Shown: positions 1-64,000 of the stretch, in pieces
Layout: each line of letters begins with the position of its first letter
Numbering within the stretch: position 1 is the stretch's first letter
Notes under the pieces: model-generated
Seen by the model: the letters and a program-made list of their open reading frames with translations, nothing else
The model's database searches: none
What the model was told of the DNA's origin: nothing
Origin: Methyloversatilis sp.
GTDB lineage: Bacteria > Pseudomonadota > Gammaproteobacteria > Burkholderiales > Rhodocyclaceae
Assembly: GCA_016791045.1 (NCBI GenBank)
Contig: JAEUNO010000010.1
Coordinates: 1 to 64,000 of the forward strand
Length of the DNA stretch: 64,000 nt
Direction of reading: 5' to 3'
Position numbers and translations under genes: made by a program

Positions 1-428
1 TTCACTTCGTCCGGGGTGATGAGACCCGGGCAGTTCGGGCCGAGCAGCAGGGTCTTCTTGCCGCCCTTGGCTTCCTTTTCCTTCATCTTGTTGCGCACCA
101 TCAGCATGTCGCGGACGGGGATGCCTTCCGTGATGCAGATCGCGAGATCGAGGTCGGCTTCGACGGCTTCCCAGATCGCGGCGGCAGCGCCCGGGGGCGG
201 CACGTAGATGACGGAAACGGTGGCACCGGTTTGCTGGGCAGCTTCCTTGACCGAGCCGAAAATGGGCACGTCAAAAATCTTCTCGCCGGCCTTCTTCGGG
301 TTCACGCCAGCGACGAAGCAGTTCTTGCCGTTTGCGTATTCGATGCACTTCTCGGTATGGAACTGACCGGTCTTGCCGGTAATACCCTGAGTGATGATCT
401 TGGTGTCTTTATTGATGAAAATGGACAT
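1..428 (-). CDS. sucD: Succinyl-CoA synthetase alpha subunit, N-terminal part (cut by window edge)
   Basis: The alpha subunit of succinyl-CoA synthetase of the TCA cycle interconverts succinyl-CoA and succinate with formation of ATP or GTP, as a complex with SucC. The first 142 residues are present; the C-terminal half, with the phospho-histidine, lies left of the window. The protein begins [20 protein letters not shown], and the GITGKTGQ loop (about residues 15-22) is the CoA-binding Rossmann motif of the family. The ATG at 428 is preceded by a GGAGT Shine-Dalgarno sequence. It lies 22 bases downstream of the sucC stop on the same strand, so sucCD is one transcription unit. The family assignment is secure. 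Confidence 0.95.
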
Positions 429-450
429 TCAATAACTCCTTGGGTTTCCG

Positions 451-1611
451 TTATTTGACCGCGGCGACGATCTTGGTGGCAGCTTCGGCCATCGAATCGG
501 CGGAGATGATCGGCAGACCGGAATCCTTGAGGATTTGCTTGCCCAGATCTTCGTTGGTGCCCTTCATGCGGACAACCAGCGGTACGGAGAGGTGCGTTTC
601 GCGCGCAGCGGCGACGACGCCGGTGGCGATGGTGTCGCAGCGCATGATGCCGCCGAAGATGTTGACCAGGATGCCCTTGACCTTGGGGTTCTTGAGCATG
701 ATCTTGAAGGCTTCGGTGACCTTCTCGGTCGTGGCGCCGCCGCCGACGTCGAGGAAGTTGGCCGGCTCGGCGCCGAACAGCTTGATCGTGTCCATCGTGG
801 CCATGGCCAGACCGGCACCGTTCACCAGGCAGCCGATGTTGCCGTCGAGCGAGATGTAGGCGAGGTCGAACTTGGAAGCCTCGATTTCATCGGCGTCTTC
901 TTCGTCCAGGTCGCGCATGGCGACGATTTCCGGCTGGCGATAGAGCGCGTTGGAGTCGAAATTGAACTTGGCGTCGATGGCCTTGACCGTGCCGTCGCCT
1001 TCGTGGATCAGCGGGTTGATTTCGGCCAGCGAGGCGTCGGTTTCCATGTAGCAGGTGTACAGCTTCCTGAAGGTATCCATGGCCTGGGCCTGCGACGCCG
1101 CCGGGACGCCGATGCCATCCGCCAGTTCCTTCGCCTGCGCGTCGGTCAGTCCGACCAGCGGATCGACGAACACCTTGATGATCTTTTCCGGCGTGTTGTG
1201 GGCGACTTCCTCGATGTCCATGCCGCCTTCGCTGGACGCCATCAGCGCCACCTTCTGCGTGGCGCGGTCCGTCAGCGCGGCGACGTAGTATTCCTTCCTG
1301 ATGTCGGCGCCTTCCTCGATCAGAAGGCGGCGGACTTTCTGTCCCTCCGGGCCGGTCTGGTGCGTCACCAGTTGCATGCCCATGATCTGCTTCGCGAACT
1401 CACGCACTTCGTCGAGCGACTTGGCCACCTTGACGCCGCCGCCCTTGCCGCGGCCACCGGCGTGAATCTGCGCCTTCACCACCCATACTTTGCCACCCAG
1501 CGACTCGGCCGCTGCCACTGCCTGATCAGCTTCGAAGCAGGGCACGCCCCGCGGTGTCACTACACCGAAACGGCGCAATACCTCTTTCGCCTGATACTCA
1601 TGGATCTTCAT
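451..1611 (-). CDS. sucC: Succinyl-CoA synthetase beta subunit
   Basis: This is the ADP/GDP-binding beta subunit of succinyl-CoA synthetase (386 aa, normal length). It starts [17 protein letters not shown], the standard SucC N-terminus. The reading frame stays open 35 codons further upstream, but that extension is not family-like. An ATP-grasp glycine-rich segment [10 protein letters not shown] lies at residues 50-59, and the C-terminal CoA-ligase domain contains [13 protein letters not shown]. It is cotranscribed with sucD. The leader of about 140 bases contains a TATAAT box (see the promoter entry). Confidence 0.96.
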
Positions 1612-1801
1612 GCGTATTCCTCGCCTTGTTGTCCGCACTGTTGCTGGAATGCCTGCCCGGCGCGTTCCACCGGACAGGTCCTTCAGGCACGGGGCGCCGG
1701 TTGGCGCACCATCCAACGGGGCGGCGTGCGCACCGCCTCGTATAATCCATAATTATACAGCTCATAAGCTGCGCTGAAACCTCGCAACGGCAAAACGCCG
1801 A
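1612..1801 (-). promoter_or_regulatory. sucC leader with sigma-70-like promoter
   Basis: No gene is seen in this 190-base gap. On the minus strand a perfect TATAAT lies at 1757-1752. The hexamer 17 bases upstream (1780-1775, GTTTCA) is only a weak -35 match. Transcription would start about 135 bases before the sucC start codon. A second TATAAT on the plus strand (1741-1746) faces the convergent direction, with no gene to serve. The location of the sucCD promoter here is inferred from the box and from gene orientation. Confidence 0.4.
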
Positions 1802-2500
1802 TCAATCTTGTGGCGGCGCAATATCCACCCTGAGGTCGGCAACACCGTCTATGCGTGCGTCGACGCGGTCACCGGGTTGCAGTGCCGCAACGCCTGCCGG
1901 CGTGCCGGTGAACAGCAGATCGCCCGCGCGCAGTTCGACCAGCCGCGAAAGCCTGACCAGCAGCGTGTCGACATCGAGAATCATGTCGGACAGGTCGCCC
2001 TGCTGACGCAACTGTCCGTTCACCGACAGTTCGATCCGTCCGGCGCGCGGGTGGCCGCATGCGGTGGCCGGCACCAGCTGCGACACCGGCGCACTCTGGT
2101 CGAAGCCCTTGCCCATGTCCCACGGCTGCCCCTTGTCGCGGGCGGCACGCTGCAGATCGCGCCGGGTCAGGTCCAGCCCGACGCCGTAGCCGAAAATGCA
2201 GGCGCGCGCCTGCGCACTGTCCAGGTTGCGGCCACCCCCGTGCAGCGCCACCACCAGTTCCACTTCATGCTGCAGGTCAGTCGTCGCAGGCGGATAGGCC
2301 ACCGCAGCGGGCCCGTGCACCACTGCATCGGCCGGCTTGGAGAAGAAGAACGGCGACTCGAGCGCAGGGTCATGGCCCATCTCCCGCGCATGCTCGGCGT
2401 AGTTGCGCCCGACGCAATAGATGCGCCGCACCGGAAAAAGCGCCTGCTCACCGAGTACCGGAAGCGTCGATTGAGGCAACGGAAACAGCATCAGCGGCAT
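1802..2500 (-). CDS. Fumarylacetoacetate hydrolase family protein (fumarylpyruvate hydrolase-like)
   Basis: This 232-aa protein is of the FAH superfamily. Its members cleave or isomerise beta-diketo acids such as fumarylpyruvate in aromatic degradation, or oxaloacetate-like compounds. The signature IYCVGRNYAEHAREMG lies at about residues 28-42. Metal-binding acidic residues are E79 and E81 in QHEVEL and D110 in GVGLDLTRRD. The ATG at 2500 has a GGAG Shine-Dalgarno sequence about seven bases away, so the upstream 17-codon extension was not used. It stands alone with no aromatic pathway genes beside it, so the true substrate is unknown. It is divergent from the fimV-like gene. Confidence 0.85.
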   Translation of the reverse strand: MPLMLFPLPQSTLPVLGEQALFPVRRIYCVGRNYAEHAREMGHDPALESPFFFSKPADAVVHGPAAVAYPPATTDLQHEVELVVALHGGGRNLDSAQARACIFGYGVGLDLTRRDLQRAARDKGQPWDMGKGFDQSAPVSQLVPATACGHPRAGRIELSVNGQLRQQGDLSDMILDVDTLLVRLSRLVELRAGDLLFTGTPAGVAALQPGDRVDARIDGVADLRVDIAPPQD

Positions 2501-2669
2501 GGCCGGCTCCTGCAGGGTTGTCGTGACATACAAGTTTGCCTGCAGCGGCATCGCTTGGCACGGCGCGGCTCGGGCTGGCTTGCGCCATTAAAGTAAAGTT
2601 TCCCCTCGCGCGGCCGAAAGCACTGACATCGATCAATATTCTCAGGCGAATGCAGGTTCGGAGATCCTT

Positions 2670-4892
2670 GTGACCCCTCGACGTCCGCTACATCCACGCA
2701 CGCTTCAGTACCTGCGGCCGACACTGCTGGCAGCCGCATTGCTCGCCGCGGGTCTGCACGCACAGGATGCACTCGCGCTCGGATTGGGTGCCATCAGGAC
2801 CAAGTCGGTCATCGGCGAGCCGTTCCGCGCAGAAATCAGCGTACTCGGCGAAGGTGAAGCCGTGCCGGCCAGCACCTGCTTTTCGATCGATGCCCCGGCC
2901 ACGGCTGCGGCGGACGATCTGCCGTGGCTGTCGAGCGCGCGCATCCGCACGCAGGGACGCACCGTTTTCATCAGCAGCACCCAGGCCATCAACGATCCCA
3001 TCCTGATGGTTGGGGTACGTGTCGGATGCGGCTTCGAGCTGGCACGCGAATACGCGGTGCTGCTGCAGCCGTCCGGCGCCGCGCCGATCGAGGAGACCGC
3101 GGCGGTCGCGCCGGCGGCACCCGCCGTGGCTCCGCCGCGCCGCGCGGCAGCGCCGGTCCGACCGGCGACCTCCCCGATCGACGCGCCGGCTTCACCGGTC
3201 GCCGATGAACGGCCGGCACCTCCGAAACCGCAGGCGGAGCGCAAGCCGCGCCGCCAGAAGGCAGCGCCGACGGTCGACAGGCTGTGGGTGGCACCGAATG
3301 CCGACGCCGGCAACGGACTGAAAATGTCGGGCGGCCTGTCACGTCGCGCCGAGGCCAGCGAGGCCCAGCGCGAGGTGCTTCGCACGGAGCAGAGGCTGCT
3401 CGCCGCGCTCGATGAGCAGATCGCGACACATCTCGCCATCGCGGACAAGGTCAAGCAACTCGAGGCACGCATGGCCGAACTGCAGAAGCAGCTCGGTCGG
3501 ACCGAAGCATCGATCGACGCCGCCTTGCCGCCGGCTCAGGCCGCCGCCACGCCCGCCACCGACCGACCTGAGGTGACGCCGGAAGCACCGCCCGCCGCAC
3601 CGCTCGAACCGGATGCCCTGACGCAAGTGGCACCCGCCGGCGACAGCCCGGCGGTCGAATCGACCGCTGCGGACACACCGTCAATCCAGGAGGTGGTTGC
3701 CGCGCCGCCTCCCGGACTGACCAACGAGCCGGTGCGCGTCATCAACAAGCTGCCACCCGACGCCGTGCCGGATGTCCCGGCGGCGACCGGCGTGAATTGG
3801 CTGGTCGCAGCGCTCGGCGCGCTGGCAGCAGGATCGGTACTGGGCGGCGCCTGGATCTGGCGCCGACGCGCCCGCAAGCTCGCAGCCGCCACCGCCTTGC
3901 GCAGCCGGCATGCCGAAGAGGCTGTGACCCGCATGATGATGAGCCAGAGCCTGCCGCCGCTGGCCGCCGACACATCGGCCACGTCGACCACGCGGGAAGA
4001 CATGGACACGATGGCGCAGTCGCTGCCACGGCAATTGGCCCCCGAATATCCGGCCGGACCGACAGCACGCGCGACCGAAACGACATCGTTCGAACATTTT
4101 CCCGGCGAAGCACCGGCCGAGAATATCCAGGACCTGCACACCGCCCACCCGGGCGATGGCTTCGACGCAACGGCTTCGGGCGAGGCGTCGGCGGTTGATT
4201 TCGAACTGGGGCAGATCGACGGCAACGAGGCGAACACGCCCGCGCGACTCGACCTTGAATTCGAAAGCTTCACTGGTTCGGCAAGCAGCCTGGGCGCGAC
4301 CGAAACCGGTGCTGCACCGCTCGGACCGCGGCTGGTCAGCATCACCGCCACCGCACCCGCTGCCCTGAGCTTCGACCAGAGTGCCCGGCCGGCGAATGAA
4401 GAAGCGCCGCCTTCGCCCGAACACGTGCTGGAGCTGGCCGAAATCATGATGTCCTTCGGTCGTGCCGAGGGTGCGGCACAGACCCTGTCCGAGTTCCTGC
4501 GCGACTACCCGAAGGAATCGATCATCCCCTGGCTCAAGCTGCTCGATCTCTACCACTCGAGCGGTCGGCGCGGCGAATACGACGATCTGGCGCCCAAGCT
4601 GAATCGCGCATTCAACGCCAAGGTGCCGGACTGGGAACATTTCAGCGGCCCGACGACGTCGGAATCGGTCGAACAGTTCGGACACATCATGGCGCGCATC
4701 AATGCCAGCTGGCCGAATCAGGACTGTCTGGACTATCTGACGGAGCTGCTGCGGGACAACCGCGCCGGCGCCCGCGTCGGCTTCCCACTCGGCGTGATCG
4801 ACGACATCCTGCTGTTGAAGGCGATGCTCGAGTGGCTGATCGCCAACCCGTCCATCACGGAAACGCAGACGACGCGGATGGCGCTGCTGTAA
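2670..4892 (+). CDS. fimV: FimV-like cell-pole protein
   Basis: This 740-aa inner-membrane protein is of the FimV type; the family organises the cell pole, type IV pili and twitching. The GTG start at 2670 has GGAGA five bases before it. In order it shows a signal peptide (about 1-36, ending before LGLGAIRTKSVIGEPF), a FimV N-terminal beta domain to about residue 135, a Pro/Ala-rich linker, and a coiled coil at about 228-285. A single transmembrane helix follows at about 375-397, before RRRARK, then a long acidic cytoplasmic region ending in a FimV/TPR-like alpha domain (from about 580, SFGRAEGAAQTLSEFLRDYP). I do not see an obvious LysM motif, which many FimV proteins have. It is monocistronic. 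Confidence 0.8.
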   Translation: MTPRRPLHPRTLQYLRPTLLAAALLAAGLHAQDALALGLGAIRTKSVIGEPFRAEISVLGEGEAVPASTCFSIDAPATAAADDLPWLSSARIRTQGRTVFISSTQAINDPILMVGVRVGCGFELAREYAVLLQPSGAAPIEETAAVAPAAPAVAPPRRAAAPVRPATSPIDAPASPVADERPAPPKPQAERKPRRQKAAPTVDRLWVAPNADAGNGLKMSGGLSRRAEASEAQREVLRTEQRLLAALDEQIATHLAIADKVKQLEARMAELQKQLGRTEASIDAALPPAQAAATPATDRPEVTPEAPPAAPLEPDALTQVAPAGDSPAVESTAADTPSIQEVVAAPPPGLTNEPVRVINKLPPDAVPDVPAATGVNWLVAALGALAAGSVLGGAWIWRRRARKLAAATALRSRHAEEAVTRMMMSQSLPPLAADTSATSTTREDMDTMAQSLPRQLAPEYPAGPTARATETTSFEHFPGEAPAENIQDLHTAHPGDGFDATASGEASAVDFELGQIDGNEANTPARLDLEFESFTGSASSLGATETGAAPLGPRLVSITATAPAALSFDQSARPANEEAPPSPEHVLELAEIMMSFGRAEGAAQTLSEFLRDYPKESIIPWLKLLDLYHSSGRRGEYDDLAPKLNRAFNAKVPDWEHFSGPTTSESVEQFGHIMARINASWPNQDCLDYLTELLRDNRAGARVGFPLGVIDDILLLKAMLEWLIANPSITETQTTRMALL

Positions 4893-4907
4893 AAGGCCGT
4901 ACCGGGA

Positions 4908-5654
4908 TCACGCCGGGTTGTCGATGTCGACGAACTCGACCGTCAGCCCGAAGCGGTCGGCCAGATGCGCGCCCAGCGCCATGACGCCGTAGCGCTCGGT
5001 CGCATGATGACCGGCGGCGATGTAAGGCACTCCGGACTCGCGTGCGAGATGGGCGGTCGGCTCGGAAATTTCCCCGGATATGAACAGATCGGCGCCGGCA
5101 TCGATGGCCTGCTCGAAAAATCCCTGTGCCGCACCGGTGCACCAGGCGACGCGACGCACGACGACCTGCGCGTCACCGACCAGCAGGGGCGTACGACCCA
5201 GCACACGCCCGACACGCATGCACAGCTCGGCGGCCGTGGCCGGATGTTCAGGTTCGCCCAGCCAGATCAGACCCTGCTCGCCGGTCGTGGCGGTCGGCCG
5301 GAAATCGAGCAGGCGTCCGAGTCGGGCGTTGTTGCCCAGCTCGGGATGCGCATCCAGCGGCAGGTGATAGGCCAGCAGATTGATGTCATGCGCCAGCACG
5401 CGCGCCATGCGGGCGCGTCGGGTACCGGTGACCCGGCCATCCTCACCGCGCCAGAACCAGCCGTGGTGCACCAGCAGCGCCTGCGCACCGCGCTCGATCG
5501 CAGCATCGATCAGAGCCAGACTGGCACTGACGCCGCAGACGATTTTCGACACTTCGAACGCGCCTTCCACTTGTAGTCCGTTTGGGCAATAATCCTTGAA
5601 GCGCGCGGCATCCAGCAGTTCGTCAAGATGGCGTTGCAGCTGAGTCCTGTTCAT
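4908..5654 (-). CDS. Nif3-like dinuclear metal centre protein (YbgI family)
   Basis: This 248-aa protein is of the Nif3/YbgI family. Members form toroidal hexamers with a dinuclear metal site and are linked to GTP cyclohydrolase type 1 activity, though the physiological role is uncertain. It starts MNRTQLQRHLDELLDAARFK; the frame is open far upstream but the family N-terminus is here, with a GGGGGGAA ribosome site. Metal ligands visible are H63/H64 in LVHHGWFW and the C-terminal HHATERYG. The start faces the HtrA gene with only 27 bases between the two start codons, so the promoters must overlap the neighbouring coding region. Confidence 0.88.
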   Translation of the reverse strand: MNRTQLQRHLDELLDAARFKDYCPNGLQVEGAFEVSKIVCGVSASLALIDAAIERGAQALLVHHGWFWRGEDGRVTGTRRARMARVLAHDINLLAYHLPLDAHPELGNNARLGRLLDFRPTATTGEQGLIWLGEPEHPATAAELCMRVGRVLGRTPLLVGDAQVVVRRVAWCTGAAQGFFEQAIDAGADLFISGEISEPTAHLARESGVPYIAAGHHATERYGVMALGAHLADRFGLTVEFVDIDNPA

Positions 5655-5681
5655 TTTCCCCCCGGTTTCCAACTCCTGATT

Positions 5682-6884
5682 ATGCAGCGTCTGTGGCTCG
5701 TCTTCGCTCAATCGGTCACCGCCGCGCTGGCCGTGCTTTTCGTCGTTGCGACACTGCGCCCCGACTGGCTGCCCGCGCGCAACGGCCAGACTGGCGGCAG
5801 TGCAACCGTAGCGGCCGCGCAGGCGGCCCTTATGCCGGATGTGGTGACGGCGCCCGCGCGCATCGAGGCCGCCAGGGTCGTCACCTACGCCGACGCGGCG
5901 CAGAAGGCGTTGCCGTCGGTGGTGCACGTCTTCACGACCAAGGCGGTGAAGGCACCGCAGCACCCGCTGATGAATGATCCGGTGTTCCGCCACTTTTTCG
6001 GCGACCGGCTCGGCAACCAGCCACAGCGCCAGATGGGGCTGGGTTCGGGCGTCATCGTCAGCGAGGATGGCGTCGTGCTGACCAACAACCACGTGGTCGA
6101 GGCGGCCGACGAAATCGAGGTATCGCTGAACGACGGCGGCAAGTATCCGGCAACGCTGATCGGCAGCGACCCCGAATCCGATCTGGCTGTGTTGCGGGTC
6201 AAGGCCCCTACCAAATTGCCGGCTGCCAGCTTCGGTGCAACCGACGGCCTGCGCATCGGCGACGTGGTGCTGGCGATCGGCAACCCTTTCGACGTCGGAC
6301 AGACGGTCACGATGGGGATCGTGTCAGCGCTCGGCCGCTCGCAGCTGGGCATCAATACCTTCGAGAATTTCATCCAGACCGACGCGGCGATCAACCCGGG
6401 CAATTCGGGCGGCGCCCTGGTCGACGCCGACGGCAATCTGGTCGGCATCAACACGGCGATCTACTCGCGCAGCGGCGGCTCGCTGGGCATCGGCTTCGCC
6501 ATTCCTGTCAGTACGGCGCGCAGCGTGATGGAACAGATCGTCGCCAACGGCTCGGTCACGCGTGGCTGGGTCGGTGTGGAGGTGCAGGAACTGACGCCCG
6601 AACTGGCAGAAAGCTTCAAGGTCCCCGCGACCGGCGGCGCGCTGATCGCCGGCGTGATGCGCGGCAGTCCCGCTGATCGCGGCGGCGTCCGCCCCGGCGA
6701 CGTGCTGCTCGAGGTCGATGGCAGGAAGGTGAAGGACGCGTCGGGCATGCTGCAGCTGATCGCGGCACTGGTGCCGGGTCAGCAGGCCACGCTGAAGATC
6801 TATCGCAGCGGCGCAGAAAAGGACCTCGGCGTCACGGTGGGCAAGCGCCCCGTCACTGCACAGGCACAACGCCGCGACGAGTGA
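5682..6884 (+). CDS. Membrane-anchored trypsin-like serine protease (HtrA/DegS-AlgW type)
   Basis: This 400-aa S1C periplasmic protease is anchored by one N-terminal helix (about residues 5-27). The catalytic triad is H137 in NNHVVEA, D167 in ESDLAVL and S242 in GNSGGA. A single PDZ domain follows (about 285-385). One PDZ and an uncleaved anchor fit the DegS/AlgW group, which senses misfolded porins and starts the sigma-E cascade; no rseA or rpoE is in the window, so that role is inference. The start at MQRLWLVFAQS gives a sensible membrane anchor. The stop TGA abuts the tatC stop on the other strand (TGATCA). Confidence 0.9.
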   Translation: MQRLWLVFAQSVTAALAVLFVVATLRPDWLPARNGQTGGSATVAAAQAALMPDVVTAPARIEAARVVTYADAAQKALPSVVHVFTTKAVKAPQHPLMNDPVFRHFFGDRLGNQPQRQMGLGSGVIVSEDGVVLTNNHVVEAADEIEVSLNDGGKYPATLIGSDPESDLAVLRVKAPTKLPAASFGATDGLRIGDVVLAIGNPFDVGQTVTMGIVSALGRSQLGINTFENFIQTDAAINPGNSGGALVDADGNLVGINTAIYSRSGGSLGIGFAIPVSTARSVMEQIVANGSVTRGWVGVEVQELTPELAESFKVPATGGALIAGVMRGSPADRGGVRPGDVLLEVDGRKVKDASGMLQLIAALVPGQQATLKIYRSGAEKDLGVTVGKRPVTAQAQRRDE

Positions 6885-7631
6885 TCAGGCGTCCTGCGTC
6901 GCCTTGTTGCGCTCGGGTGACGCCTTGATGAAGCGAGAGAACAGGATGCCGATCTCGTACAGCAGGCACAGCGGAATCGCGAGCAGCAATTGCGACACCA
7001 CATCCGGCGGTGTGACGATGGCCGCCACGACGAAAGCTCCGACGATCACATAGGGCCGTGCTTCCTTGAGTTGCGCAATCGTCACCAGTCCGAAACGTAC
7101 CAGCACGATGACCACGATCGGTACCTCGAAGGTGACGCCGAAGGCGGTGAACATGGTCAGCACGAAGGACAGGTACTGCTCGATGTCCGGTGCCGGCGTG
7201 ATGCTTTTCGGCGCAAATTCCGCGATGAAGCTGAACACGACGCCAAAGACGAGGAAGTAGCAGAACGCCATGCCGGTGATGAACAGCAGCGTGCTGGCAA
7301 TGATCAGCGGCAGGCCGAGGCGCTTTTCGTGTGCATACAGACCGGGTGCGATGAAGGCCCATACCTGGTAGAGCACGACCGGCAACGAAATCAGGAAGGC
7401 CAGCATCAGCGTCACCTTCACCGGCACGAAGAACGGTGTCACGACGCCGGTGGCGATCATCTTCGTCCCCTCCGGCAGCGCCACCATCAGCGGATGGGCA
7501 AGGATGTCGTAGATGTCCGCCGCCCACGGCATCAGGCAGACGAATACGACGACCACCGCGATGACGGCGCGCAGCAGCCGGTCGCGCAATTCGACCAGAT
7601 GGGATACGAAGCTTTCGGTCTGTTCGTTCAT
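6885..7631 (-). CDS. tatC: Sec-independent protein translocase TatC
   Basis: TatC (248 aa, normal length) is the six-helix receptor that recognises twin-arginine signal peptides and forms the TatBC complex. The N-terminus MNEQTESFVSHLVELRDRLL carries the conserved HLxELRxR motif before helix 1, and six hydrophobic segments can be counted. It is the last gene of tatA-tatB-tatC, placed after the his genes and hinT as is common in betaproteobacteria. Likely clients in this window include the twin-arginine protein at 54.4 kb. Confidence 0.96.
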   Translation of the reverse strand: MNEQTESFVSHLVELRDRLLRAVIAVVVVFVCLMPWAADIYDILAHPLMVALPEGTKMIATGVVTPFFVPVKVTLMLAFLISLPVVLYQVWAFIAPGLYAHEKRLGLPLIIASTLLFITGMAFCYFLVFGVVFSFIAEFAPKSITPAPDIEQYLSFVLTMFTAFGVTFEVPIVVIVLVRFGLVTIAQLKEARPYVIVGAFVVAAIVTPPDVVSQLLLAIPLCLLYEIGILFSRFIKASPERNKATQDA

Positions 7632-7641
7632 GCCCGGCGTC

Positions 7642-8097
7642 TCATGCCTTTTCGCGATTTGCCGGCTCGTTCGCGCCGGGCGGCGGAATGTCGAGCGACA
7701 GCTGGCCGGATGCGGGGTCTTCGGCCGGTACGGCGGGGTTGGCCGGCGGCGGCGGGTCCATCAGGGTGTTTTCAACGGCGGCGTATTTGTCCTGCTCGGC
7801 CATTGCTGCACGCATCTGGTCACTCAGACCGGCCGCTTCGTTATTGACGCCGGCTGCGGTTTCATCGACCTGACGCTCGACATCGCGCACCTGCTGTTCA
7901 ACCTGGGCTTGCAGCTTGCGCAACTCGTCCAGTTGCATCTCGCGCGAAATGTCCGATTTCACATCGCTCACGTAGCGCTTCAGGCGGCCGAGCAGATGCC
8001 CGGCCGTCCGCGCAGCGCGCGGCAGCCTTTCGGGGCCGAGCACCAGCAGCGCAACGATGCCGATGATCAGGAATTCGGAAAAACCGATGTCAAACAT
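7642..8097 (-). CDS. tatB: Sec-independent protein translocase TatB
   Basis: TatB (151 aa) partners TatC in the twin-arginine receptor complex. The start [20 protein letters not shown] is typical, with one transmembrane helix, a hinge at GPERLP and an amphipathic helix. A long acidic/proline-rich C-terminal tail follows ([10 protein letters not shown]). An upstream in-frame ATG nine codons earlier is not family-like. Ten bases separate it from tatC. Confidence 0.94.
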
Positions 8098-8178
8098 GGA
8101 CTGGACGGATGAGGCACCGGGCACTGCGTCCCGGAGGCCGTGTGAGGACGCGGCCCGACCGGGGGCGGGCCGCCAGGG

Positions 8179-8406
8179 TCAGGACTTGACCTTCTCTTCG
8201 GCCTTGACGTCGATGGTGCGGCCCACGTGCTGAGTCGGCTGCTCAGGTGTACCGGCGGCATCGTTCTCGCCACCCTTCACACCGTCCTTGAAGCCCTTGA
8301 CCGCGCCGCCGAGGTCGGAACCGATGTTGCGCAACTTCTTCGTGCCGAAGATCAGGAGCACGATGACCAGAACGATCAACCAGTGCGTGATGCTGAATGA
8401 ACCCAT
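8179..8406 (-). CDS. tatA: Sec-independent protein translocase TatA
   Basis: TatA (75 aa) is the pore-forming component of the Tat pathway. The sequence [20 protein letters not shown] is followed by the hinge [10 protein letters not shown] and an amphipathic helix ([17 protein letters not shown]), all diagnostic. The frame is open upstream, but the start at 8406 is fixed by homology. The 81-base gap to tatB holds no gene. It lies two bases after the hinT-like gene, so cotranscription is likely. Confidence 0.95.
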
Positions 8407-8408
8407 GA

Positions 8409-8768
8409 TTACCTCTCGAAAACGATCATGGGCGGCAGGGGATCCGGCCCGCCCACGACATGCATGTGAAGATGATACACCTCCTGCCGACCCACCCTTC
8501 CGCAGTTGATCAGCGTGCGATAGCCATCGGTGCAACCGGCTTCGCGCGCCAGTTCGCCGACTTTCGCAAGCATGCGGCCCAGCGCCGCCTCATGTGCCGA
8601 ACCCGCATCGGACAGCGTCGGAATGTGGGCTTTCGGGATGATCAGGAAATGCACCGGCGCGACAGGATTGATGTCGTGAAACGCGTAGATCAGATCATCT
8701 TCGTACAGCTTGCGCGACGGAATCCTGCCGCTGATGATCTTGCAGAAAATGCAGTCGTTGTCTTGCAT
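8409..8768 (-). CDS. hinT: HIT-family nucleotide hydrolase (HinT-like)
   Basis: This 119-aa histidine-triad protein is of the HinT group, a purine nucleoside phosphoramidase family. The triad is H99-L-H101-M-H103 in the motif HLHMHVVGG. The N-terminal CIFCKI pair of cysteines is also usual. It sits between hisE and tatA, a widely conserved position in betaproteobacteria. The biological substrate is not known from sequence. Confidence 0.94.
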
Positions 8769-8840
8769 GGCGTCAGTGTGTCCGTGAGGGGCGCATTCTG
8801 GGATACGCGTATTACCGTATTGTGTGTTGCCAATGGAGCG

Positions 8841-9164
8841 TCAGGTCGTACGCGAACGTTTTTCGTCCAGACCTGAAATACCCTCGCGACGGCGGAATTC
8901 GTGCAGCACGTCATCGACCGTCAGCCCATGGTGCGCCAGCAGCACCATGCTGTGGAACCAGAGATCGCACACTTCCTTCACCAGGTGACCGGCGTCGCCG
9001 TCCTTCGACGCCATGATGGTTTCGGCGGCTTCTTCGGCAACCTTCTTGCAGATCGCGTCGGTGCCCTTGTGCAGCAACGAGGACACGTACGACGAGCCCG
9101 GCTCGGCCGCCTTGCGTTCGGCGATGGTCTGCGCCACTCGATGCAGAACTTCGATATCGATCAT
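8841..9164 (-). CDS. hisE: Phosphoribosyl-ATP pyrophosphatase
   Basis: HisE (107 aa) hydrolyses phosphoribosyl-ATP to phosphoribosyl-AMP, the second step of histidine synthesis. It is an all-alpha MazG-like fold with the acidic motif [11 protein letters not shown] and a following EVCDLWFH. The ATG at 9164 overlaps the hisI stop by four bases. HisI and HisE are separate proteins here, not the fused HisIE of enterics. Confidence 0.95.
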
Positions 9165-9546
9165 TTGTAGATGTCGTCCGGATTCTTGAGTACGGGCTCG
9201 GTCGTTTTCCAGCCTTCATCCGTCAAGGCATGGAAAAAGCAGCTGTGACGTCCGGTATGGCAGGCGATACCGCCGGTTTGTTCAACTTTCAGCAGCAGGA
9301 CGTCGCGGTCGCAGTCGAGGCGGATGTCCAGCACCTTCTGCGTGTGACCCGATTCCTCGCCCTTGTGCCACAGCCTGCCGCGCGAACGCGACCAGAAAAC
9401 GGCTTCACGCAGTTCGGCCGTGCGCAAGAGCGCCTCACGATTCATCCACGCGAACATCAGCACGTCGCCGCTGGCCGCTTCCTGCACGATGACCGGCAGC
9501 AGGCCGTTCGCGTCCCATTCGATGTCGTCTGCCCAGGCCGGCCCGC

Positions 9547-9550
<4 letters not shown>
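9161..9550 (-). CDS. hisI: Phosphoribosyl-AMP cyclohydrolase
   Basis: HisI (129 aa) opens the adenine ring of phosphoribosyl-AMP in the third histidine step, using zinc. Family motifs are [10 protein letters not shown], the [16 protein letters not shown] stretch, and the metal-binding CDRD and CHTGRHSCF segments. It starts with GTG overlapping the hisF stop by four bases (GTGA), and its own stop overlaps hisE. Translational coupling across hisF-I-E is evident. Confidence 0.95.
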
Positions 9551-10317
<767 letters not shown>

Positions 10318-10352
10318 GGGACTCCCGCGCGGCGCGCGTCAAAAGTGATGGG

Positions 10353-11099
10353 TCAGGCGTCGCCGTTCAAACGGTCGACTTCGGCCTGGGCAGCCGCGAA
10401 ATCCAGCGTGCCTTCATATATGGCGCGTCCGGTGATGGCACCCATGACGCCCTCGTCCTCAACCGCGCACAGCGCACGGATGTCGTCCATATTGGTCACG
10501 CCACCCGAGGCGATGACGGGGATGCGCAGCGCCTGGGCGAGCTTGACGGTCGCTTCGATGTTGACGCCACCGAGCATGCCGTCGCGACCGATGTCGGTGT
10601 AGACGACCGCTTCGACGCCCTGGTCCTCGAACTTCTTCGCCAGGTCGACGACATCGTGGCCGGTCATTTTCGACCAGCCATCCACCGCAACCTTGCCGTC
10701 GCGCGCGTCCAGCCCGACGATGATGTGACCGGGGAAGGCACCGCAGGCGTCGTGCACGAAGCCCGGGCTCTTCACCGCCGCGGTGCCGATGATGACGTAG
10801 CTGATGCCGTCATCCAGGTAGCGCTCGATGGTGTCCAGGTCGCGGATGCCGCCGCCGAGCTGGATCGGAATTTCGTCGCCCAGTTCGCGCACGATGGCCT
10901 TGATGGCCGATTCGTTCTTCGGCTTGCCGGCGACAGCGCCGTTCAGGTCGACCAGATGCAGGCGGCGCGCGCCGGCATCCAGCCAATGCCGGGCCATGGC
11001 AGCCGGGTCTTCCGAAAATACGGTCACCACATCCATGTCGCCTTGCTTCAGGCGTACGCAGTGGCCGTCCTTGAGGTCGATGGCAGGAATCAGCAGCAT
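10353..11099 (-). CDS. hisA: ProFAR isomerase
   Basis: HisA (248 aa) isomerises ProFAR to PRFAR on a TIM barrel paralogous to HisF. The N-terminus [17 protein letters not shown] with catalytic D8 fixes the start; the frame is open some 50 codons upstream but that segment is not conserved. The second acidic residue is in [11 protein letters not shown]. Order hisH-hisA-hisF follows the usual betaproteobacterial pattern. Confidence 0.96.
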
Positions 11100-11175
11100 G
11101 GCACGAGGTCGGGTCGGGTCAGAAAAGGGATATCGGAGACAGCCAAGGTCGGGCAGCGCTGCCCGGCTTCGTCCA

Positions 11176-11811
11176 TCAGGGTGTCCAGTCGACGAAGTTG
11201 GCAAGCAGGCGCAGTCCGGCGTGCGCGCTCTTTTCGGGATGGAACTGAACGGCAAAAATATTATCGCGCGCTATGGCGCTGGTAAAGGGCGCGCCGTAAC
11301 AGGTTTCGCCTGCGGTCACGTCAGCGTTCCGCGGCACCACATAGTAACTGTGTACGAAATAGAAGCGTTCTTCATCCGGAATGCCTGCCCACAACGGGTG
11401 CTTCAGTGTCTGCCGCACGCCGTTCCAGCCCATGTGAGGCACCTTCAGCCGGGCGCCGCTCACCGGATCGACCGGATCGTCGAAACGCCGGACCTCGCCG
11501 TCAAGCACGCCGAGACCGGGATGATCACCCTCTTCGCTGTGTTCGAACAACATCTGCAGACCGATGCAGATGCCGAGGAAGGGCTTGTTCGCGGCGGCAT
11601 CGATCACCGTGCTGCGCAACTGGCGCAGATCGAGTTCGCGCATGCAGTCGGGCATGGCCCCCTGCCCCGGAAACACGATCCGGTCGGCCGCTGCGACGTC
11701 GCGCGGGTCGCTGCTGACGACGACATCGGCAGCCGGCGCAATGTGTCCGATCGCCTTGGCGACCGAACGCAGGTTGCCCATACCGTAATCGATGATGACA
11801 ACGCGGGTCAT
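11176..11811 (-). CDS. hisH: Imidazole glycerol phosphate synthase, glutaminase subunit
   Basis: HisH (211 aa) is the class I glutamine amidotransferase that feeds ammonia to HisF. The nucleophile is C82 in LGICIGLQ, and the His/Glu partners are in VQFHPEKS near residue 190. The start [16 protein letters not shown] is typical. It lies 57 bases downstream of hisB; the marC-type gene often found between them in relatives is absent. Confidence 0.96.
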
Positions 11812-11868
11812 GAGTGGCGCGGAAAGGAGTGGAACGCGGAAGGGTGGGGCTCGAAATCAGGCGAACGC

Positions 11869-12456
11869 TCAGAGCGAGCCCTTGGTCGACGGCATCTGGC
11901 CGGATGCGCGGTCATCGCGCTCGCTGGCCGCACGCAAGGCTCTGGCAAAGGCCTTGAACACTGTTTCGCACTGATGGTGGGCATTGATTCCGCGCAGATT
12001 GTCGATGTGCAGTGTGACGAGCGCGTGATTGACGAAGCCCTGGAAGAATTCGCGCACCAGGTCGACGTCGAAATCTCCGATGCGTGCCCGCGTGTAATCG
12101 ACGTTGTAGACAAGGCCCGGACGGCCGGACAGGTCAACCACGACGCGCGACATCGCTTCGTCGAGCGGCACATAGGCGTGGCCGTAGCGGCGCAGCCCCT
12201 TCTTGTCGCCGACCGCCTTGGCGTAGGCCTGACCCAGCGAAATGCCGACATCTTCCACCGTGTGGTGGGCATCGATTTCCAGATCACCCTTCGCACTGAC
12301 GTCGAGATCGATCAGGCCGTGGCGAACGATCTGGTCGAGCATGTGGTCAAGGAAGGGAATGCCGGTATCGAGCTTGCCCTGGCCGCTGCCATCGAGATTG
12401 ATGCGCACGCTGATCTGGGTTTCGAGCGTGTTGCGCGTGATGTCTGCTTGCCGCAT
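11869..12456 (-). CDS. hisB: Imidazoleglycerol-phosphate dehydratase
   Basis: HisB (195 aa) is the monofunctional dehydratase of histidine synthesis, without the phosphatase domain of enteric HisB. Manganese-binding repeats HHTVED and HHQCET are present, together with [11 protein letters not shown]. It is now the promoter-proximal gene of the hisBHAFIE run, because hisC has the opposite orientation. The 151 bases to the hisC start must hold divergent promoters. Confidence 0.96.
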
Positions 12457-12607
12457 GAATGGTCGGATCGCCGTCGGAAAATCGCTCCGGCGCAGCGCCG
12501 GAATCGCAAGTACCGAATGATAACATCGACTCGGATGCGGTCATTTGCAGCGCCCGTCGCGCCGACTGCCCGTTCCCCCGTTTCAACACGTCACCGCCGC
12601 GATCACC

Positions 12608-13684
12608 ATGAGCCAGTTCTGGAGCCCCGTCGTCAGCACCCTGTCGCCCTACACCCCGGGCGAACAACCGAAGATAGAAGGCCTGATCAAGCTCAACACG
12701 AACGAGTGCCCCTATCCACCGAGCCCGCACGCCGTGGCGGCCATACAGGCCGAACTGGGCCACGACGGCGACCGGCTGAAGCTGTATCCGGAACCGACAG
12801 GCCTGCTGCTGCGCGAGGCGATCGCCGCACGTTTCGGCATCGGGACGGATCAGGTCTTCGTCGGCAACAGTTCCGACGAGGTACTGGCGCACACCTTCAT
12901 CGGCCTGCTGAAGCACGACCGACCGCTGGTTTTCCCGGACATCACTTACAGCTTCTACCCGGTCTACTGCCAGTTGTACGGCATCGCCTTCGAGCGCGTG
13001 CCGCTGGACGTGCAGTTCGCGATCCGCGTCGATGATCTGATCGCGCGCCGGCCCGGTGCAGTGATCTTTCCGAATCCGAACGCACCGACCGGCTGCCTGC
13101 TGCCGCTGGACGACATCGAACGGCTGGCCGCTGCATTGCCCGATTGCCCGGTGGTGATCGACGAGGCCTACATCGACTTCGGCGGCGAGTCGGCGGTGGC
13201 GCTGATCGATCGCCACGCCAATCTGCTGGTCACGCAGACGCTGTCGAAGTCGCGTTCGCTGGCCGGTCTGCGCGTGGGTTTCGCAGTCGGACACCCGGCG
13301 TTGATCGAGGCGCTGACGCGGGTCAAGGACAGCTTCAACTCCTACCCGCTCGACCGCTTGGCCCTCGTCGGCGCCACCGCCTCGATCAAGGACGTCGAAT
13401 GGTTCGACCAGACACGACAGCGCGTCATGGCAAGCCGGGAGGCGCTGCGCGCTGATCTGTCCGCGCTGGGCTTCGAAGTGCTGCCTTCGGCCGCCAACTT
13501 CCTGTTCGTCCGCCATGCTGCGCACGACGCGGCCACGCTGGCGCTGGCACTGCGCGAGCGGCGCATCCTGGTGCGTCACTTCAAGGCCGCGCGCATCGAC
13601 CAGTTTCTGCGCATCACGATCGGCACCGATGCGCACTGCGCATCGCTGGTCGCCGCGCTGCGGGACATCCTGCAGGTTTCCTGA
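12608..13684 (+). CDS. hisC: Histidinol-phosphate aminotransferase (inverted relative to other his genes)
   Basis: HisC (358 aa) is a fold-type I PLP enzyme converting imidazole acetol phosphate to histidinol phosphate. The PLP lysine is K214 in [19 protein letters not shown] and the C-terminal FLRITIG substrate arginine region are intact. The start [18 protein letters not shown] is preferred over an in-frame ATG 21 codons earlier that would lie in the promoter region. It is on the opposite strand from hisB, hisD and hisG, which is unusual for this neighbourhood (see findings). Confidence 0.95.
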
Positions 13685-13752
13685 CCCGATTCCGCAACGG
13701 CGGAGCGCTTCTTGCTAGGGGTGTCGGGTCAACATCCACAGGTCGTTCAGTC

Positions 13753-14370
13753 ATGCATCGCTTCGCCCGCACCCTGCTCCAGTCCGCCCTGATCACCGCG
13801 CTCGCCGGCTGCACCGGCATTTCATTCAAGCAAGGCGCTGGCGGTGAGGACTTCCGCCGCGCCGAAGCCGAATGCAAGAGCACCACTTCGGAGCGCAGCG
13901 CCTTCTCCCGGTGCATGGACGAAAAAGGATGGTGGACGCGGTCGATGGAAGAACTGTCGCAACTCGGATTCGCGCCGGTGGACGAGGACGCCACCGAAGT
14001 CGAGGAAGAAGCTGCCGCGCCGGTGGCCGCTGCAGTGACTTCTGCCGCAGCGGCGGGCGCGACTGCAGGCGCGAAGCCGGCCGTTGCACCCTCTTCCGGC
14101 TCTGCCCCGGCGGAAAAGAAGACCAGCGCGGCCAGACCCGCCGCCGCAGCGGCCGCCAAACCTGCCGTACCGAAAGACCCGCTGTCGCGCATCACCATTG
14201 CCATGTGGGCCAAGGCCGGTGCCGACGGCTCCGCGCTGATGGCTTCACAGGCAGCCTGCCTGTCGACACTCGGCGCCGGCCACGAACCCGATCCGGTCGC
14301 CAAGACCGTCACCCGCGGCCTGTACGACTGCCTGCGCAAGGATGGCTGGACCGGCATGACCTTGCGCTGA
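13753..14370 (+). CDS. Putative lipoprotein with duplicated Cys/GW motif, function unknown
   Basis: This 205-aa protein has a lipoprotein signal ending LITALAGC (lipidated C20). The body has two similar cysteine-pair modules: C41 and C54 followed by MDEKGWW, and C169 and C193 followed by LRKDGW. A low-complexity Ala/Pro/Glu linker (about 75-140) separates them. This kind of Cys-x-x-(K/D)-GW ending occurs in small outer-membrane lipoproteins; no function can be assigned. It follows hisC by 68 bases on the same strand. Confidence 0.7.
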   Translation: MHRFARTLLQSALITALAGCTGISFKQGAGGEDFRRAEAECKSTTSERSAFSRCMDEKGWWTRSMEELSQLGFAPVDEDATEVEEEAAAPVAAAVTSAAAAGATAGAKPAVAPSSGSAPAEKKTSAARPAAAAAAKPAVPKDPLSRITIAMWAKAGADGSALMASQAACLSTLGAGHEPDPVAKTVTRGLYDCLRKDGWTGMTLR

Positions 14371-14467
14371 CTCTTCCCTGCGGTACCTCAAGCCGCGGCG
14401 TTTGATCATTTCATCCACATGGCATATTCTCGACCCGGGTGTATGCACAACGAATAATTCAACAAGC

Positions 14468-14483
14468 GGCATTTGAACGGCTG
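14468..14483 (+). promoter_or_regulatory. Possible sigma-54 promoter of the PEP-CTERM gene
   Basis: The sequence cGGCATttgaacgGCt has GG and GC exactly ten bases apart, with a good -24 half (GGCAT) and a poor -12 half (CGGC instead of TTGC). It is 68 bases before the start codon. PEP-CTERM genes are commonly RpoN/PrsR-controlled in Rhodocyclales, which is the reason for reporting a weak match. Confidence 0.25.
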
Positions 14484-14550
14484 CCAGGGACACACCCGAA
14501 GAAATCCGCCTTCACCGGGGCGGCTCATCACATTTCCCAAGGAGAGTCCC

Positions 14551-15279
14551 ATGTTGTCAGCACGCAAGCTTCTGGCTGTCTCGCTGTGCCTGTCGGCGCA
14601 GCACACATTCGCACTGAGTACCGGTGACATTGCGTTCACCGCACTGAACACCGATGAAGATGGCTGGGCCATCGTGACCCTTGCCGACCTGGCGGCAGAC
14701 AGCACGATCTATTTCACCGACAGCAACTGGGGCGGCGCGGCATTTTCGAGCGCCGAAGGATTTCACACCTGGAACACCGGCGCGGCATCGATCGCCGCGG
14801 GCAGCGTGATCCGCTTCAGCCAGATCGATCAGGCCAGCCGCGCGGTGTCGGTCGGCGCGCTGAGCTCGTCGGGCAGCCGTGCGCTGAGCAGCACCGCCGA
14901 AACCGTGTATGCCTACCTGGGCACGGCCGCCAACAGCCCGACCACCTTCCTTGCCGCGGTGTCATCCGAAGCCGGCGCCGCCGCCACGAACGCGCTCTCT
15001 GCCGCCGGGTTGCAGGCCGGCGTCGATGCCATCATTCTGCCGGCCAGCACCGACTTCGCGGACTACACCGGACCACGCAGCGGCGAAGCGGATTTCGCAG
15101 CTTATCGGCTGCTGGTCAACGCCGCATCGAACTGGACCGGCTTCACGGATGGCGATCACGCCGACGCGCAACCTGCCCTCGCGGCGTTTACGGTAGCGGT
15201 GTCGCCGGTGCCGGAGGTATCCGGGGGATGGATGATGTTCGCAGGGCTGGCGCTGGTGGCCGCGCGCCTGCGTCGATAA
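14551..15279 (+). CDS. PEP-CTERM sorting domain protein
   Basis: This 242-aa secreted protein has an N-terminal signal peptide (about 1-22, MLSARKLLAVSLCLS) and a C-terminal sorting signal: VPEVSGGWMMFAGLALVAA followed by RLRR. The order VPE, hydrophobic helix, arginine cluster is the PEP-CTERM signal recognised by exosortase in exopolysaccharide-producing bacteria. The body (starting LSTGDIAFTALNTDEDGWA) resembles secreted lamin-tail-like beta proteins, but I cannot name a function. A GGAGAG Shine-Dalgarno sequence fixes the ATG at 14551. No exosortase gene is in the window. Confidence 0.75.
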   Translation: MLSARKLLAVSLCLSAQHTFALSTGDIAFTALNTDEDGWAIVTLADLAADSTIYFTDSNWGGAAFSSAEGFHTWNTGAASIAAGSVIRFSQIDQASRAVSVGALSSSGSRALSSTAETVYAYLGTAANSPTTFLAAVSSEAGAAATNALSAAGLQAGVDAIILPASTDFADYTGPRSGEADFAAYRLLVNAASNWTGFTDGDHADAQPALAAFTVAVSPVPEVSGGWMMFAGLALVAARLRR

Positions 15280-15303
15280 GGCGACTGCACCGGGCGGGAA
15301 AGC

Positions 15304-16113
15304 TCAGGGCGCTGGCAGGGGTTCGACCAGCGCCCTGTAGGCATGCCACGTTGCGTGCCCGATCAGCGGCATGAGCACGATCAGACCGAGGAACAAGGTC
15401 GTGAAGCCGGCCACGGTCAGCAACACGATCAGCACGGCCCACACCAGCATCGGGCCGGGGTTGCGACCGAGCGCGATCAGGCTCGCCAGCATCGAAGTGA
15501 CCGCGTCCTGGCGCCGGTCCAGCATCAACGGAATGGCGACCACGCTGGCGCCGAACACGAGTGACGCAAAGATGAAGCCGACCACTGCGTAGGCCAGCAG
15601 GAACTCGACGTTCTCCAGACTGACCACCTGTTCGACAAATCGGCTGGCGGACGGCATTTCAGAGGTATAGAACAGCGCGAACACGACCAGCGACGCGCGC
15701 GCCCACACGAGAAAGATGATGATCAGCACGACGGCGAACACGCCGATTGCCCCGGCATTGTGCTGACCCGCGGTGAGCGAGTGCGCCAGCATGGGTGTTT
15801 CACCGGCTTCGCGTCGGCGCGACAGGTCGTACAGACCGAGTGAAAGGAAGGGGCCCAGCAGCAGGAAGCCGCAGACCAGCGCCGAGGTGAGGTGATACGC
15901 GTGGCTGAAAACGACCGATAGCAGCACGCCCATGAAGGCGAAACAGCCGCCGTAGAAAATGCTGGCGGCCGGATTGCCTGCAAGATCCGCAGCACCCTTG
16001 GCAAGCCAGTCGAATGGTGCGAACAGTGTCACTTCACGGACGACCGGAAACGGAAGCCCCTGTGCATCACCCTCGGCCGGACTTTCTCCGGTCGGCAGTT
16101 CAGATGGCTGCAT
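15304..16113 (-). CDS. DUF2189-family integral membrane protein
   Basis: This 269-aa membrane protein has about six hydrophobic helices. Conserved features of the DUF2189 group include the FDWLAKGAADL segment, GPFLSLGLYDLSRRRE and a C-terminal ATWHAYRALV. The function of the family is not known. The ATG at 16113 follows a GAGGGG ribosome site, so the open extension upstream was not used. It lies between the PEP-CTERM gene (convergent) and hisD. Confidence 0.8.
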   Translation of the reverse strand: MQPSELPTGESPAEGDAQGLPFPVVREVTLFAPFDWLAKGAADLAGNPAASIFYGGCFAFMGVLLSVVFSHAYHLTSALVCGFLLLGPFLSLGLYDLSRRREAGETPMLAHSLTAGQHNAGAIGVFAVVLIIIFLVWARASLVVFALFYTSEMPSASRFVEQVVSLENVEFLLAYAVVGFIFASLVFGASVVAIPLMLDRRQDAVTSMLASLIALGRNPGPMLVWAVLIVLLTVAGFTTLFLGLIVLMPLIGHATWHAYRALVEPLPAP

Positions 16114-16214
16114 GCGTACACCCCTCATCCGCATCACTGCATTGATGCGCGCCGACCACCCTGCCGGCGCGCGACCCGGCGCCACTTTACGCCGAGTCGT
16201 CGCAGCCGGGGGAA

Positions 16215-17519
16215 TCAGTCTTTCAGACGCATTTCGGCCGAACGTGCGTGTGCCTGCAGACCTTCGCCATGCGCGAGCACCGACGCAATGCGGCCGAGCT
16301 TCTGCGCGCCTTCAGCGGATATTTCGAGGATGGAGGTGCGCTTCTGGAAGTCATACACGCCCAGCGGGCTGGAGAAGCGCGCACTGCGCATCGTCGGCAG
16401 CACGTGGTTCGGACCGGCGCAGTAGTCGCCCAGGGCCTCAACCGAGTAATGACCGAGGAACATGGCACCCGCATGACGGATGCGGTCCACCCAGTCGCGC
16501 GGCGTTTCGGTGCAGATTTCGAGGTGCTCCGGCGCGATCCGGTTGGCGATGTCACACGCCTCCCCGAGGTCGCGCACCTTGATCAGCGCTCCCCGGTTGG
16601 CAAGGGAGGTGGCGATGGTGTCACGTCGCGGCATGTCAGGCAGCAGACGGTCTATCGATGCATGCACACGGTCGATGAAGGTGGCGTCGGTGCACAGCAG
16701 GATGGATTGGGCAAGCTCGTCGTGCTCGGCCTGGGCGAACAGGTCCATCGCGACCCAGTCCGGATTGCCGTGGCCATCGGAAATGATCAGCACTTCGGAC
16801 GGACCGGCGACCATGTCGATGCCGACCGTGCCGAACACCCGGCGCTTGGCGCTGGCCACATACGCATTGCCCGGGCCGACGATCTTGTCCACCTGCGGAA
16901 TGCTCTGCGTGCCGTAGGCAAGCGCGCCGACCGCCTGGGCGCCACCGATCGTGAACACGCGGTCGACGCCGGTGATGGCGGCGGCTGCGAGCACCAGTGC
17001 ACTGCGCTCGCCACCCGGGGTGGGTACGACCATGATCAATTCCGATACGCCCGCGACCTTGGCGGGCACGGCATTCATCAGCACCGAACTCGGATAGGAC
17101 GCACGGCCGCCGGGCACATACAGGCCGACGCGATCAAGCGGCGTCACCTTCTGCCCCAGCGTGGTGCCGTCCGCTTCGGTGTATTCCCACGAGGCCTGCT
17201 TCTGGCGTTCGTGATACAGGCGCACGCGGTCGGCGGCTTCGACCAATGCTGCGCGCTGCTCGTAGCCCAGACTGGCATAGGCCTCGTCGAGCACGCTGCG
17301 CGGCAGTTCGAGTTCGACCATCGACGCCGCGTTGAGGCGGTCGAAGCGGCGGGTGCAGTCGAGCACGGCTTCGTCGCCGCGCGCACGCACATCGCGCAGG
17401 ATGCCGGCCACTGCCGCTTCGATGGCGTCGTCGGTCGACGCATCGAAGGCGAGCAGCGCATCGAGCTGTTCGATGAAGTCCGGCGCGCCGGAATCCATGC
17501 GTCGGATGGCGGTACTCAT
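16215..17519 (-). CDS. hisD: Histidinol dehydrogenase
   Basis: HisD (434 aa) carries out the two-step NAD-dependent oxidation of histidinol to histidine with a zinc ion. Clear motifs are [18 protein letters not shown], the [12 protein letters not shown] segment and [18 protein letters not shown] with metal and catalytic histidines. The ATG overlaps the hisG stop by four bases. Its expected partner hisC is not directly downstream but inverted 2.5 kb away. Confidence 0.97.
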
Positions 17520-18157
17520 TGCACCGCCCCGGCGATCGCCTCGAGTATCGGCGACAGCGCATCGTGCTTCACCTTCAGTGAAGCCTGATTGATGATGAGA
17601 CGGGAACTGATGTCCATGATGTGTTCGACCTCGACCAGATTGTTCGCACGCAGCGTGCCGCCACTGCTGACCAGATCGACGATGGCGTCAGCCAGTCCGA
17701 CCAGCGGCGCCAGTTCCATCGATCCATACAGCTTGATCAGGTCGACGTGGACGCCCTTGGCCGCGAAATGTTCGCGCGCCGTGTGCACATACTTGGTCGC
17801 CACCTTGAGGCGCGCGCCGCGGCGCACCGCCTGCTCGTAGTCGAAACCGGCCTGCGTCGCCACGCTCAGGCGGCAGCACGCAATCTTCAGGTCGATCGGC
17901 TGGTACAGACCGGCGCCGCCGTGCTCCAGCAGCACATCCTTGCCGGCGATTCCGATGTCCGCCGCGCCGTACTGCACATAGGTCGGTGTGTCGGACGCGC
18001 GCACGATGACCAGGCGCACATCCGGCCGGTTGGTTCCGATGATGAGCTTGCGCGACGTCTCGGGATCATCGGTCGGTTCGATGCCGGCCGCCGCAAGCAG
18101 CGGCAGCGTTTCTTCGAAAATGCGACCCTTGGACAGGGCGAGGGTGATGCCTTGCAC
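17516..18157 (-). CDS. hisG: ATP phosphoribosyltransferase, short form
   Basis: HisG (213 aa) catalyses the first step of histidine synthesis, from ATP and PRPP. At about 210 residues it is the short form without the C-terminal regulatory domain, so it should require the HisZ regulatory subunit, which is not encoded in this window. The start [19 protein letters not shown] and the PRPP loop [14 protein letters not shown] are typical. It is coupled to hisD. Confidence 0.95.
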
Positions 18158-18221
18158 GGTGTGCCTCGTTAGCGGTTGGATCGGCGGCGGCTGAGTCGGC
18201 CGCGGGAACGTCGGTGGCAGG

Positions 18222-19725
<1,504 letters not shown>

Positions 19726-19726
19726 A

Positions 19727-20485
19727 TCAGCTTCTCAATTTGTAGCCGCGGGCCAGCATGTTCAGGGTGGCATAGGTCAACGCCACGAAACTGCCGCCCG
19801 CGACGAGGGCGCTGATCCATGGCGAAACATCCGACTGGCCGAAAAAGCCGTAACGGAAACCATCGATCATGTAGAAAAACGGATTGACGTGCGACACCGT
19901 CTGCCAGAACGCCGGCAGCGAGTGAATGGAGTAGAACACACCGGACAGGAAGGTGAGCGGCATCACGACGAAATTCTGGAAGGCTGCGAGCTGGTCGAAC
20001 TTGTCGGCCCAGATGCCGGCGATCACACCCAGGCTGGCCAGGATGGCGCCGCCCAGGGTGGCGAAAAAAAGTATCCACAGCGGATGCGCATACGGCAATT
20101 CGACGAACCACAGCGTCACCAGCCAGACGCCGGCACCGACCACCAGCCCGCGGATGACCGCCGCCAGCACATAGGCGGCGTAGAACTCGCGATACGAGAT
20201 CGGGGGCAGCAGCACGAATACGATGTTGCCGGTCACCTTCGACTGGATCAGCGACGACGAACTGTTGGAGAACGCGTTCTGCAGCAGGCTCATCATCACC
20301 AGACCGGGTACCAGGAAGGCTGTGTAGCTCACACCGCCATACACCTCGACCTGACGGTCGAGCACATGCGAAAACACCAGCAGGTAGAGCAACGCGGTCA
20401 GTACCGGTGCGCCGACGGTCTGGAAGCCGACCTTCCAGAAGCGCAGCACCTCCTTATATAGAAGGGTACGCAGCGCAATGCTCAC
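19727..20485 (-). CDS. ABC-2 type exporter permease (YadH-like)
   Basis: This 252-aa permease has about six transmembrane helices of the ABC-2 type (SYTAFLVPGLVMMSLLQNAF is characteristic). The GTG start overlaps the stop of the ATPase gene (GTGA), fixing the start at VSIALRTLLYKEVLRFWKVG. It forms an exporter with the upstream ATPase. The substrate is unknown; the placement between mla genes and murA suggests an envelope role. Confidence 0.9.
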   Translation of the reverse strand: MSIALRTLLYKEVLRFWKVGFQTVGAPVLTALLYLLVFSHVLDRQVEVYGGVSYTAFLVPGLVMMSLLQNAFSNSSSSLIQSKVTGNIVFVLLPPISYREFYAAYVLAAVIRGLVVGAGVWLVTLWFVELPYAHPLWILFFATLGGAILASLGVIAGIWADKFDQLAAFQNFVVMPLTFLSGVFYSIHSLPAFWQTVSHVNPFFYMIDGFRYGFFGQSDVSPWISALVAGGSFVALTYATLNMLARGYKLRS

Positions 20486-21396
20486 GCGGCCTCCTGCATG
20501 ATGGAAATGAACACGTCTTCCAGATCCGGACGGACCAGTTCGATCTCTTCCAGTCCGACGCCGGCGGCGTGCAGGCGGGCGAGGCAGGCGCTCACTGCAT
20601 CGGCGTTGTCGAGCGAAAGCGCAACACGCCCGTCTGCAGTCGCGCGCGCCACGGCGCGCAGATCGGCTGGCAGCGCGACGTCGCCGCGCAGGCGAAGACG
20701 CAGCGACTGCTGGATCGGCCGCGCCAGCAGATCGGCCGTATTGTCGAGTGCAATCACCCGCCCCTGCTTCAGCATGGCGATGCGCCCGCACAGGCTTTCC
20801 GCTTCTTCCAGATAGTGGGTGGTCAGCACGATGGTGTGGCCCTGCCGGTTCAGATCGCGCACAAAGGCCCACAGGCCCTGGCGCAGCTCGACATCGACAC
20901 CGGCGGTCGGTTCGTCCAGCACGATGACCGGCGGCCGGTGCACCAGCGCCTGCGCGACCAGCACCCGCCGCTTCATGCCACCCGACAGCGCACGCATATT
21001 CACGTCAGCCTTCGTGTGGAGGTCGAGGTGATGCAGGATCTCGTCTATCCAGTCATCGTTGCGGCGCAGTCCGAAGTAGCCCGACTGGATGCGCAGCGTT
21101 TCGCGCACCGTGAAGAAGGGATCGAACACGAGCTCCTGCGGCACCACACCCAGGTTGCGCCGCGCATCGCGATAGTCGGCAACCACGTCGTGCCCCATCA
21201 CCCGTATCACGCCGGAATCGGCGCGGCCGAGTCCGGCAAGCAGCGAGATCAGCGTGGTCTTGCCGGCACCGTTCGGACCAAGAAGGCCGAAGAACTCGCC
21301 CTGCCGCACGGTCAGCGAGACGTGATCGAGTGCCTGAAGCGAGCCATATCGCTTGCAGACGCCATCGATCAGCAAGGCGGCAGACGGATCAGACAT
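20482..21396 (-). CDS. ABC transporter ATP-binding protein (YadG-like)
   Basis: This 304-aa ATPase shows Walker A GPNGAGKTTL, signature LSGGMKRRVLVAQAL, Walker B VIVLDEPTAGVD and the switch histidine in TTHYLEEAE. A C-terminal extension of about 80 residues follows the nucleotide-binding domain, as in drug- and polysaccharide-type ABC-2 systems. It is translationally coupled to the permease gene. Confidence 0.92.
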   Translation of the reverse strand: MSDPSAALLIDGVCKRYGSLQALDHVSLTVRQGEFFGLLGPNGAGKTTLISLLAGLGRADSGVIRVMGHDVVADYRDARRNLGVVPQELVFDPFFTVRETLRIQSGYFGLRRNDDWIDEILHHLDLHTKADVNMRALSGGMKRRVLVAQALVHRPPVIVLDEPTAGVDVELRQGLWAFVRDLNRQGHTIVLTTHYLEEAESLCGRIAMLKQGRVIALDNTADLLARPIQQSLRLRLRGDVALPADLRAVARATADGRVALSLDNADAVSACLARLHAAGVGLEEIELVRPDLEDVFISIMQEAA

Positions 21397-21457
21397 GAAC
21401 AGGCTTCGGAACGGGCACCGAAGCGGCGCCGGGAAATGGAACGATCAGCGGGAACGA

Positions 21458-21754
21458 TCAGCGTGCCGACGACGCGGCGTCAAGTCCGCAGAACGACGAC
21501 ACTTCGTACAGGTTGGACAGGCTGAGCAGTCCGTCTGGCGCACCGACGACCGGCAACGGGCCGGCCGAACCTGTCGATGCACGTTCCCAGGCGAGCAGGA
21601 CAGCGATGGCCGCCGAATCCACTTCCTTCACACCGGACAGATCGATCGACCGGGCGGAGCCGATCAATGCGAGTCCGGCGTCGCGCAGGCTGACCGCCTC
21701 GGCCAGACGCATCGCGCCGGTCACCCGCAGCACATCGCCATCCAGAGCGATCAT
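21458..21754 (-). CDS. mlaB: STAS-domain protein MlaB
   Basis: This 98-aa STAS-domain protein is the small regulatory subunit of the MlaFEDB phospholipid transporter. It has the pattern VKEVDSAAIAVLLAWERAS around the STAS nucleotide loop. The ATG overlaps the mlaC stop by four bases (ATGA). It is the last gene of the mla operon. Confidence 0.85.
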   Translation of the reverse strand: MIALDGDVLRVTGAMRLAEAVSLRDAGLALIGSARSIDLSGVKEVDSAAIAVLLAWERASTGSAGPLPVVGAPDGLLSLSNLYEVSSFCGLDAASSAR

Positions 21755-22371
21755 TTTGCAGCGGCTGCCGGAGGCGAATTCTTGGAACGCAGGGACTTGA
21801 CCAGTCCGTCGACGCCGCCGGCACGAATTTCGGAGGCGAAGGTTTCGCGATAATTGGTCACCAGGCTCACGCCTGCGACGCTCACGTCGTACACCTTCCA
21901 GCCTTCACCGTTCTTTTCGAGCGCGTAGTCGATCGGGATCGGCCGACCGCCTGCGCGAACGACCTTGGTCTTGACGGTCACGTCGGTCTGCTCGGGCGTC
22001 ATGCGGAAGGGATCGAATTCGACCGTCTCGTTCTTGTAGCTGGTCAGCGCGTTCGAATAGGTGCGGACCAGCAGCGTACGAAACTCGGTGATCAACTGAC
22101 CCTTCTGCTCGTCCGACGCGTTCGCCCATTCGCGCCCCATCGCCAGCTGCGTCATGCGCGAGAAATTGAAGTGCGGGATCACCTGGGTTTCCACCAGTTC
22201 TGCCGCGCGCTTCTTGTCGCCCGCCTTGATGGCTGCATCGGTTCGCAGCGTGTTCAGCACCTCTTCGGTCACTTCCTTCACGAGCGTGTCGGGCGTCTTC
22301 GCGACGTTCGCCTGGGCACCGGCGCTCAGGGCGAAACTCAGCAGAAACAGTTGAAATATGCGTTTGAACAT
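21751..22371 (-). CDS. mlaC: Periplasmic phospholipid-binding protein MlaC
   Basis: MlaC (206 aa) shuttles phospholipids between the outer-membrane MlaA complex and the inner-membrane MlaFEDB complex. The signal peptide spans MFKRIFQLFLLSFALSAGAQ (1-20), and the MlaC/Ttg2 family segment LAMGREWANASDEQKGQLIT is clear. The start has a GGGAGAA ribosome site. An intrinsic terminator lies just upstream (see that entry). Confidence 0.93.
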   Translation of the reverse strand: MFKRIFQLFLLSFALSAGAQANVAKTPDTLVKEVTEEVLNTLRTDAAIKAGDKKRAAELVETQVIPHFNFSRMTQLAMGREWANASDEQKGQLITEFRTLLVRTYSNALTSYKNETVEFDPFRMTPEQTDVTVKTKVVRAGGRPIPIDYALEKNGEGWKVYDVSVAGVSLVTNYRETFASEIRAGGVDGLVKSLRSKNSPPAAAAK

Positions 22372-22385
22372 GGGTTCTCCCAGAT

Positions 22386-22414
22386 GAAAAAGGCCTGTCG
22401 CCATGCGACAGGCC
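22386..22414 (-). terminator. Rho-independent terminator between mlaA and mlaC
   Basis: On the minus strand a perfect 9-bp stem GGCCTGTCG/CGACAGGCC with a 5-base loop is followed by TTTTT. It lies after the mlaA stop and only 15 bases before the mlaC start, so it should end or attenuate the mlaFEDA transcript ahead of mlaCB. Confidence 0.75.
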
Positions 22415-22460
22415 GTTATGACCATGCCGCCCCGCCAGACTGGCCGGGGCACTGAAGCGG

Positions 22461-23324
22461 TCAGTTCGACGCTACGGCAAGCTCCGTCGAAGCCTGCGAA
22501 CTCATGGCATCAACGCCCATGGTGGCAGGGGTGCCGACAAGCATGAAGCGCCAAGTTGCTTCAATCGGTAACATGGTCATCAGGTTCTCGCTCGGCGAAA
22601 GCTGTGCGAACGGGCTTTCACGCGGTGCGTTTCCGTCATAGATCAGGCTGCGGCGACGCTGCAGGTAGGCATCACGCACGTAAGCGTACTTGTCGAGCGC
22701 GGCAGCTTCGATCGCGCTTTCAGCCTTCAGGAAATCGGCGCGCATATCGACGGCACGCAGCGCCAGGGCCGAATTGCGGACCGAGACCGGATCATGGTTG
22801 GCGACCGGATCAACCCAGACGTCGACCAGGAAGCCGCCGGTGTCGCGCAGCGTGCGCGGCCCGATGATCGGAAGCACGACATAGGCACCATCGCCCACAC
22901 CCCAACGGCCGAGCGTCTGGCCGAAATCTTCCTCGTGTTTCTCCAGTCCCATGCCGGTGGCGACGTCGAACAGGCCGACGATGCCGATGGTCGTGTTGAT
23001 CACCACGCGCCCGACGTCGGACAGTGCTTCACCGGGCTTGCCCTGGATCAGGTTGTTGAAACCGATCCACAGGTCGGCAATGTTGCCGAAGAAATTCGAC
23101 ACACCCGTCTGGACGGGCGTCGGCGTGATGTAGTCATAGCCTTGCGCGACCGGCTTGATGAGCGCCTTGTCGACCGTTTCATTGAATGAAAAGACCGCGC
23201 GATTGAATCCTTCGATCGGATCCTTCGGATTGCCCGAGGTCGCGCAACCGGTCATCAGCGTTGCAGCAATGGCTGCAGCGAGCACCGGACGTATGTTGGA
23301 TATCTGCTTTTTTGTATGGGTCAT
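22461..23324 (-). CDS. mlaA: Outer-membrane lipoprotein MlaA (VacJ)
   Basis: MlaA (287 aa from this start) removes mislocalised phospholipids from the outer leaflet. The lipobox LMTGC places lipidated C27. The conserved core DPIEGFNRAVFSFNE, RRVVINTT-like region and FGQTLGRWGVGDGAYVVLP are present. Two alternative starts (GTG at 23360 overlapping the mlaD stop, and ATG at 23357) would lengthen the signal peptide by 11-12 residues; I chose 23324 because it leaves a compact basic n-region. MlaA encoded inside the mla operon, between mlaD and mlaC, is typical of betaproteobacteria. Confidence 0.92.
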   Translation of the reverse strand: MTHTKKQISNIRPVLAAAIAATLMTGCATSGNPKDPIEGFNRAVFSFNETVDKALIKPVAQGYDYITPTPVQTGVSNFFGNIADLWIGFNNLIQGKPGEALSDVGRVVINTTIGIVGLFDVATGMGLEKHEEDFGQTLGRWGVGDGAYVVLPIIGPRTLRDTGGFLVDVWVDPVANHDPVSVRNSALALRAVDMRADFLKAESAIEAAALDKYAYVRDAYLQRRRSLIYDGNAPRESPFAQLSPSENLMTMLPIEATWRFMLVGTPATMGVDAMSSQASTELAVASN

Positions 23325-23356
23325 CTGGCGAGCTTCCCGGCTATGCGTTACGCACA

Positions 23357-23833
23357 TCACTGCTCGGGAGCCTGCGGGCTCTCGGCAGCCTTGTTGAACA
23401 TGAACTGACTGATCAGCTTTTCAAGCACTACCGCAGACTGCGTCTTCGTTATCGTTGCGCCGGCGGCGAGCATTTCCGTATCGCCACCGACTTCAAAACC
23501 GATGTACTGCTCGCCAAGCAAGCCCGACGTCAGGATGGTCGCAAACGTGTCACGCGGGAAAACATACCGCTTATCGACATCCATCTTGACCACCGCGACA
23601 TAAAGAGTGGGGTCGAAAGTGATTTCCGTCACTCGACCGACCACGACACCCGAGCTTTTTACCGGGGCACGCGGCTTCAGGCCACCGATGTTATCAAAGT
23701 TGGCTTGCAGCCTGTATGTCTCGCCTATGTTAGCGGACGCAAGGTTGCCGACCTTTAGTGCCAGAAACAACACTGCGGCCACGCCGATCGCCACGAACAC
23801 ACCGACCCAGAGGTCGAGCACAGTACGGTTCAT
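23357..23833 (-). CDS. mlaD: MCE-domain phospholipid transporter subunit MlaD
   Basis: MlaD (158 aa) is the single-pass inner-membrane MCE protein that forms a hexameric ring over MlaE. Its transmembrane helix is about 7-26 (LWVGVFVAIGVAAVLFLALK), followed by one MCE domain with SGVVVGRVTEI and LLGEQYIGFE. It overlaps mlaE by four bases (ATGA). Confidence 0.95.
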   Translation of the reverse strand: MNRTVLDLWVGVFVAIGVAAVLFLALKVGNLASANIGETYRLQANFDNIGGLKPRAPVKSSGVVVGRVTEITFDPTLYVAVVKMDVDKRYVFPRDTFATILTSGLLGEQYIGFEVGGDTEMLAAGATITKTQSAVVLEKLISQFMFNKAAESPQAPEQ

Positions 23834-24618
23834 CCGTTACCCCTGAACATGAAGGATGTGAGCACAAAATCCAGCGCCAGAATGGTGAGCGCCGAATTGA
23901 CAACAGTTCGCGTGATCGCGCGCGACACGCCCTCGGCGGTCGGGGCCGAATCGTAACCTTCGAAAACCGCGATCAGCGACACTGCAAAGCCGAACACCAC
24001 GCTCTTGATGATGCCGTTCACGATGTCGTAGCGGAAATCGACCGATGCCTGCATCTGCGACCAGAAGGCACCGTCATCGACGCCGATGAACACGACACCG
24101 ATGAACCAGGCGCCGAACACGCCCATCATCGAAAACAACGCCGCCAGCAGCGGCATAGAAATGACGCCACCCCAGAAGCGCGGCGCGACGACGCGCGCGA
24201 TCGGATCGACCGCCATCATGTCCATCGCCTTGAGCTGTTCGGTCGTCTTCATCAGGCCGATTTCCGCCGTCAGCGCCGAACCTGCGCGGCTGGCGAACAG
24301 CAGCCCGGCAACCACCGGCCCCAGTTCGCGCACCAGCGACAGCGCCACCAGAATGCCCAGTGCCTCGCTCGAACCGTAGCGCTGCAGTGTTTCGTACCCC
24401 TGCAGACCGAGCACCAGACCGACGAAGAAGCCGGACACCATGATGATGATCAGCGACAGCACGCCGGTCGAAAACACCTCGCGAATGGTCAGCGAGAAGC
24501 GCGAAAACGCCGTACCCGAGCGCATCAGCACCGCAACGAAGAAGCGGCTGGCGAAGCCAAGCCGCCACAGACCGTCGAGCGTGCGCGCCCCCATCGAGCG
24601 AAGCACCCGGGCGATCAT
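23830..24618 (-). CDS. mlaE: Phospholipid ABC transporter permease MlaE
   Basis: MlaE (262 aa) is the membrane permease of the Mla complex. The family signatures LVLGLQGYETLQRYG, LVRELGPVVAGLLFASRAGS and TAEIGLMKTTEQLKAM are all present, and about five transmembrane segments can be seen. It overlaps both mlaF and mlaD by four bases. Confidence 0.96.
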   Translation of the reverse strand: MIARVLRSMGARTLDGLWRLGFASRFFVAVLMRSGTAFSRFSLTIREVFSTGVLSLIIIMVSGFFVGLVLGLQGYETLQRYGSSEALGILVALSLVRELGPVVAGLLFASRAGSALTAEIGLMKTTEQLKAMDMMAVDPIARVVAPRFWGGVISMPLLAALFSMMGVFGAWFIGVVFIGVDDGAFWSQMQASVDFRYDIVNGIIKSVVFGFAVSLIAVFEGYDSAPTAEGVSRAITRTVVNSALTILALDFVLTSFMFRGNG

Positions 24619-25436
24619 GCGTGCGTCTCCATCAGGGTTGTCCGGTAATCGTCACCCGGAAAATGGAATGGCAGCGGCCCGTCGATCTCCGCGTTGACGA
24701 ATTGATGCACGAACGGATCGGTCGAGGCACGGATCTCGTCCGGCGTCCCTTCGGCCACCACCTTGCCGGCCGACAGGAAATACAGGTAGTCGACGATTTC
24801 CAGCGATTCGTGCACGTCGTGCGTCACCATGATCGAACTGGCGCCAAGTGCGTCATTGAGCCGGCGGATCAACTGACCGACCACGGCAAGGGAAATCGGA
24901 TCAAGCCCGGCGAAGGGCTCGTCGTACATGATGAGCATCGGGTCAAGCGCCACGGCGCGGGCCAGTGCGACGCGCCGCGCCATACCGCCCGAAAGTTCGG
25001 CCGGCATCAGTTTCCATGCGCCGCGCAACCCGACCGCATGCAGCTTGGTCATGACCAGGTCACGGATCATGTCGGGCGGCAGGTCGGTATGTTCGCGCAA
25101 CGGAAAAGCCACGTTGTCGAACACGTTCAGGTCGGTAAACAGCGCGCCGAACTGGAACAGCATGCCCATGCGCCGCCTGGCCGCATACATTTCGCGACGC
25201 GACAGCCGCGCAAGCTCCTGACCGTCCACCGTCAGGTGGCCCGCCGTCGGCTTGAGCTGACCGCCTATCAGGCGCAGCAGCGTCGTTTTCCCGCAGCCGC
25301 TGCCGCCCATGATGGCGACCAGCTTGCCGCGCGGAATGCGCAGATTGATGCCGGAAAGAATGGGCCGCGTGTCGTAGGCAAAGTCGACGTTCTTCAGGTC
25401 GACCAGGATGTCGTTGGCCGGAGGGGACAGTGACAC
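24615..25436 (-). CDS. mlaF: Phospholipid ABC transporter ATPase MlaF
   Basis: MlaF (273 aa) powers the Mla transporter. Walker A is GGSGCGKTTLLR, the signature is LSGGMARRVALARAV, Walker B is LIMYDEPFAGLDP, and the H-loop is in MVTHDVHESL. It begins with GTG and is the first gene of the mla operon, divergent from the sigma-54 response regulator with about 104 bases between start codons. Confidence 0.95.
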   Translation of the reverse strand: MSLSPPANDILVDLKNVDFAYDTRPILSGINLRIPRGKLVAIMGGSGCGKTTLLRLIGGQLKPTAGHLTVDGQELARLSRREMYAARRRMGMLFQFGALFTDLNVFDNVAFPLREHTDLPPDMIRDLVMTKLHAVGLRGAWKLMPAELSGGMARRVALARAVALDPMLIMYDEPFAGLDPISLAVVGQLIRRLNDALGASSIMVTHDVHESLEIVDYLYFLSAGKVVAEGTPDEIRASTDPFVHQFVNAEIDGPLPFHFPGDDYRTTLMETHA

Positions 25437-25540
25437 GAGAACAGGGTATGCGGGTAGCAGGGAGCGCGATTGTAGCAGAGGCGCTCCACGGGCCGCAGCG
25501 ACGCTTCAGGATGCGCCATCGGCGTGCGCTATCATCGGTC

Positions 25541-26992
25541 ATGACTTTCGCGAACGCTGCCCGCCCGACGAAAACCGAAGCGCCGCGGCCCGGACTGCTG
25601 ATCGTCGACGACGATCCGCTGATTGCCGATTCACTCAGCTTCCTGCTCGAGGCGGATTTCCTCGTCACCAGCCGCGCCTCCCGCGGAGCGGCCATCGCAT
25701 GGCTGCGCGAACAGCCGGCAGCACCTAAACTGGCGCTGATCGATCTTGGCCTGCCGCCCTGCCCGCATCGACCCGATGAAGGGTATGCGCTGATCGCCGA
25801 CCTGCTGGCCCACGCGCCGGACACCCGCATCGTGGTGCTGTCCGGCCAGGGGGAGGAAGGCCTCGCTCGCCATGCGCGGGCGCTTGGCGCCACGGAATTC
25901 GTGTCCAAACCGGCGCAGCCCGCGGTGCTGCATGCGCTGCTGCGCCAGCTGGCCGAAACCTGCACCCCGCCACCTCCCGCCCTGCCGGCGCTGATCGGCG
26001 ACAGCGAACCGGTGATCCGGCTGCGCGCACAGATCGTGCAGTACGCAGACCTGCCGTATCCGGTGCTGGTGGAAGGCGAATCGGGCACCGGCAAGGACAT
26101 TGTCGCCAACTGCCTGCACGCCGGCACGACGCGTGGCGGTCAGCCCTTTCTGGCGCTCAATTGCGCCGCCATTTCTCCCAGTCTGGTCGAGCCGACGCTG
26201 TTCGGCCACGCGCGCGGCGCGTTCACCGGTGCGCAGACGGCACGTGCCGGCTATTTCGAGGAGGCCGCGTCGGGCAGCCTGTTTCTCGACGAGATCGGCG
26301 AGCTGCCGCTCGATCTTCAGGCCAAGCTGCTGCGCGTGCTCGAGAACGGTGAATACCAGCGCGTCGGCGAGACGCAGTTGCGCCGTTCAAGCGCACGCAT
26401 CATCGCCGCCACCAATCGCGATCTGAGCGAGGAAGTCCGCGCCGGGCGCTTCCGGTCGGATCTGTATCACCGGCTCAGCGTGTTCACGATCACCCTGCCG
26501 GCCCTGCGCGACATGGGCGGCGACCGGCTGCAGCTGCTCGAGCACTTCCGCGGGCAGTTCTGCGCCCAGCTCGAACGGCCGCCGTTTTCGCTGGCAGCCG
26601 ATGCGCGCGCGGCCTGGCTGGCCTACGGCTTTCCCGGCAATGTGCGCGAACTGCGCAACATCGTCATCCGGTTGTCCACCAAGTATCCGGGGCGCGAAGT
26701 GGGACTGGCCGATCTGCAGGCGGAATTCGACCCGGCCGGCAACACACCGGCCGCGCCGGCGCTGCACGACGCACCGGCGCGCGAGCTGTCGGATATTGCA
26801 CTCGACGAGCTGCGCGCCGGCGGCTTCCGGCTCGACGCCCGGCTGCGCGAATGGGAAAGCGCCTATATAGATGCCGCCATGCGGCTGGCGCGCGGCAATG
26901 TGAGCGCAGCCGCACGACTGCTGGGCATCGCGCGCACGACGCTGTACCACCGCATGGACACGCCGGATGCCGACGCCGGGCGCGGCGACTGA
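25541..26992 (+). CDS. Sigma-54-dependent response regulator (PrsR/PEP-CTERM-box type)
   Basis: This 483-aa NtrC-type activator has a receiver domain at 18-138 with phospho-acceptor D68 in LIDLGLPP, acidic pocket D23-D25 and K123. The AAA+ domain has Walker A GESGTGKD (about 179-186), the sigma-54 contact loop GAFTGA (226-231) and Walker B SLFLDEIGEL. A Fis-type helix-turn-helix ends the protein (RGNVSAAARLLGIARTTLYH). The receiver pattern IDLGLPPCPHRPDEGYALI and HAPDTRIVVLSG resembles the PrsR group that controls PEP-CTERM genes. No partner kinase is adjacent. It sits two bases before mshM, so it may also regulate, or be transcribed with, the pilus cluster. The start at MTFANAARPT is preferred. 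Confidence 0.85.
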   Translation: MTFANAARPTKTEAPRPGLLIVDDDPLIADSLSFLLEADFLVTSRASRGAAIAWLREQPAAPKLALIDLGLPPCPHRPDEGYALIADLLAHAPDTRIVVLSGQGEEGLARHARALGATEFVSKPAQPAVLHALLRQLAETCTPPPPALPALIGDSEPVIRLRAQIVQYADLPYPVLVEGESGTGKDIVANCLHAGTTRGGQPFLALNCAAISPSLVEPTLFGHARGAFTGAQTARAGYFEEAASGSLFLDEIGELPLDLQAKLLRVLENGEYQRVGETQLRRSSARIIAATNRDLSEEVRAGRFRSDLYHRLSVFTITLPALRDMGGDRLQLLEHFRGQFCAQLERPPFSLAADARAAWLAYGFPGNVRELRNIVIRLSTKYPGREVGLADLQAEFDPAGNTPAAPALHDAPARELSDIALDELRAGGFRLDARLREWESAYIDAAMRLARGNVSAAARLLGIARTTLYHRMDTPDADAGRGD

Positions 26993-26993
26993 C

Positions 26994-28466
26994 ATGTATC
27001 TCGAACACTTCGGCCTGCGCGAATCACCGTTCCGCATCACCCCGCATGCCGATTTCTTCTTCGGCGGCGCGAACCGCCGGGCACTGCTCGACGCGCTCGT
27101 CTATGCGCTCGGACGCGAAGAGGGGCTGGTCAAGGTCAGCGGCGAAGTCGGTACCGGCAAGACCATGCTGGCGCGGGTGCTGATCGATCACCTTCCCGCC
27201 CATCTGCGCGCCATCTATCTCGCCGACCCGCTGATGAACCGAGGCGAACTGCTCGCCGTGCTGGCCGACGAGCTGGGCTGCGCGCCCGCCACCGGCAGCG
27301 ATGGCAGCGCGCACCGGCTGCTGCGCGCGGTGCAGGAGGCGCTGGTGGCCGAATTCGCCGCCGGTCGCCAGATCGTGCTGCTGATCGACGAGGCGCATGC
27401 AATGCCGGCGGAAACGCTGGAACAGATCCGCTTGCTGTCCAACCTCGAATCCGAACGGCACAAGCTGATCAAGATCGCGCTGTTCGGCCAGCCGGAGCTG
27501 GACGACCTGCTGGCGCGCACCGACATGCGGCAACTGAAGGACCGCATCACCCAGCATTTCCGGCTCGACCCGCTGCAGCCGGACGACGTCGGCACCTACA
27601 TCGATTTCCGCATGCGCGCCGCCGGCTATCGCGGACCGAACGTATTCGACGCTGCCTCGGTGACACGCATCGCGCGTGATTCGGGCGGCCTGACACGACG
27701 CATCAACATCCTGGCCGACAAGGCGCTGCTGGCGGCGTTCGCGCGCGGCGCGCACGGCGTCACGGCAGCCGACGCCACGCGTGCGTTCGCCGACACCGAA
27801 CTGCGCGTGCCGGCAGCGGGCGGCGTCACGCCGACACGGCTGGCGCTGGCGGTCGCGGCATCCGTCGTGCTGCTGGCCGCCGGTTTTCTGCTCGGGCGCA
27901 GCATCGACCAACGGCCTCCCGAAACAGCCCTCCCGGCAGCGACCGCCGGCGACACGACGGCGGCCGCCCCGGCCAGTCGCCCGCCGGAGCCGCCGCCGGC
28001 CGCGGCCCCGGCGCCTGAACAGGCCCCACCTGCAGTCCCGGCGGATGAACCGGCCGTCCTGCCGGTTGCCGCACTGCCGGACACTATCGCTTCAGCGCCA
28101 CCCGCCGCTGCACCGGAACCGGCTGCGGCGCCTCCCGCGCCTGCCGACGACCTGTCTTCACTGCTGGCATCGAGCAAGTCATGGACAACCTCGGCGCCCG
28201 ACGACCGCTGGTTCATCCAGCTGATGTCGGCCCCGGTCGCCCAGGGCGAACAGGTCGAGCGCTATGTCCGGCGCGCCCGGCGTACCCTCGACGCACAGCA
28301 GTTGCGGGCCTATCGCGCGGACACTTCAGGCGGCACCAAGCTGGCGGTGATCTACGGCGACTTCCCGGATCAGCGCACTGCGCAGCAGGCGCTCGCCACG
28401 CTGCCCGACTGGATCGCCACCGCGCGGCCGATTGCGCGGCAGGTACGCAGCCTGCGCCAGCCCTGA
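26994..28466 (+). CDS. mshM: MshM/ExeA-like AAA ATPase with C-terminal SPOR domain
   Basis: This 490-aa protein begins with an ExeA/MshM-type AAA domain (MYLEHFGLRESPFRITPHAD). Walker A is GEVGTGKT (50-57), Walker B is IVLLIDEAHA (127-136) and the sensor region is IALFGQPELD. One transmembrane helix is at about 282-303, followed by a Pro/Ala-rich periplasmic stretch and a SPOR-like domain at about 404-488 (RWFIQLMSAP, KLAVIYGDFPDQRTAQQAL). SPOR domains bind denuded septal peptidoglycan. It is the first gene of the MSHA-type cluster; it likely helps place the secretin in the cell wall. Confidence 0.85.
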   Translation: MYLEHFGLRESPFRITPHADFFFGGANRRALLDALVYALGREEGLVKVSGEVGTGKTMLARVLIDHLPAHLRAIYLADPLMNRGELLAVLADELGCAPATGSDGSAHRLLRAVQEALVAEFAAGRQIVLLIDEAHAMPAETLEQIRLLSNLESERHKLIKIALFGQPELDDLLARTDMRQLKDRITQHFRLDPLQPDDVGTYIDFRMRAAGYRGPNVFDAASVTRIARDSGGLTRRINILADKALLAAFARGAHGVTAADATRAFADTELRVPAAGGVTPTRLALAVAASVVLLAAGFLLGRSIDQRPPETALPAATAGDTTAAAPASRPPEPPPAAAPAPEQAPPAVPADEPAVLPVAALPDTIASAPPAAAPEPAAAPPAPADDLSSLLASSKSWTTSAPDDRWFIQLMSAPVAQGEQVERYVRRARRTLDAQQLRAYRADTSGGTKLAVIYGDFPDQRTAQQALATLPDWIATARPIARQVRSLRQP

Positions 28467-28581
28467 AAATGCCAGAGGCATTGACGGAACAGGGCCGGCT
28501 GCGCATCATGTTGATCGACCCCGGATTCCGCGTACCATCCGAATTCAGTTTCATTCCGAGTCACCGTCCGTCTCCGTGCCC

Positions 28582-30330
28582 ATGACAGCATTGCTGCGCC
28601 CTGTTCTGCCCTGCGCCGTGATTGCGGCCCTGCTTGCCGGTTGTGCGGCGCACACCCCCCAGCCGATGTCGGATGCGCACGTCGTGGCGAAGAAGGCCGA
28701 CGGTGCGGCCAGCGCGGCGCGCGAAGGCATCCCGCCGCCGGTCGCCCGCCCGCTGTCACCGCCCCAGCCACAGCCACGGCACAAGTCGGAAACCTACAGC
28801 GTGGTGGTCAACCGGGTGCCGGTAAACGAATTGCTGTTCGCGCTGGCGCGTGACGCCAAGGTGAATGTGGACATCCACCCCGGCATCGAGGGTGCGGTCA
28901 CGCTGAACGCGATCGACCAGACGCTGCCGCAGTTGCTCACCCGCATCGCCACCCAGGTCGACATGCGTTTCGAGCTCGACGGACCGAACCTGGTCGTGAT
29001 GCCCGACGCGCCCTACCTGCGCAGCTACCGGGTCGACTACGTGAACATGTCGCGCGACGTCACCGGTGCGGTGTCTATCAACACGCAGATCGCCTCGACC
29101 AGTTCTGCCGCGGTCACCGGCACCGGCGGCACTGCAAACATCGCCACGCAGACCGGCAATGCCGGCAACAGCTCCAGCACCCGGATCGAGAACGTCGCGA
29201 AGAACCGATTCTGGGAGTCGCTGGAACGCAACATCCGCGACCTGCTGCACGAAACCGACAAGCTGCTGCCGGACACGATGACCGAACCGGCAGTCGCGCC
29301 GGTCGCCGGTACCGATCCGGCTGTCGCCGCCCCGCCGGTCGAGCGACGCGCCACCTTCCGCGAGGCGGCGTCGGTCATCCTGAATGCCGAAACCGGCGTC
29401 ATCAATGTGCGCGCCACCTCGCGCCAGCACGAGAAGGTGCAGGAATTCATCAGCCAGGTGACGCGCATCGCACGTCGCCAGGTACTGATCGAAGCAACCA
29501 TTGCCGAGGTGCAGCTGACCGACAACTACCAGCAGGGCATCGACTGGACCGCCTTTGCCGGCGGTGGGAAACGCGGCGGTGCCACGGTGTCGCTGAACAC
29601 CAGCTCGACCGATCTGACCACCAACGCGCCGTTCGCCATCGGTCTGGGGCGCAACCGCGAACTGGTCGACAGCATCAAGCTGCTTGAAACCTACGGCGAC
29701 GTGAAAGTGCTGTCGAGCCCCAAGCTGTCGGTGCTGAACAACCAGACCGCGCTGCTGAAGGTGGTCAACAACATCGTCTATTTCGAGATCAAGTCCGATG
29801 TGGTCGCGAATACCAACACGCAGGCCGTGCGCAGTTTCACCGCCACACCGCGCTCGGTATCGGTCGGCCTGGTGATGGCGGTCACACCGCAGATCAGCGC
29901 CGACGGCTTCGTGCTGCTGAACGTGCGACCGACCATTTCACGCAAGGTGGGCGACGCGCAGGATCCGACGCCCGACCTGAGTTCGCCCAATCTGGTGCCG
30001 GTCATTCAGACGCGCGAGCTGGAATCGGTCATGCGCGTGGCCAGCGGCGAAACCGCGGTGCTCGGCGGTCTGATGCAGGACGAGCTCAACTTCCGCCGCG
30101 ACAGCATTCCCGGCGTGTCCGCACTGCCCTTCATCGGCGCACTGCTGTCGGCGCGCAACGAAACGTCGCGCAAGACCGAACTGGTCGTGCTGATCCGCCC
30201 GGTCGTGATCGAAGACGCCAGCCTCGACGGTGACTACCGATCGCTGGTGGATTCGCTGCCGGACGAGCGCTTCATGAAACCGACCTTCCCGCTGCCCGGC
30301 GCGAACCGGAAAGTGGAGCCGGCGCAGTGA
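28582..30330 (+). CDS. mshL: MSHA-type pilus secretin MshL
   Basis: MshL (582 aa) is the outer-membrane secretin of the MSHA-type pilus. It is a lipoprotein (lipobox ALLAGC, lipidated C19) with a secretin N0/N1 region (YSVVVNRVPVNELLFALARD) and a C-terminal secretin barrel. Barrel features are VKVLSSPKLSVLNNQTALLK, VGLVMAVTPQI and the terminal GETAVLGGLMQDE and KTELVVLIRPVV. The start MTALLRPVLPC gives the signal peptide. It lies 115 bases after mshM. Confidence 0.93.
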   Translation: MTALLRPVLPCAVIAALLAGCAAHTPQPMSDAHVVAKKADGAASAAREGIPPPVARPLSPPQPQPRHKSETYSVVVNRVPVNELLFALARDAKVNVDIHPGIEGAVTLNAIDQTLPQLLTRIATQVDMRFELDGPNLVVMPDAPYLRSYRVDYVNMSRDVTGAVSINTQIASTSSAAVTGTGGTANIATQTGNAGNSSSTRIENVAKNRFWESLERNIRDLLHETDKLLPDTMTEPAVAPVAGTDPAVAAPPVERRATFREAASVILNAETGVINVRATSRQHEKVQEFISQVTRIARRQVLIEATIAEVQLTDNYQQGIDWTAFAGGGKRGGATVSLNTSSTDLTTNAPFAIGLGRNRELVDSIKLLETYGDVKVLSSPKLSVLNNQTALLKVVNNIVYFEIKSDVVANTNTQAVRSFTATPRSVSVGLVMAVTPQISADGFVLLNVRPTISRKVGDAQDPTPDLSSPNLVPVIQTRELESVMRVASGETAVLGGLMQDELNFRRDSIPGVSALPFIGALLSARNETSRKTELVVLIRPVVIEDASLDGDYRSLVDSLPDERFMKPTFPLPGANRKVEPAQ

Positions 30331-31571
30331 GCCTGCTGCTCGAAGCGCTGAAGAAGGCTGAGGCCGCCAAGCGGCGCGAGGAAGACCCCGCAGCCGGGAG
30401 CGAAGCCGCGCCGGCTGCGGCCCCGCCGCCGGCACGCATCACGCCGGCCCATGAGCTGGAACTGATCGACGATGAATTCGCCCAGGCCGCGCGCTTCGCC
30501 GGTCTGGACGTACCGGAGCCGCGCCCGGCTACGCCACCGCCTCCCGTGCCCGGGGCCGAGGCGGCGCGCGTGCTGTTCGACGCAAAACGCCCGGCGCCGC
30601 GCGGCAAGTCTCCGCTGACCTGGCTGATCGCTGTGGCCGGCCTGCTGCTGCTCGGCATCGGCGGCTGGGTCATGTGGCAGATCGGTCTGCTGGACAACGG
30701 CCGGGCCGTCGCACCCGCCGCCTCCCCGTCGCCGCCGGCGGCGCGCATCGCGACGCCCACGCCCGCACCCGTGCCTTCGCCTGCGCAATCCGCTGCGTCC
30801 GTCGCCGCGGTTGCACCGTTGTCACTGCCCGTTGGTGCGCCAATGACCGCCCCCGCAGCGGTACCCGATGACGCACTGGCGGCCGCGCCGTCGAGCCGCT
30901 TCCTGTCCGGTCAGCTCGCCGCCGATGCGCCGGCACCGACGCCGCCGCCCGCCGCAGCGCCCGCGGCGCCGCCGATCCGCATCACCCGCAACGCACCCGT
31001 CATTCCGCAGGACATCAACGAAGGCTATGCGGCGTTCAATGCAGGCGAGTACGACCGCGCACGCGTCGCCTACGAACGCGCGCTGCGTGCCGATCCGCGC
31101 AATCCGGATGCGCTGCACGGCCTGATGGCGCTGGCCGACGTCCGGGGCGATGCGCAGCAGGCGCGCATGCTGTTGCGGCGCATCGCCGAAATCGATCCGG
31201 CCGATCCGTCGGTCCAGGTGGCGCTGAGCGAAAACGTCGACCCGGTCGCACAGGAGGCACGGTTGCTGAACATCGCCGCAGCGCAGCCGCAATCGGCACC
31301 CGCCGCGTTCGCGCTCGGCAATCTATATGCCGGACAGGCCCGCTGGCGCGAGGCGCAGCAGGCCTATTTCAACGCCTGGACGCTGGCGCCCGACCAGCCT
31401 GACCACGCGTACAACCTTGCGGTGAGCCTCGACCAGCTGCGTCAGCCACGTCTGGCGCTGCAGTACTACCGCGAAGCCCTGACCTTGCGCAGCCAGCGCT
31501 CGGCCGCCTTCGACGCAGACGCGGTGGCCGCCCGCATTGCCGCGCTGCAGGCCGCGCCGGATGGGCCCTGA
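30327..31571 (+). CDS. mshN: TPR protein of the MSHA-type cluster (MshN-like)
   Basis: This 414-aa protein starts MSLLLEALKKAEAAKRREED, the N-terminal motif of MshN/GspB-like pilus proteins. One transmembrane helix is at about 93-115, then a Pro/Ala linker, then tetratricopeptide repeats (about 225-410, e.g. INEGYAAFNAGEYDRARVAY). It probably links the inner-membrane machine to the secretin. GTG overlaps the mshL stop (GTGA). Confidence 0.82.
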   Translation: MSLLLEALKKAEAAKRREEDPAAGSEAAPAAAPPPARITPAHELELIDDEFAQAARFAGLDVPEPRPATPPPPVPGAEAARVLFDAKRPAPRGKSPLTWLIAVAGLLLLGIGGWVMWQIGLLDNGRAVAPAASPSPPAARIATPTPAPVPSPAQSAASVAAVAPLSLPVGAPMTAPAAVPDDALAAAPSSRFLSGQLAADAPAPTPPPAAAPAAPPIRITRNAPVIPQDINEGYAAFNAGEYDRARVAYERALRADPRNPDALHGLMALADVRGDAQQARMLLRRIAEIDPADPSVQVALSENVDPVAQEARLLNIAAAQPQSAPAAFALGNLYAGQARWREAQQAYFNAWTLAPDQPDHAYNLAVSLDQLRQPRLALQYYREALTLRSQRSAAFDADAVAARIAALQAAPDGP

Positions 31572-31575
31572 ACAC

Positions 31576-33315
31576 ATGAACTCGCCGGCCAACGCACCGC
31601 GCCGCCCGCTCGGCCAGTTGCTGCTGGCGCAGGGTCTGGTGACCGAAGACCAGCTGCGCATCGCGCTGCAGGAACAGCAGAAGCTGAACATTCCGATGGG
31701 TCGCCTGCTGGTGCAGCTCGGCTTCGTCAGCGAAGCCACGCTGCGCGAGGCACTCGGCGTCACGCTGGGCAAACGCACGGTGGATCTGTCGCATGCGCTG
31801 ATCGACGCCGACGCCCTGCGGCTGGTGCCGCAGGCGCTGGCCAAGCGGCACCGTCTGCTGCCGCTGAACTACCTGGTCAGCACGCGCAAGCTGACGGTCG
31901 CCGTGTCCGACGTGAACGACATCGTCGCGCTCGACCAGCTGCGTGCGCTGCTGCCGGAAGGCATCGAGCTCGAAACGGTACTGGCCGGCGAGACCGAAAT
32001 CGCACACGCCATCGATCAGTCCTACGGCCACGAACTGTCGATCGAAGGCATCCTGACCGAGCTGGAAACCGGCGAGGTCGATTACCGTGCACTGGCCTCG
32101 TCGGCCGACGAATACAGCCAGCCGGTGGTGCGCCTGATCGACGCGCTGCTGACCGATGCGGTCAAGCGCGGCGCCTCCGACATCCACTTCGAACCGGAAG
32201 CCGGCTTCCTGCGCATCCGTTACCGCATCGACGGCCTGCTGCGGCAGATCCGCGCGCTGCACCGCTCTTACTGGCCAGCGATGGCGGTGCGCATCAAGGT
32301 GGTGGCCGGCATGAACATCGCCGAAATGCGCGCGCCGCAGGACGGCCGCATTTCGCTCACCATCAGCGGCCGGCCGGTCGATTTCCGCGTGTCGTCGCAA
32401 CCGACACTGCACGGCGAAAACATCGTGCTGCGCATCCTCGACCGGGCGCGCGGCATCGTCGCGCTCGACGAACTGGGGCTGGCCGATTCGCAGCTCGACC
32501 AGCTGAAGCTGATGATCGCCCGGCCCGAAGGCATCATCCTCGCCACCGGCCCGACCGGCAGCGGCAAGACCACCACGCTGTATTCGGTGCTCAACCACAT
32601 CAATTCCGAGGGCGTGAACATCATGACCCTCGAAGATCCGGTCGAATACCCGATGGCGCTGATCCGCCAGACCTCGGTCGCCGAGGCGGTGAAGCTCGAT
32701 TTCGCGAACGGCGTGCGATCGATGATGCGGCAGGATCCGGACATCATCCTGGTGGGCGAAATCCGCGATGCCGAAACCGCCGAGATGGCCTTTCGCGCCG
32801 CGATGACCGGTCATCAGGTGTATTCCACGCTGCATACCAACTCGGCGCTCGGCGCGATTCCGCGTCTGCTCGACATCGGCATCCTGCCCGACATCATGGC
32901 CGGCAACATCATCGGCGTCATGGCGCAGCGCCTGCTGCGCAAGCTGTGCCTGTATTGCCGAAAGGCGCGACCGGCCGAGGCGCACGAAATCCATCTGCTC
33001 GGCCTGCGCGAGGACCGCGCAGCGCCGGACATCCACGATGCGGTCGGCTGCCCGGCGTGCGAATTCACCGGCTACCGCGGCCGGCTGGCGGTGATGGAAC
33101 TGCTGCGCATGGATTCCGACCTCGACGAACTGGTGGCCCGGCGCGCCACGGCGCGCGAGCTGCGCAACGCCGCCCGCGCCAAGGGCTTCCGCTCGCTGGC
33201 CGAAGATGGGCTGCGGCGCGTCATCGACGGCTCGACCTCGCTGGACGAACTGGCGCGCGTGGTCGACCTCACCGAACGCATGGCCCAGAGCGGTCCGGAC
33301 TGGTACGCGCGCTGA
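31576..33315 (+). CDS. mshE: MSHA-type pilus assembly ATPase MshE
   Basis: MshE (579 aa) is the hexameric GspE/PilB-type extension ATPase. Two MshEN motifs lie at about residues 10-34 (PLGQLLLAQGLVTEDQLRIA) and 39-63 (PMGRLLVQLGFVSEATLREA); this motif binds c-di-GMP in Vibrio cholerae MshE. Walker A is GPTGSGKTTT (about 325-334), with Asp box, Walker B and His box following. A zinc-type tetracysteine (CLYC near 458-461 and CPAC near 492-495) is intact. The ATG at 31576 is nearest; one at 31561 overlapping mshN is possible. Confidence 0.93.
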   Translation: MNSPANAPRRPLGQLLLAQGLVTEDQLRIALQEQQKLNIPMGRLLVQLGFVSEATLREALGVTLGKRTVDLSHALIDADALRLVPQALAKRHRLLPLNYLVSTRKLTVAVSDVNDIVALDQLRALLPEGIELETVLAGETEIAHAIDQSYGHELSIEGILTELETGEVDYRALASSADEYSQPVVRLIDALLTDAVKRGASDIHFEPEAGFLRIRYRIDGLLRQIRALHRSYWPAMAVRIKVVAGMNIAEMRAPQDGRISLTISGRPVDFRVSSQPTLHGENIVLRILDRARGIVALDELGLADSQLDQLKLMIARPEGIILATGPTGSGKTTTLYSVLNHINSEGVNIMTLEDPVEYPMALIRQTSVAEAVKLDFANGVRSMMRQDPDIILVGEIRDAETAEMAFRAAMTGHQVYSTLHTNSALGAIPRLLDIGILPDIMAGNIIGVMAQRLLRKLCLYCRKARPAEAHEIHLLGLREDRAAPDIHDAVGCPACEFTGYRGRLAVMELLRMDSDLDELVARRATARELRNAARAKGFRSLAEDGLRRVIDGSTSLDELARVVDLTERMAQSGPDWYAR

Positions 33316-33317
33316 CG

Positions 33318-34520
33318 ATGGCGATGTTTTCGTACAAGGCGATGAACACGCAGGGCCGCATGGTGTTCGGCCGCATGGATGCCGCCAATCTGGTCGACCT
33401 CGAAATGCGCTTGAAGCGCATGCAGCTCGACTTCGTCAACGGCCAGCCGATGAAGCACGCGCAGCCGCTGTTCGGCCACAGCCTGCCGCGGCTCGAACTG
33501 ATCAACTTCAGCTTCCACCTCGAACAGCTGGTGCGCTCCGGCGTGCCGCTGATCGAGGCGCTGACCGACCTGCGCGATTCGACCGAACACCCGCGCATGC
33601 GCGAAATCGTCGCCTCGCTGGTCGAAGGCATCGAGGGCGGCCGATCGCTGTCGCAGGCCATGGCCGAACATCCGGCCGCATTCAGCAAGGTACTCTGCGC
33701 ACTGGTCCGTGCCGGCGAACTGACCGGCAATCTGGCCGAGGTGCTGCGCGAACAGATCGACGCCTTCAAGTGGGAAGACGAACTGGTGTCGCAGACGCGA
33801 CGCCTGCTGACCTATCCGGCCATCGTCGGCACCTTCCTGCTGTTCGTCATCGCGGTGCTGATGCTGGTGGTCGTCCCCGACCTCGCGCGCTTCTTCCGCA
33901 ACACCGGGCTGGAGCTGCCGCTGCAGACACGCATCCTGATGGGTACCTCGGAATTCCTGCAGGCCTGGTGGCCGGCCGTGCTGTTTCTGATGGTCGCGGC
34001 GACCGTCGGCACCGTGGCGCTCTTGCGCTACAACCCGGTGGCCCGGCAGCGCTTCGACGGTTTCAAGCTGTCGGTGCCGGTGATCGGCCCGATCCTGCAC
34101 AAGGTGGTGCTGTCGCGCTTCGCCAGCATGTTCGCCATGATGTACGGCGCCGGCATCCCGATCATCGATGCGGTGCGCACATCGGAAGATGTGGTCGGCA
34201 ACGAGGCCGTGCGCGACGCGCTGGCGCGTGCCGGCGCGCTGATCAGCCAGGGCCAGAACGTGACGGCCGCGTTCCAGAGCGTCGGGCTGTTTCCGCCGCT
34301 GGTCGTGCGCATGCTGCGGGTCGGCGAAAGCACCGGTGCGCTCGACCGCGCGCTGCGCGAGGTGTCCTACTTCTACACGCGTGACGTGCGTGAGTCGATT
34401 GCGCGCGCGCAGGCCGCGATGGAACCGACGCTGACGCTGGTGCTCGGCCTGCTGCTGATGGCGGTGGCGTTCGCCGTACTCGGACCGGTGTACGACATGC
34501 TGACGAAGTTGAAGACCTGA
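33318..34520 (+). CDS. mshG: MSHA-type pilus inner-membrane platform protein MshG
   Basis: MshG (400 aa) is a GspF/PilC-type polytopic platform protein. It starts MAMFSYKAMNTQGRMVFGRM, two bases after the mshE stop. Two GspF domains are seen (FSFHLEQLVRSGVPLIEALT and FASMFAMMYGAGIPIIDAVR) and three transmembrane helices, the last in LTLVLGLLLMAVAFAVLGPV. The next gene overlaps its stop by one base (TGATG). Confidence 0.93.
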   Translation: MAMFSYKAMNTQGRMVFGRMDAANLVDLEMRLKRMQLDFVNGQPMKHAQPLFGHSLPRLELINFSFHLEQLVRSGVPLIEALTDLRDSTEHPRMREIVASLVEGIEGGRSLSQAMAEHPAAFSKVLCALVRAGELTGNLAEVLREQIDAFKWEDELVSQTRRLLTYPAIVGTFLLFVIAVLMLVVVPDLARFFRNTGLELPLQTRILMGTSEFLQAWWPAVLFLMVAATVGTVALLRYNPVARQRFDGFKLSVPVIGPILHKVVLSRFASMFAMMYGAGIPIIDAVRTSEDVVGNEAVRDALARAGALISQGQNVTAAFQSVGLFPPLVVRMLRVGESTGALDRALREVSYFYTRDVRESIARAQAAMEPTLTLVLGLLLMAVAFAVLGPVYDMLTKLKT

Positions 34521-36043
34521 TGCCGCGCCGCCACGTCCTCTATCTCGACGCGACGCAGCTTGTCGCCTATGGTTGGCGCGCCGGCGAGGTGACCGAGCAC
34601 GCCCGCTTCGCGACGACGAGCGACGGCGTGGCGGCATTCGCCGACTTCCTGCGCACCCGGCGTGACGGCCTGTACCTGATCCTGTGCGATCTGGCCGACG
34701 AGGCCTTCATCGCCGAAATGGTGCCTTTCGTACGTGGCGGTGACCGCGCGGCACTGATCCGGCGCAAGCTCGGCCAGCATTTCTTCGGCACCACGCTCAC
34801 CTGCGCTCGCTCGCTCGGTCGCTCGCGCGCCGGACGGCGCGACGAACAGATGCTGTTCTGCGCGCTGACCCGGCCCGCCATGCTCGAACCCTGGCTGGCG
34901 GCGCTGCGCGATGCCGATGTCGCGTTGAGCGGCATCCACAGCGTGGCACTGGCCAGCGAACCGGTGCTCGAACGACTGCGCATTGCGCAGGGCAGCACGC
35001 TGCTGCTGGCCATCACCCGCACCGGCGTGCGGCAGAGCTTCTTCGAAGACGGCCGCCTGCGCTTCTCGCGCCTGACGCCGCTCGGCGCGTTGTCGAGCAA
35101 CGACCTGCCGCGCGCCTGCGCCGAAGAAGCGCGGCGGCTGCACCCCTATCTGCTGAGCCAGCGCCTGGTCACCCGCAACGCGCCGCTGAGCGTGCGCGTG
35201 CTGGTGCCGCCGGCCCGCATGGACGAGTTTTCGCAGGCCTGCCGCAGCAATGACATGCTGCAGTTCGAACTGATCGACAGTCATCTGGCGGCACAGCGGC
35301 TCGGCCTGCGCCCGGCGCCGGACGACCTGCACTGCGAAACGCTGTTCGTGCAGGCGCTGATGCGCCAGCCGCCGGCCGAACAGTTCGCGCCGGCAACCGA
35401 ACGTCGCGCCTTCCGCGTCTGGCAGGCGCGCTTCGCGCTGATCGCCGCCGGCAGCGTGGCGCTGGCGGCCTGCCTGCTGATGGCCACGCACAGCGCACTC
35501 GACAGCCTCGAACTGCGGGAAAAGAGCGCGCGGCTGCAGGACGATGCGCGGCGTGCCGAAGCCGCCCGGCGCGACATCATTGCGCGCCTGCCGCCAACAC
35601 CCGTGCCGCTGGACACGCTGCGCGTTGTGCATGAACGCAGCCTGCAACTGGAGCAGCGCAGCGCAGTACCGGCCGGGCTGCTGCAGGCGCTCGGCGCCGT
35701 GCTGGAGCGCTATCCGCAGGTTGAACTGGACCGACTCGACTGGAAGCTGGGCAGTGCCGGCATGCCGGCGGCCGACGGACTGGCGCCGGTCGAGGCACAA
35801 CTGCTGGTGCAGGCGCGGCTGCCCGCCGAATACGGCGCCCAGCAGCGACGCGCGCTGGAACTGGTGGATGCCCTTGCCCTCGACCTGGGCCGTGCAGCGG
35901 ACGGCCTGCAGGTGAAGGTCACGCGTCCGCCGTTCGATCTGGAATCGGGTCAGGTGCTGCGCGGCGGGGCACGCAGCGACCGCAGCGACGCCGACAGCAC
36001 GCCGCAGTTCGCGCTGCTGATCAGCCGGGGGCTCGCGCCGTGA
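34520..36043 (+). CDS. MshI-like (GspL/PilM-PilN type) pilus assembly protein
   Basis: This 507-aa protein has an N-terminal actin-like/GspL-type cytoplasmic domain (about 1-290; LYLILCDLADEAFIAEMVPF). One transmembrane helix is at about 306-326, then a short coiled coil (SLELREKSARLQDDARRAEA) and a periplasmic PilN/GspL-like domain to the end. This is the arrangement of MshI or a fused PilM-PilN. Its place after mshG and before a PilO/GspM-like gene supports the role. Sequence similarity is too weak by eye to be sure of the exact symbol. Confidence 0.7.
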   Translation: MPRRHVLYLDATQLVAYGWRAGEVTEHARFATTSDGVAAFADFLRTRRDGLYLILCDLADEAFIAEMVPFVRGGDRAALIRRKLGQHFFGTTLTCARSLGRSRAGRRDEQMLFCALTRPAMLEPWLAALRDADVALSGIHSVALASEPVLERLRIAQGSTLLLAITRTGVRQSFFEDGRLRFSRLTPLGALSSNDLPRACAEEARRLHPYLLSQRLVTRNAPLSVRVLVPPARMDEFSQACRSNDMLQFELIDSHLAAQRLGLRPAPDDLHCETLFVQALMRQPPAEQFAPATERRAFRVWQARFALIAAGSVALAACLLMATHSALDSLELREKSARLQDDARRAEAARRDIIARLPPTPVPLDTLRVVHERSLQLEQRSAVPAGLLQALGAVLERYPQVELDRLDWKLGSAGMPAADGLAPVEAQLLVQARLPAEYGAQQRRALELVDALALDLGRAADGLQVKVTRPPFDLESGQVLRGGARSDRSDADSTPQFALLISRGLAP

Positions 36044-36642
36044 ACGCCGCCGACCTGAAGAAGCTGCGCGGCGCCGCCGTTCTGGCTGCGCTGATGGCAC
36101 TGGCCGGCGCCGGCGCGCTGTGGGCGAGCGCCCGGCTGGCGGACGAAGCGAAGCAGGACCACAGCCGGGCGATCGCCGCGCGTGCCACCGCACAGGGCGG
36201 GCTGGCCGCTGCACAGGCCGAAGAGCTGGAAATCGCGCAGAAGATCGACCGTTACCGTCAGCTCGCCGCGCGCGGCGCGATCGGCGCTGAACAGCGTCTG
36301 GCCTGGGTCGAACTGATCCGCGATACCCGGGCGCGGCATCGCCTGGGTGCGCTCGATTACGAATTTTCGCCGCAGCGGCCGCTCGATCGCTCGATTGCGC
36401 CCTCTGACGCCGGCCAGCTTGAAGTCAGCAGCAGCACACTGCGCCTGCGCCTGCCCCTGCTGCATGAGGGCGACCTCCTGACCTTGCTCGACGAACTGAG
36501 CCAGCACGCGCCGGCACTGGTACGGGTGCGTGAATGCAGCATGGTGCGGCGCGTGGTGACCGACGCGACCCCGGAAACGCTGCAGGCCGACTGTCTGCTC
36601 GACTGGATCACGTTCCGTCCGAAAGAGGGGGGAGCGTCGTGA
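36040..36642 (+). CDS. MshJ-like (GspM/PilO type) pilus assembly protein
   Basis: This 200-aa bitopic protein has a short cytoplasmic start (MNAADLKKLRG), a transmembrane helix at about 12-32, a coiled coil, and an alpha/beta periplasmic domain. This is the size and topology of GspM/PilO/MshJ. The GTG start overlaps the previous stop by four bases. Assignment rests mostly on topology and position. Confidence 0.6.
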   Translation: MNAADLKKLRGAAVLAALMALAGAGALWASARLADEAKQDHSRAIAARATAQGGLAAAQAEELEIAQKIDRYRQLAARGAIGAEQRLAWVELIRDTRARHRLGALDYEFSPQRPLDRSIAPSDAGQLEVSSSTLRLRLPLLHEGDLLTLLDELSQHAPALVRVRECSMVRRVVTDATPETLQADCLLDWITFRPKEGGAS

Positions 36643-37043
36643 AACGCGCGCTGCTCCTGCTTCTGTGCGGTGTCGCACATGCGGTGGCGGCGCAGCCGCT
36701 CGGGCGGCTGTTCTACAGCGAGGCGGAGCGCGCGCGGCTGGAGCAGTTGCGCGGCCAGCCGGTGCAGGCGGCCACCGTGCCACGTGCTGTCGGCACCGTG
36801 CGGCACGACGGTATCGTCGTCCGCTCGTCCGGCCCGGTGACCTGGTTCGTCAATGGCGGTGCGCTGGACGCGCGCGCACTGCCGTCGCTGCAGGCGCAGC
36901 CGGCAGGCACCGCACTTCAGCTGCAAGGCAACGCGGGTCAGGCGGTCAGGCTGCGACCGGGCGAGCAGACCGCCGTCGACGAAGCCGGTCAGGCAGCGCC
37001 GGCTTCGGGCGTGATCGACGTGCAGCCGGGGCGCAGCCGATGA
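36639..37043 (+). CDS. MshK-like small periplasmic protein
   Basis: This 134-aa protein has a signal peptide (about 1-18, VKRALLLLLCGVAHAVAAQ) followed by LGRLFYSEAERARLEQLRGQ, the mature N-terminus seen in MshK/PilP-like accessory proteins. The remainder (VRSSGPVTWFVNGGALD) is a small beta domain. GTG overlaps the upstream stop, and its own TGA overlaps the next ATG. The role as a pilotin or PilP-like link to the secretin is inferred from context. Confidence 0.6.
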   Translation: MKRALLLLLCGVAHAVAAQPLGRLFYSEAERARLEQLRGQPVQAATVPRAVGTVRHDGIVVRSSGPVTWFVNGGALDARALPSLQAQPAGTALQLQGNAGQAVRLRPGEQTAVDEAGQAAPASGVIDVQPGRSR

Positions 37044-37957
37044 GCGCATGGCCGTCGACACGGCAACGCCAGGGCGGCGCCGCGCTGCTGATCGCCGTCG
37101 CCCTGCTCGGCCTGCTGGCCATCGCCACGCTGGCGCGCGCGTTGTCGTCGCCTGCCGGCACCGACAGCGAACTGGCGACCGAGCGCGCGCTGGCCCGGGC
37201 GCGCGATGCGTTGGCGGCTTATGGTGCGCTGGGCAATGTCGCCGGCAACCATGACAACTCGCCGGGCGCCCTGCCCTGCCCGGATCTCGACAACGACGGC
37301 GTGTCCGATTTCAACTGCAACGGCCACATCGGTCGTCTGCCCTGGCGCACGTTGGGCATGGGCCCGGTGCTCGATGGCGCCGGCGAATGCCTGTGGTATG
37401 CGCGCAGCGCACGCTTCAGCAACAACATTCAGACCAGCGAACGCGGCAGCAGCGCCGACAAGCCGGCACTGAACCCGGCAACCCCGGGTGGCATCGTCGA
37501 GGTCAGTGCCGCGGGCGCCGGCCAGCCGGTGGCGGCGGTGCTGATCGCACCCGGCTCCGCACTGCCGGGGCAGTCGCGCAGCGGCGGCTTTGGCGAGTCC
37601 GGCTGCCGCGAAGGAGGCATCGAACAATTCGTCGAAGGGGCGACGGTGGCCGGCAACGCCTATACGCACACCGGCGGTGAGCATGCCATCGCGCTGCGCG
37701 CGCAGGACGATTTCAACGACCGCGTGCTCACGCTCACCACCAGCCGTCTGTTCGCCAGCGCCGGCGCGCGCGTGCTGGGCGACATTTCGCTGGCCAGCGA
37801 CGGCACACCGCCGTACGCCTGGTGGATCAACAATCAGTGGTGCGCCCACGTCTGCACGTCGGGGACGCAGGGCGTCGTCGCGCTGGCAGATGGTTCGCGC
37901 GTGGCGCGGGCGCTGTCGCTGCTGCCGGCCTGCGCCGGCGTGTGCACCGGATCATGA
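37040..37957 (+). CDS. PilX/GspK-like minor pseudopilin, uncharacterised
   Basis: This 305-aa protein begins with a pilin-like hydrophobic helix after QRQGGAALLIAVALLGLLA, the style of PilX/GspK minor pilins (no glutamate at +5). The body has the motif LPCPDLDNDGVSDF and LPWRTLGM, shared with the pseudopilin encoded next. Several cysteines (DFNCNGH, GECLWYA, GCREGG, WCAHVC, ACAGVC) suggest disulfides in a secreted or pilus-tip domain. Four-base overlaps on both sides show tight coupling. The function is unknown. Confidence 0.65.
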   Translation: MSAWPSTRQRQGGAALLIAVALLGLLAIATLARALSSPAGTDSELATERALARARDALAAYGALGNVAGNHDNSPGALPCPDLDNDGVSDFNCNGHIGRLPWRTLGMGPVLDGAGECLWYARSARFSNNIQTSERGSSADKPALNPATPGGIVEVSAAGAGQPVAAVLIAPGSALPGQSRSGGFGESGCREGGIEQFVEGATVAGNAYTHTGGEHAIALRAQDDFNDRVLTLTTSRLFASAGARVLGDISLASDGTPPYAWWINNQWCAHVCTSGTQGVVALADGSRVARALSLLPACAGVCTGS

Positions 37958-38679
37958 CGCGCCAGCGCGGATTCACCCTGATCGAAATCGCGGTGGTGCT
38001 GACCATCGTCGCGCTGCTCAGCGTGGGGGCGATCGCCGCACTGCAACTCGCCATGCTGCGCACGCGCATCGCCGATACCCAGACGGCGCTGCGCGAAGCC
38101 CGCGAGGCGGTTGTCGCGTTCGCCGTGGTGAATCGTTCGCTGCCCTGCCCGGCGGTGTCGGAGGTCGATGGCACCGAACAAAGCCGCGCCGGCGGCAATT
38201 GCGCCAACCGGCGCGGCCTGCTGCCCTGGCAGACGCTGGGCGTACGCGGCCTGGACGGCTGGGGCAACCGGCTCGGCTATGTCGTGTCGCAGAACACCAC
38301 CGCGGCGCGCAGCCTGATCGTTGCACCCGGACAGCGCATCGCGCTCACCGGAGAAGGCGACATCGTCATCCGCACGCGCGACGCAGCGGGAACCGAGGTG
38401 CTGCTGAACAGCGCCACCGCGGTGGCCTTCGCGCTGTGGTCGCATGGCGAAAACGGGCGCGGTGCCACGACGGCGATCGGCAGCCTGATCGCCCACGATT
38501 CGGCGAGCAACGCCGACGAACAGGTCAACAGTTCGCAGCCGGGCACCTCGGGCGTGCTGTATGCGCGCGACGGCAGCGTCAACACGGCCGCGACAGGCGG
38601 GGAGTTCGATGACCTCGTGGCATGGGAATCGCGCTTCGTGCTGTTCGGTCGCATGATGAACGCGGGGCAATTGCCGTGA
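37954..38679 (+). CDS. Type IV pseudopilin-like protein with LPCP...LPWxTLG motif
   Basis: This 241-aa prepilin-like protein has the short leader MTRQRG followed by FTLIEIAVVLTIVALLSVGA, a canonical prepilin-peptidase site (G6/F7) with E11. The globular part carries LPCPAVSEVDG and LLPWQTLGVRGLDGWGNRLG, similar to a segment of the preceding PilX-like protein. It is the only standard pilin-type N-terminus in the cluster, so it is either the major subunit or a minor pseudopilin. It is coupled to the adenylate cyclase gene by GTGA. Confidence 0.75.
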   Translation: MTRQRGFTLIEIAVVLTIVALLSVGAIAALQLAMLRTRIADTQTALREAREAVVAFAVVNRSLPCPAVSEVDGTEQSRAGGNCANRRGLLPWQTLGVRGLDGWGNRLGYVVSQNTTAARSLIVAPGQRIALTGEGDIVIRTRDAAGTEVLLNSATAVAFALWSHGENGRGATTAIGSLIAHDSASNADEQVNSSQPGTSGVLYARDGSVNTAATGGEFDDLVAWESRFVLFGRMMNAGQLP

Positions 38680-39998
38680 GCGCCGCGACACCCGGCTTTC
38701 TGTCGCGCCTGCGCAGCGGCGGCATCCTGCCCGGCGACAGTGCCGAAGAACGGCTGAACAAGTCGCTGCTGGTGCTGGCGACCGGCCTGGTCTGTGTGGC
38801 GTCGATGCTGTGGCTGGCGGTGTATTGGTCGATCGGCCCGCAACTGTCGGCCACCTTGCCTTTCGCCTACCAGCTTCTGCTGGCCGGCAACCTGCTGCTG
38901 TACATCCGCAGCGGCAATTTCAAGCTGTTCCGCAGCACGCAGCTCGGACTGTTCCTGTTCGTGCCCTTCGTCGCGCAGTGGGCCATCGGCAACTTCATCA
39001 CCGCCAGCGGCATCCTGCTGTGGGGCTTGCTGGCGCCGGTCGGTGCCATCCTGTGCATCGGCGCGCGCGAGGCGCTGGCCTGGTTCTTCGCCTACGCCTT
39101 CCTGATCGTGCTGACCGGCGTGTTCGACTTCTATCTTGCCGACGCCAGCACCTACCGCGACGCCACCGTGTCGGTGGAAACCAGCGTGGTGTTCTTCGCG
39201 CTCAACTTCCTCGCCGTTTCGACCATCGTATTCATGCTGCTGCGCTTTGCGATCGAACAGAAGCAGCGCACCGCCAGTCAGCTTGCCCAGGCGCACGCGC
39301 TGCTGGAAAGCGAACAGGAGCGCTCGGAGCGCCTGCTGCTGAACATCCTGCCCGGTCCGGTCGCCGAACGCCTGAAGCAGAACGAAAGGAACATCGCCGA
39401 CGGCTTTGCCGACGTCAGCGTCATGTTTGCCGACATCGTGAATTTCACCCAGGTGGCCGCCGGCATGACGCCGGCCCAGGTGTTCTCGATGCTCAACCGG
39501 GTGTTTTCACGCTTCGACGAACAGGCCGGTGCGCGCGGTCTGGAGAAGATCAAGACCATCGGCGACGCCTACATGGTGGCGGGTGGACTGAACGAGAACA
39601 CGTCGGACTACACCGCCGCGCTGGCCGATCTCGCGCTGGAAATGCGCGACTGGCTCAGGAACCAGACCACCGGCACCGGCGTGCTGCTCGATCTGCGCAT
39701 CGGCATCGGCACCGGTCCGGTCGTCGCCGGCGTGGTGGGCAAGAAGAAATTCATTTACGACCTGTGGGGCGACACCGTCAATCTGGCCAGTCGCATCACC
39801 ACCGAAGGCGTGCCCGGCATGGTGCAGGTGGATACGACGACCTACCTCCGCCTGCGCAACCGTTTTGACTTCCACCCGCCGCAGACGCTCTATCTGAAGG
39901 GCAAGGGCGACACCGTGGTGTATCGACTGATCGGACGCAAGGAGGATCCGTCTGCGTTGGCCGGCGGCGGCATTGATATCCTGCTTGATGCGCAATGA
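38676..39998 (+). CDS. Class III adenylate cyclase, membrane-bound
   Basis: This 440-aa protein has an N-terminal membrane region of about six helices (about 28-190), a coiled coil (QLAQAHALLESEQERSERLL), and a catalytic domain at about 245-430. The metal-binding aspartate is in MFADIVNFT, with the second in KTIGDAYM. The base-specifying positions are lysine (EKIKTIGDAYM) and aspartate (IYDLWGDTVN), the adenylate-type pair rather than the Glu/Cys of guanylate cyclases. It should therefore make cAMP. The GTG start overlaps the pseudopilin stop (GTGA). Confidence 0.88.
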   Translation: MSAATPGFLSRLRSGGILPGDSAEERLNKSLLVLATGLVCVASMLWLAVYWSIGPQLSATLPFAYQLLLAGNLLLYIRSGNFKLFRSTQLGLFLFVPFVAQWAIGNFITASGILLWGLLAPVGAILCIGAREALAWFFAYAFLIVLTGVFDFYLADASTYRDATVSVETSVVFFALNFLAVSTIVFMLLRFAIEQKQRTASQLAQAHALLESEQERSERLLLNILPGPVAERLKQNERNIADGFADVSVMFADIVNFTQVAAGMTPAQVFSMLNRVFSRFDEQAGARGLEKIKTIGDAYMVAGGLNENTSDYTAALADLALEMRDWLRNQTTGTGVLLDLRIGIGTGPVVAGVVGKKKFIYDLWGDTVNLASRITTEGVPGMVQVDTTTYLRLRNRFDFHPPQTLYLKGKGDTVVYRLIGRKEDPSALAGGGIDILLDAQ

Positions 39999-40041
39999 CC
40001 CCGAAAACCTCAACTGATCGGCGCAGCGCCTCGCCTGTTCT

Positions 40042-40440
40042 TCAGCAGCGCAGCATTGTGACGCCGGCGTCCCCGTAGGCGTCAAATGCACTGTCGGCTG
40101 TCGCCAGAAAGAGTTTTTCGCTGCGTGCCTGTGCAAAAAGCAGACGATCGAACGGATCGTGGTGATGCAGGGGGAGTTCGGCCAGATGACGGAAATGGTC
40201 GAGTGCGAGCGGTAGATCCAGCGCCGCCAGCGCCTGATAGGACGAGCGGGCGAAGCTCGCGACATCGCTGCCCAGATCAAGCTTTCCGATGCCGCACTTG
40301 ATCGTCATTTCCCAGATCGATACCGGACTGATGTAAATCGTCGAGGCTGGATCACTGATCCGCTCGCGCGTCGGCTCGGCGACTTTACCGGGGGCATAAG
40401 CCAGCCAGATGATCACATGGGTGTCGAGCAGGATGCGCAT
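40042..40440 (-). CDS. vapC: PIN-domain ribonuclease toxin (VapC-type)
   Basis: This 132-aa PIN-domain toxin begins MRILLDTHVIIWLAY with acidic D6. The following acidic residues are E in SIWEMTIK, D in HHHDPFDRLLFAQA and D in LATADSAFDAY, the usual PIN quartet. VapC toxins cleave tRNA or rRNA. The ATG overlaps the antitoxin stop by one base, the normal TA arrangement. The partner is Phd/YefM-like rather than AbrB-like. Confidence 0.88.
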   Translation of the reverse strand: MRILLDTHVIIWLAYAPGKVAEPTRERISDPASTIYISPVSIWEMTIKCGIGKLDLGSDVASFARSSYQALAALDLPLALDHFRHLAELPLHHHDPFDRLLFAQARSEKLFLATADSAFDAYGDAGVTMLRC

Positions 40441-40664
40441 CAACGATAGCTGCTGAACGCGTCCAGCGGCGCATCGAAATCTTCGGCGACGCTGATCTTT
40501 CCGGCTGCCCATCCAAAGCGACGAACGGGCGCAACGGGCTCGACCGGAACCAGCCTGACCGCCGGCTTGTTGGCACGGGCGATCACGATTTCTTCGCCGC
40601 GCAATGCTGCTGCGACCAACTCCGACAAGGCTGTCTTGGCTTCCAGCATGTTGACTTGACGCAT
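40440..40664 (-). CDS. Phd/YefM-family antitoxin
   Basis: This 74-aa antitoxin begins MRQVNMLEAKTALSELVAAA, the Phd/YefM DNA-binding N-terminal signature, with EEIVIARANKPAVRLVPVE following. The C-terminal tail should wrap the PIN toxin. A GGAG ribosome site precedes the ATG at 40664. A perfect inverted repeat just upstream is a likely operator for autoregulation. Confidence 0.87.
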   Translation of the reverse strand: MRQVNMLEAKTALSELVAAALRGEEIVIARANKPAVRLVPVEPVAPVRRFGWAAGKISVAEDFDAPLDAFSSYR

Positions 40665-40675
40665 GGCGTTCTCCG

Positions 40676-40699
40676 ACTTGACCAACCTTTTAGTCAAGT
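40676..40699 (-). promoter_or_regulatory. Palindromic operator upstream of the antitoxin
   Basis: The perfect inverted repeat ACTTGAC - 10 bases - GTCAAGT is centred about 24 bases before the antitoxin start. Its position and two-fold symmetry fit binding by the Phd-type antitoxin. I cannot identify convincing -10/-35 boxes with certainty. Confidence 0.5.
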
Positions 40700-40728
40700 T
40701 AATGGCTGCATGCCGCGATGTCAACGAA

Positions 40729-40754
40729 AAACGGGCGCCCGAAGGCGCCCGTTT
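40729..40754 (-). terminator. Rho-independent terminator of the porin gene
   Basis: A perfect 11-bp stem (AAACGGGCGCC and its complement) is capped on the minus strand by a TTCG tetraloop closed by C-G, with a T-run after the stem. It is 28 bases after the porin stop, so it ends the abundant porin transcript and insulates the toxin-antitoxin pair. Confidence 0.85.
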
Positions 40755-40781
40755 CAACACAGCTTTCTGATCGGAAACCGA

Positions 40782-41915
40782 TTAGAACGTGTGTGCGAGA
40801 CCGATGTTGAAGCCGGTGTCGCCGTAGCCCGTACCGCCAGCACCGTTCGAACCCGTGCCGCTACCACCGGCGGCGTTCTTCGAGATGCCGCAGGTCGCTG
40901 CGCTGTCGCTGCTCAGCTTGGCGAACGTTGCGTACGCTTGGGTGCGCTTCGAGAACGAGTACTCACCACCAACGCCCCACTTCTTGCAGTCTGCGTTGTT
41001 GCGGGCATCGTCATTCGCCTTGACGTAGCTGGTCTTGATCGCGAAGTTGGTGGTGACGGGAACCGTCAGACCGACCAGCCAGCCATCAGCGTCCGAAATG
41101 GCTTCCGACGCAGTGTCGTCACCCTTCGTGTTTTCGTAGTAGGCCGACAGCTTGGCAACGCCGAAGTCGTAGCTGGCGCCAGCAACCCACAGATCGAACT
41201 CGAGGTCGCGACCCGCGTTTGCACGCTTGATCTTGAGGTTTTCGTAGTCGAGCGTGACGCTGATCGGGCCGTTGTTGTACAGGGCAGCCAGCGCGTACAG
41301 GGGGGTGTCACCGGTTTCGGTGTCCTGACCGGCGATTGCACCCGAACCGGCTTCCGACAGCAGCGAAGTCGTGTAGGCAGCCAGGAACTTCAGGCCAGGA
41401 GCGACTTCAGGCGTGATGTAGACAACAGCGTTGTCGGCACGGTCAGCCTGACCGAGGCCCGACGTCACACCGAACAGCGAACCGGCGTTGGCGACGGTCT
41501 GGTTCTTGAACGGGTCATACTGGCCGACGAACGAGTAACGGGCGCCATCAACACGGCCGCCGAGGACGGTACCGAAGGCACCTTCAAGACCGATCCAGCT
41601 GTGACGGTTCGACGCGTCACCGAACGACTGACCGCTGTCGCCCGAGAAACCGAATTCGAATTCGAAAATTGCCTTCAGGCCGTTGCCGAGGGCTTCGCTG
41701 CCACGGAAACCGATGCGGTTCGTGCCCTGGATGCCATCTTCGAAGTCATTCAGGCGACCTTCGCGACCACCTTGCGACAGACCACCGCTGTCACCACCAC
41801 GCGACATGAAACCGTAGTCGATACGACCGTACATGGTCACGTTCGAGGCTTCGGCCAGCACGGCGGTCGGTACGAGTGCGGCTGCGATCGCAGCTGCAAG
41901 CAATTTCTTGGACAT
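40782..41915 (-). CDS. Gram-negative porin
   Basis: This 377-aa trimeric outer-membrane porin of the betaproteobacterial OmpC/Omp32 type has a signal peptide MSKKLLAAAIAAALVPTAVLA (cleaved before EASNVTMYG). The typical start of the barrel is VTMYGRIDYGF, and the loop 3 region (RHSWIGLEGAFGTVLGGR) follows. The terminal strand ends in phenylalanine (IGLAHTF), the BAM recognition signal. GGAG precedes the start; a strong terminator follows. It should be a highly expressed general porin. Confidence 0.95.
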   Translation of the reverse strand: MSKKLLAAAIAAALVPTAVLAEASNVTMYGRIDYGFMSRGGDSGGLSQGGREGRLNDFEDGIQGTNRIGFRGSEALGNGLKAIFEFEFGFSGDSGQSFGDASNRHSWIGLEGAFGTVLGGRVDGARYSFVGQYDPFKNQTVANAGSLFGVTSGLGQADRADNAVVYITPEVAPGLKFLAAYTTSLLSEAGSGAIAGQDTETGDTPLYALAALYNNGPISVTLDYENLKIKRANAGRDLEFDLWVAGASYDFGVAKLSAYYENTKGDDTASEAISDADGWLVGLTVPVTTNFAIKTSYVKANDDARNNADCKKWGVGGEYSFSKRTQAYATFAKLSSDSAATCGISKNAAGGSGTGSNGAGGTGYGDTGFNIGLAHTF

Positions 41916-42526
41916 TACGCAATTCTCCTCTTGCGATGATAGTGGGTGCCCGGATCATGTTTGATCGCAGAGCGATTGTACTGCCGGGCTACACACCTTC
42001 GGACATTCAGAAGGTGGACCGCACTGTACCGAAGCATGAAAGCTCCCTGCAAGCCATGCGTAGAATTACGTATGCACCCGTCCGGTGCGTTGTGGTTTTC
42101 GTGCAACAGCGGTTCGAGGGAGGCTGGCTTGACCTCTGCCAGGACAGAGCCTTCGTAGGCGAGACACCACTCCGGACTTGTTGGATCGCCGTTCCGGGTT
42201 CGGCAAGGGTTTCGCCGTTGCACGTATATATATGCAGCGCCTGAGGCGTCAGGCGATAAAGGCTGGGCGGATCACGCCTCGACACTCCCGCGCGCGACTA
42301 CGGCGACGCCGAATACCGGATCGACTCTGACTGGATGCGAGACCCGCCTCCGCACAAGGTCCACCGAGACAGGCACTCTGCGGCGAACGCTGGCTGAAGG
42401 GCATGGACCCGGGCGGATGCAGCGAGACCGTCGGTCACAACGCAGCGCGGCGGGGCCCGCCCCGCGCGACCGAACCCGGTGCACTGGAGCAACGCCTCGC
42501 CGCGCGGCCCGACCTGACGCGTCGGC
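41916..42526. other. Non-coding gap between porin and folE (611 bp)
   Basis: I see no gene here. Short open frames on both strands have no start site or family feature. On the minus strand a TACAAT box (41980-41975) could be the porin -10, giving a leader of about 55 bases; its -35 is poor. A perfect 7-bp inverted repeat CGCCTGA-GGCG-TCAGGCG lies at 42238-42255 without a T-run. A long leader or a small RNA cannot be excluded. Confidence 0.4.
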
Positions 42527-43138
42527 TCAGTTTTCGCAGCCGCCCGCGGTCCGGCCGATCAGGTTGAAGAACTCGCGCCGGGTGCTGGCGTCGTCGCGGA
42601 AGGCGCCCAGCATGCGGCTGGTCACCATGGCGACGCCCGGCTTGTGCACGCCGCGCGTGGTCATGCACTCGTGCGCCGCCTCGATCACCACGGCAACGCC
42701 GCGCGGCTGCAGCACTTCGTACAGCGCGTCCGCGATCTGCACGGTCATCTTCTCCTGGATCTGCAGACGCTTGCCGAACACCTCGACCAGACGCGCCAGC
42801 TTGGAAATGCCGACGACGCGACGGTCCGGCAGGTAGGCGATGTGGGCCTTGCCGATGATCGGCACCATATGGTGTTCGCAATGACTTTCGAAGCGGATGC
42901 CGGTCAGCGCGATCACTTCGTCGTACCCCTCGACCTCCTCGAAAGTGCGCGACAGCACCTCGCGCGGGTCGATCGAATAGCCGGCGAAGAATTCCTCGTA
43001 CGACTTGACGACGCGCGAGGGCGTATCGAGCAGGCCTTCGCGCGTCGGATCGTCGCCGGCCCACTGAATCAGCGTACGGACAGCCGCCTCGGCTTCTTCC
43101 CGGCTCGGGCGTGTGGTGTCTGAATGGTTCATGGTCAT
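42527..43138 (-). CDS. folE: GTP cyclohydrolase I
   Basis: FolE (203 aa) converts GTP to dihydroneopterin triphosphate at the start of folate synthesis. Zinc ligands C87, H90 ([11 protein letters not shown]) and C158 (HECMT) are all present, so it is the zinc-dependent type IA enzyme. Conserved [19 protein letters not shown] follows. It is monocistronic; a TATATA box lies about 15 bases upstream on the minus strand. Confidence 0.96.
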
Positions 43139-43430
43139 CCCGTTTTTGCTTATATATAGAGCGGCGCGATCGCGATGCGATGCCGCTGCGTGACACCCGG
43201 ACTGAGCATGGTGGCGGCGCAGCCCCCTGTTTTCAAGTGCGGTTCATCGACTCGGACTCTTGATATGGCAATTTAGCTCCCCAGATTCCCCTCGAACCTG
43301 CGCGATGACGCCCATTGTTTCGGGATGTAAACCGCTGGAACAGCGTGTCGCCCGCGCGGCTCCATCGTTCGCTCACAAGCCCCGCAGCGCTTCGCTGCTG
43401 CGGGCAATAACAGTCAGGAGAGGACATCCG
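43139..43430. other. Divergent folE / degP intergenic region
   Basis: This 292-base spacer between divergent genes holds promoters for both. A perfect 8-bp inverted repeat (CCCGCAGC ... GCTGCGGG, 43381-43404) sits 26 bases upstream of the degP start; it would form a hairpin in the leader mRNA. No T-run follows, so it is not a standard terminator. No gene is seen. Confidence 0.4.
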
Positions 43431-44942
43431 ATGAAGATCACCCTGTCACGTACCGCTCTGGCAGCCATCGCCGCGACAACTTTCGGCCTTGGTGCGACGG
43501 CGACCACGATCGACTGGATGCACAAGGCGCAGGCCGCTGCCGACAGCCAGCCGCTGCTGCTGGCGCAGGCTGCACCGGCCACGGCGGCCGCCGGCACCGG
43601 CAATCTGGTGACCGGTCTGCCCGACTTCACGACGCTGGTCGACCAGACCTCGGCATCGGTCGTGAACATCAGCGTCGTCGGCAAGGCGGCCAAGTCGCCG
43701 GCCATGAATCCGAACGACCCGATGTACGAGTTTTTCCGCCGCTTCGGCATTCCGGTGCCGCAGGACCCGCGCGGCGGCCAGGGACCGGGCAATGGCCAGG
43801 GCCCGACACCGCGCGGCATCGGTTCCGGCTTCGTGATCAGTCAGGATGGCTACATCCTGACCAACGCGCACGTGGTGTCGGAGGCCGCCGAGGTCACGGT
43901 GAAGTTCACCGACAAGCGCGAACTGAAGGCGCGCGTGATCGGCAGCGACAAGCGCACCGACGTTGCGCTGATCAAGGTCGAGGCAAAGAACCTTCCGGCC
44001 GTCAAACTCGGCAATGCGGACCAGGTGCGTGTCGGCGAATGGGTGGCTGCGATCGGCGCACCTTTCGGCTTCGAGAACACCGTGACCGCCGGCATCGTCA
44101 GTGCCAAGTCGCGCGCACTGCCTGACGAATCGCTGGTGCCGTTCATCCAGACCGACGTGGCGATCAACCCGGGCAATTCGGGCGGTCCGCTGTTCAACCT
44201 TAAGGGCGAGGTCATCGGCATCAATTCGCAGATCTACTCGCGCACCGGCGGTTTCATGGGACTGTCGTTCGCCATTCCGATCGACGTCGCAATGCGCGTG
44301 GCCGACCAGATCAAGCAGTTCGGCCGCGCCAAGCATGCGCGCCTGGGCATCAGCATCCAGCCGATCACGCGCGACCTGGCCGACAGCTTCGGGCTGGACC
44401 GTGCGCGCGGCGCGCTGGTTGCCAATGTCGAGAAGGACGGTCCGGCGGACCGGGCGGGCCTGCAGCCCGGTGACGTGGTGCTGTCAGTCGATGGTCGCGA
44501 GGTGGCGGATTCGTTCGACCTGCCCAAGGTGATCGGCAATCTGCCGCCAGGCAAGCCGGTGAAGCTCAAGGTATGGCGTCAGGGCGCGGAACGCACCGTG
44601 ACGGCGACGCTGGGCGAACAGGGCGACGCCGAAGCGGTCGCCCAAGCCGATCCGGGGCGCGACGCGCAGCCGGCACGCGACCGTCTGGGTCTGGTGGTGC
44701 GTCCGCTCACCGGAGGTGAAGCCCAGCAACTGGGCGTGAATCGCGGCCTGGTCGTGTCCGACGCGGCGGGCCCGTCGGCCCAGGCCGGCATCCAGCCGGG
44801 CGATGCCATCCTCGCGGTGAATGGTCAGCCGGTGGGCAGTGCAGAAGAACTGGCGCGCCTGGTCGAACGCGCCAAGGGCCGCGTCGCCCTGTTGATCCAG
44901 CGTGGCGACAACCGGTTGTTCGTGCCGATCCGGGCGGGTTGA
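43431..44942 (+). CDS. Periplasmic Do-type serine protease/chaperone (DegP/MucD-like)
   Basis: This 503-aa HtrA protease has an N-terminal export signal (about 1-36), catalytic triad H147 (TNAHVVSE), D177 (RTDVALI) and S250 (GNSGGP), and two PDZ domains (about 285-375 and 400-495). This architecture is that of DegP/DegQ/MucD, soluble periplasmic quality-control proteases. AGGAGAGG before ATG 43431 fixes the start. It is the second HtrA paralogue in the window, and differs from the anchored single-PDZ protein at 5.7 kb. Confidence 0.93.
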   Translation: MKITLSRTALAAIAATTFGLGATATTIDWMHKAQAAADSQPLLLAQAAPATAAAGTGNLVTGLPDFTTLVDQTSASVVNISVVGKAAKSPAMNPNDPMYEFFRRFGIPVPQDPRGGQGPGNGQGPTPRGIGSGFVISQDGYILTNAHVVSEAAEVTVKFTDKRELKARVIGSDKRTDVALIKVEAKNLPAVKLGNADQVRVGEWVAAIGAPFGFENTVTAGIVSAKSRALPDESLVPFIQTDVAINPGNSGGPLFNLKGEVIGINSQIYSRTGGFMGLSFAIPIDVAMRVADQIKQFGRAKHARLGISIQPITRDLADSFGLDRARGALVANVEKDGPADRAGLQPGDVVLSVDGREVADSFDLPKVIGNLPPGKPVKLKVWRQGAERTVTATLGEQGDAEAVAQADPGRDAQPARDRLGLVVRPLTGGEAQQLGVNRGLVVSDAAGPSAQAGIQPGDAILAVNGQPVGSAEELARLVERAKGRVALLIQRGDNRLFVPIRAG

Positions 44943-44990
44943 TCGCATCGTCTGCCACGTCACGGACGCGACACACGGAATCGACGCGCG

Positions 44991-45252
44991 TATCGCGGAC
45001 AGGGTCCGCTCCTACGAAAGGCAACACCGTCGCGGTTTTCGTAGGAGCCGTCCCACGGTCGGCCATGCAGGCGATTCGCGTCTCCGAAATGCGGCGTCGC
45101 GTAATCGACGTCCGGATCGCGGACGGGGTCCGCTCCTACGAAAGGCAACACCACCGCGGTTTTCGCAGGAGCCTGCCTCGCAGGCGATCCGGTCTCCGGA
45201 CACGCGACAGCGCTTGATCGGCGTGCGTATCGCGGACAGGGTCCGCTCCTAC
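44991..45252. repeat. Cluster of five REP-like elements (two inverted pairs plus one)
   Basis: Copies of a 23-25 base palindromic element, core GCGGACAGGGTCCGCTCCTAC, lie between degP and ribD. Plus-oriented copies are at 44991-45015, 45115-45139 and 45228-45252. Minus-oriented copies (GTAGGAGC or GCAGGAGC) are at 45041-45063 and 45165-45189. Each plus/minus pair shares the spacer AAAGGCAACACC plus CGCGGTTTTCG, giving a BIME-like unit of about 113-124 bases. The GTAGGAGC head is the hallmark of Pseudomonas-type REPs. The last copy supplies the ribD stop codon. The whole 306-base gap is accounted for by this array. Confidence 0.8.
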
Positions 45253-46343
45253 TTCGACGATCTCAACCGCGCCAGGACGCGCCAATCGCGCCCGACGGCC
45301 CGGATGTCGCGGATATCGACATCGACTCGTTGATCCAGCGTGTCGAACGGGCCGAGGTTGAACAGGCCCATGCCGCGGCCGAGCACGGTCGGCGCGACAT
45401 ACATCAGCAACTCATCGACGCAGCCTTCACGCAGCAGCGAACCATTGAGCTTGTGACCGGATTCGGCGTGCAGCTCATTGATGCCGCGCGCGCCGAGCGC
45501 CTGCAGCAGGGCTGGCAGGTCGACCTTGCCGCCATCGTTCGGCAGCACCAGCAACTCGGCACCGGCATCGCGCAGCGCGTGGGCGTTCGGCACGTCGTCC
45601 GATGCGCACACCACCAGCACGGGCGCGCGGTCGATGTCGGCGAACAGCTTCGCAGCGGGTGACAGCGCCAGGCGGGCATCGACGATGACGCGCAGCGGCT
45701 GGCGCTCCGTGGGCACATCCCGTACGGTGAGTGACGGGTTGTCCTCCTGCACCGTGCCGATGCCGGACAGCACGGCGCAGGCGCGCGCGCGCCAGCGGTG
45801 ACCGTCGCGCCGCGCCGCCGGGCCGGTGATCCACTGGCTGACGCCGTTGTCGAGCGCGGTCACTCCGTCCAGCGTCGAAGCGGTTTTCAACCTGACCCAC
45901 GGTCGACCGCGCGTCATGCGCGACACGAAGCCGATATTGAGTTCGCGCGCCTCCTGCTCCAGCACACCGCAACGGGTCGCGATGCCGGCTGCGGCCAGCC
46001 TGGCCAGCCCCTGACCGGAAACCAGCGGGTTCGGATCCTGCATGGCGGCCACCACGCGCGTCACACCGGCCCGGACCAGCGCGTCGGCGCACGGTGGCGT
46101 GCGGCCGTGATGACTGCACGGCTCGAGCGTTACGTACGCGGTGGCGCCGCGCGCCGCATCGCCGGCGGATTGCAGCGCATGCACCTCGGCGTGCGGCTCG
46201 CCCGCCCTCACATGCCAGCCCTCGCCGACGACCTGTCCGTCTCGCACGATGACGCAGCCGACGCGCGGGTTGGGCGTTGTCGTGTTCAGGCCGCGCGCCG
46301 CCAGCCGCAGGGCACGCGCCATGTGGTGTGCGTCATCGTCCAT
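45249..46343 (-). CDS. ribD: Bifunctional riboflavin deaminase/reductase RibD
   Basis: RibD (364 aa) deaminates and then reduces the pyrimidine intermediate of riboflavin synthesis. The N-terminal deaminase zinc site is H51-A-E53 (EPHAEVHAL), C76 and C85 (PCSHHGRTPPC). The reductase domain starts near 150 (RPWVRLKTASTLDG). The last codons RSSK are followed by a TAG that belongs to a REP element. The start codon abuts the nrdR stop with no gap. Confidence 0.95.
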   Translation of the reverse strand: MDDDAHHMARALRLAARGLNTTTPNPRVGCVIVRDGQVVGEGWHVRAGEPHAEVHALQSAGDAARGATAYVTLEPCSHHGRTPPCADALVRAGVTRVVAAMQDPNPLVSGQGLARLAAAGIATRCGVLEQEARELNIGFVSRMTRGRPWVRLKTASTLDGVTALDNGVSQWITGPAARRDGHRWRARACAVLSGIGTVQEDNPSLTVRDVPTERQPLRVIVDARLALSPAAKLFADIDRAPVLVVCASDDVPNAHALRDAGAELLVLPNDGGKVDLPALLQALGARGINELHAESGHKLNGSLLREGCVDELLMYVAPTVLGRGMGLFNLGPFDTLDQRVDVDIRDIRAVGRDWRVLARLRSSK

Positions 46344-46823
46344 TCAGGTCGCTGCCTTGCGCGACGCGCGCGCCGGCTTGGTGACTTCGCGCACCACTTC
46401 CGAAAACTCGTCAACGTCCTCGAAATTGCGATACACGCTGGCAAAGCGGATGTAGCCGATCTTGTCGAGCTTCTTCAACTCGCGCATGACCAGCTCTCCA
46501 AGGCGGTCCGTGGCCAGTTCGCGCACCCCCATGGTGAGCAGGCGCTCCTCGATGCGATCCATCGCCAGATCGACCGATTCGGTCGTGACCGGCCGCTTGC
46601 GCAGTGCCAGCATCATGCTGGCGCGGAGCTTTTCGCGATCGTAGTCGGCGCGCCGACCGTCCTTCTTCACCACCTGCGGCATTTTCAGGTCGACCCGCTC
46701 GTAGGTCGTGAAGCGCTTGTCACAGGCGGCACAGCGGCGGCGGCGGCGGATGATGTCGCCGTCCTCGCTTTCACGGGTTTCGACGACCTGGGTGTCGGGC
46801 GAACTGCAGAAGGGGCATTTCAT
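46344..46823 (-). CDS. nrdR: Transcriptional repressor NrdR
   Basis: NrdR (159 aa) represses ribonucleotide reductase genes in response to ATP/dATP. The zinc ribbon is C3, C6, C31 and C34 ([14 protein letters not shown]), followed by an ATP-cone ([20 protein letters not shown]). The nrdR-ribD order is widespread in proteobacteria. Confidence 0.96.
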
Positions 46824-46909
46824 CGGGGTGCTCCGAGCATGATCCGCGGCGATGGTACGCCTAGCAGGACGCTACGGCACCCCGCACGGAGCCATCACGA
46901 TCCCACTGA

Positions 46910-47806
46910 TCAGCCGCCTTCGCTGAGCGCGATGATCCTGTTGTAGACAAATGCCGTCAGTGCCAGCCGGTCCTGCTCCGGAACATCGGTGAATTCAACG
47001 CCATGGTTCAGGATGGCCTGCTCGCTTTCCGGGTCACTGGCGTGCGTGACCGAACGGATGACGCCGCCCACCTGCACGAACTGGTCGATGTCGTCGAACT
47101 GCAGCCGGAGTTTGCAGGTGAATGTGCTGCCGGTTGCGCCCAGCGCCGACTTGCCGGCCAGCAGCGCGCCGCCCTTGCTGATGTCGATCAGCGTCGCTGC
47201 GTGCGCCGCGCCGGCTGCGTCGGTCACCGAGGCAATGATCCGGACCGGCGCCCGCTGAGCCTGGCGCACGCGCATGCCGCTGACCTTCTTCGGATAGCTC
47301 AGGTGCAGGTAGGGGAAGGGGGTGTTCGCCATCTTCAGCACATGCGCCGGAAAGGCATACACGCTCTTGCCCGAAAACAGGCGGACGACAAACGCGGCGT
47401 CCTGCTTCACGATCGCATAGCTACCTTCGACCATCGGCGCAGTCACCATGACACTGCGGCCCTTGGAATAGCCGAGCAGCCGCACGGTGTAGCGCTGCCC
47501 GTCGTCGCCGGTACCCTGAAGCTGGAAGATGTCACCGATCTGCAGACGGATTTCTTCAAGATCGAGCTGCACGCCAGCTTTGTCGCCCTCTCGCTTGGGC
47601 TCGTTTTCCTGACCGGCACGTGCGGTCACCGACGGCAGGCTGGTATTGATCTTGTCCCGGTAAAGGCCGCGTTCGCTCAGCACGTCGAGCTGGTTCTGCG
47701 TCTGCACGATCACGCCGGCTTTCAACAGCAACTTGTTGTTCTGGTCGTACAGTGAATACGGCAAAGGCCTGCCGATCGCGACGTCTGACTTGCGAACAGG
47801 AATCAT
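46910..47806 (-). CDS. PilZ-domain c-di-GMP receptor (YcgR-like)
   Basis: This 298-aa protein has an N-terminal YcgR-N-like domain (about 80-175, YTVRLLGYSKGRSVMVTAP) and a C-terminal PilZ domain (about 178-295). The c-di-GMP motif is complete: R181-x3-R185 (RQAQRAPVR) and D208-x-S210-x-x-G213 (DISKGGALL). The first 60 residues resemble the short PilZN-type segment of other receptors. The target could be the flagellum or the MSHA-type pilus; neither is adjacent. Confidence 0.85.
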   Translation of the reverse strand: MIPVRKSDVAIGRPLPYSLYDQNNKLLLKAGVIVQTQNQLDVLSERGLYRDKINTSLPSVTARAGQENEPKREGDKAGVQLDLEEIRLQIGDIFQLQGTGDDGQRYTVRLLGYSKGRSVMVTAPMVEGSYAIVKQDAAFVVRLFSGKSVYAFPAHVLKMANTPFPYLHLSYPKKVSGMRVRQAQRAPVRIIASVTDAAGAAHAATLIDISKGGALLAGKSALGATGSTFTCKLRLQFDDIDQFVQVGGVIRSVTHASDPESEQAILNHGVEFTDVPEQDRLALTAFVYNRIIALSEGG

Positions 47807-48150
47807 CTGTCACTCCGAAATGGATGGTCTGCAAACCTATCGACACCCCGCGGCAAAACTTGATGTCACCGGGAAACAATCCTGACGCGCCTTGAGCACC
47901 GGTGTGACGTTTCGGTTATCCACGACTGGTCGCCGGTCCCGGGCGTGACCCATAATGCGGTCACGCTGACGCGGGCGATCCCTGCGTACGGCGCTGCCAT
48001 GGCAGCCACCCGCTGCCGCTTCAGAGCTGTCGACACTTGCATCACCCATGCGCAGACGGACAGGCGCCCCGGACGAGCCTCTCTTCGCCCGGCACGCTGA
48101 CCACCCCGGACGGGCTCCATGCCCCGGTCGGGTTGTGCATCGGCAGTGCA
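47807..48150. other. Upstream region of aceE, no gene seen
   Basis: This spacer of about 340 bases between the divergent PilZ gene and the aceE palindrome contains only short unsupported open frames. It must contain the aceE promoter and the PilZ-gene promoter. I see no riboswitch-like conserved fold. Confidence 0.35.
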
Positions 48151-48172
48151 TTTGATCGAACGGTCGATCAAA
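48151..48172 (+). promoter_or_regulatory. Perfect palindrome just upstream of aceE ribosome site
   Basis: TTTGATCG-AACGGT-CGATCAAA has perfect 8-bp arms and ends four bases before the GAGGAG ribosome site of aceE. It could be an operator for a dimeric regulator or a stem in the leader mRNA. It does not match the E. coli PdhR box. Confidence 0.5.
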
Positions 48173-48188
48173 CAAGAGGAGAAGTCCT

Positions 48189-50864
48189 GTGTCTGCACTA
48201 CCCCACCCCCTGCTGGTCTCGGATCCGGACGCCATCGAAACCCAGGAATGGCTGGACGCGCTTGAAGGCGTGATCGAGCACGCGGGCGAACAACGCGCGC
48301 ATTACCTGATCGAACGGCTGACCGAACAGGCGCGACGCGCCGGCATCAACCTGCCGTATTCGGCGACCACGGCGTACATCAACTCCATCCCGGCCGGCAA
48401 GCAGGTGCAGGCACCCGGCGACTACGAAATCGAACATCGCATCCGCAACTACATCCGCTGGAATGCGATGGCGATGGTGCTGCGCGCCAACAAGCACACC
48501 AATGTCGGCGGTCACATCGCCAGCTTCGCGTCGAGCGCGACGCTGTATGACGTGGGTTTCAACTGGTTCTGGCATGCGCCGAGCCCGACCCACGGCGGCG
48601 ACCTCATCTACTTCCAGGGCCATTCGGCGCCTGGCGTGTACGCCCGCGCCTTCCTGCTCGACCGCATCAGCGCGTCGCAGCTCGACAACTACCGCCAGGA
48701 AGTCGGCGGCGAAGGCCTGTCGAGCTACCCGCATCCATGGCTGATGCCTGATTTCTGGCAGTTTCCGACGGTGTCGATGGGACTCGGGCCGCTGCAGGCC
48801 ATCTATCAGGCCCGCTTCATGAAGTATCTGCAGGACCGCGGCATCGCCAACACCGAAGGCCGCAAGGTGTGGTGCTTCATCGGCGACGGTGAAACCGACG
48901 AACCGGAAACGCTGGGCGAAATCGCCATGGCGGCGCGCGAGAAGCTCGACAACCTGGTGTTCGTCGTCAATTGCAATCTGCAGCGCCTCGACGGCCCGGT
49001 ACGCGGCAACGGCAAGATCATCCAGGAACTGGAGGGCGATTTCCGCGGCGCCGGCTGGAATGTGATCAAGCTGCTGTGGGGTGGCTACTGGGACCCGCTG
49101 CTCGCGCAGGACAAGAACGGCCTGCTGGCGCAGCGCATGATGGAAGTGGTCGACGGCGAATACCAGACCATGAAGGCGCGCGACGGCGCCTATGTGCGCG
49201 AGCAGTTCTTCGGCAAATACCCGGAACTGGCGGCCATGGTCGCCAACTGGAGCAACGAGGACATCTTCCGCCTGAACCGCGGCGGCCATGATCCGCACAA
49301 GGTGTATGCCGCCTATGACGCGGCGGTCAAGCACACCGGCCAGCCGACGGTCATCCTGGCCAAGACCATCAAGGGCTACGGCATGGGCGGCTCGGGCGAG
49401 GCGCAGAACATTTCGCACCAGCAGAAGAAGGTCGACCTCGAATCACTGCGCGGCTTCCGCGACCGCTTCGACCTGCCGATCAGCGACGCCGACATCGAAA
49501 ACCTGCCCTACCTGAAGTTCGAGGAAGGGTCGAAGGAACTGCAATACATGCGCGAACGGCGCATGGCGCTCGGTGGCTACCTGCCGAGCCGCCGCACGAA
49601 GGCCGAGCCGCTCGAGGTGCCGCCGCTGTCCGCCTTCGACGCCCTGCTCAAGGCGTCCGGCGACGGGCGCGAGCTGTCGACCACGATGGCTTTCGTGCGC
49701 ATCATGAACATCCTGCTGCGCGACCCGCACATCGGCAAGCGCGTGGTGCCCATCGTGCCGGACGAATCGCGCACCTTCGGCATGGAAGGCATGTTCCGGC
49801 AGATCGGCATCTGGAATCAGGAGGGCCAGAAGTACGTGCCGCAGGACGCCGACCAGCTGATGTTCTACAAGGAATCGAAAACCGGCCAGATCCTGCAGGA
49901 AGGCATCAACGAAGCGGGTGGCATGAGCGACTGGATCGCCGCCGCGACCAGCTACTCGGTGCATGGCGTCGCCACGATCCCGATCTATCTGTTCTATTCG
50001 ATGTTCGGCTTCCAGCGCGTCGGCGACCTGATCTGGGCTGCCGGCGACCAGCGTTCGCGCGGCTTCCTGATCGGCGGCACGGCCGGGCGCACGACGCTCA
50101 ATGGCGAGGGCCTGCAGCATGAGGACGGCCACTCGCATCTGTGGTCGGCCGCCATCCCCAACTGCATCAGCTACGACCCGACCTTCTCGTACGAAGTCGC
50201 GGTCATCGTGCAGGACGGCCTGCGCCGCATGATGGCGGAGCAGGAGGACGTGTTCTATTACCTCACGGTGATGAACGAGAACTACGAGCACCCGGCGATT
50301 CCGGACGGCGCCGAAGCGGACATCCTGAAGGGCATGTACCTGTTCCGCCGCGGTGCGGCATCGAACGGTCCGCGCGTGCAGCTGACCGGCAGCGGCACCA
50401 TCTTCCGGGAGGTGATCGCCGCGGCGGAACTGCTGCGCAGCGACTGGGGTGTCGAGGCCGACCTGTGGTCCTGCCCCAGCTTCACCGAGCTGGCGCGCAA
50501 CGGCGCCGACTGCGCGCGCTGGAACCTGCTCAATCCGCTGGAAGCACCGCGCATGTCGCACGTCGAGCACTGCCTGCGCGATACGCGCGGACCGGTGATC
50601 GCCGCGACCGACTACGTGCGTCTGTTTGCCGAGCAGATCCGCGCCTTTGTGCCACGCCGCTACGTGGTGCTGGGTACCGACGGTTTCGGGCGCTCCGACA
50701 CGCGCGAGGCGCTGCGCGCGCATTTCGAGGTGGACAAGCACTGGGTGACGGTCGCTGCGCTGAAGGCGCTGGCGGACGACGGCGCGCTGGACCGTGCAAG
50801 GGTGGCCGAAGCCATCGCGCGTTACGGGCTGGACGTGACCAAGCCCAACCCGCTGTACGTCTGA
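48189..50864 (+). CDS. aceE: Pyruvate dehydrogenase E1 component (homodimeric type)
   Basis: AceE (891 aa, normal length) is the ThDP-dependent E1 that decarboxylates pyruvate and acetylates lipoyl groups of AceF. The ThDP motif is [10 protein letters not shown] ... NCNLQRLDG, and AceE-specific blocks [13 protein letters not shown] and YINSIPAG are present. The GTG start has GAGGAG seven bases before it. It is the first gene of aceE-aceF-lpdA; a perfect palindrome precedes it. Confidence 0.97.
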
Positions 50865-50960
50865 GTCGGCACTGACCGGCAGGCTGACCCGAGCCGCAAT
50901 GCGGCAGGGCGCCTTTCCGGCCGCGCCGCGCGCGGCCGCACCTGAACAAGCGAGGCTGAA
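50865..50960 (+). other. aceE-aceF spacer with hairpin
   Basis: This 96-base spacer has a GC-only hairpin (GGCCGCG-ccgcg-CGCGGCC, 50919-50937) 24 bases before the aceF start. No T-run follows, so it may stabilise or process the mRNA rather than end it. Confidence 0.35.
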
Positions 50961-52331
50961 ATGAGCACCATCAATATAGAAGTACCTGACATCGGCGACT
51001 TCGCCGATGTCCCGGTCATCGAAGTCCTGGTCAAGCCGGGCGACCGCGTCGCACTCGACGCACCGCTGGTGACGCTGGAATCCGACAAGGCCACGATGGA
51101 CATTCCGGCGCCGGCCGCCGGCGTGATCGGCCAGATCACCGTCAAGGTCGGCGACCGCGTGTCGCAGGGCGCGACCATCGGGACGATGGAAGCGGGCGCA
51201 CCGGAGGCGACCGCCGCGTCGGTGACCGCACCGACGGCCGCGGTGGCAGCACCGCCTGCTGTACTGCCCGCTGTACTACCCGATTTGCCGCCCCCGGTCA
51301 TGCCGAGCGCGATCGCCGTGCCGGCCGCACCCACCCCGTCCGCTTCCGGAGCTGTCGCACCGGCTGCCGCCAGCGCCGCTGCGCCACAGCCCGCTGTCGG
51401 CGGCAGCAAGGCACACGCCAGTCCGTCGATGCGCGCCTACGCACGCGAACTGGGGGTCGATCTGACCCGCGTCGCGGCGAGCGGACCGAAGAACCGGATC
51501 ATGCGCGAGGACATCAACGCCTTCGTCAAGGGTGCGCTGCAGGCGCCCGCTTCCGCCTCCGCAGCGGCGGGCGGAAGCGGCGCCGGACTGGACCTGCTGC
51601 CCTGGCCGAAGGTCGACTTCACGAAATTCGGCGACATCGAACGCAAGCCACTGTCGCGCATCGGCAAACTGAGTGCAGCCAACCTGTCGCGCAACTGGGT
51701 CATGATTCCGGCGGTCACCTATCACGAAGACGCCGATGTCACCGACCTCGAAGCCTTCCGCCAGCAGATCAACGCGGAACAGGCCAAGGGCGGCATCAAG
51801 CTGACCATGCTCGCCTTCATCATCAAGGCGGTGTGTTCGGCGCTGAAGAAGTTTCCCGACTTCAACAGTTCGATCGACCTGCAGGCCGAAGAACCGGCGC
51901 TGATCCTGAAGCAGTACTGCCACATCGGCTTCGCCGCCGACACACCGGGCGGGCTGATGGTGCCGGTCATCCGCGACGCCGACAGGAAGGGCGTGGCCCA
52001 GCTGGCCGCCGAATGCGGCGAGCTGGCGGCCAAAGCGCGCGACGGGAAACTGTCTGCTGCGGAGATGCAGGGCGCCTGCTTCACCATTTCCAGCGTCGGC
52101 GGTCTGGGCGGCACCGGATTCGCGCCCATCATCAACGCACCGGAAGTCGCCATCCTCGGCGTCAGCCGCACCACGATGAAACCGGTCTGGGACGGCTCGA
52201 CCTTCCAGCCGCGCCTGATATTGCCGCTTTCGCTGACGGCCGATCACCGCGTCGTCGACGGCGCAGCGGCGACCCGCTTCAACGCCCATGTCGCGGCGCT
52301 GCTGGCCGACATGCGCCGCGTGCTGATGTAA
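50961..52331 (+). CDS. aceF: Dihydrolipoamide acetyltransferase (PDH E2)
   Basis: AceF (456 aa) is the E2 core of the pyruvate dehydrogenase complex. One lipoyl domain (1-80) carries lysine K43 in ESDKATMD. An Ala/Pro linker and the peripheral subunit-binding domain (SPSMRAYARELGVDLTRVAA) follow. The catalytic domain ends with the active histidine in LTADHRVVDGAAATRF. It has one lipoyl domain, against three in E. coli; the E3 gene carries another. Confidence 0.96.
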   Translation: MSTINIEVPDIGDFADVPVIEVLVKPGDRVALDAPLVTLESDKATMDIPAPAAGVIGQITVKVGDRVSQGATIGTMEAGAPEATAASVTAPTAAVAAPPAVLPAVLPDLPPPVMPSAIAVPAAPTPSASGAVAPAAASAAAPQPAVGGSKAHASPSMRAYARELGVDLTRVAASGPKNRIMREDINAFVKGALQAPASASAAAGGSGAGLDLLPWPKVDFTKFGDIERKPLSRIGKLSAANLSRNWVMIPAVTYHEDADVTDLEAFRQQINAEQAKGGIKLTMLAFIIKAVCSALKKFPDFNSSIDLQAEEPALILKQYCHIGFAADTPGGLMVPVIRDADRKGVAQLAAECGELAAKARDGKLSAAEMQGACFTISSVGGLGGTGFAPIINAPEVAILGVSRTTMKPVWDGSTFQPRLILPLSLTADHRVVDGAAATRFNAHVAALLADMRRVLM

Positions 52332-52341
52332 GGAGACCGAC

Positions 52342-54147
52342 ATGAGCACACTGACTGTAAAAATCCCCGACATCGGCGACTTCAAGGACGTGCCGATCAT
52401 CGAAATCATGGTCAAGCCCGGCGACACGGTGGAGGCGGACGCGCCGCTGATGTCGCTCGAGTCAGACAAGGCCACGATGGACATCCCCGCACCGCAAGCC
52501 GGCCGCATCGTCGAATTGAAGGTGAAGGTCGGCGACCGCGTGTCCGAAGGCAGCGTCGTGCTGACGATGGAGGCGGCGGTGTCCGCTGCAACCGCACCTG
52601 CGGGCGCAAGCCCTGTGGCAGTGGCTCCTGCTGCAGCCGCCCCGGTGGGCGCAGCGTCCGCGCCGCGATCGGTCGCCGAACCTGCCCCGGCCACCGGCCG
52701 CGCACCGGCCAGGGTCGATGAAAGCTGCGCCGTACTGGTGATCGGCGGTGGCCCCGGCGGCTATTCGGCGGCCTTCCGCGCCGCCGACCTCGGATTGGAT
52801 GTGATCATCGTCGAGCGCTACGCCACGCTGGGCGGCGTCTGCCTGAACGTGGGCTGCATCCCGTCCAAGGCGCTGCTGCACGTCGCGGCGGTGGCCGACG
52901 AGGCCGCAGCGCTGGCCGCACACGGCATCAAGTTCGGCGCGCGCGAAGTGGACCTCGGCGCCCTGCGCGGCTGGAAGGACAAGGTGGTCGGCAAACTGAC
53001 CGGCGGTCTGTCCGGCATGGCCAAGGCACGCAAGGTGAAGGTGGTGCGCGGCACGGCGCGATTTGTCGATCCGCAGCATGTCGAGGTCGCCCTCACCTCC
53101 GGCGACGGCAGGGCGGAAACCGGCGAGAAGTCGGTGCTGAAGTTCGGCCACTGCATCGTCGCCGCCGGCAGCCAGGCGGTGAAACTGCCCTTCATGCCGG
53201 ACGATCCGCGCGTCGTCGATTCGACCGGCGCGCTGCTGCTGGCCGACATTCCGAAGCGCATGCTGGTGATCGGCGGCGGCATCATCGGCCTGGAAATGGC
53301 TACCGTGTATTCGACGCTGGGCGCCCGCATCGACGTGGTCGAAATGACCGGCGGCCTGATGCAGGGCGCCGACCGCGATCTGGCCAAGGTGTGGGAGAAG
53401 AAGAACGCCCAACGCTTCGACGCCGTCATGCTGAACACGCGGGTGACCGGCGCCGAGGCGACGGCGGAGGGCATCAAGGTGAGCTTCGAGGGCGCGAAGG
53501 CGCCGGCGGAGGCGCAGATCTACGATCGCGTGCTGGTCGCGGTCGGCCGCTCGCCGAACGGACGCAGGCTGAACGCCGAGGCCGCCGGCCTGCGCGTGGA
53601 CGAGCGCGGCTTCATCCCGGTCGACAGCCAGATGCGCAGCAACGTGGCGCACATCCACGCCATCGGCGACATCGTCGGCCAGCCCATGCTGGCCCACAAG
53701 GCGGTGCACGAAGGCCACGTCGCGGCGGAAGTCATCGCCGGCCACAAGCGTCATTTCGACGCCACGGTGATTCCGTCGGTGGCCTACACCGACCCCGAAG
53801 TCGCCTGGGTCGGACTGACCGAGGACGAGGCCAAGGCACAGGGCCGCAAGGTGACCGTCGGCAAGTTTCCGTGGGCAGCCAGCGGACGGGCCATCGCCAA
53901 CGGTCGCGACGAGGGCTTCACCAAGTTGATTTTCGACGCGGACAGCGGTCGCATCGCGGGCGGCGGCATCGTCGGCGTATCGGCCGGCGACATGATCGGA
54001 GAGATCGCGCTCGCGATCGAAATGGGCGCCGACGCGGTGGACATCGGCCACACGATCCATCCGCACCCGACGCTGGGGGAATCCATCGGGCTGGCGGCTG
54101 AAGTGGCGGAGGGAAGCTGCACCGATTTGCCCAGATCGACCCGATGA
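52342..54147 (+). CDS. lpdA: Dihydrolipoamide dehydrogenase with N-terminal lipoyl domain (PDH E3)
   Basis: This 601-aa E3 flavoprotein reoxidises dihydrolipoamide. The N-terminal 80 residues form a lipoyl domain nearly identical to that of AceF (K43 in ESDKATMD). After an Ala/Pro linker comes the FAD domain (VIGGGPGGYSAAFRAADLG), the redox disulfide C167/C172 in GVCLNVGCIPSK, the NAD site VIGGGIIGLEMATVYSTLG and the catalytic His in HTIHPHPTLGES. Lipoyl-E3 fusions are typical of betaproteobacterial PDH operons. It starts ten bases after aceF. Confidence 0.96.
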   Translation: MSTLTVKIPDIGDFKDVPIIEIMVKPGDTVEADAPLMSLESDKATMDIPAPQAGRIVELKVKVGDRVSEGSVVLTMEAAVSAATAPAGASPVAVAPAAAAPVGAASAPRSVAEPAPATGRAPARVDESCAVLVIGGGPGGYSAAFRAADLGLDVIIVERYATLGGVCLNVGCIPSKALLHVAAVADEAAALAAHGIKFGAREVDLGALRGWKDKVVGKLTGGLSGMAKARKVKVVRGTARFVDPQHVEVALTSGDGRAETGEKSVLKFGHCIVAAGSQAVKLPFMPDDPRVVDSTGALLLADIPKRMLVIGGGIIGLEMATVYSTLGARIDVVEMTGGLMQGADRDLAKVWEKKNAQRFDAVMLNTRVTGAEATAEGIKVSFEGAKAPAEAQIYDRVLVAVGRSPNGRRLNAEAAGLRVDERGFIPVDSQMRSNVAHIHAIGDIVGQPMLAHKAVHEGHVAAEVIAGHKRHFDATVIPSVAYTDPEVAWVGLTEDEAKAQGRKVTVGKFPWAASGRAIANGRDEGFTKLIFDADSGRIAGGGIVGVSAGDMIGEIALAIEMGADAVDIGHTIHPHPTLGESIGLAAEVAEGSCTDLPRSTR

Positions 54148-54249
54148 CCGCGCAGCACACTTGTCGACTTTTCTTACAAAAACCGGGGAAAAAGGAACGG
54201 AGATTAAATTAACCGCTTAAAAACATGGTGTTGAAAAACCGCCGTTTGA
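54148..54249. other. AT-richer spacer downstream of lpdA
   Basis: This short non-coding stretch is much richer in A/T than its surroundings (runs such as TTACAAAAA and GATTAAATTAA). It begins the region of different composition that holds the cassette at 54.4-57.3 kb. No terminator with a clear stem is visible for lpdA. Confidence 0.35.
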
Positions 54250-54265
54250 AGGCCTGTTTCTTGCA
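54250..54265 (+). promoter_or_regulatory. Sigma-54 (RpoN) promoter candidate
   Basis: The sequence aGGCCTGtttcTTGCa matches the consensus TGGCAYRNNNNTTGCW at ten of twelve defined positions, with the essential GG and GC exactly ten bases apart. Transcription would start near 54276, about 100 bases before the start codon of the twin-arginine protein. An inverted repeat GGTATC-tgctc-GATACC (54267-54283) overlaps the expected start point. Confidence 0.55.
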
Positions 54266-54378
54266 TGGTATCTGCTCGATACCGTCGCGTGACGTGATCA
54301 CCTCCACAGGCATCAGCCCTGTATTTGGCGATAGACTCCGGCACGCATGGCGGTTACAACATATTGGGCAACGGACAA

Positions 54379-55155
54379 ATGGAAAATAATTCGGAAATCG
54401 ATCGCACTCGCGAGGCTTCGTTACCGACACCACAGGAAACGGCACTGCGCCGCAGCCTGCTCAAGGCCGGATTCGGTGTGGGCGGCGTGCTGATGGCGCG
54501 GCAGGCGAAATCCACGTTCGAAACACCCTATCAATGCACGCTGTCCGGCCAGATGTCGGGCAACGTAAGCCGGAACGATGGAACGACACCGAACTGCAAG
54601 ATCGGGTTGTCACCCGGCTACTGGCAACAGTGCAGTCGCTTCACCACCGACTGGAAAGTCACGGCCCCGAAGATCTGCAAAAAAGTTAATGGCAGTTGGA
54701 GGGTCTACACGAGGACAAATCCTCCGAAGTTCTCCGAGATAACGAACACTGAATTGTTTAAAGTTTCCGGTACGGTAATGGTCAGCGGCTCACCGGTTGA
54801 ATGCACGCTCGGTGCAACATTGGCTTCCGTGTTGGGTACTGCTGTCGGTCTGACCGGCATACCTGGTTTGGCTGATGGCAGTTCGCGCCAAGTGTCTCTT
54901 TGGGAGCTGGTCGCCTACGGCGAAGACCAAACCGCCTTTCCGCAACAGATCGGACAGTTCGCCCGCCACATAGCCGCCGGGGTATTGAACGCTAAGGCCT
55001 ACCCGGGAACATACCCGATCACGATCCCCCAGCTTCGCGCGATCTGGGATGCAATCACAGGTGGCGGAACGAGCACCTCGGGTGAGTACGAGTTGATGGG
55101 AACAGGGCTCGATTTTGGCGAAATCCAGGATTACCTGAACACTACGTGGAATTGA
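54379..55155 (+). CDS. Twin-arginine-signal protein of unknown function, HPr-rel-A-type cassette
   Basis: This 258-aa protein is not recognised as a known family. Near the N-terminus it has ETALRRSLLKAGFGVGGVLM, an RR-x-L-L-K pattern plus hydrophobic stretch that fits a Tat signal. The mature part contains four cysteines early on (YQCTLSG, PNCKIGLSPGYWQQC) and WKVTAPKICKKVNG. The C-terminal half has an ordered region with YGEDQTAFPQQIGQFARHIA. The ATG at 54379 is chosen over one 18 codons upstream to keep the Tat motif near the start. Codon use and base composition are visibly more A/T-rich than the neighbours, a sign of transfer. It lies at the head of a kinase/nucleotidyltransferase cassette and may be its substrate. 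Confidence 0.6.
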   Translation: MENNSEIDRTREASLPTPQETALRRSLLKAGFGVGGVLMARQAKSTFETPYQCTLSGQMSGNVSRNDGTTPNCKIGLSPGYWQQCSRFTTDWKVTAPKICKKVNGSWRVYTRTNPPKFSEITNTELFKVSGTVMVSGSPVECTLGATLASVLGTAVGLTGIPGLADGSSRQVSLWELVAYGEDQTAFPQQIGQFARHIAAGVLNAKAYPGTYPITIPQLRAIWDAITGGGTSTSGEYELMGTGLDFGEIQDYLNTTWN

Positions 55156-55292
55156 GCGACAACCCGCCTTGTCGGGTCGAGTTCATCGAGACCGAAGGAT
55201 TGCTTGTGGCCCGGTTTGCCGACGAGACGGAAGCCGTGGTCTACGACGCGGCGCATTGCACACTCGCTGTCGTGGAAGTGCTGCAGCAGTAA
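55146..55292 (+). CDS. Possible short PqqD-like protein (may be truncated)
   Basis: A 48-codon frame starts with GTG at 55146, overlapping the end of the previous gene, and ends at TAA 55290. Its segment LVARFADETEAVVYDAAH followed by LAVVEVLQQ resembles the core of PqqD-like peptide chaperones (beta strands then a helix). It is shorter than the usual 70-90 residues of HPr-rel-A PqqD proteins, so it could be truncated or frameshifted. The next 66 bases before the kinase reading frame are not clearly coding. Confidence 0.35.
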   Translation: MELSDNPPCRVEFIETEGLLVARFADETEAVVYDAAHCTLAVVEVLQQ

Positions 55293-55400
55293 GCAGCTGG
55301 CGTCACAAGCCGTTAAGCTGCGCGGACCGACCATCTATCCGCGCAGCAGGTTGTTCCCCTGAAACACTCCCAGATCAGAATCGGAAGCTTTTCGGTACGC

Positions 55401-56231
55401 GTGCAGTGCGATGTGCCTGCGTTCTGGCGTGCTTTCGACTTTTTTTATGCGGACAACCCGCCTGAGCCGGCCGACGGGTTTTGCGATTTCTCCGTACGGC
55501 TGGTCACGCCGGGACTTATCCGCAGACCGATCCATCCGCAGATCACATTCGATCTCGATGGCGTGCGTCCATTCAAGCCACTGCCGGAACACCAGGCCTT
55601 TCCGCTTTTCGAGTGGGGTCTCAACTGGTGCATCGCGATGCATATGCATCGTTGCGTACTGATACATGCCGCGGTCGTCGAGCGCAACGGCTTCGCGCTC
55701 ATCCTTCCCGCACCGCCGGGTTCCGGCAAAAGCACGCTGTGCGCCGGCCTGACTGCGCGCGGCTGGCGGCTGCTCTCCGATGAGCTCGCGATGATCACTC
55801 CGGACACCCTCGAACTGATTCCATTTCCGCGCCCGATCAGCCTGAAGAACCGGTCGATCGACGTCATGCGCGACTATGCGGGCGGCGATGTCATCGGGCC
55901 TGTTTTTGCCGATACCCACAAGGGCGATGTGGCGCACATGAAGGTGCCGTCTTCTGCACTCGCGAACACCCTCATCAGGGCGCGTCCCGGCTGGATCGCG
56001 TTTCCGAAGTACCGGGCGGGTAGCACCTTGCGTCTGTCACCGATAACCCGTGCGCGCACCGTGCTTGCGCTTGCCGACAACTCGTTCAACAGTGATCGTC
56101 TCGGCGAGCAGGCCTTCCGCACGCTGTCGAGCACCGCAGCCGCAAGCGGATGTTTCGAGTTCGAGTACAGCATGCTCGACGAAGCGATAGCCTGCTTCGA
56201 TGCGCTGGCCGACATGCGCGCGTCGCGATGA
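55401..56231 (+). CDS. HPr-kinase-related ATPase (HprK-related kinase A)
   Basis: This 276-aa P-loop protein resembles the C-terminal half of HPr kinase/phosphorylase. Walker A is PPGSGKST (about 105-112), the following acidic motif is LLSDELAMI (D127, E128), and VLIHAAVVER lies just before. Family-like blocks include FKPLPEHQAFPLFEWGLNWC. The conserved N-terminal strand IRIGSFSVRV is encoded upstream of the first normal start codon (GTG 55401), in frame back to a CTG at 55359, so translation probably starts there or by an unusual start. It overlaps the next gene by four bases (ATGA). The target of phosphorylation is unknown; no HPr gene is nearby. Confidence 0.8.
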   Translation: MQCDVPAFWRAFDFFYADNPPEPADGFCDFSVRLVTPGLIRRPIHPQITFDLDGVRPFKPLPEHQAFPLFEWGLNWCIAMHMHRCVLIHAAVVERNGFALILPAPPGSGKSTLCAGLTARGWRLLSDELAMITPDTLELIPFPRPISLKNRSIDVMRDYAGGDVIGPVFADTHKGDVAHMKVPSSALANTLIRARPGWIAFPKYRAGSTLRLSPITRARTVLALADNSFNSDRLGEQAFRTLSSTAAASGCFEFEYSMLDEAIACFDALADMRASR

Positions 56232-57343
56232 CCCCGGAAAGGCTGCCGCTCTGCACGTTGCTGGTGACCCCTGCACGGGCGGCCGACATGTCCTTGCGGG
56301 ATTGGGAGACCGTCATCGTGCAAGCTAGAAAATCCAAGTTGCTCGGGCTTCTGCATCACGTCCTTTCCGTCAGCGGACATGCGCATCAAGTACCGGAACG
56401 GGTGTGGCACCACCTCGCCTCGGCCGCGCAACTGGTGGCGGAGCAGCATCTGTCGCTGGGCCATGAAATCCGTCAGATACTGGACGCACTGAAATCCGTC
56501 GATGGCCGGATTGTGGTGCTGAAGGGGGGCGCATACGTCATGCGCGGTCTCGCGGCCGGTCATGGCCGGACCTTTTCCGACATCGATATCCTGGTGCCCC
56601 GCGAAAGACTTGGGGAAGTCGAAGCGCGGCTCATGGTGGATGGTTGGGTCAGCCAGCATCGTGACGCCTACGACCAGCGTTACTATCGGCAATGGATGCA
56701 TGAGATTCCGCCGATGTCCCACATCCGTCGCGGCACCACGCTCGATATCCATCACGCGCTGACGCCGCTGACATCCCGCATTCGTGCTGATTCGTCGGCG
56801 ATGCTCGCGGCAGCCGAACCGCTGCCATCGGACAACCGGCTGATGACGCTCTCACCTCAGGACATGGTGCTGCACAGCGCGACACACCTGTTTCTCGAGA
56901 GCGAGTTTCACAGCGGGTTGCGTGATCTTTTCGACCTCTACTCGCTGGTCACCGAGTTCCGCAGCCGCGACGCCTGCTTCGATCAGAAGCTCCTTGCGCG
57001 CGCAGCCGGTGTCGGCCTGACGCGCCCCCTCTTTCTTGCCTTCCGATACCTGCATCGGATCCTGGCGCTCGACATTCCGACCCACACGGCATCCGAACTG
57101 CAGCGCGTGGCCCCGAACCCGCTGCATCTGAAGGTACTGGACACGCTATTCACCCGCGCACTGTCGCCCCATCACGAGAGCGCCATGGATGCCCTGACAC
57201 CCGTCAGCCTGTTCCTGCTGTATCTGCGCGGCCACTGGCTGCGTATGCCGATCCATCTGCTGGTCGTCCATCTGAGCCGCAAAGCCGTCATGAAACTGAC
57301 AAAAAAGACCGATAATGATGACGAATCCGAAACGGCAAGATGA
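56228..57343 (+). CDS. Nucleotidyltransferase family protein (cassette partner)
   Basis: This 371-aa protein is of the uncharacterised nucleotidyltransferase family found beside HprK-like kinases. The catalytic region has VLKGGAYVMRGL (KGG at about 99-101) and the metal-binding FSDIDILVPRE (D118 and D120). A C-terminal helical part contains QDMVLHSATHLF and LRDLFDLYSLV. The ATG overlaps the kinase stop. It may nucleotidylate a protein or peptide encoded in the same cassette. Confidence 0.8.
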   Translation: MTPERLPLCTLLVTPARAADMSLRDWETVIVQARKSKLLGLLHHVLSVSGHAHQVPERVWHHLASAAQLVAEQHLSLGHEIRQILDALKSVDGRIVVLKGGAYVMRGLAAGHGRTFSDIDILVPRERLGEVEARLMVDGWVSQHRDAYDQRYYRQWMHEIPPMSHIRRGTTLDIHHALTPLTSRIRADSSAMLAAAEPLPSDNRLMTLSPQDMVLHSATHLFLESEFHSGLRDLFDLYSLVTEFRSRDACFDQKLLARAAGVGLTRPLFLAFRYLHRILALDIPTHTASELQRVAPNPLHLKVLDTLFTRALSPHHESAMDALTPVSLFLLYLRGHWLRMPIHLLVVHLSRKAVMKLTKKTDNDDESETAR

Positions 57344-57346
57344 GCG

Positions 57347-58018
57347 ATGAACAGTGATGACCTGAAGAAAGCCGTGGCCCGTTCGGCACTGGCCCACGTG
57401 GTGCCGGGCGAACTGCTCGGTGTCGGCACCGGTTCGACCGCCAATCATTTCATCGACCTGCTGGCATCCGAGGGCTTGAAGATCGCTGGCGCGATCGCCA
57501 GTTCGGAGGCCTCGGCGGCCCGGCTGCGCGGTCACGGCATTACCGTGCTGACGCTGGACGAGGCGATCACTTCCGGTCGGCGCATCCCGGTCTATATCGA
57601 CGGTGCGGACGAGATCGATCCCGGGCTTCACCTGATCAAGGGGGGCGGCGGCGCGCTGACGCGCGAGAAGATCGTGGCCGCGGCATCCGACTGTTTCGTG
57701 TGCATCGCCGATGCGTCGAAGTGCGTCGATGTGATGGGGCGCTTCCCGCTGCCCGTCGAAGTGATTCCGATGGCGGTTGCGCTGGTGTCGCGGGAACTGC
57801 TGCGGCTGGGCGGTGTGCCGAAGGTGCGCGAAGGCTTCGTGACCGACAATGGCAATCTGATCATCGACGTCGCCGGACTGTCCATCACGGATCCGGTCGC
57901 GCTGGAAACCGAACTGGACCATCTGACAGGCACCGTGACCAACGGCCTGTTCGCCCGTCGCCGCGCCGACATTGCGCTGATATCCTCGGCCAATGGCGTG
58001 CAGACACTGCGCGGCTGA
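57347..58018 (+). CDS. rpiA: Ribose-5-phosphate isomerase A
   Basis: RpiA (223 aa) interconverts ribose-5-phosphate and ribulose-5-phosphate. Motifs [35 protein letters not shown] and the catalytic Glu in [11 protein letters not shown] are present. The start [18 protein letters not shown] is three bases past the nucleotidyltransferase stop, so read-through from the cassette is possible. Composition is back to genome average. Confidence 0.96.
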
Positions 58019-58072
58019 ACACTCTGGTGCAGACGCAGTCTCACCTCACACCACCTTCCGGAACGCATTGAC

Positions 58073-58774
58073 ATGAGCGAGCACATTTCCAAGCGCTATG
58101 ACCACGAACTGGAAGGCCTGCGCACGGGCTTGCTGCAGATGGGCGGCCTGATCGAACAGCAGATCGAACACGCGATGCGCGGCGTGATCGAGCGCAACCT
58201 GCCGCTGCTCGAAGAAGTCATCGCCACCGAAAAGAAGGTGAATGCGATGGAGATCGAACTGGATGAAGCGTGCAATCAGCTGATTGCCAAGCGTCAACCG
58301 GCTGCGAGCGACCTGCGGGTGATCATGTCGATGGTCAAGACCATCACCGATCTGGAGCGCGTCGGCGACGAAGCGAAGAAGATCGCCAAGATGGGCCGGC
58401 ACATTCTCGAATCCGACGCCATCTTCGTGCCGCGTGTCGAGCTGCGCCACGCCGCGTCGATGGCGGTCGACATGCTGCGCCGCACGCTGGACGCGCTGGC
58501 CCGCCAGGATCTGGCGAGCGCCACCGAAGTCGTGCGCCAGGACAAGGAGGTCGACGCCGAATTCAAATCCATCATGCGCCAGCTCATCACCTTCATGATG
58601 GAAGATCCGCGGACGATTTCCTGCGGTCTGGACATGCTGTTCATCGCCAAGGCGATCGAGCGTATCGGCGACCACTCCAAGAACATGGCGCAATACGTGG
58701 TGTTCATGGTCAAGGGGACCGACGTGCGACATGCCGGGCTGGCTGCCATGGAGGCCGCAGCGGCAGCAGACTGA
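58073..58774 (+). CDS. phoU: Phosphate signalling protein PhoU
   Basis: PhoU (233 aa) is the helical negative regulator of the PhoR/PhoB system and of Pst uptake. Two PhoU repeats each with a metal-binding motif are visible (ITDLERVGDEAKKIAK and AKAIERIGDHSKNMAQ). It is alone here, without pst or phoBR genes. A weak terminator candidate follows. Confidence 0.95.
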   Translation: MSEHISKRYDHELEGLRTGLLQMGGLIEQQIEHAMRGVIERNLPLLEEVIATEKKVNAMEIELDEACNQLIAKRQPAASDLRVIMSMVKTITDLERVGDEAKKIAKMGRHILESDAIFVPRVELRHAASMAVDMLRRTLDALARQDLASATEVVRQDKEVDAEFKSIMRQLITFMMEDPRTISCGLDMLFIAKAIERIGDHSKNMAQYVVFMVKGTDVRHAGLAAMEAAAAAD

Positions 58775-58796
58775 GGCTTTTTCCGTTTGCCTGCAC

Positions 58797-58837
58797 GGCC
58801 CGCGCACCCTGATTGCCGTGTGACGGGCCAGCCCTTT
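58797..58837 (+). terminator. Possible phoU terminator
   Basis: A GGCCCG/CGGGCC stem extended by five more pairs across a one-base bulge (58797-58829) is followed by AGCCCTTTT. The bulge and short T-run make it only a moderate candidate. Confidence 0.35.
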
Positions 58838-58959
58838 TGCGTCCACGCAACGGCAAAACCCGCTGCCGGTCAACCTAGGCTGTTCGGCTGGGTGTAAATC
58901 CGCCGCAAACCCTCTAAACTCCGCCAGATACAAGAACTTAAGATGGACGGGGGTCGTCA

Positions 58960-60546
58960 GTGTCGATTGTCAGGGCGGGACTTGCATTCGCGGTAGCGGG
59001 CGGGGCCATTCTCGCATCGGCGAACCTGCATGCGGAAGAATCCGCTGACGGTCCGCGATTCGAGGTCAGAAGCTATGCGGTTGCCGGCGGCTCGGTATTC
59101 CGGCCACCGGAAATCGATGCACTCCTGACGCCCTATGTCGGCAAGGCGGTCGGATTTGCCGAGATCGAAGCGGCCCGCACTGCGTTGCAGACCGCTTACC
59201 ACCAGCGCGGCTTCGGTGCGGCGCAGGTCACCATCCCCGAACAGGAACTGAGCAGCGGCACGGTCACGCTCGAGGTGCTTGAGCCCAAGCTCGAAGCGCT
59301 GACGCTGCAGGGCGCACGCCACCACGACGACGAGAACATCCGGCGCAGCCTGCCCGCCCTGGCGGAAGGCAGCATGCCCAATACTGAAGCCGTCGCGCAC
59401 CAGTTGGCGCTGGCCAACGAGAACGCGTCGAAGCAGACCGACGTGACGTTCCGCTCGGCGCGCAAACCGGGCGAAATCGCCGCAACCGTTTCGGTCACGG
59501 ACAGCAATCCGCTGCGCCGGTTCGTGACCGTCGACAACAGCGGCACACCGTCCACCGGCACGCACCGCATTTCGGTCGGCCTGCAGCACAACAACCTGTT
59601 CAACCGCGACCACGTCGCAACGCTGCAATACACGACCTCGATCGAACAGCCGTCCGACGTGACCATCGTCGGTCTCGGTTATCGCATTCCGCTGTACGAA
59701 AGTGGCAACTCCATCGATCTGGTCGGCGGATTTTCCAGCGTCAGTTCAGGTCAGGTGCAGGTGCTGAATTCGACCGCGACCGTGTCGGGCAGCGGTCGCA
59801 TCTTTTCCGCGCGCCACAACTGGCATCTGCCGCGCATCGGCGAATTGTCCCAGCGCATCAGCCTGGCCGCCGACTGGCGCGATTTCGACAGCAGCTTCCT
59901 GCTCGACAACACGCCAGGCAACCTCGTGCCGCGCGTCATCACGCACCCGATTTCCCTCTCGTGGAGCGGCAACTGGCGCGGCGATACGCGGGAAGCTGGC
60001 GTGCAGATCAGCGTCGCGCGCAACCTGCAGGGCGGCGAGCATGGTCGAGACACAGACTTTAACGCTCTGCGTGCGGGCGCCAATGCGCGCTTCGCAGTCA
60101 TGCGCGCCAGCGCCTCGTGGTTCCAGTTGTTGCCGCGTGACTGGCGCGTGCGGCTGCAGGCGCAGGGTCAGTACACACGCGACGAGCTGGTGTCCGGCGA
60201 ACAGTTCGGCATCGGCGGAGCCGAGTCTGTGCGCGGCTTGCGTGAGCGCGTACTGGCCAACGACCGCGGCTGGCGGGTCAGCGCCGACCTCGACACACCG
60301 GCCTGGACTGAAGACATCTGGGTCATGCGAGGCGTGCTGTTCGGCGACGTTGCACATCTTTACAGAGTCAATCCGCTGCCGGGGGAAACTGCAGGGGATG
60401 GCGTGCTCTCGGCCGGCGTGGGCCTGCGCGTCAACTATTCCACATGGCTCTCGGGACGGATCGACTACGCTCGCCTGATCGACGGCGCAGACCGTTACGC
60501 GTCCGGCAGTCACCGGGTTCACGCGTCGTTCAGCCTGAGTTTCTAG
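58960..60546 (+). CDS. TpsB outer-membrane transporter (ShlB/FhaC family)
   Basis: This 528-aa two-partner-secretion transporter has a signal peptide (about 1-25, ending LHAEES), a POTRA_2 domain (RFEVRSYAVAGGSVFRPPEI) and a ShlB-type second POTRA. A 16-strand beta barrel follows, ending in phenylalanine (HASFSLSF). The loop L6 motif is SVRGLRER near residue 421, the VRG(Y/L) signature of the Omp85 superfamily. The GTG start is at 58960. It exports the TpsA protein encoded 164 bases downstream. Confidence 0.93.
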   Translation: MSIVRAGLAFAVAGGAILASANLHAEESADGPRFEVRSYAVAGGSVFRPPEIDALLTPYVGKAVGFAEIEAARTALQTAYHQRGFGAAQVTIPEQELSSGTVTLEVLEPKLEALTLQGARHHDDENIRRSLPALAEGSMPNTEAVAHQLALANENASKQTDVTFRSARKPGEIAATVSVTDSNPLRRFVTVDNSGTPSTGTHRISVGLQHNNLFNRDHVATLQYTTSIEQPSDVTIVGLGYRIPLYESGNSIDLVGGFSSVSSGQVQVLNSTATVSGSGRIFSARHNWHLPRIGELSQRISLAADWRDFDSSFLLDNTPGNLVPRVITHPISLSWSGNWRGDTREAGVQISVARNLQGGEHGRDTDFNALRAGANARFAVMRASASWFQLLPRDWRVRLQAQGQYTRDELVSGEQFGIGGAESVRGLRERVLANDRGWRVSADLDTPAWTEDIWVMRGVLFGDVAHLYRVNPLPGETAGDGVLSAGVGLRVNYSTWLSGRIDYARLIDGADRYASGSHRVHASFSLSF

Positions 60547-60710
60547 GCGACAGCATCACAAGGGGCGGAAACGGTATCGCCCATTTCAGACATTACGACA
60601 TGCGGGGATGCAGTCGGAATTTTTGCGTTGGCCCGCGCGGGCCTGAACCGGATTACCTGCAGCATCGGTAGTCGTGTTCACGGCCTCGCGGAGAAGAACT
60701 TGAGGCCGAA
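60547..60710 (+). other. tpsB-tpsA spacer
   Basis: This 164-base spacer contains a GC-rich palindrome GGCCCGCGCGGGCC at 60633-60646, too short-looped to be a normal hairpin. No open frame is supported and no clear promoter is seen. Confidence 0.3.
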
Positions 60711-63700
60711 ATGAACAAGGGTCGCTACAGACTGGTTTTTTCCGAAGAGAAGGGCGGCTACGTCCCGGTGCCGGAAGAAACGAAGGCACGCGGCAAGGGC
60801 GGCGGCGCGCGTGCGCTGCGGCGCGTCGTGGCGGCGATGGCCGCCGCATTGCCCGGGCTTGCGATCGCCAACCCGACCGGTCATCAGGCGATCCACGGCG
60901 ATGTCGGCGTGCAGGCCCAGGGCAGTACGCTGAACATCACGGCCAGCGACAAGGCCATCATCAACTGGCAGCAGTTTTCCATCCAGCCGGGTGAAACCAC
61001 CCGCTTCATCCAGCCGAGCTCGACCGCCAGCGTGCTCAACCGCGTGGTCGGTCAGGATCCGTCGAGAATCCTCGGCAACCTGATCGCCAATGGCCGCGTT
61101 TTCCTGATCAATCCGAATGGCGTGCTGTTCGGTGCCGGCGCGAAGGTGGACACCGCGGGGCTGGTCGCGTCGACGCTCAACATCCGGAACGAAGACTTCC
61201 TGGCCGGCAGGATGAAGTTCGATGCCGAGGGCAACGCCGGCAAGCTGCGCAACGACGGCACGCTCAAAACGACCGGCGGCCCGCTGATCCTGATCGCCAC
61301 CGATGTCGAAAACACCGGGCTGATCACGGCCGAGAACGGCGACATCGTGCTGGCGGCCGGCAAGAGTGTCGAAATCGCCGATCCGCATCAGCCGTCGCTG
61401 CGCGTCAAGATAGAAGCCGGTGGTGAGGCGATCAACCTCGGCCAGCTGATTTCACGCGGCGGCAGCGTCGGCATGTTCGGCGCAGCGCTTACGCAGGCGG
61501 GCAGGATATCGGCAACCGGTGCCCACCGCACCGAAGATGGCCGCATCGTGCTGCGCGGCTCGAAATCCGTCACGCTCACCGCGCAGTCGGAAACGAGTGC
61601 CCAAACCGCCGACGGCACGGGTGGCTCGATCGACATCAGCGCCCCCGAAGTGAAGGTGGATGCGGGCGCCCTGGTGGATGCGAGCGGTACGGCGGGTGGC
61701 CGGATCGAAGTGAGCGCCGAACAGCGCGCGACGGTCGAAGGCACGCTGCGCGCGGTCGGCCGTGTGGATTCGGGCCCTGCCGCAGGCACGCCCGCTCCCG
61801 TTGCCCCGACTGCACCGACACCGGCCGTCGGCGATGACATCGACCTGCCGGTCACCGCGGCTGGCCCCGCCCCCGTGGCACCGGCCAGCGTACCGCTCGG
61901 CCGGGGCGGCGAGATCGTCGTCACCGCCGAGACCGTCGTGCTCGATGGCGATGCAGTGCTCGATGCATCGGGCGACGCCGGCGGCGGTTCAATCCTGGTC
62001 GGTGGCGACTGGCAAGGCGCCAATGCCGAGGTGCGCAACGCCCGCATCAGCTGGGTCGGGCATGGCGTGAGCCTGTTGTCCGATGCGCTGCTCAAGGGCG
62101 ATGGCGGCAAGGTCGTCGTCTGGGCGGACGAAGCCACCGCCTTCGCCGGCAGCATCTGGGCGCGCGGCGGTCGCGAGGGCGGTGACGGCGGTCAGGTGGA
62201 AGTTTCGGGCAAGGTGGCCCTGCTCTACCGCGGCCGCACGGACACACGCGCCGAGCGCGGCCGCAATGGCGAACTGCTGCTCGACCCGCTGGCCATCATT
62301 CTTCAAGGCGGCAGCGGCGACGGCAGCACCGATGGCTCACAGCTGTTCAGGAGTGGCGCCACGCCGGGCACCATCACGGCCGACGCGCTCGGCCCGACGC
62401 TGCTGTTCGAAAGCGAAATCGAGGAACAGAGCAAGACGACCGACATCATCCTGCGTGCGCAAAGGTCGGTGACGGTCGGCAGCAGTGCATTCAGCTACAC
62501 GGGGAGCGGCAATCTTGCCGGCGAAGCTGCCGGTACGCTGGTACTCGCCGATGGCAGCAACCTGCTGATCGAAACGCGCAATCTCGGCGGCGAAGAAGGC
62601 GGCCCGAGTGCCGGCATCGACCTCGTGACCGGCGGCCTACACGGCGTCAATCTGCGCATCATCACTCAGGGTACCGGCGGCATCACGATGCAGACCGGCT
62701 ACAGCAACGGTACCGCAGTCGGCGATCAACGCGCCGACATCATCGTGCCGGTGCTCACGGCCGGCGACGGAAGCATCCTGCTGCGTACGGTCCGGGGCAC
62801 CGGTTCGACCATACAGTTCCGCAATGCCGTCACCACCGACGGCGTGCTGCAGACCTCGGCCGACATGCATGTCGGCAGCCATCGCCTGCAGGGCAGCGAT
62901 GGCGTGGCCATCGACGGCGACTACACGCTTGACAACGGCACGCTCGACATCGACGGCGCCAGCGCTGCGATTTCCGGCACGCTCTACCTCTCCGGTACGC
63001 TCGACGGCAGTGCACCGCTGACGCTCGGCGGGCTGACCTGGTACAGCGGCGTCATGACCGGCACCGGAGCCGTCACGCTGACGGGTGCCGGCGAGTTGCC
63101 GCCGAATTTCAACTACCGCTACCTCGACCGCACACTCAACATCGCCGGCACGCTGGACCTGAAGAACAACCTTCAGCTCTACATCCGCAACGGCGGCGCC
63201 CTGCACCTGACGTCGACCGGCGTACTGCAGTCCACGACGCATGACGGAAACATCTACTTCAACAGTGGCGCAAGTGGTACGGCGCTGTTCAGCGCCGAGG
63301 CCGGCGCCCAGGTGAATGTCGCCGCGGGGCGACAGATCAGCCTGTATTCCGACAACAGTATCGGCAATCAGATATCGGCCCGTTTCACCACCAGCGGCGC
63401 GGGCACCCTTGCACTGACCGGGGGGCGCTTCACGCTGACCGGCAATTCGGTGATCTCCGGCAGCGGCAACTTCGCCATGGCGGGTGCCGACCTGTTCGGC
63501 AGCGGCAACCTCACCCTGGGCAACAACTTCCGCTGGCTCAATGGCGGCATGTATGGCGATGGGGTGACGCGCATCACCGGTCAGGCCCAGCTGCCGCAGG
63601 CGGCCGGCAACCGGTTCATCCAGCGCAGGCTGGAGGTGGCCGGCACGCTCGACGCCAACAACAACCAGTGGTTGTACGTGCAGAACGGCGGCGTACTGCA

Positions 63701-64000
63701 CATCACGTCCACCGGCACGCTGCGCTCGGTGACGCACGACGGCAACATCTTCCTGCAGGCCGGCGGCAGCGGCAGTGCCGCATTCAGCGCCGACCAGGGT
63801 GCCCGGATCGATGTCGGTGCCTCGCGCAATCTGTACCTGTTCACCGACAGCAATGCCGGAAACACCTTCTCGGCAGATGTTGACCTGACCGGAGCAGGCA
63901 CCTTCGCATTCAGCGGAGGCCTGATCACGCTGAGCGGCGATTCCTCCATCGGCGGCACCGGCCTGTTTGCCATGACCGGGGCAAACGTCGGCGGCGCGGG
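60711..64000 (+). CDS. Filamentous-hemagglutinin-type exoprotein TpsA (cut by right edge)
   Basis: At least 1,096 residues of a very large secreted adhesin-type protein are present; the end lies outside the window. It starts MNKGRYRLVFSEEKGGYVPV, an extended signal peptide region (ESPR) of type V secretion, then a hydrophobic core ending near GLAIANP. The TPS secretion domain (about 50-300) includes INPNGVLFGAGAKVDTAGLV. The middle is a beta-helix of short Gly/Asn/Asp-rich strands, followed by tandem repeats of about 165 residues from about 63,020. Its partner is the TpsB upstream. The target, adhesion or contact-dependent inhibition, cannot be decided without the C-terminus. Confidence 0.93.
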   Translation, partial: MNKGRYRLVFSEEKGGYVPVPEETKARGKGGGARALRRVVAAMAAALPGLAIANPTGHQAIHGDVGVQAQGSTLNITASDKAIINWQQFSIQPGETTRFIQPSSTASVLNRVVGQDPSRILGNLIANGRVFLINPNGVLFGAGAKVDTAGLVASTLNIRNEDFLAGRMKFDAEGNAGKLRNDGTLKTTGGPLILIATDVENTGLITAENGDIVLAAGKSVEIADPHQPSLRVKIEAGGEAINLGQLISRGGSVGMFGAALTQAGRISATGAHRTEDGRIVLRGSKSVTLTAQSETSAQTADGTGGSIDISAPEVKVDAGALVDASGTAGGRIEVSAEQRATVEGTLRAVGRVDSGPAAGTPAPVAPTAPTPAVGDDIDLPVTAAGPAPVAPASVPLGRGGEIVVTAETVVLDGDAVLDASGDAGGGSILVGGDWQGANAEVRNARISWVGHGVSLLSDALLKGDGGKVVVWADEATAFAGSIWARGGREGGDGGQVEVSGKVALLYRGRTDTRAERGRNGELLLDPLAIILQGGSGDGSTDGSQLFRSGATPGTITADALGPTLLFESEIEEQSKTTDIILRAQRSVTVGSSAFSYTGSGNLAGEAAGTLVLADGSNLLIETRNLGGEEGGPSAGIDLVTGGLHGVNLRIITQGTGGITMQTGYSNGTAVGDQRADIIVPVLTAGDGSILLRTVRGTGSTIQFRNAVTTDGVLQTSADMHVGSHRLQGSDGVAIDGDYTLDNGTLDIDGASAAISGTLYLSGTLDGSAPLTLGGLTWYSGVMTGTGAVTLTGAGELPPNFNYRYLDRTLNIAGTLDLKNNLQLYIRNGGALHLTSTGVLQSTTHDGNIYFNSGASGTALFSAEAGAQVNVAAGRQISLYSDNSIGNQISARFTTSGAGTLALTGGRFTLTGNSVISGSGNFAMAGADLFGSGNLTLGNNFRWLNGGMYGDGVTRITGQAQLPQAAGNRFIQRRLEVAGTLDANNNQWLYVQNGGVLHITSTGTLRSVTHDGNIFLQAGGSGSAAFSADQGARIDVGASRNLYLFTDSNAGNTFSADVDLTGAGTFAFSGGLITLSGDSSIGGTGLFAMTGANVGGA
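63020..64000 (+). repeat. Tandem ~165-residue repeats in the TpsA passenger
   Basis: Two units of about 492-495 bases (164-165 codons) lie head to tail, the second reaching the window edge. Matching landmarks are THDGNIYFNSGASG against THDGNIFLQAGGSG (codons at 63237 and 63732), LTLGG against LTLGN (63018 and 63510), and LNIAGTLDLKNN against LEVAGTLDANNN. They diverge at the DNA level, so this is an old duplication within the beta-helix. Confidence 0.75.

Follow-up and report, generated by a model that had tools for sequence, protein, structure and literature searches.

A kinase and nucleotidyltransferase cassette of Methyloversatilis that probably modifies an exported, matrix-type protein

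What do an HprK-related kinase and a nucleotidyltransferase act on when their genes follow that of an exported protein? We addressed this question in a window of 64,000 nucleotides, the whole stretch of Methyloversatilis sp. DNA analysed (contig JAEUNO010000010.1). The four frames of the locus are all read on the plus strand and, as the preliminary description had it, are closely packed: the start of a GTG frame at 55146 overlaps the stop of the gene for a twin-arginine (RR) protein, which ends at 55155, and the kinase gene (end 56231) and the nucleotidyltransferase gene (start 56228) share a four-base ATGA overlap. The four-gene cassette, with exported protein, kinase and transferase as a set, is real. 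Its flanks, scanned within 52342-60546 with Pfam and NCBIfam, contain lpdA, rpiA, phoU and a gene for a TpsB-type protein. The answer that we favour, with reasonable but not high confidence, is that a single exported protein of matrix type is both produced and modified by the cassette, under PrsR/sigma-54 control.

The third gene (55359..56231, plus strand) encodes an HprK-related kinase A. The TIGR04352 model (280 positions) is covered at 2-280 and gives 359.7 bits over 55371-56207, compared to a curated cut-off of 200, so the HPr-kinase-like gene first proposed is borne out. The kinase probably starts at CTG 55359, the first in-frame ATG, GTG or TTG being the GTG at 55401. In the kinase domain H99, K120, D137, E138 and K184 are invariant (57/57), and the TIGR04352 cut-off is passed in 13 of 13 genomes of the genus. 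A PDB search with the kinase returned HprK cores at E ~1e-3 and weaker P-loop matches, nothing else. This distant kinship, together with 15.2 bits for the HprK model TIGR00679, is what favours a view of the kinase as a metabolic regulator akin to HprK, with HPr or a different PTS protein as its target; the score is, however, far under the HprK cut-off of 240, on which a role as catabolite regulator was rejected, and the kinase is linked to the RR protein, the PqqD slot and the nucleotidyltransferase. We consider such a regulator the least credible of the explanations discussed here.

The fourth gene (56228..57343, plus strand) encodes an NTP_transf_5 nucleotidyltransferase of 371 aa, in agreement with the first assignment (PF14907, E 6.2e-51; 173.8 bits with a cut-off of 31.2), in which D118, D120 and D173 are invariant (56/56); the search for solved-structure relatives gave none at E<=1. 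It accompanies an above-cut-off kinase in the window and at every other such locus of the relatives set (30/30). Of 26 class-set loci fetched, 25 have it too, four of them (L079, L081, L086 and L088) on the strand opposite to the kinase. At the single exception, L085, the sequence stops 150 bases past the kinase match. Kinase homologues never sitting beside the other genes, an outcome named beforehand as contrary to a functional set, are thus not what these loci present.

The second frame (55146..55292, plus strand) had been called PqqD-like, and here one part of the description stands and the other does not. Judged by its sequence conservation it is a real gene under selection: its 48 codons and the same TAA are preserved in four Methyloversatilis-group genomes, and pN/pS is 0.15, while the two alternative frames give 2.0 and 1.0. 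It also occupies the slot in which a recognisable PqqD is found at 128/136 related loci. No PqqD family of Pfam or NCBIfam recognises the frame, however, and TIGR04353 (cut-off 35 bits), which reaches its cut-off in 15 of 81 relatives-set genomes, has no match at E<=1 in the genome of the window. A weak sequence resemblance to PqqD seems to remain, with 3.5 bits (E ~1) for a profile built from the PqqD proteins of 14 relatives, a score exceeded by 3/200 shuffles. Homology is claimed from the slot, from the way the frame overlaps the substrate gene and from L032, where the frame is longer, at 67 aa, although its own PqqD-profile score is no better and the refined profile misses it. We propose that PqqD has eroded in the clade of this genome. 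Loss of the leader threonine (position 40) along with PqqD was considered and rejected: 16 of 124 sequences have no T/S there, and several of those retain PqqD.

The first gene (54379..55155, plus strand) encodes the RR protein, of 258 aa, originally reported as unrecognised and still so, with zero Pfam or NCBIfam matches at E<=1; we propose it as a substrate of class A. Its twin arginine, R24 R25 (54448..54453, plus strand), is invariant in 26/26 sequences, and in 41/41 in another numbering, for which starts had been picked ahead of an RR. In a mechanical test with starts not picked, an RR lies <=70 residues before the Cys/Ser motif in 72/77 profile-found ORFs; a second mechanical test gives the same 72/77, with different failing loci. 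A TatC over its cut-off is encoded in the window (6957-7607, minus strand), so both the leader twin arginine and the genomic TatC expected for a Tat substrate are present. After its hydrophobic stretch the leader reads RQAKSTFETPY, in which an A-x-A cleavage site is not evident, many relatives having ALA or VLG. The protein ends GEIQDYLNTTWN, and a PEP-CTERM tail (P-E-P motif, hydrophobic stretch, basic tail) is absent.

Directly behind the leader lies C53-x2-S56-x3-S60-x3-S64 (54535..54570, plus strand), the proposed modification site. Among 124 sequences, a set trimmed at the RR and including the gene fragment L164, the cysteine is kept in 122, S56 in 117 (with Thr in 3 more), S60 in 119 and S64 in 110, and a second cysteine, C73, in 116. 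Because of the trimming and of L164, the RR counts of this set (123 and 124) were set aside in favour of the 72/77 above. In structure models the region C53-S64 has low to middling confidence and the class A body a pLDDT >90 across most of residues 70-185. Of 80 named kinase loci, 77 have a class A homologue upstream of the kinase. At two of the remaining three the upstream sequence is <750 bases, and L121 presents a kinase with full flank, yet no class A substrate was found there. In 274 class genomes, 21 of the 23 leader-bearing homologues adjoin an above-cut-off kinase, which speaks against the family being widespread without the kinase, the other finding announced in advance as contrary. 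Five leaderless matches elsewhere in these genomes correspond to the body module only, without the Cys/Ser ladder.

Two further classes of substrate, B and C, were compared with class A. In 398 phylum genomes the class B profile is found in 39/61 kinase genomes (five of the 39 matches being partial, mostly leader) and in 0/337 others, an absence that is not absolute because in each genome the searches scored no more than a few first-look candidates; Fisher values for co-occurrence likewise overstate it, since related genomes are non-independent and some belong to more than one set. At 7/49 phylum-set loci an RR protein was not found on the kinase strand. In four of these seven genomes a different contig carries a class B match, which in one case is confined to the leader part, and G477 has a match beside the kinase on the opposite strand. 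At the remaining loci, L212 and L216, such matches do not account for the RR protein missing from the kinase strand. Going by the tables, no scanned substrate reaches a curated cut-off (41 of class A against both Pfam and NCBIfam, 16 of class B and 5 of class C against NCBIfam, 7 of class B/C against Pfam). Weak family matches, the best at E 0.0013, were each limited to one or two members; Tat-signal families account for two of these matches.

The profile-profile comparison gave probabilities of 96.3% for A and B, 77.0% for A and C and 44.7% for B and C, the alignments covering only the twin-arginine leader or the leader and a few residues. What the three classes have in common besides is Cys-x2/3-Ser, behind the leader in A and C-terminal in B (SCWxSF) and C (GFTCFASLQMPR). 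As computed, C..S[FLIVM] occurs within the last 60 residues in 35/41 non-class-A substrates, compared to a mean of 1.1 and a maximum of 6 in 2000 shuffles; with the L206 and L207 substrates, which end GFTCFASLQMPRG, the count is 37/41. These 41 leave out the 7 loci lacking an RR protein as well as 11 phylum-set loci that match the class A profile at 1e-8. By eye, one of the 11, L225, belongs to class B, its C-terminus being SCWGSFN. The L219 substrate has no Cys/Ser motif, and three class B-type substrates (L055, L057 and L070) present Ala in place of Cys and retain the Ser.

Because the Cys/Ser motif is common to substrates with different bodies, the earlier suggestion that the set modifies its Tat-exported product is strengthened, and narrowed to one site. 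Together with the kinase linkage, it makes the 258-aa protein the probable substrate of kinase and nucleotidyltransferase, which probably decorate a motif serine before export. The RR protein might instead be a companion matrix protein, with a motif used for folding, for a disulfide or for anchoring, and the enzymes would then act on some small molecule or glycan to which the protein binds later. The retention of C53 along with C73, as for a disulfide, and the class A body module in kinase-free proteins of extracellular type would fit. The five kinase-free module proteins, however, are without the Ser ladder, three classes that align only over the leader all have C-x(2,3)-S beside a kinase, and PqqD-type proteins are described as binding precursors in RiPP pathways; we judge a mere companion unlikely. 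More improbable still is a lanthionine-like crosslink, in which phospho-Ser would undergo elimination, giving a dehydroalanine that the Cys three positions away would trap. That classes B and C keep C-x-x-S at constant spacing suits it, but a lyase or cyclase is not among the flanking genes scanned, and the Ser persists where Ala replaces Cys.

The promoter region points to the setting in which the modified protein would be made. A PEP-CTERM regulatory box (motif 1, TGTCGACTTTTCTTACA; 54162..54178, plus strand) agrees with the consensus at 10/11 positions, and the sigma-54 (-24/-12) site AGGCCTGTTTCTTGCA (54250..54265, plus strand) scores 19.2 of 23.7. That score is matched by 46/1000 shuffles and a site at p<=0.05 is found in 38/57 related cargo upstreams (of 77, the ones that offer a usable start and >=200 bases of upstream sequence), both of which support the sigma-54 candidate of the preliminary description; its GG and GC are preserved in the window and three close relatives. 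Membership of the regulon calls for a 17-nt box 32-92 nt ahead of a sigma-54 site upstream of the gene, and here the spacer is 71 nt. The genome itself, which encodes exosortase and PrsR, contains 19 exact matches to TGTCG-N6-YTTACA, compared to 1 for the reversed control, and 12 of 17 other box sites are followed by an ORF whose product, judged by eye, ends in a PEP-CTERM tail. In the 274 class genomes PrsR is present in 26/27 kinase genomes and 47/247 others. Before class B/C cassettes the box is near-absent (1/31). The link to the PEP-CTERM regulon is new here. From these motifs, expression of the cassette appears to be turned on jointly with that of biofilm-matrix genes.

The product is, then, probably a modified matrix protein. 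Precursor and modification could also be as proposed and the product a secreted signal or antimicrobial peptide, an outcome to which we give a small chance; its RiPP-like logic and a few very short substrates (74 aa in L079, ending AGSACISCNASLI, and 82 aa in L203) are consistent with it, but most substrates have about 130-280 aa, the class A body is confidently modelled, and the beta/gamma cassettes are tied to the PEP-CTERM box and PrsR.

For the matrix protein, we envisage that PrsR/sigma-54 turns the cassette on with the PEP-CTERM genes and that the cytoplasmic PqqD protein, of 48 residues in this clade, would present the 258-aa precursor. The HprK-type kinase would phosphorylate a motif Ser; since C-x(2,3)-S is the element common to all three substrate classes, S56 is the likeliest target. 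On the model of pseudomycoidin, a sugar or nucleotidyl group may then be transferred to the Ser or its phosphate by the NTP_transf_5 enzyme, and the folded, decorated protein would exit via Tat and join the extracellular matrix. The orphan enzyme set thereby gains a substrate and a predicted modified residue, and the exosortase/PEP-CTERM regulon gains proteins that have no PEP-CTERM tail and are probably covalently modified. Kinase/nucleotidyltransferase tailoring, so far a matter of small lasso peptides, would be extended to exported proteins of full size. A general Gram-negative pathway, in which any protein with a twin-arginine leader and C-x(2,3)-S is phosphorylated by HprK-related kinase A and the nucleotidyltransferase adds a phosphodiester-linked sugar, coupling the exported protein to exopolysaccharide, is a speculative extension that we think improbable. 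If true, it would in beta- and gammaproteobacteria stand beside the exosortase pathway as its partner in the construction of floc and biofilm matrix.

Among known systems, the HPr-rel-A set of NCBIfam (TIGR04352 kinase, TIGR04353 PqqD), in which a nucleotidyltransferase also has a role, shares with the cassette the kinase, the PF14907 neighbour and the PqqD slot. In the window the TIGR04352 kinase and the adjacent PF14907 gene are found and a TIGR04353 PqqD is not; PqqD is recognisable in HPr-rel-A and, we propose, eroded here. Our literature search found no paper naming HPr-rel-A, HprK-related kinase, TIGR04352 or PF14907, and as far as we found, the substrate, Cys/Ser motif and regulon of HPr-rel-A are undescribed. 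SynChlorMet ScmC and HprK-related kinase B (NCBIfam) are weakly alike in the kinase core (31.5 and 22.1 bits), under their cut-offs of 125 and 200. With the PrsR/sigma-54 regulon of PEP-CTERM/exosortase systems, as outlined in PMC1569441, the cassette shares the 17-nt box, spacing and sigma-54 site; the box given there (Haft 2006) ends TTTACA, compared to TTACA here, with a mean spacing of 62.8 (SD 10.6). That regulon is implicated in floc formation (PMC9850573). Unlike PEP-CTERM proteins, the RR protein has a Tat-type leader and no PEP-CTERM tail. The tailoring of paeninodin and pseudomycoidin, as described in PMC8498205 and PMC9266682, likewise combines an HPr-kinase homologue, a nucleotidyltransferase and a PqqD-type element on a precursor Ser: HPr-kinase homologues place a phosphate on a Ser at the C-terminus of lasso precursors, and this phosphate then receives hexoses through a nucleotidyltransferase. 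A lasso cyclase (asparagine-synthase-like) or leader peptidase is not among the flanking genes scanned. Lasso precursors carry the Ser at the C-terminus, whereas the precursor here is a Tat-leader protein, in most cases of about 130-280 aa, whose Ser in class A stands behind the leader.

Four successive frames, with overlaps between them, lie on the plus strand at 54379-57343, in the close packing already noted in the preliminary description. Its enzyme assignments hold as well: gene 3 encodes an HprK-related kinase A (TIGR04352, 359.7 bits, cut-off 200), 95% identical to the closest named kinase, from a Methyloversatilis bin, which marks the genome as Methyloversatilis-type, and gene 4 encodes an NTP_transf_5 nucleotidyltransferase, or NTase (PF14907, E 6.2e-51). 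The 258-aa product of gene 1, described there as unrecognised, has no Pfam or NCBIfam match (E<=1). In the kinase domain H99, G117, G119, K120, D137, E138 and K184 are invariant (57 kinases aligned), as are D118, D120, D173 and further residues in 56 NTases, so that both enzymes look catalytically intact. Housekeeping genes flank the cassette, lpdA before and rpiA and phoU after, and these surroundings are kept in all 12 other genus genomes fetched. The sole plausible in-frame kinase start before the conserved domain in the window (55359-55361) and in two of its close relatives (L041, L033) is a CTG preceded by AGCAGG or similar; L038 has, in addition, a GTG further upstream. A TpsB/FhaC-type outer membrane transporter, encoded downstream of the cassette after phoU (58960-60546), is retained in four genus loci fetched (L033, L038, L041, L042).

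Gene 2, a 48-codon GTG frame, is a true gene: over four genomes its pN/pS is 0.15, compared to 2.0 and 1.0 for the two alternative frames, and its TAA stop is common to all four. None of the PqqD families matches it, and against the relatives' PqqD profile it reaches 3.5 bits, with 3 of 200 shuffles scoring higher. A PqqD-like ORF occupies this slot at 128 of 136 related loci, which were drawn from overlapping sets with a few genomes counted twice. The eight loci lacking it are the window's close relatives L032, L033, L038, L041 and L097 (L097 and L038 being the same genome), plus L051, L055 and L121. The earlier PqqD-like label is thus right for the system but unproven for the window copy, which looks eroded. 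At L055 the twin-arginine substrate, with a PqqD-like ORF (by eye) behind it, sits downstream of the NTase (+2388 to +3231 of the kinase) instead of in the usual upstream slot.

The kinase exceeded the cut-off in 31 of the 81 genomes of the relatives set, including 13/13 of the genus, and a protein with a twin-arginine (RR) leader was found at all 31 loci. Twenty-six of these proteins are homologues of the window protein (class A of three proposed substrate classes), and five (L048, L051, L055, L057, L060) combine a similar leader with a different body. Among 80 named loci, a sample fetched with a kinase profile and biased to kinases resembling that of the window, 77 carry a class A protein upstream of the kinase (E<=0.01). 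Of the three others, L160 and L169 are cut too short on the upstream side, and L121 is a true miss. Among the 77, L165 has a gap of 1.2 kb between the end of the protein and the kinase, and the L164 locus starts inside the gene for the protein. Each of two mechanical tests detected RR in 72 of the 77 proteins, failing at different loci.

In the class set (274 genomes) the kinase was over cut-off in 27 genomes and the class A profile matched 29, of which 21 adjoin such a kinase, including G187, where the match begins behind the leader of an ORF that itself has RR. The others are a weak leader match in G137, where the neighbouring kinase has a 74-aa class B-type peptide as its substrate, a match beside a below-cut-off kinase (G264), a weak match with no kinase over cut-off (G138), and five matches covering the body only (model 74-188) in other proteins. 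The 258-aa family is therefore not widespread without the kinase, so that a result named in the preliminary description as refuting its proposal did not arise: with G137 excluded, 21/23 leader-bearing matches adjoin an above-cut-off kinase. As far as their ORFs could be read, the five body-only proteins have neither an RR leader nor, before the module, the Cys/Ser ladder of the window protein (C53-x2-S56-x3-S60-x3-S64); the ladder therefore goes with the kinase, not with the module. The remaining class-set kinase loci hold a class B-type protein (L070, L079, L081, L086, L088) or lie at a contig edge (L084). We regard the linkage of enzymes, substrate and motif as firm, with high confidence. 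Larger proteins of extracellular type (L095, L251-L254) carry, at the C-terminus or close to it, a C-x-[PA]-[GS]-[YF]-W type module that has the body in common with the class A substrate and lacks its leader and Ser ladder. At L089 and L090, HprK-like kinases below the TIGR04352 cut-off have short peptides with a twin-arginine leader as neighbours (frames of 91 and 108 aa), which hints at a broader family of such systems.

Among 124 distinct class A sequences, C53 is kept in 122, S56 in 117 (+3 T), S60 in 119 (+2 T) and S64 in 110, and all four in 107. The motif region has a pLDDT of about 43-54 in the window model and about 56-67 in the L087 model, lower than in the body and in keeping with a flexible tail. 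In the phylum set, 61 of 398 genomes have the kinase over cut-off; at 42 of 49 loci examined (29 short loci and 20 stretches, from 48 kinase genomes) the kinase strand carries an RR protein or a match to class A. Class B proteins carry [ST]-C-W-x-S-[FLI] at or near the C-terminus, with C171, W172 and S174 invariant (16 sequences, alignment A4), and class C proteins end in GFTC[FY]ASLQ (5 sequences, alignment A5; 8 loci). The class profiles align over 37 (A-B), 31 (A-C) and 40 (B-C) columns, all at the leader, which leaves the bodies unalignable in this comparison. C..S[FLIVM] falls within the last 60 residues of 35 of 41 non-class-A proteins, several of which are close relatives and non-independent, compared to a mean of 1.1 and a maximum of 6 in 2000 shuffles; three of the other six have Ala for Cys, one has no motif and for two the wrong ORF was taken.

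With a limited number of candidates scored per genome in both searches, the class B profile matched 39 phylum-set genomes, each of them one of the 61 kinase genomes, and 0/337 of the rest (Fisher 1e-38, uncorrected for kinship); five matches (G063, G466, G519, G605, G638) are partial, mostly leader. Of 40 class B matches, 33 adjoin the kinase and 7 are on other contigs, so the cassette enzymes may act in trans. The smallest substrate seen, a 74-aa precursor at L079 (-723 to -490 of the kinase), has little behind its leader beyond GSACISCNASLI. At L060, the ORF at -3262 to -1118 of the kinase, immediately upstream of a class B-type substrate, resembles an asparagine synthase. In several class C loci (L207, L208, L211, L214) ORFs resembling glmU and in some also glmS (UDP-GlcNAc synthesis) follow the cassette, some 2-4.4 kb past the kinase; since all belong to one family, shared descent may account for them.

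The NTases of lasso-peptide pathways are, we assume, PF14907 members. Reviews (PMC9266682, PMC8498205) describe HPr-kinase homologues acting on lasso precursors, whose C-terminal Ser they phosphorylate, and a pseudomycoidin nucleotidyltransferase that puts one or two hexoses on the phosphate; these and PMC7533575 assign leader binding to PqqD-type B1 proteins. By analogy, the kinase would phosphorylate the motif Ser, and S56 would be the target because its C-x(2,3)-S context is common to all classes; the NTase would then extend the phosphorylated residue. We consider the phosphorylation likely and the NTase step an even bet. Export by Tat agrees with this scheme: Tat carries folded proteins, and ATP-dependent modification in the cytoplasm can therefore precede export; TatC is encoded at 6957-7607 on the minus strand. 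The explanation as a whole is probable. In the literature searched, outside which lie many subscription papers and all preprints, leaving novelty unproven, we found no mention of HPr-rel-A, HprK-related kinase, TIGR04352 or PF14907, none of Methyloversatilis with PEP-CTERM and, on a wider search judged from listed entries, nothing evidently relevant; PqqD together with HPr kinase and nucleotidyltransferase returned three papers on lasso peptides.

The sigma-54 promoter candidate proposed earlier, at 54250, scores 19.2 of 23.7 (GG-N10-GC matrix), a value that 46 of 1000 shuffles reach, and such a site occurs at p<=0.05 in 38 of 57 class A upstreams. A common box, TGTCG-N6-TTTACA, lies upstream of it. 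Exact TGTCG-N6-YTTACA has 19 matches in the window's own genome, compared to 1 for the reversed control: behind 12 of 17 other sites fetched (L234-L240, L244, L246-L248, L250) stands a PEP-CTERM-tailed ORF (by eye), behind five (L241, L242, L243, L245, L249) no clear one, and the remaining site (52356, minus) is inside the lpdA coding sequence. Of the class A loci, 73 extend far enough upstream, and 41 of these combine the box with a correctly spaced sigma-54 site, where shuffles predict 0.2; among class B/C loci the count is 1/31. PrsR (TIGR02915 over cut-off), in the account of Haft and colleagues a probable activator of PEP-CTERM genes (PMC1569441), is present in 26 of 27 class-set kinase genomes, the exception being 75% complete, compared to 47/247 others (Fisher 5e-16, uncorrected for kinship). 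The window's own genome has two exosortases.

The box, sigma-54 and PrsR data place most beta/gamma cassettes tested, by sequence, in the PEP-CTERM regulon; class B/C cassettes are wired differently. This PEP-CTERM-type regulation of the cassette is new here. A matrix role for the beta/gamma cassettes is plausible, with somewhat better than even chances; floc formation in Aquincola involves a PEP-CTERM gene under RpoN control, according to PMC9850573. In the PEP-CTERM system, as PMC1569441 describes it, a motif 1 ending in TTTACA and a sigma-54 motif precede the genes with a mean spacer of 62.8 nt (SD 10.6), compared to 71 nt between box and sigma-54 site in the window.
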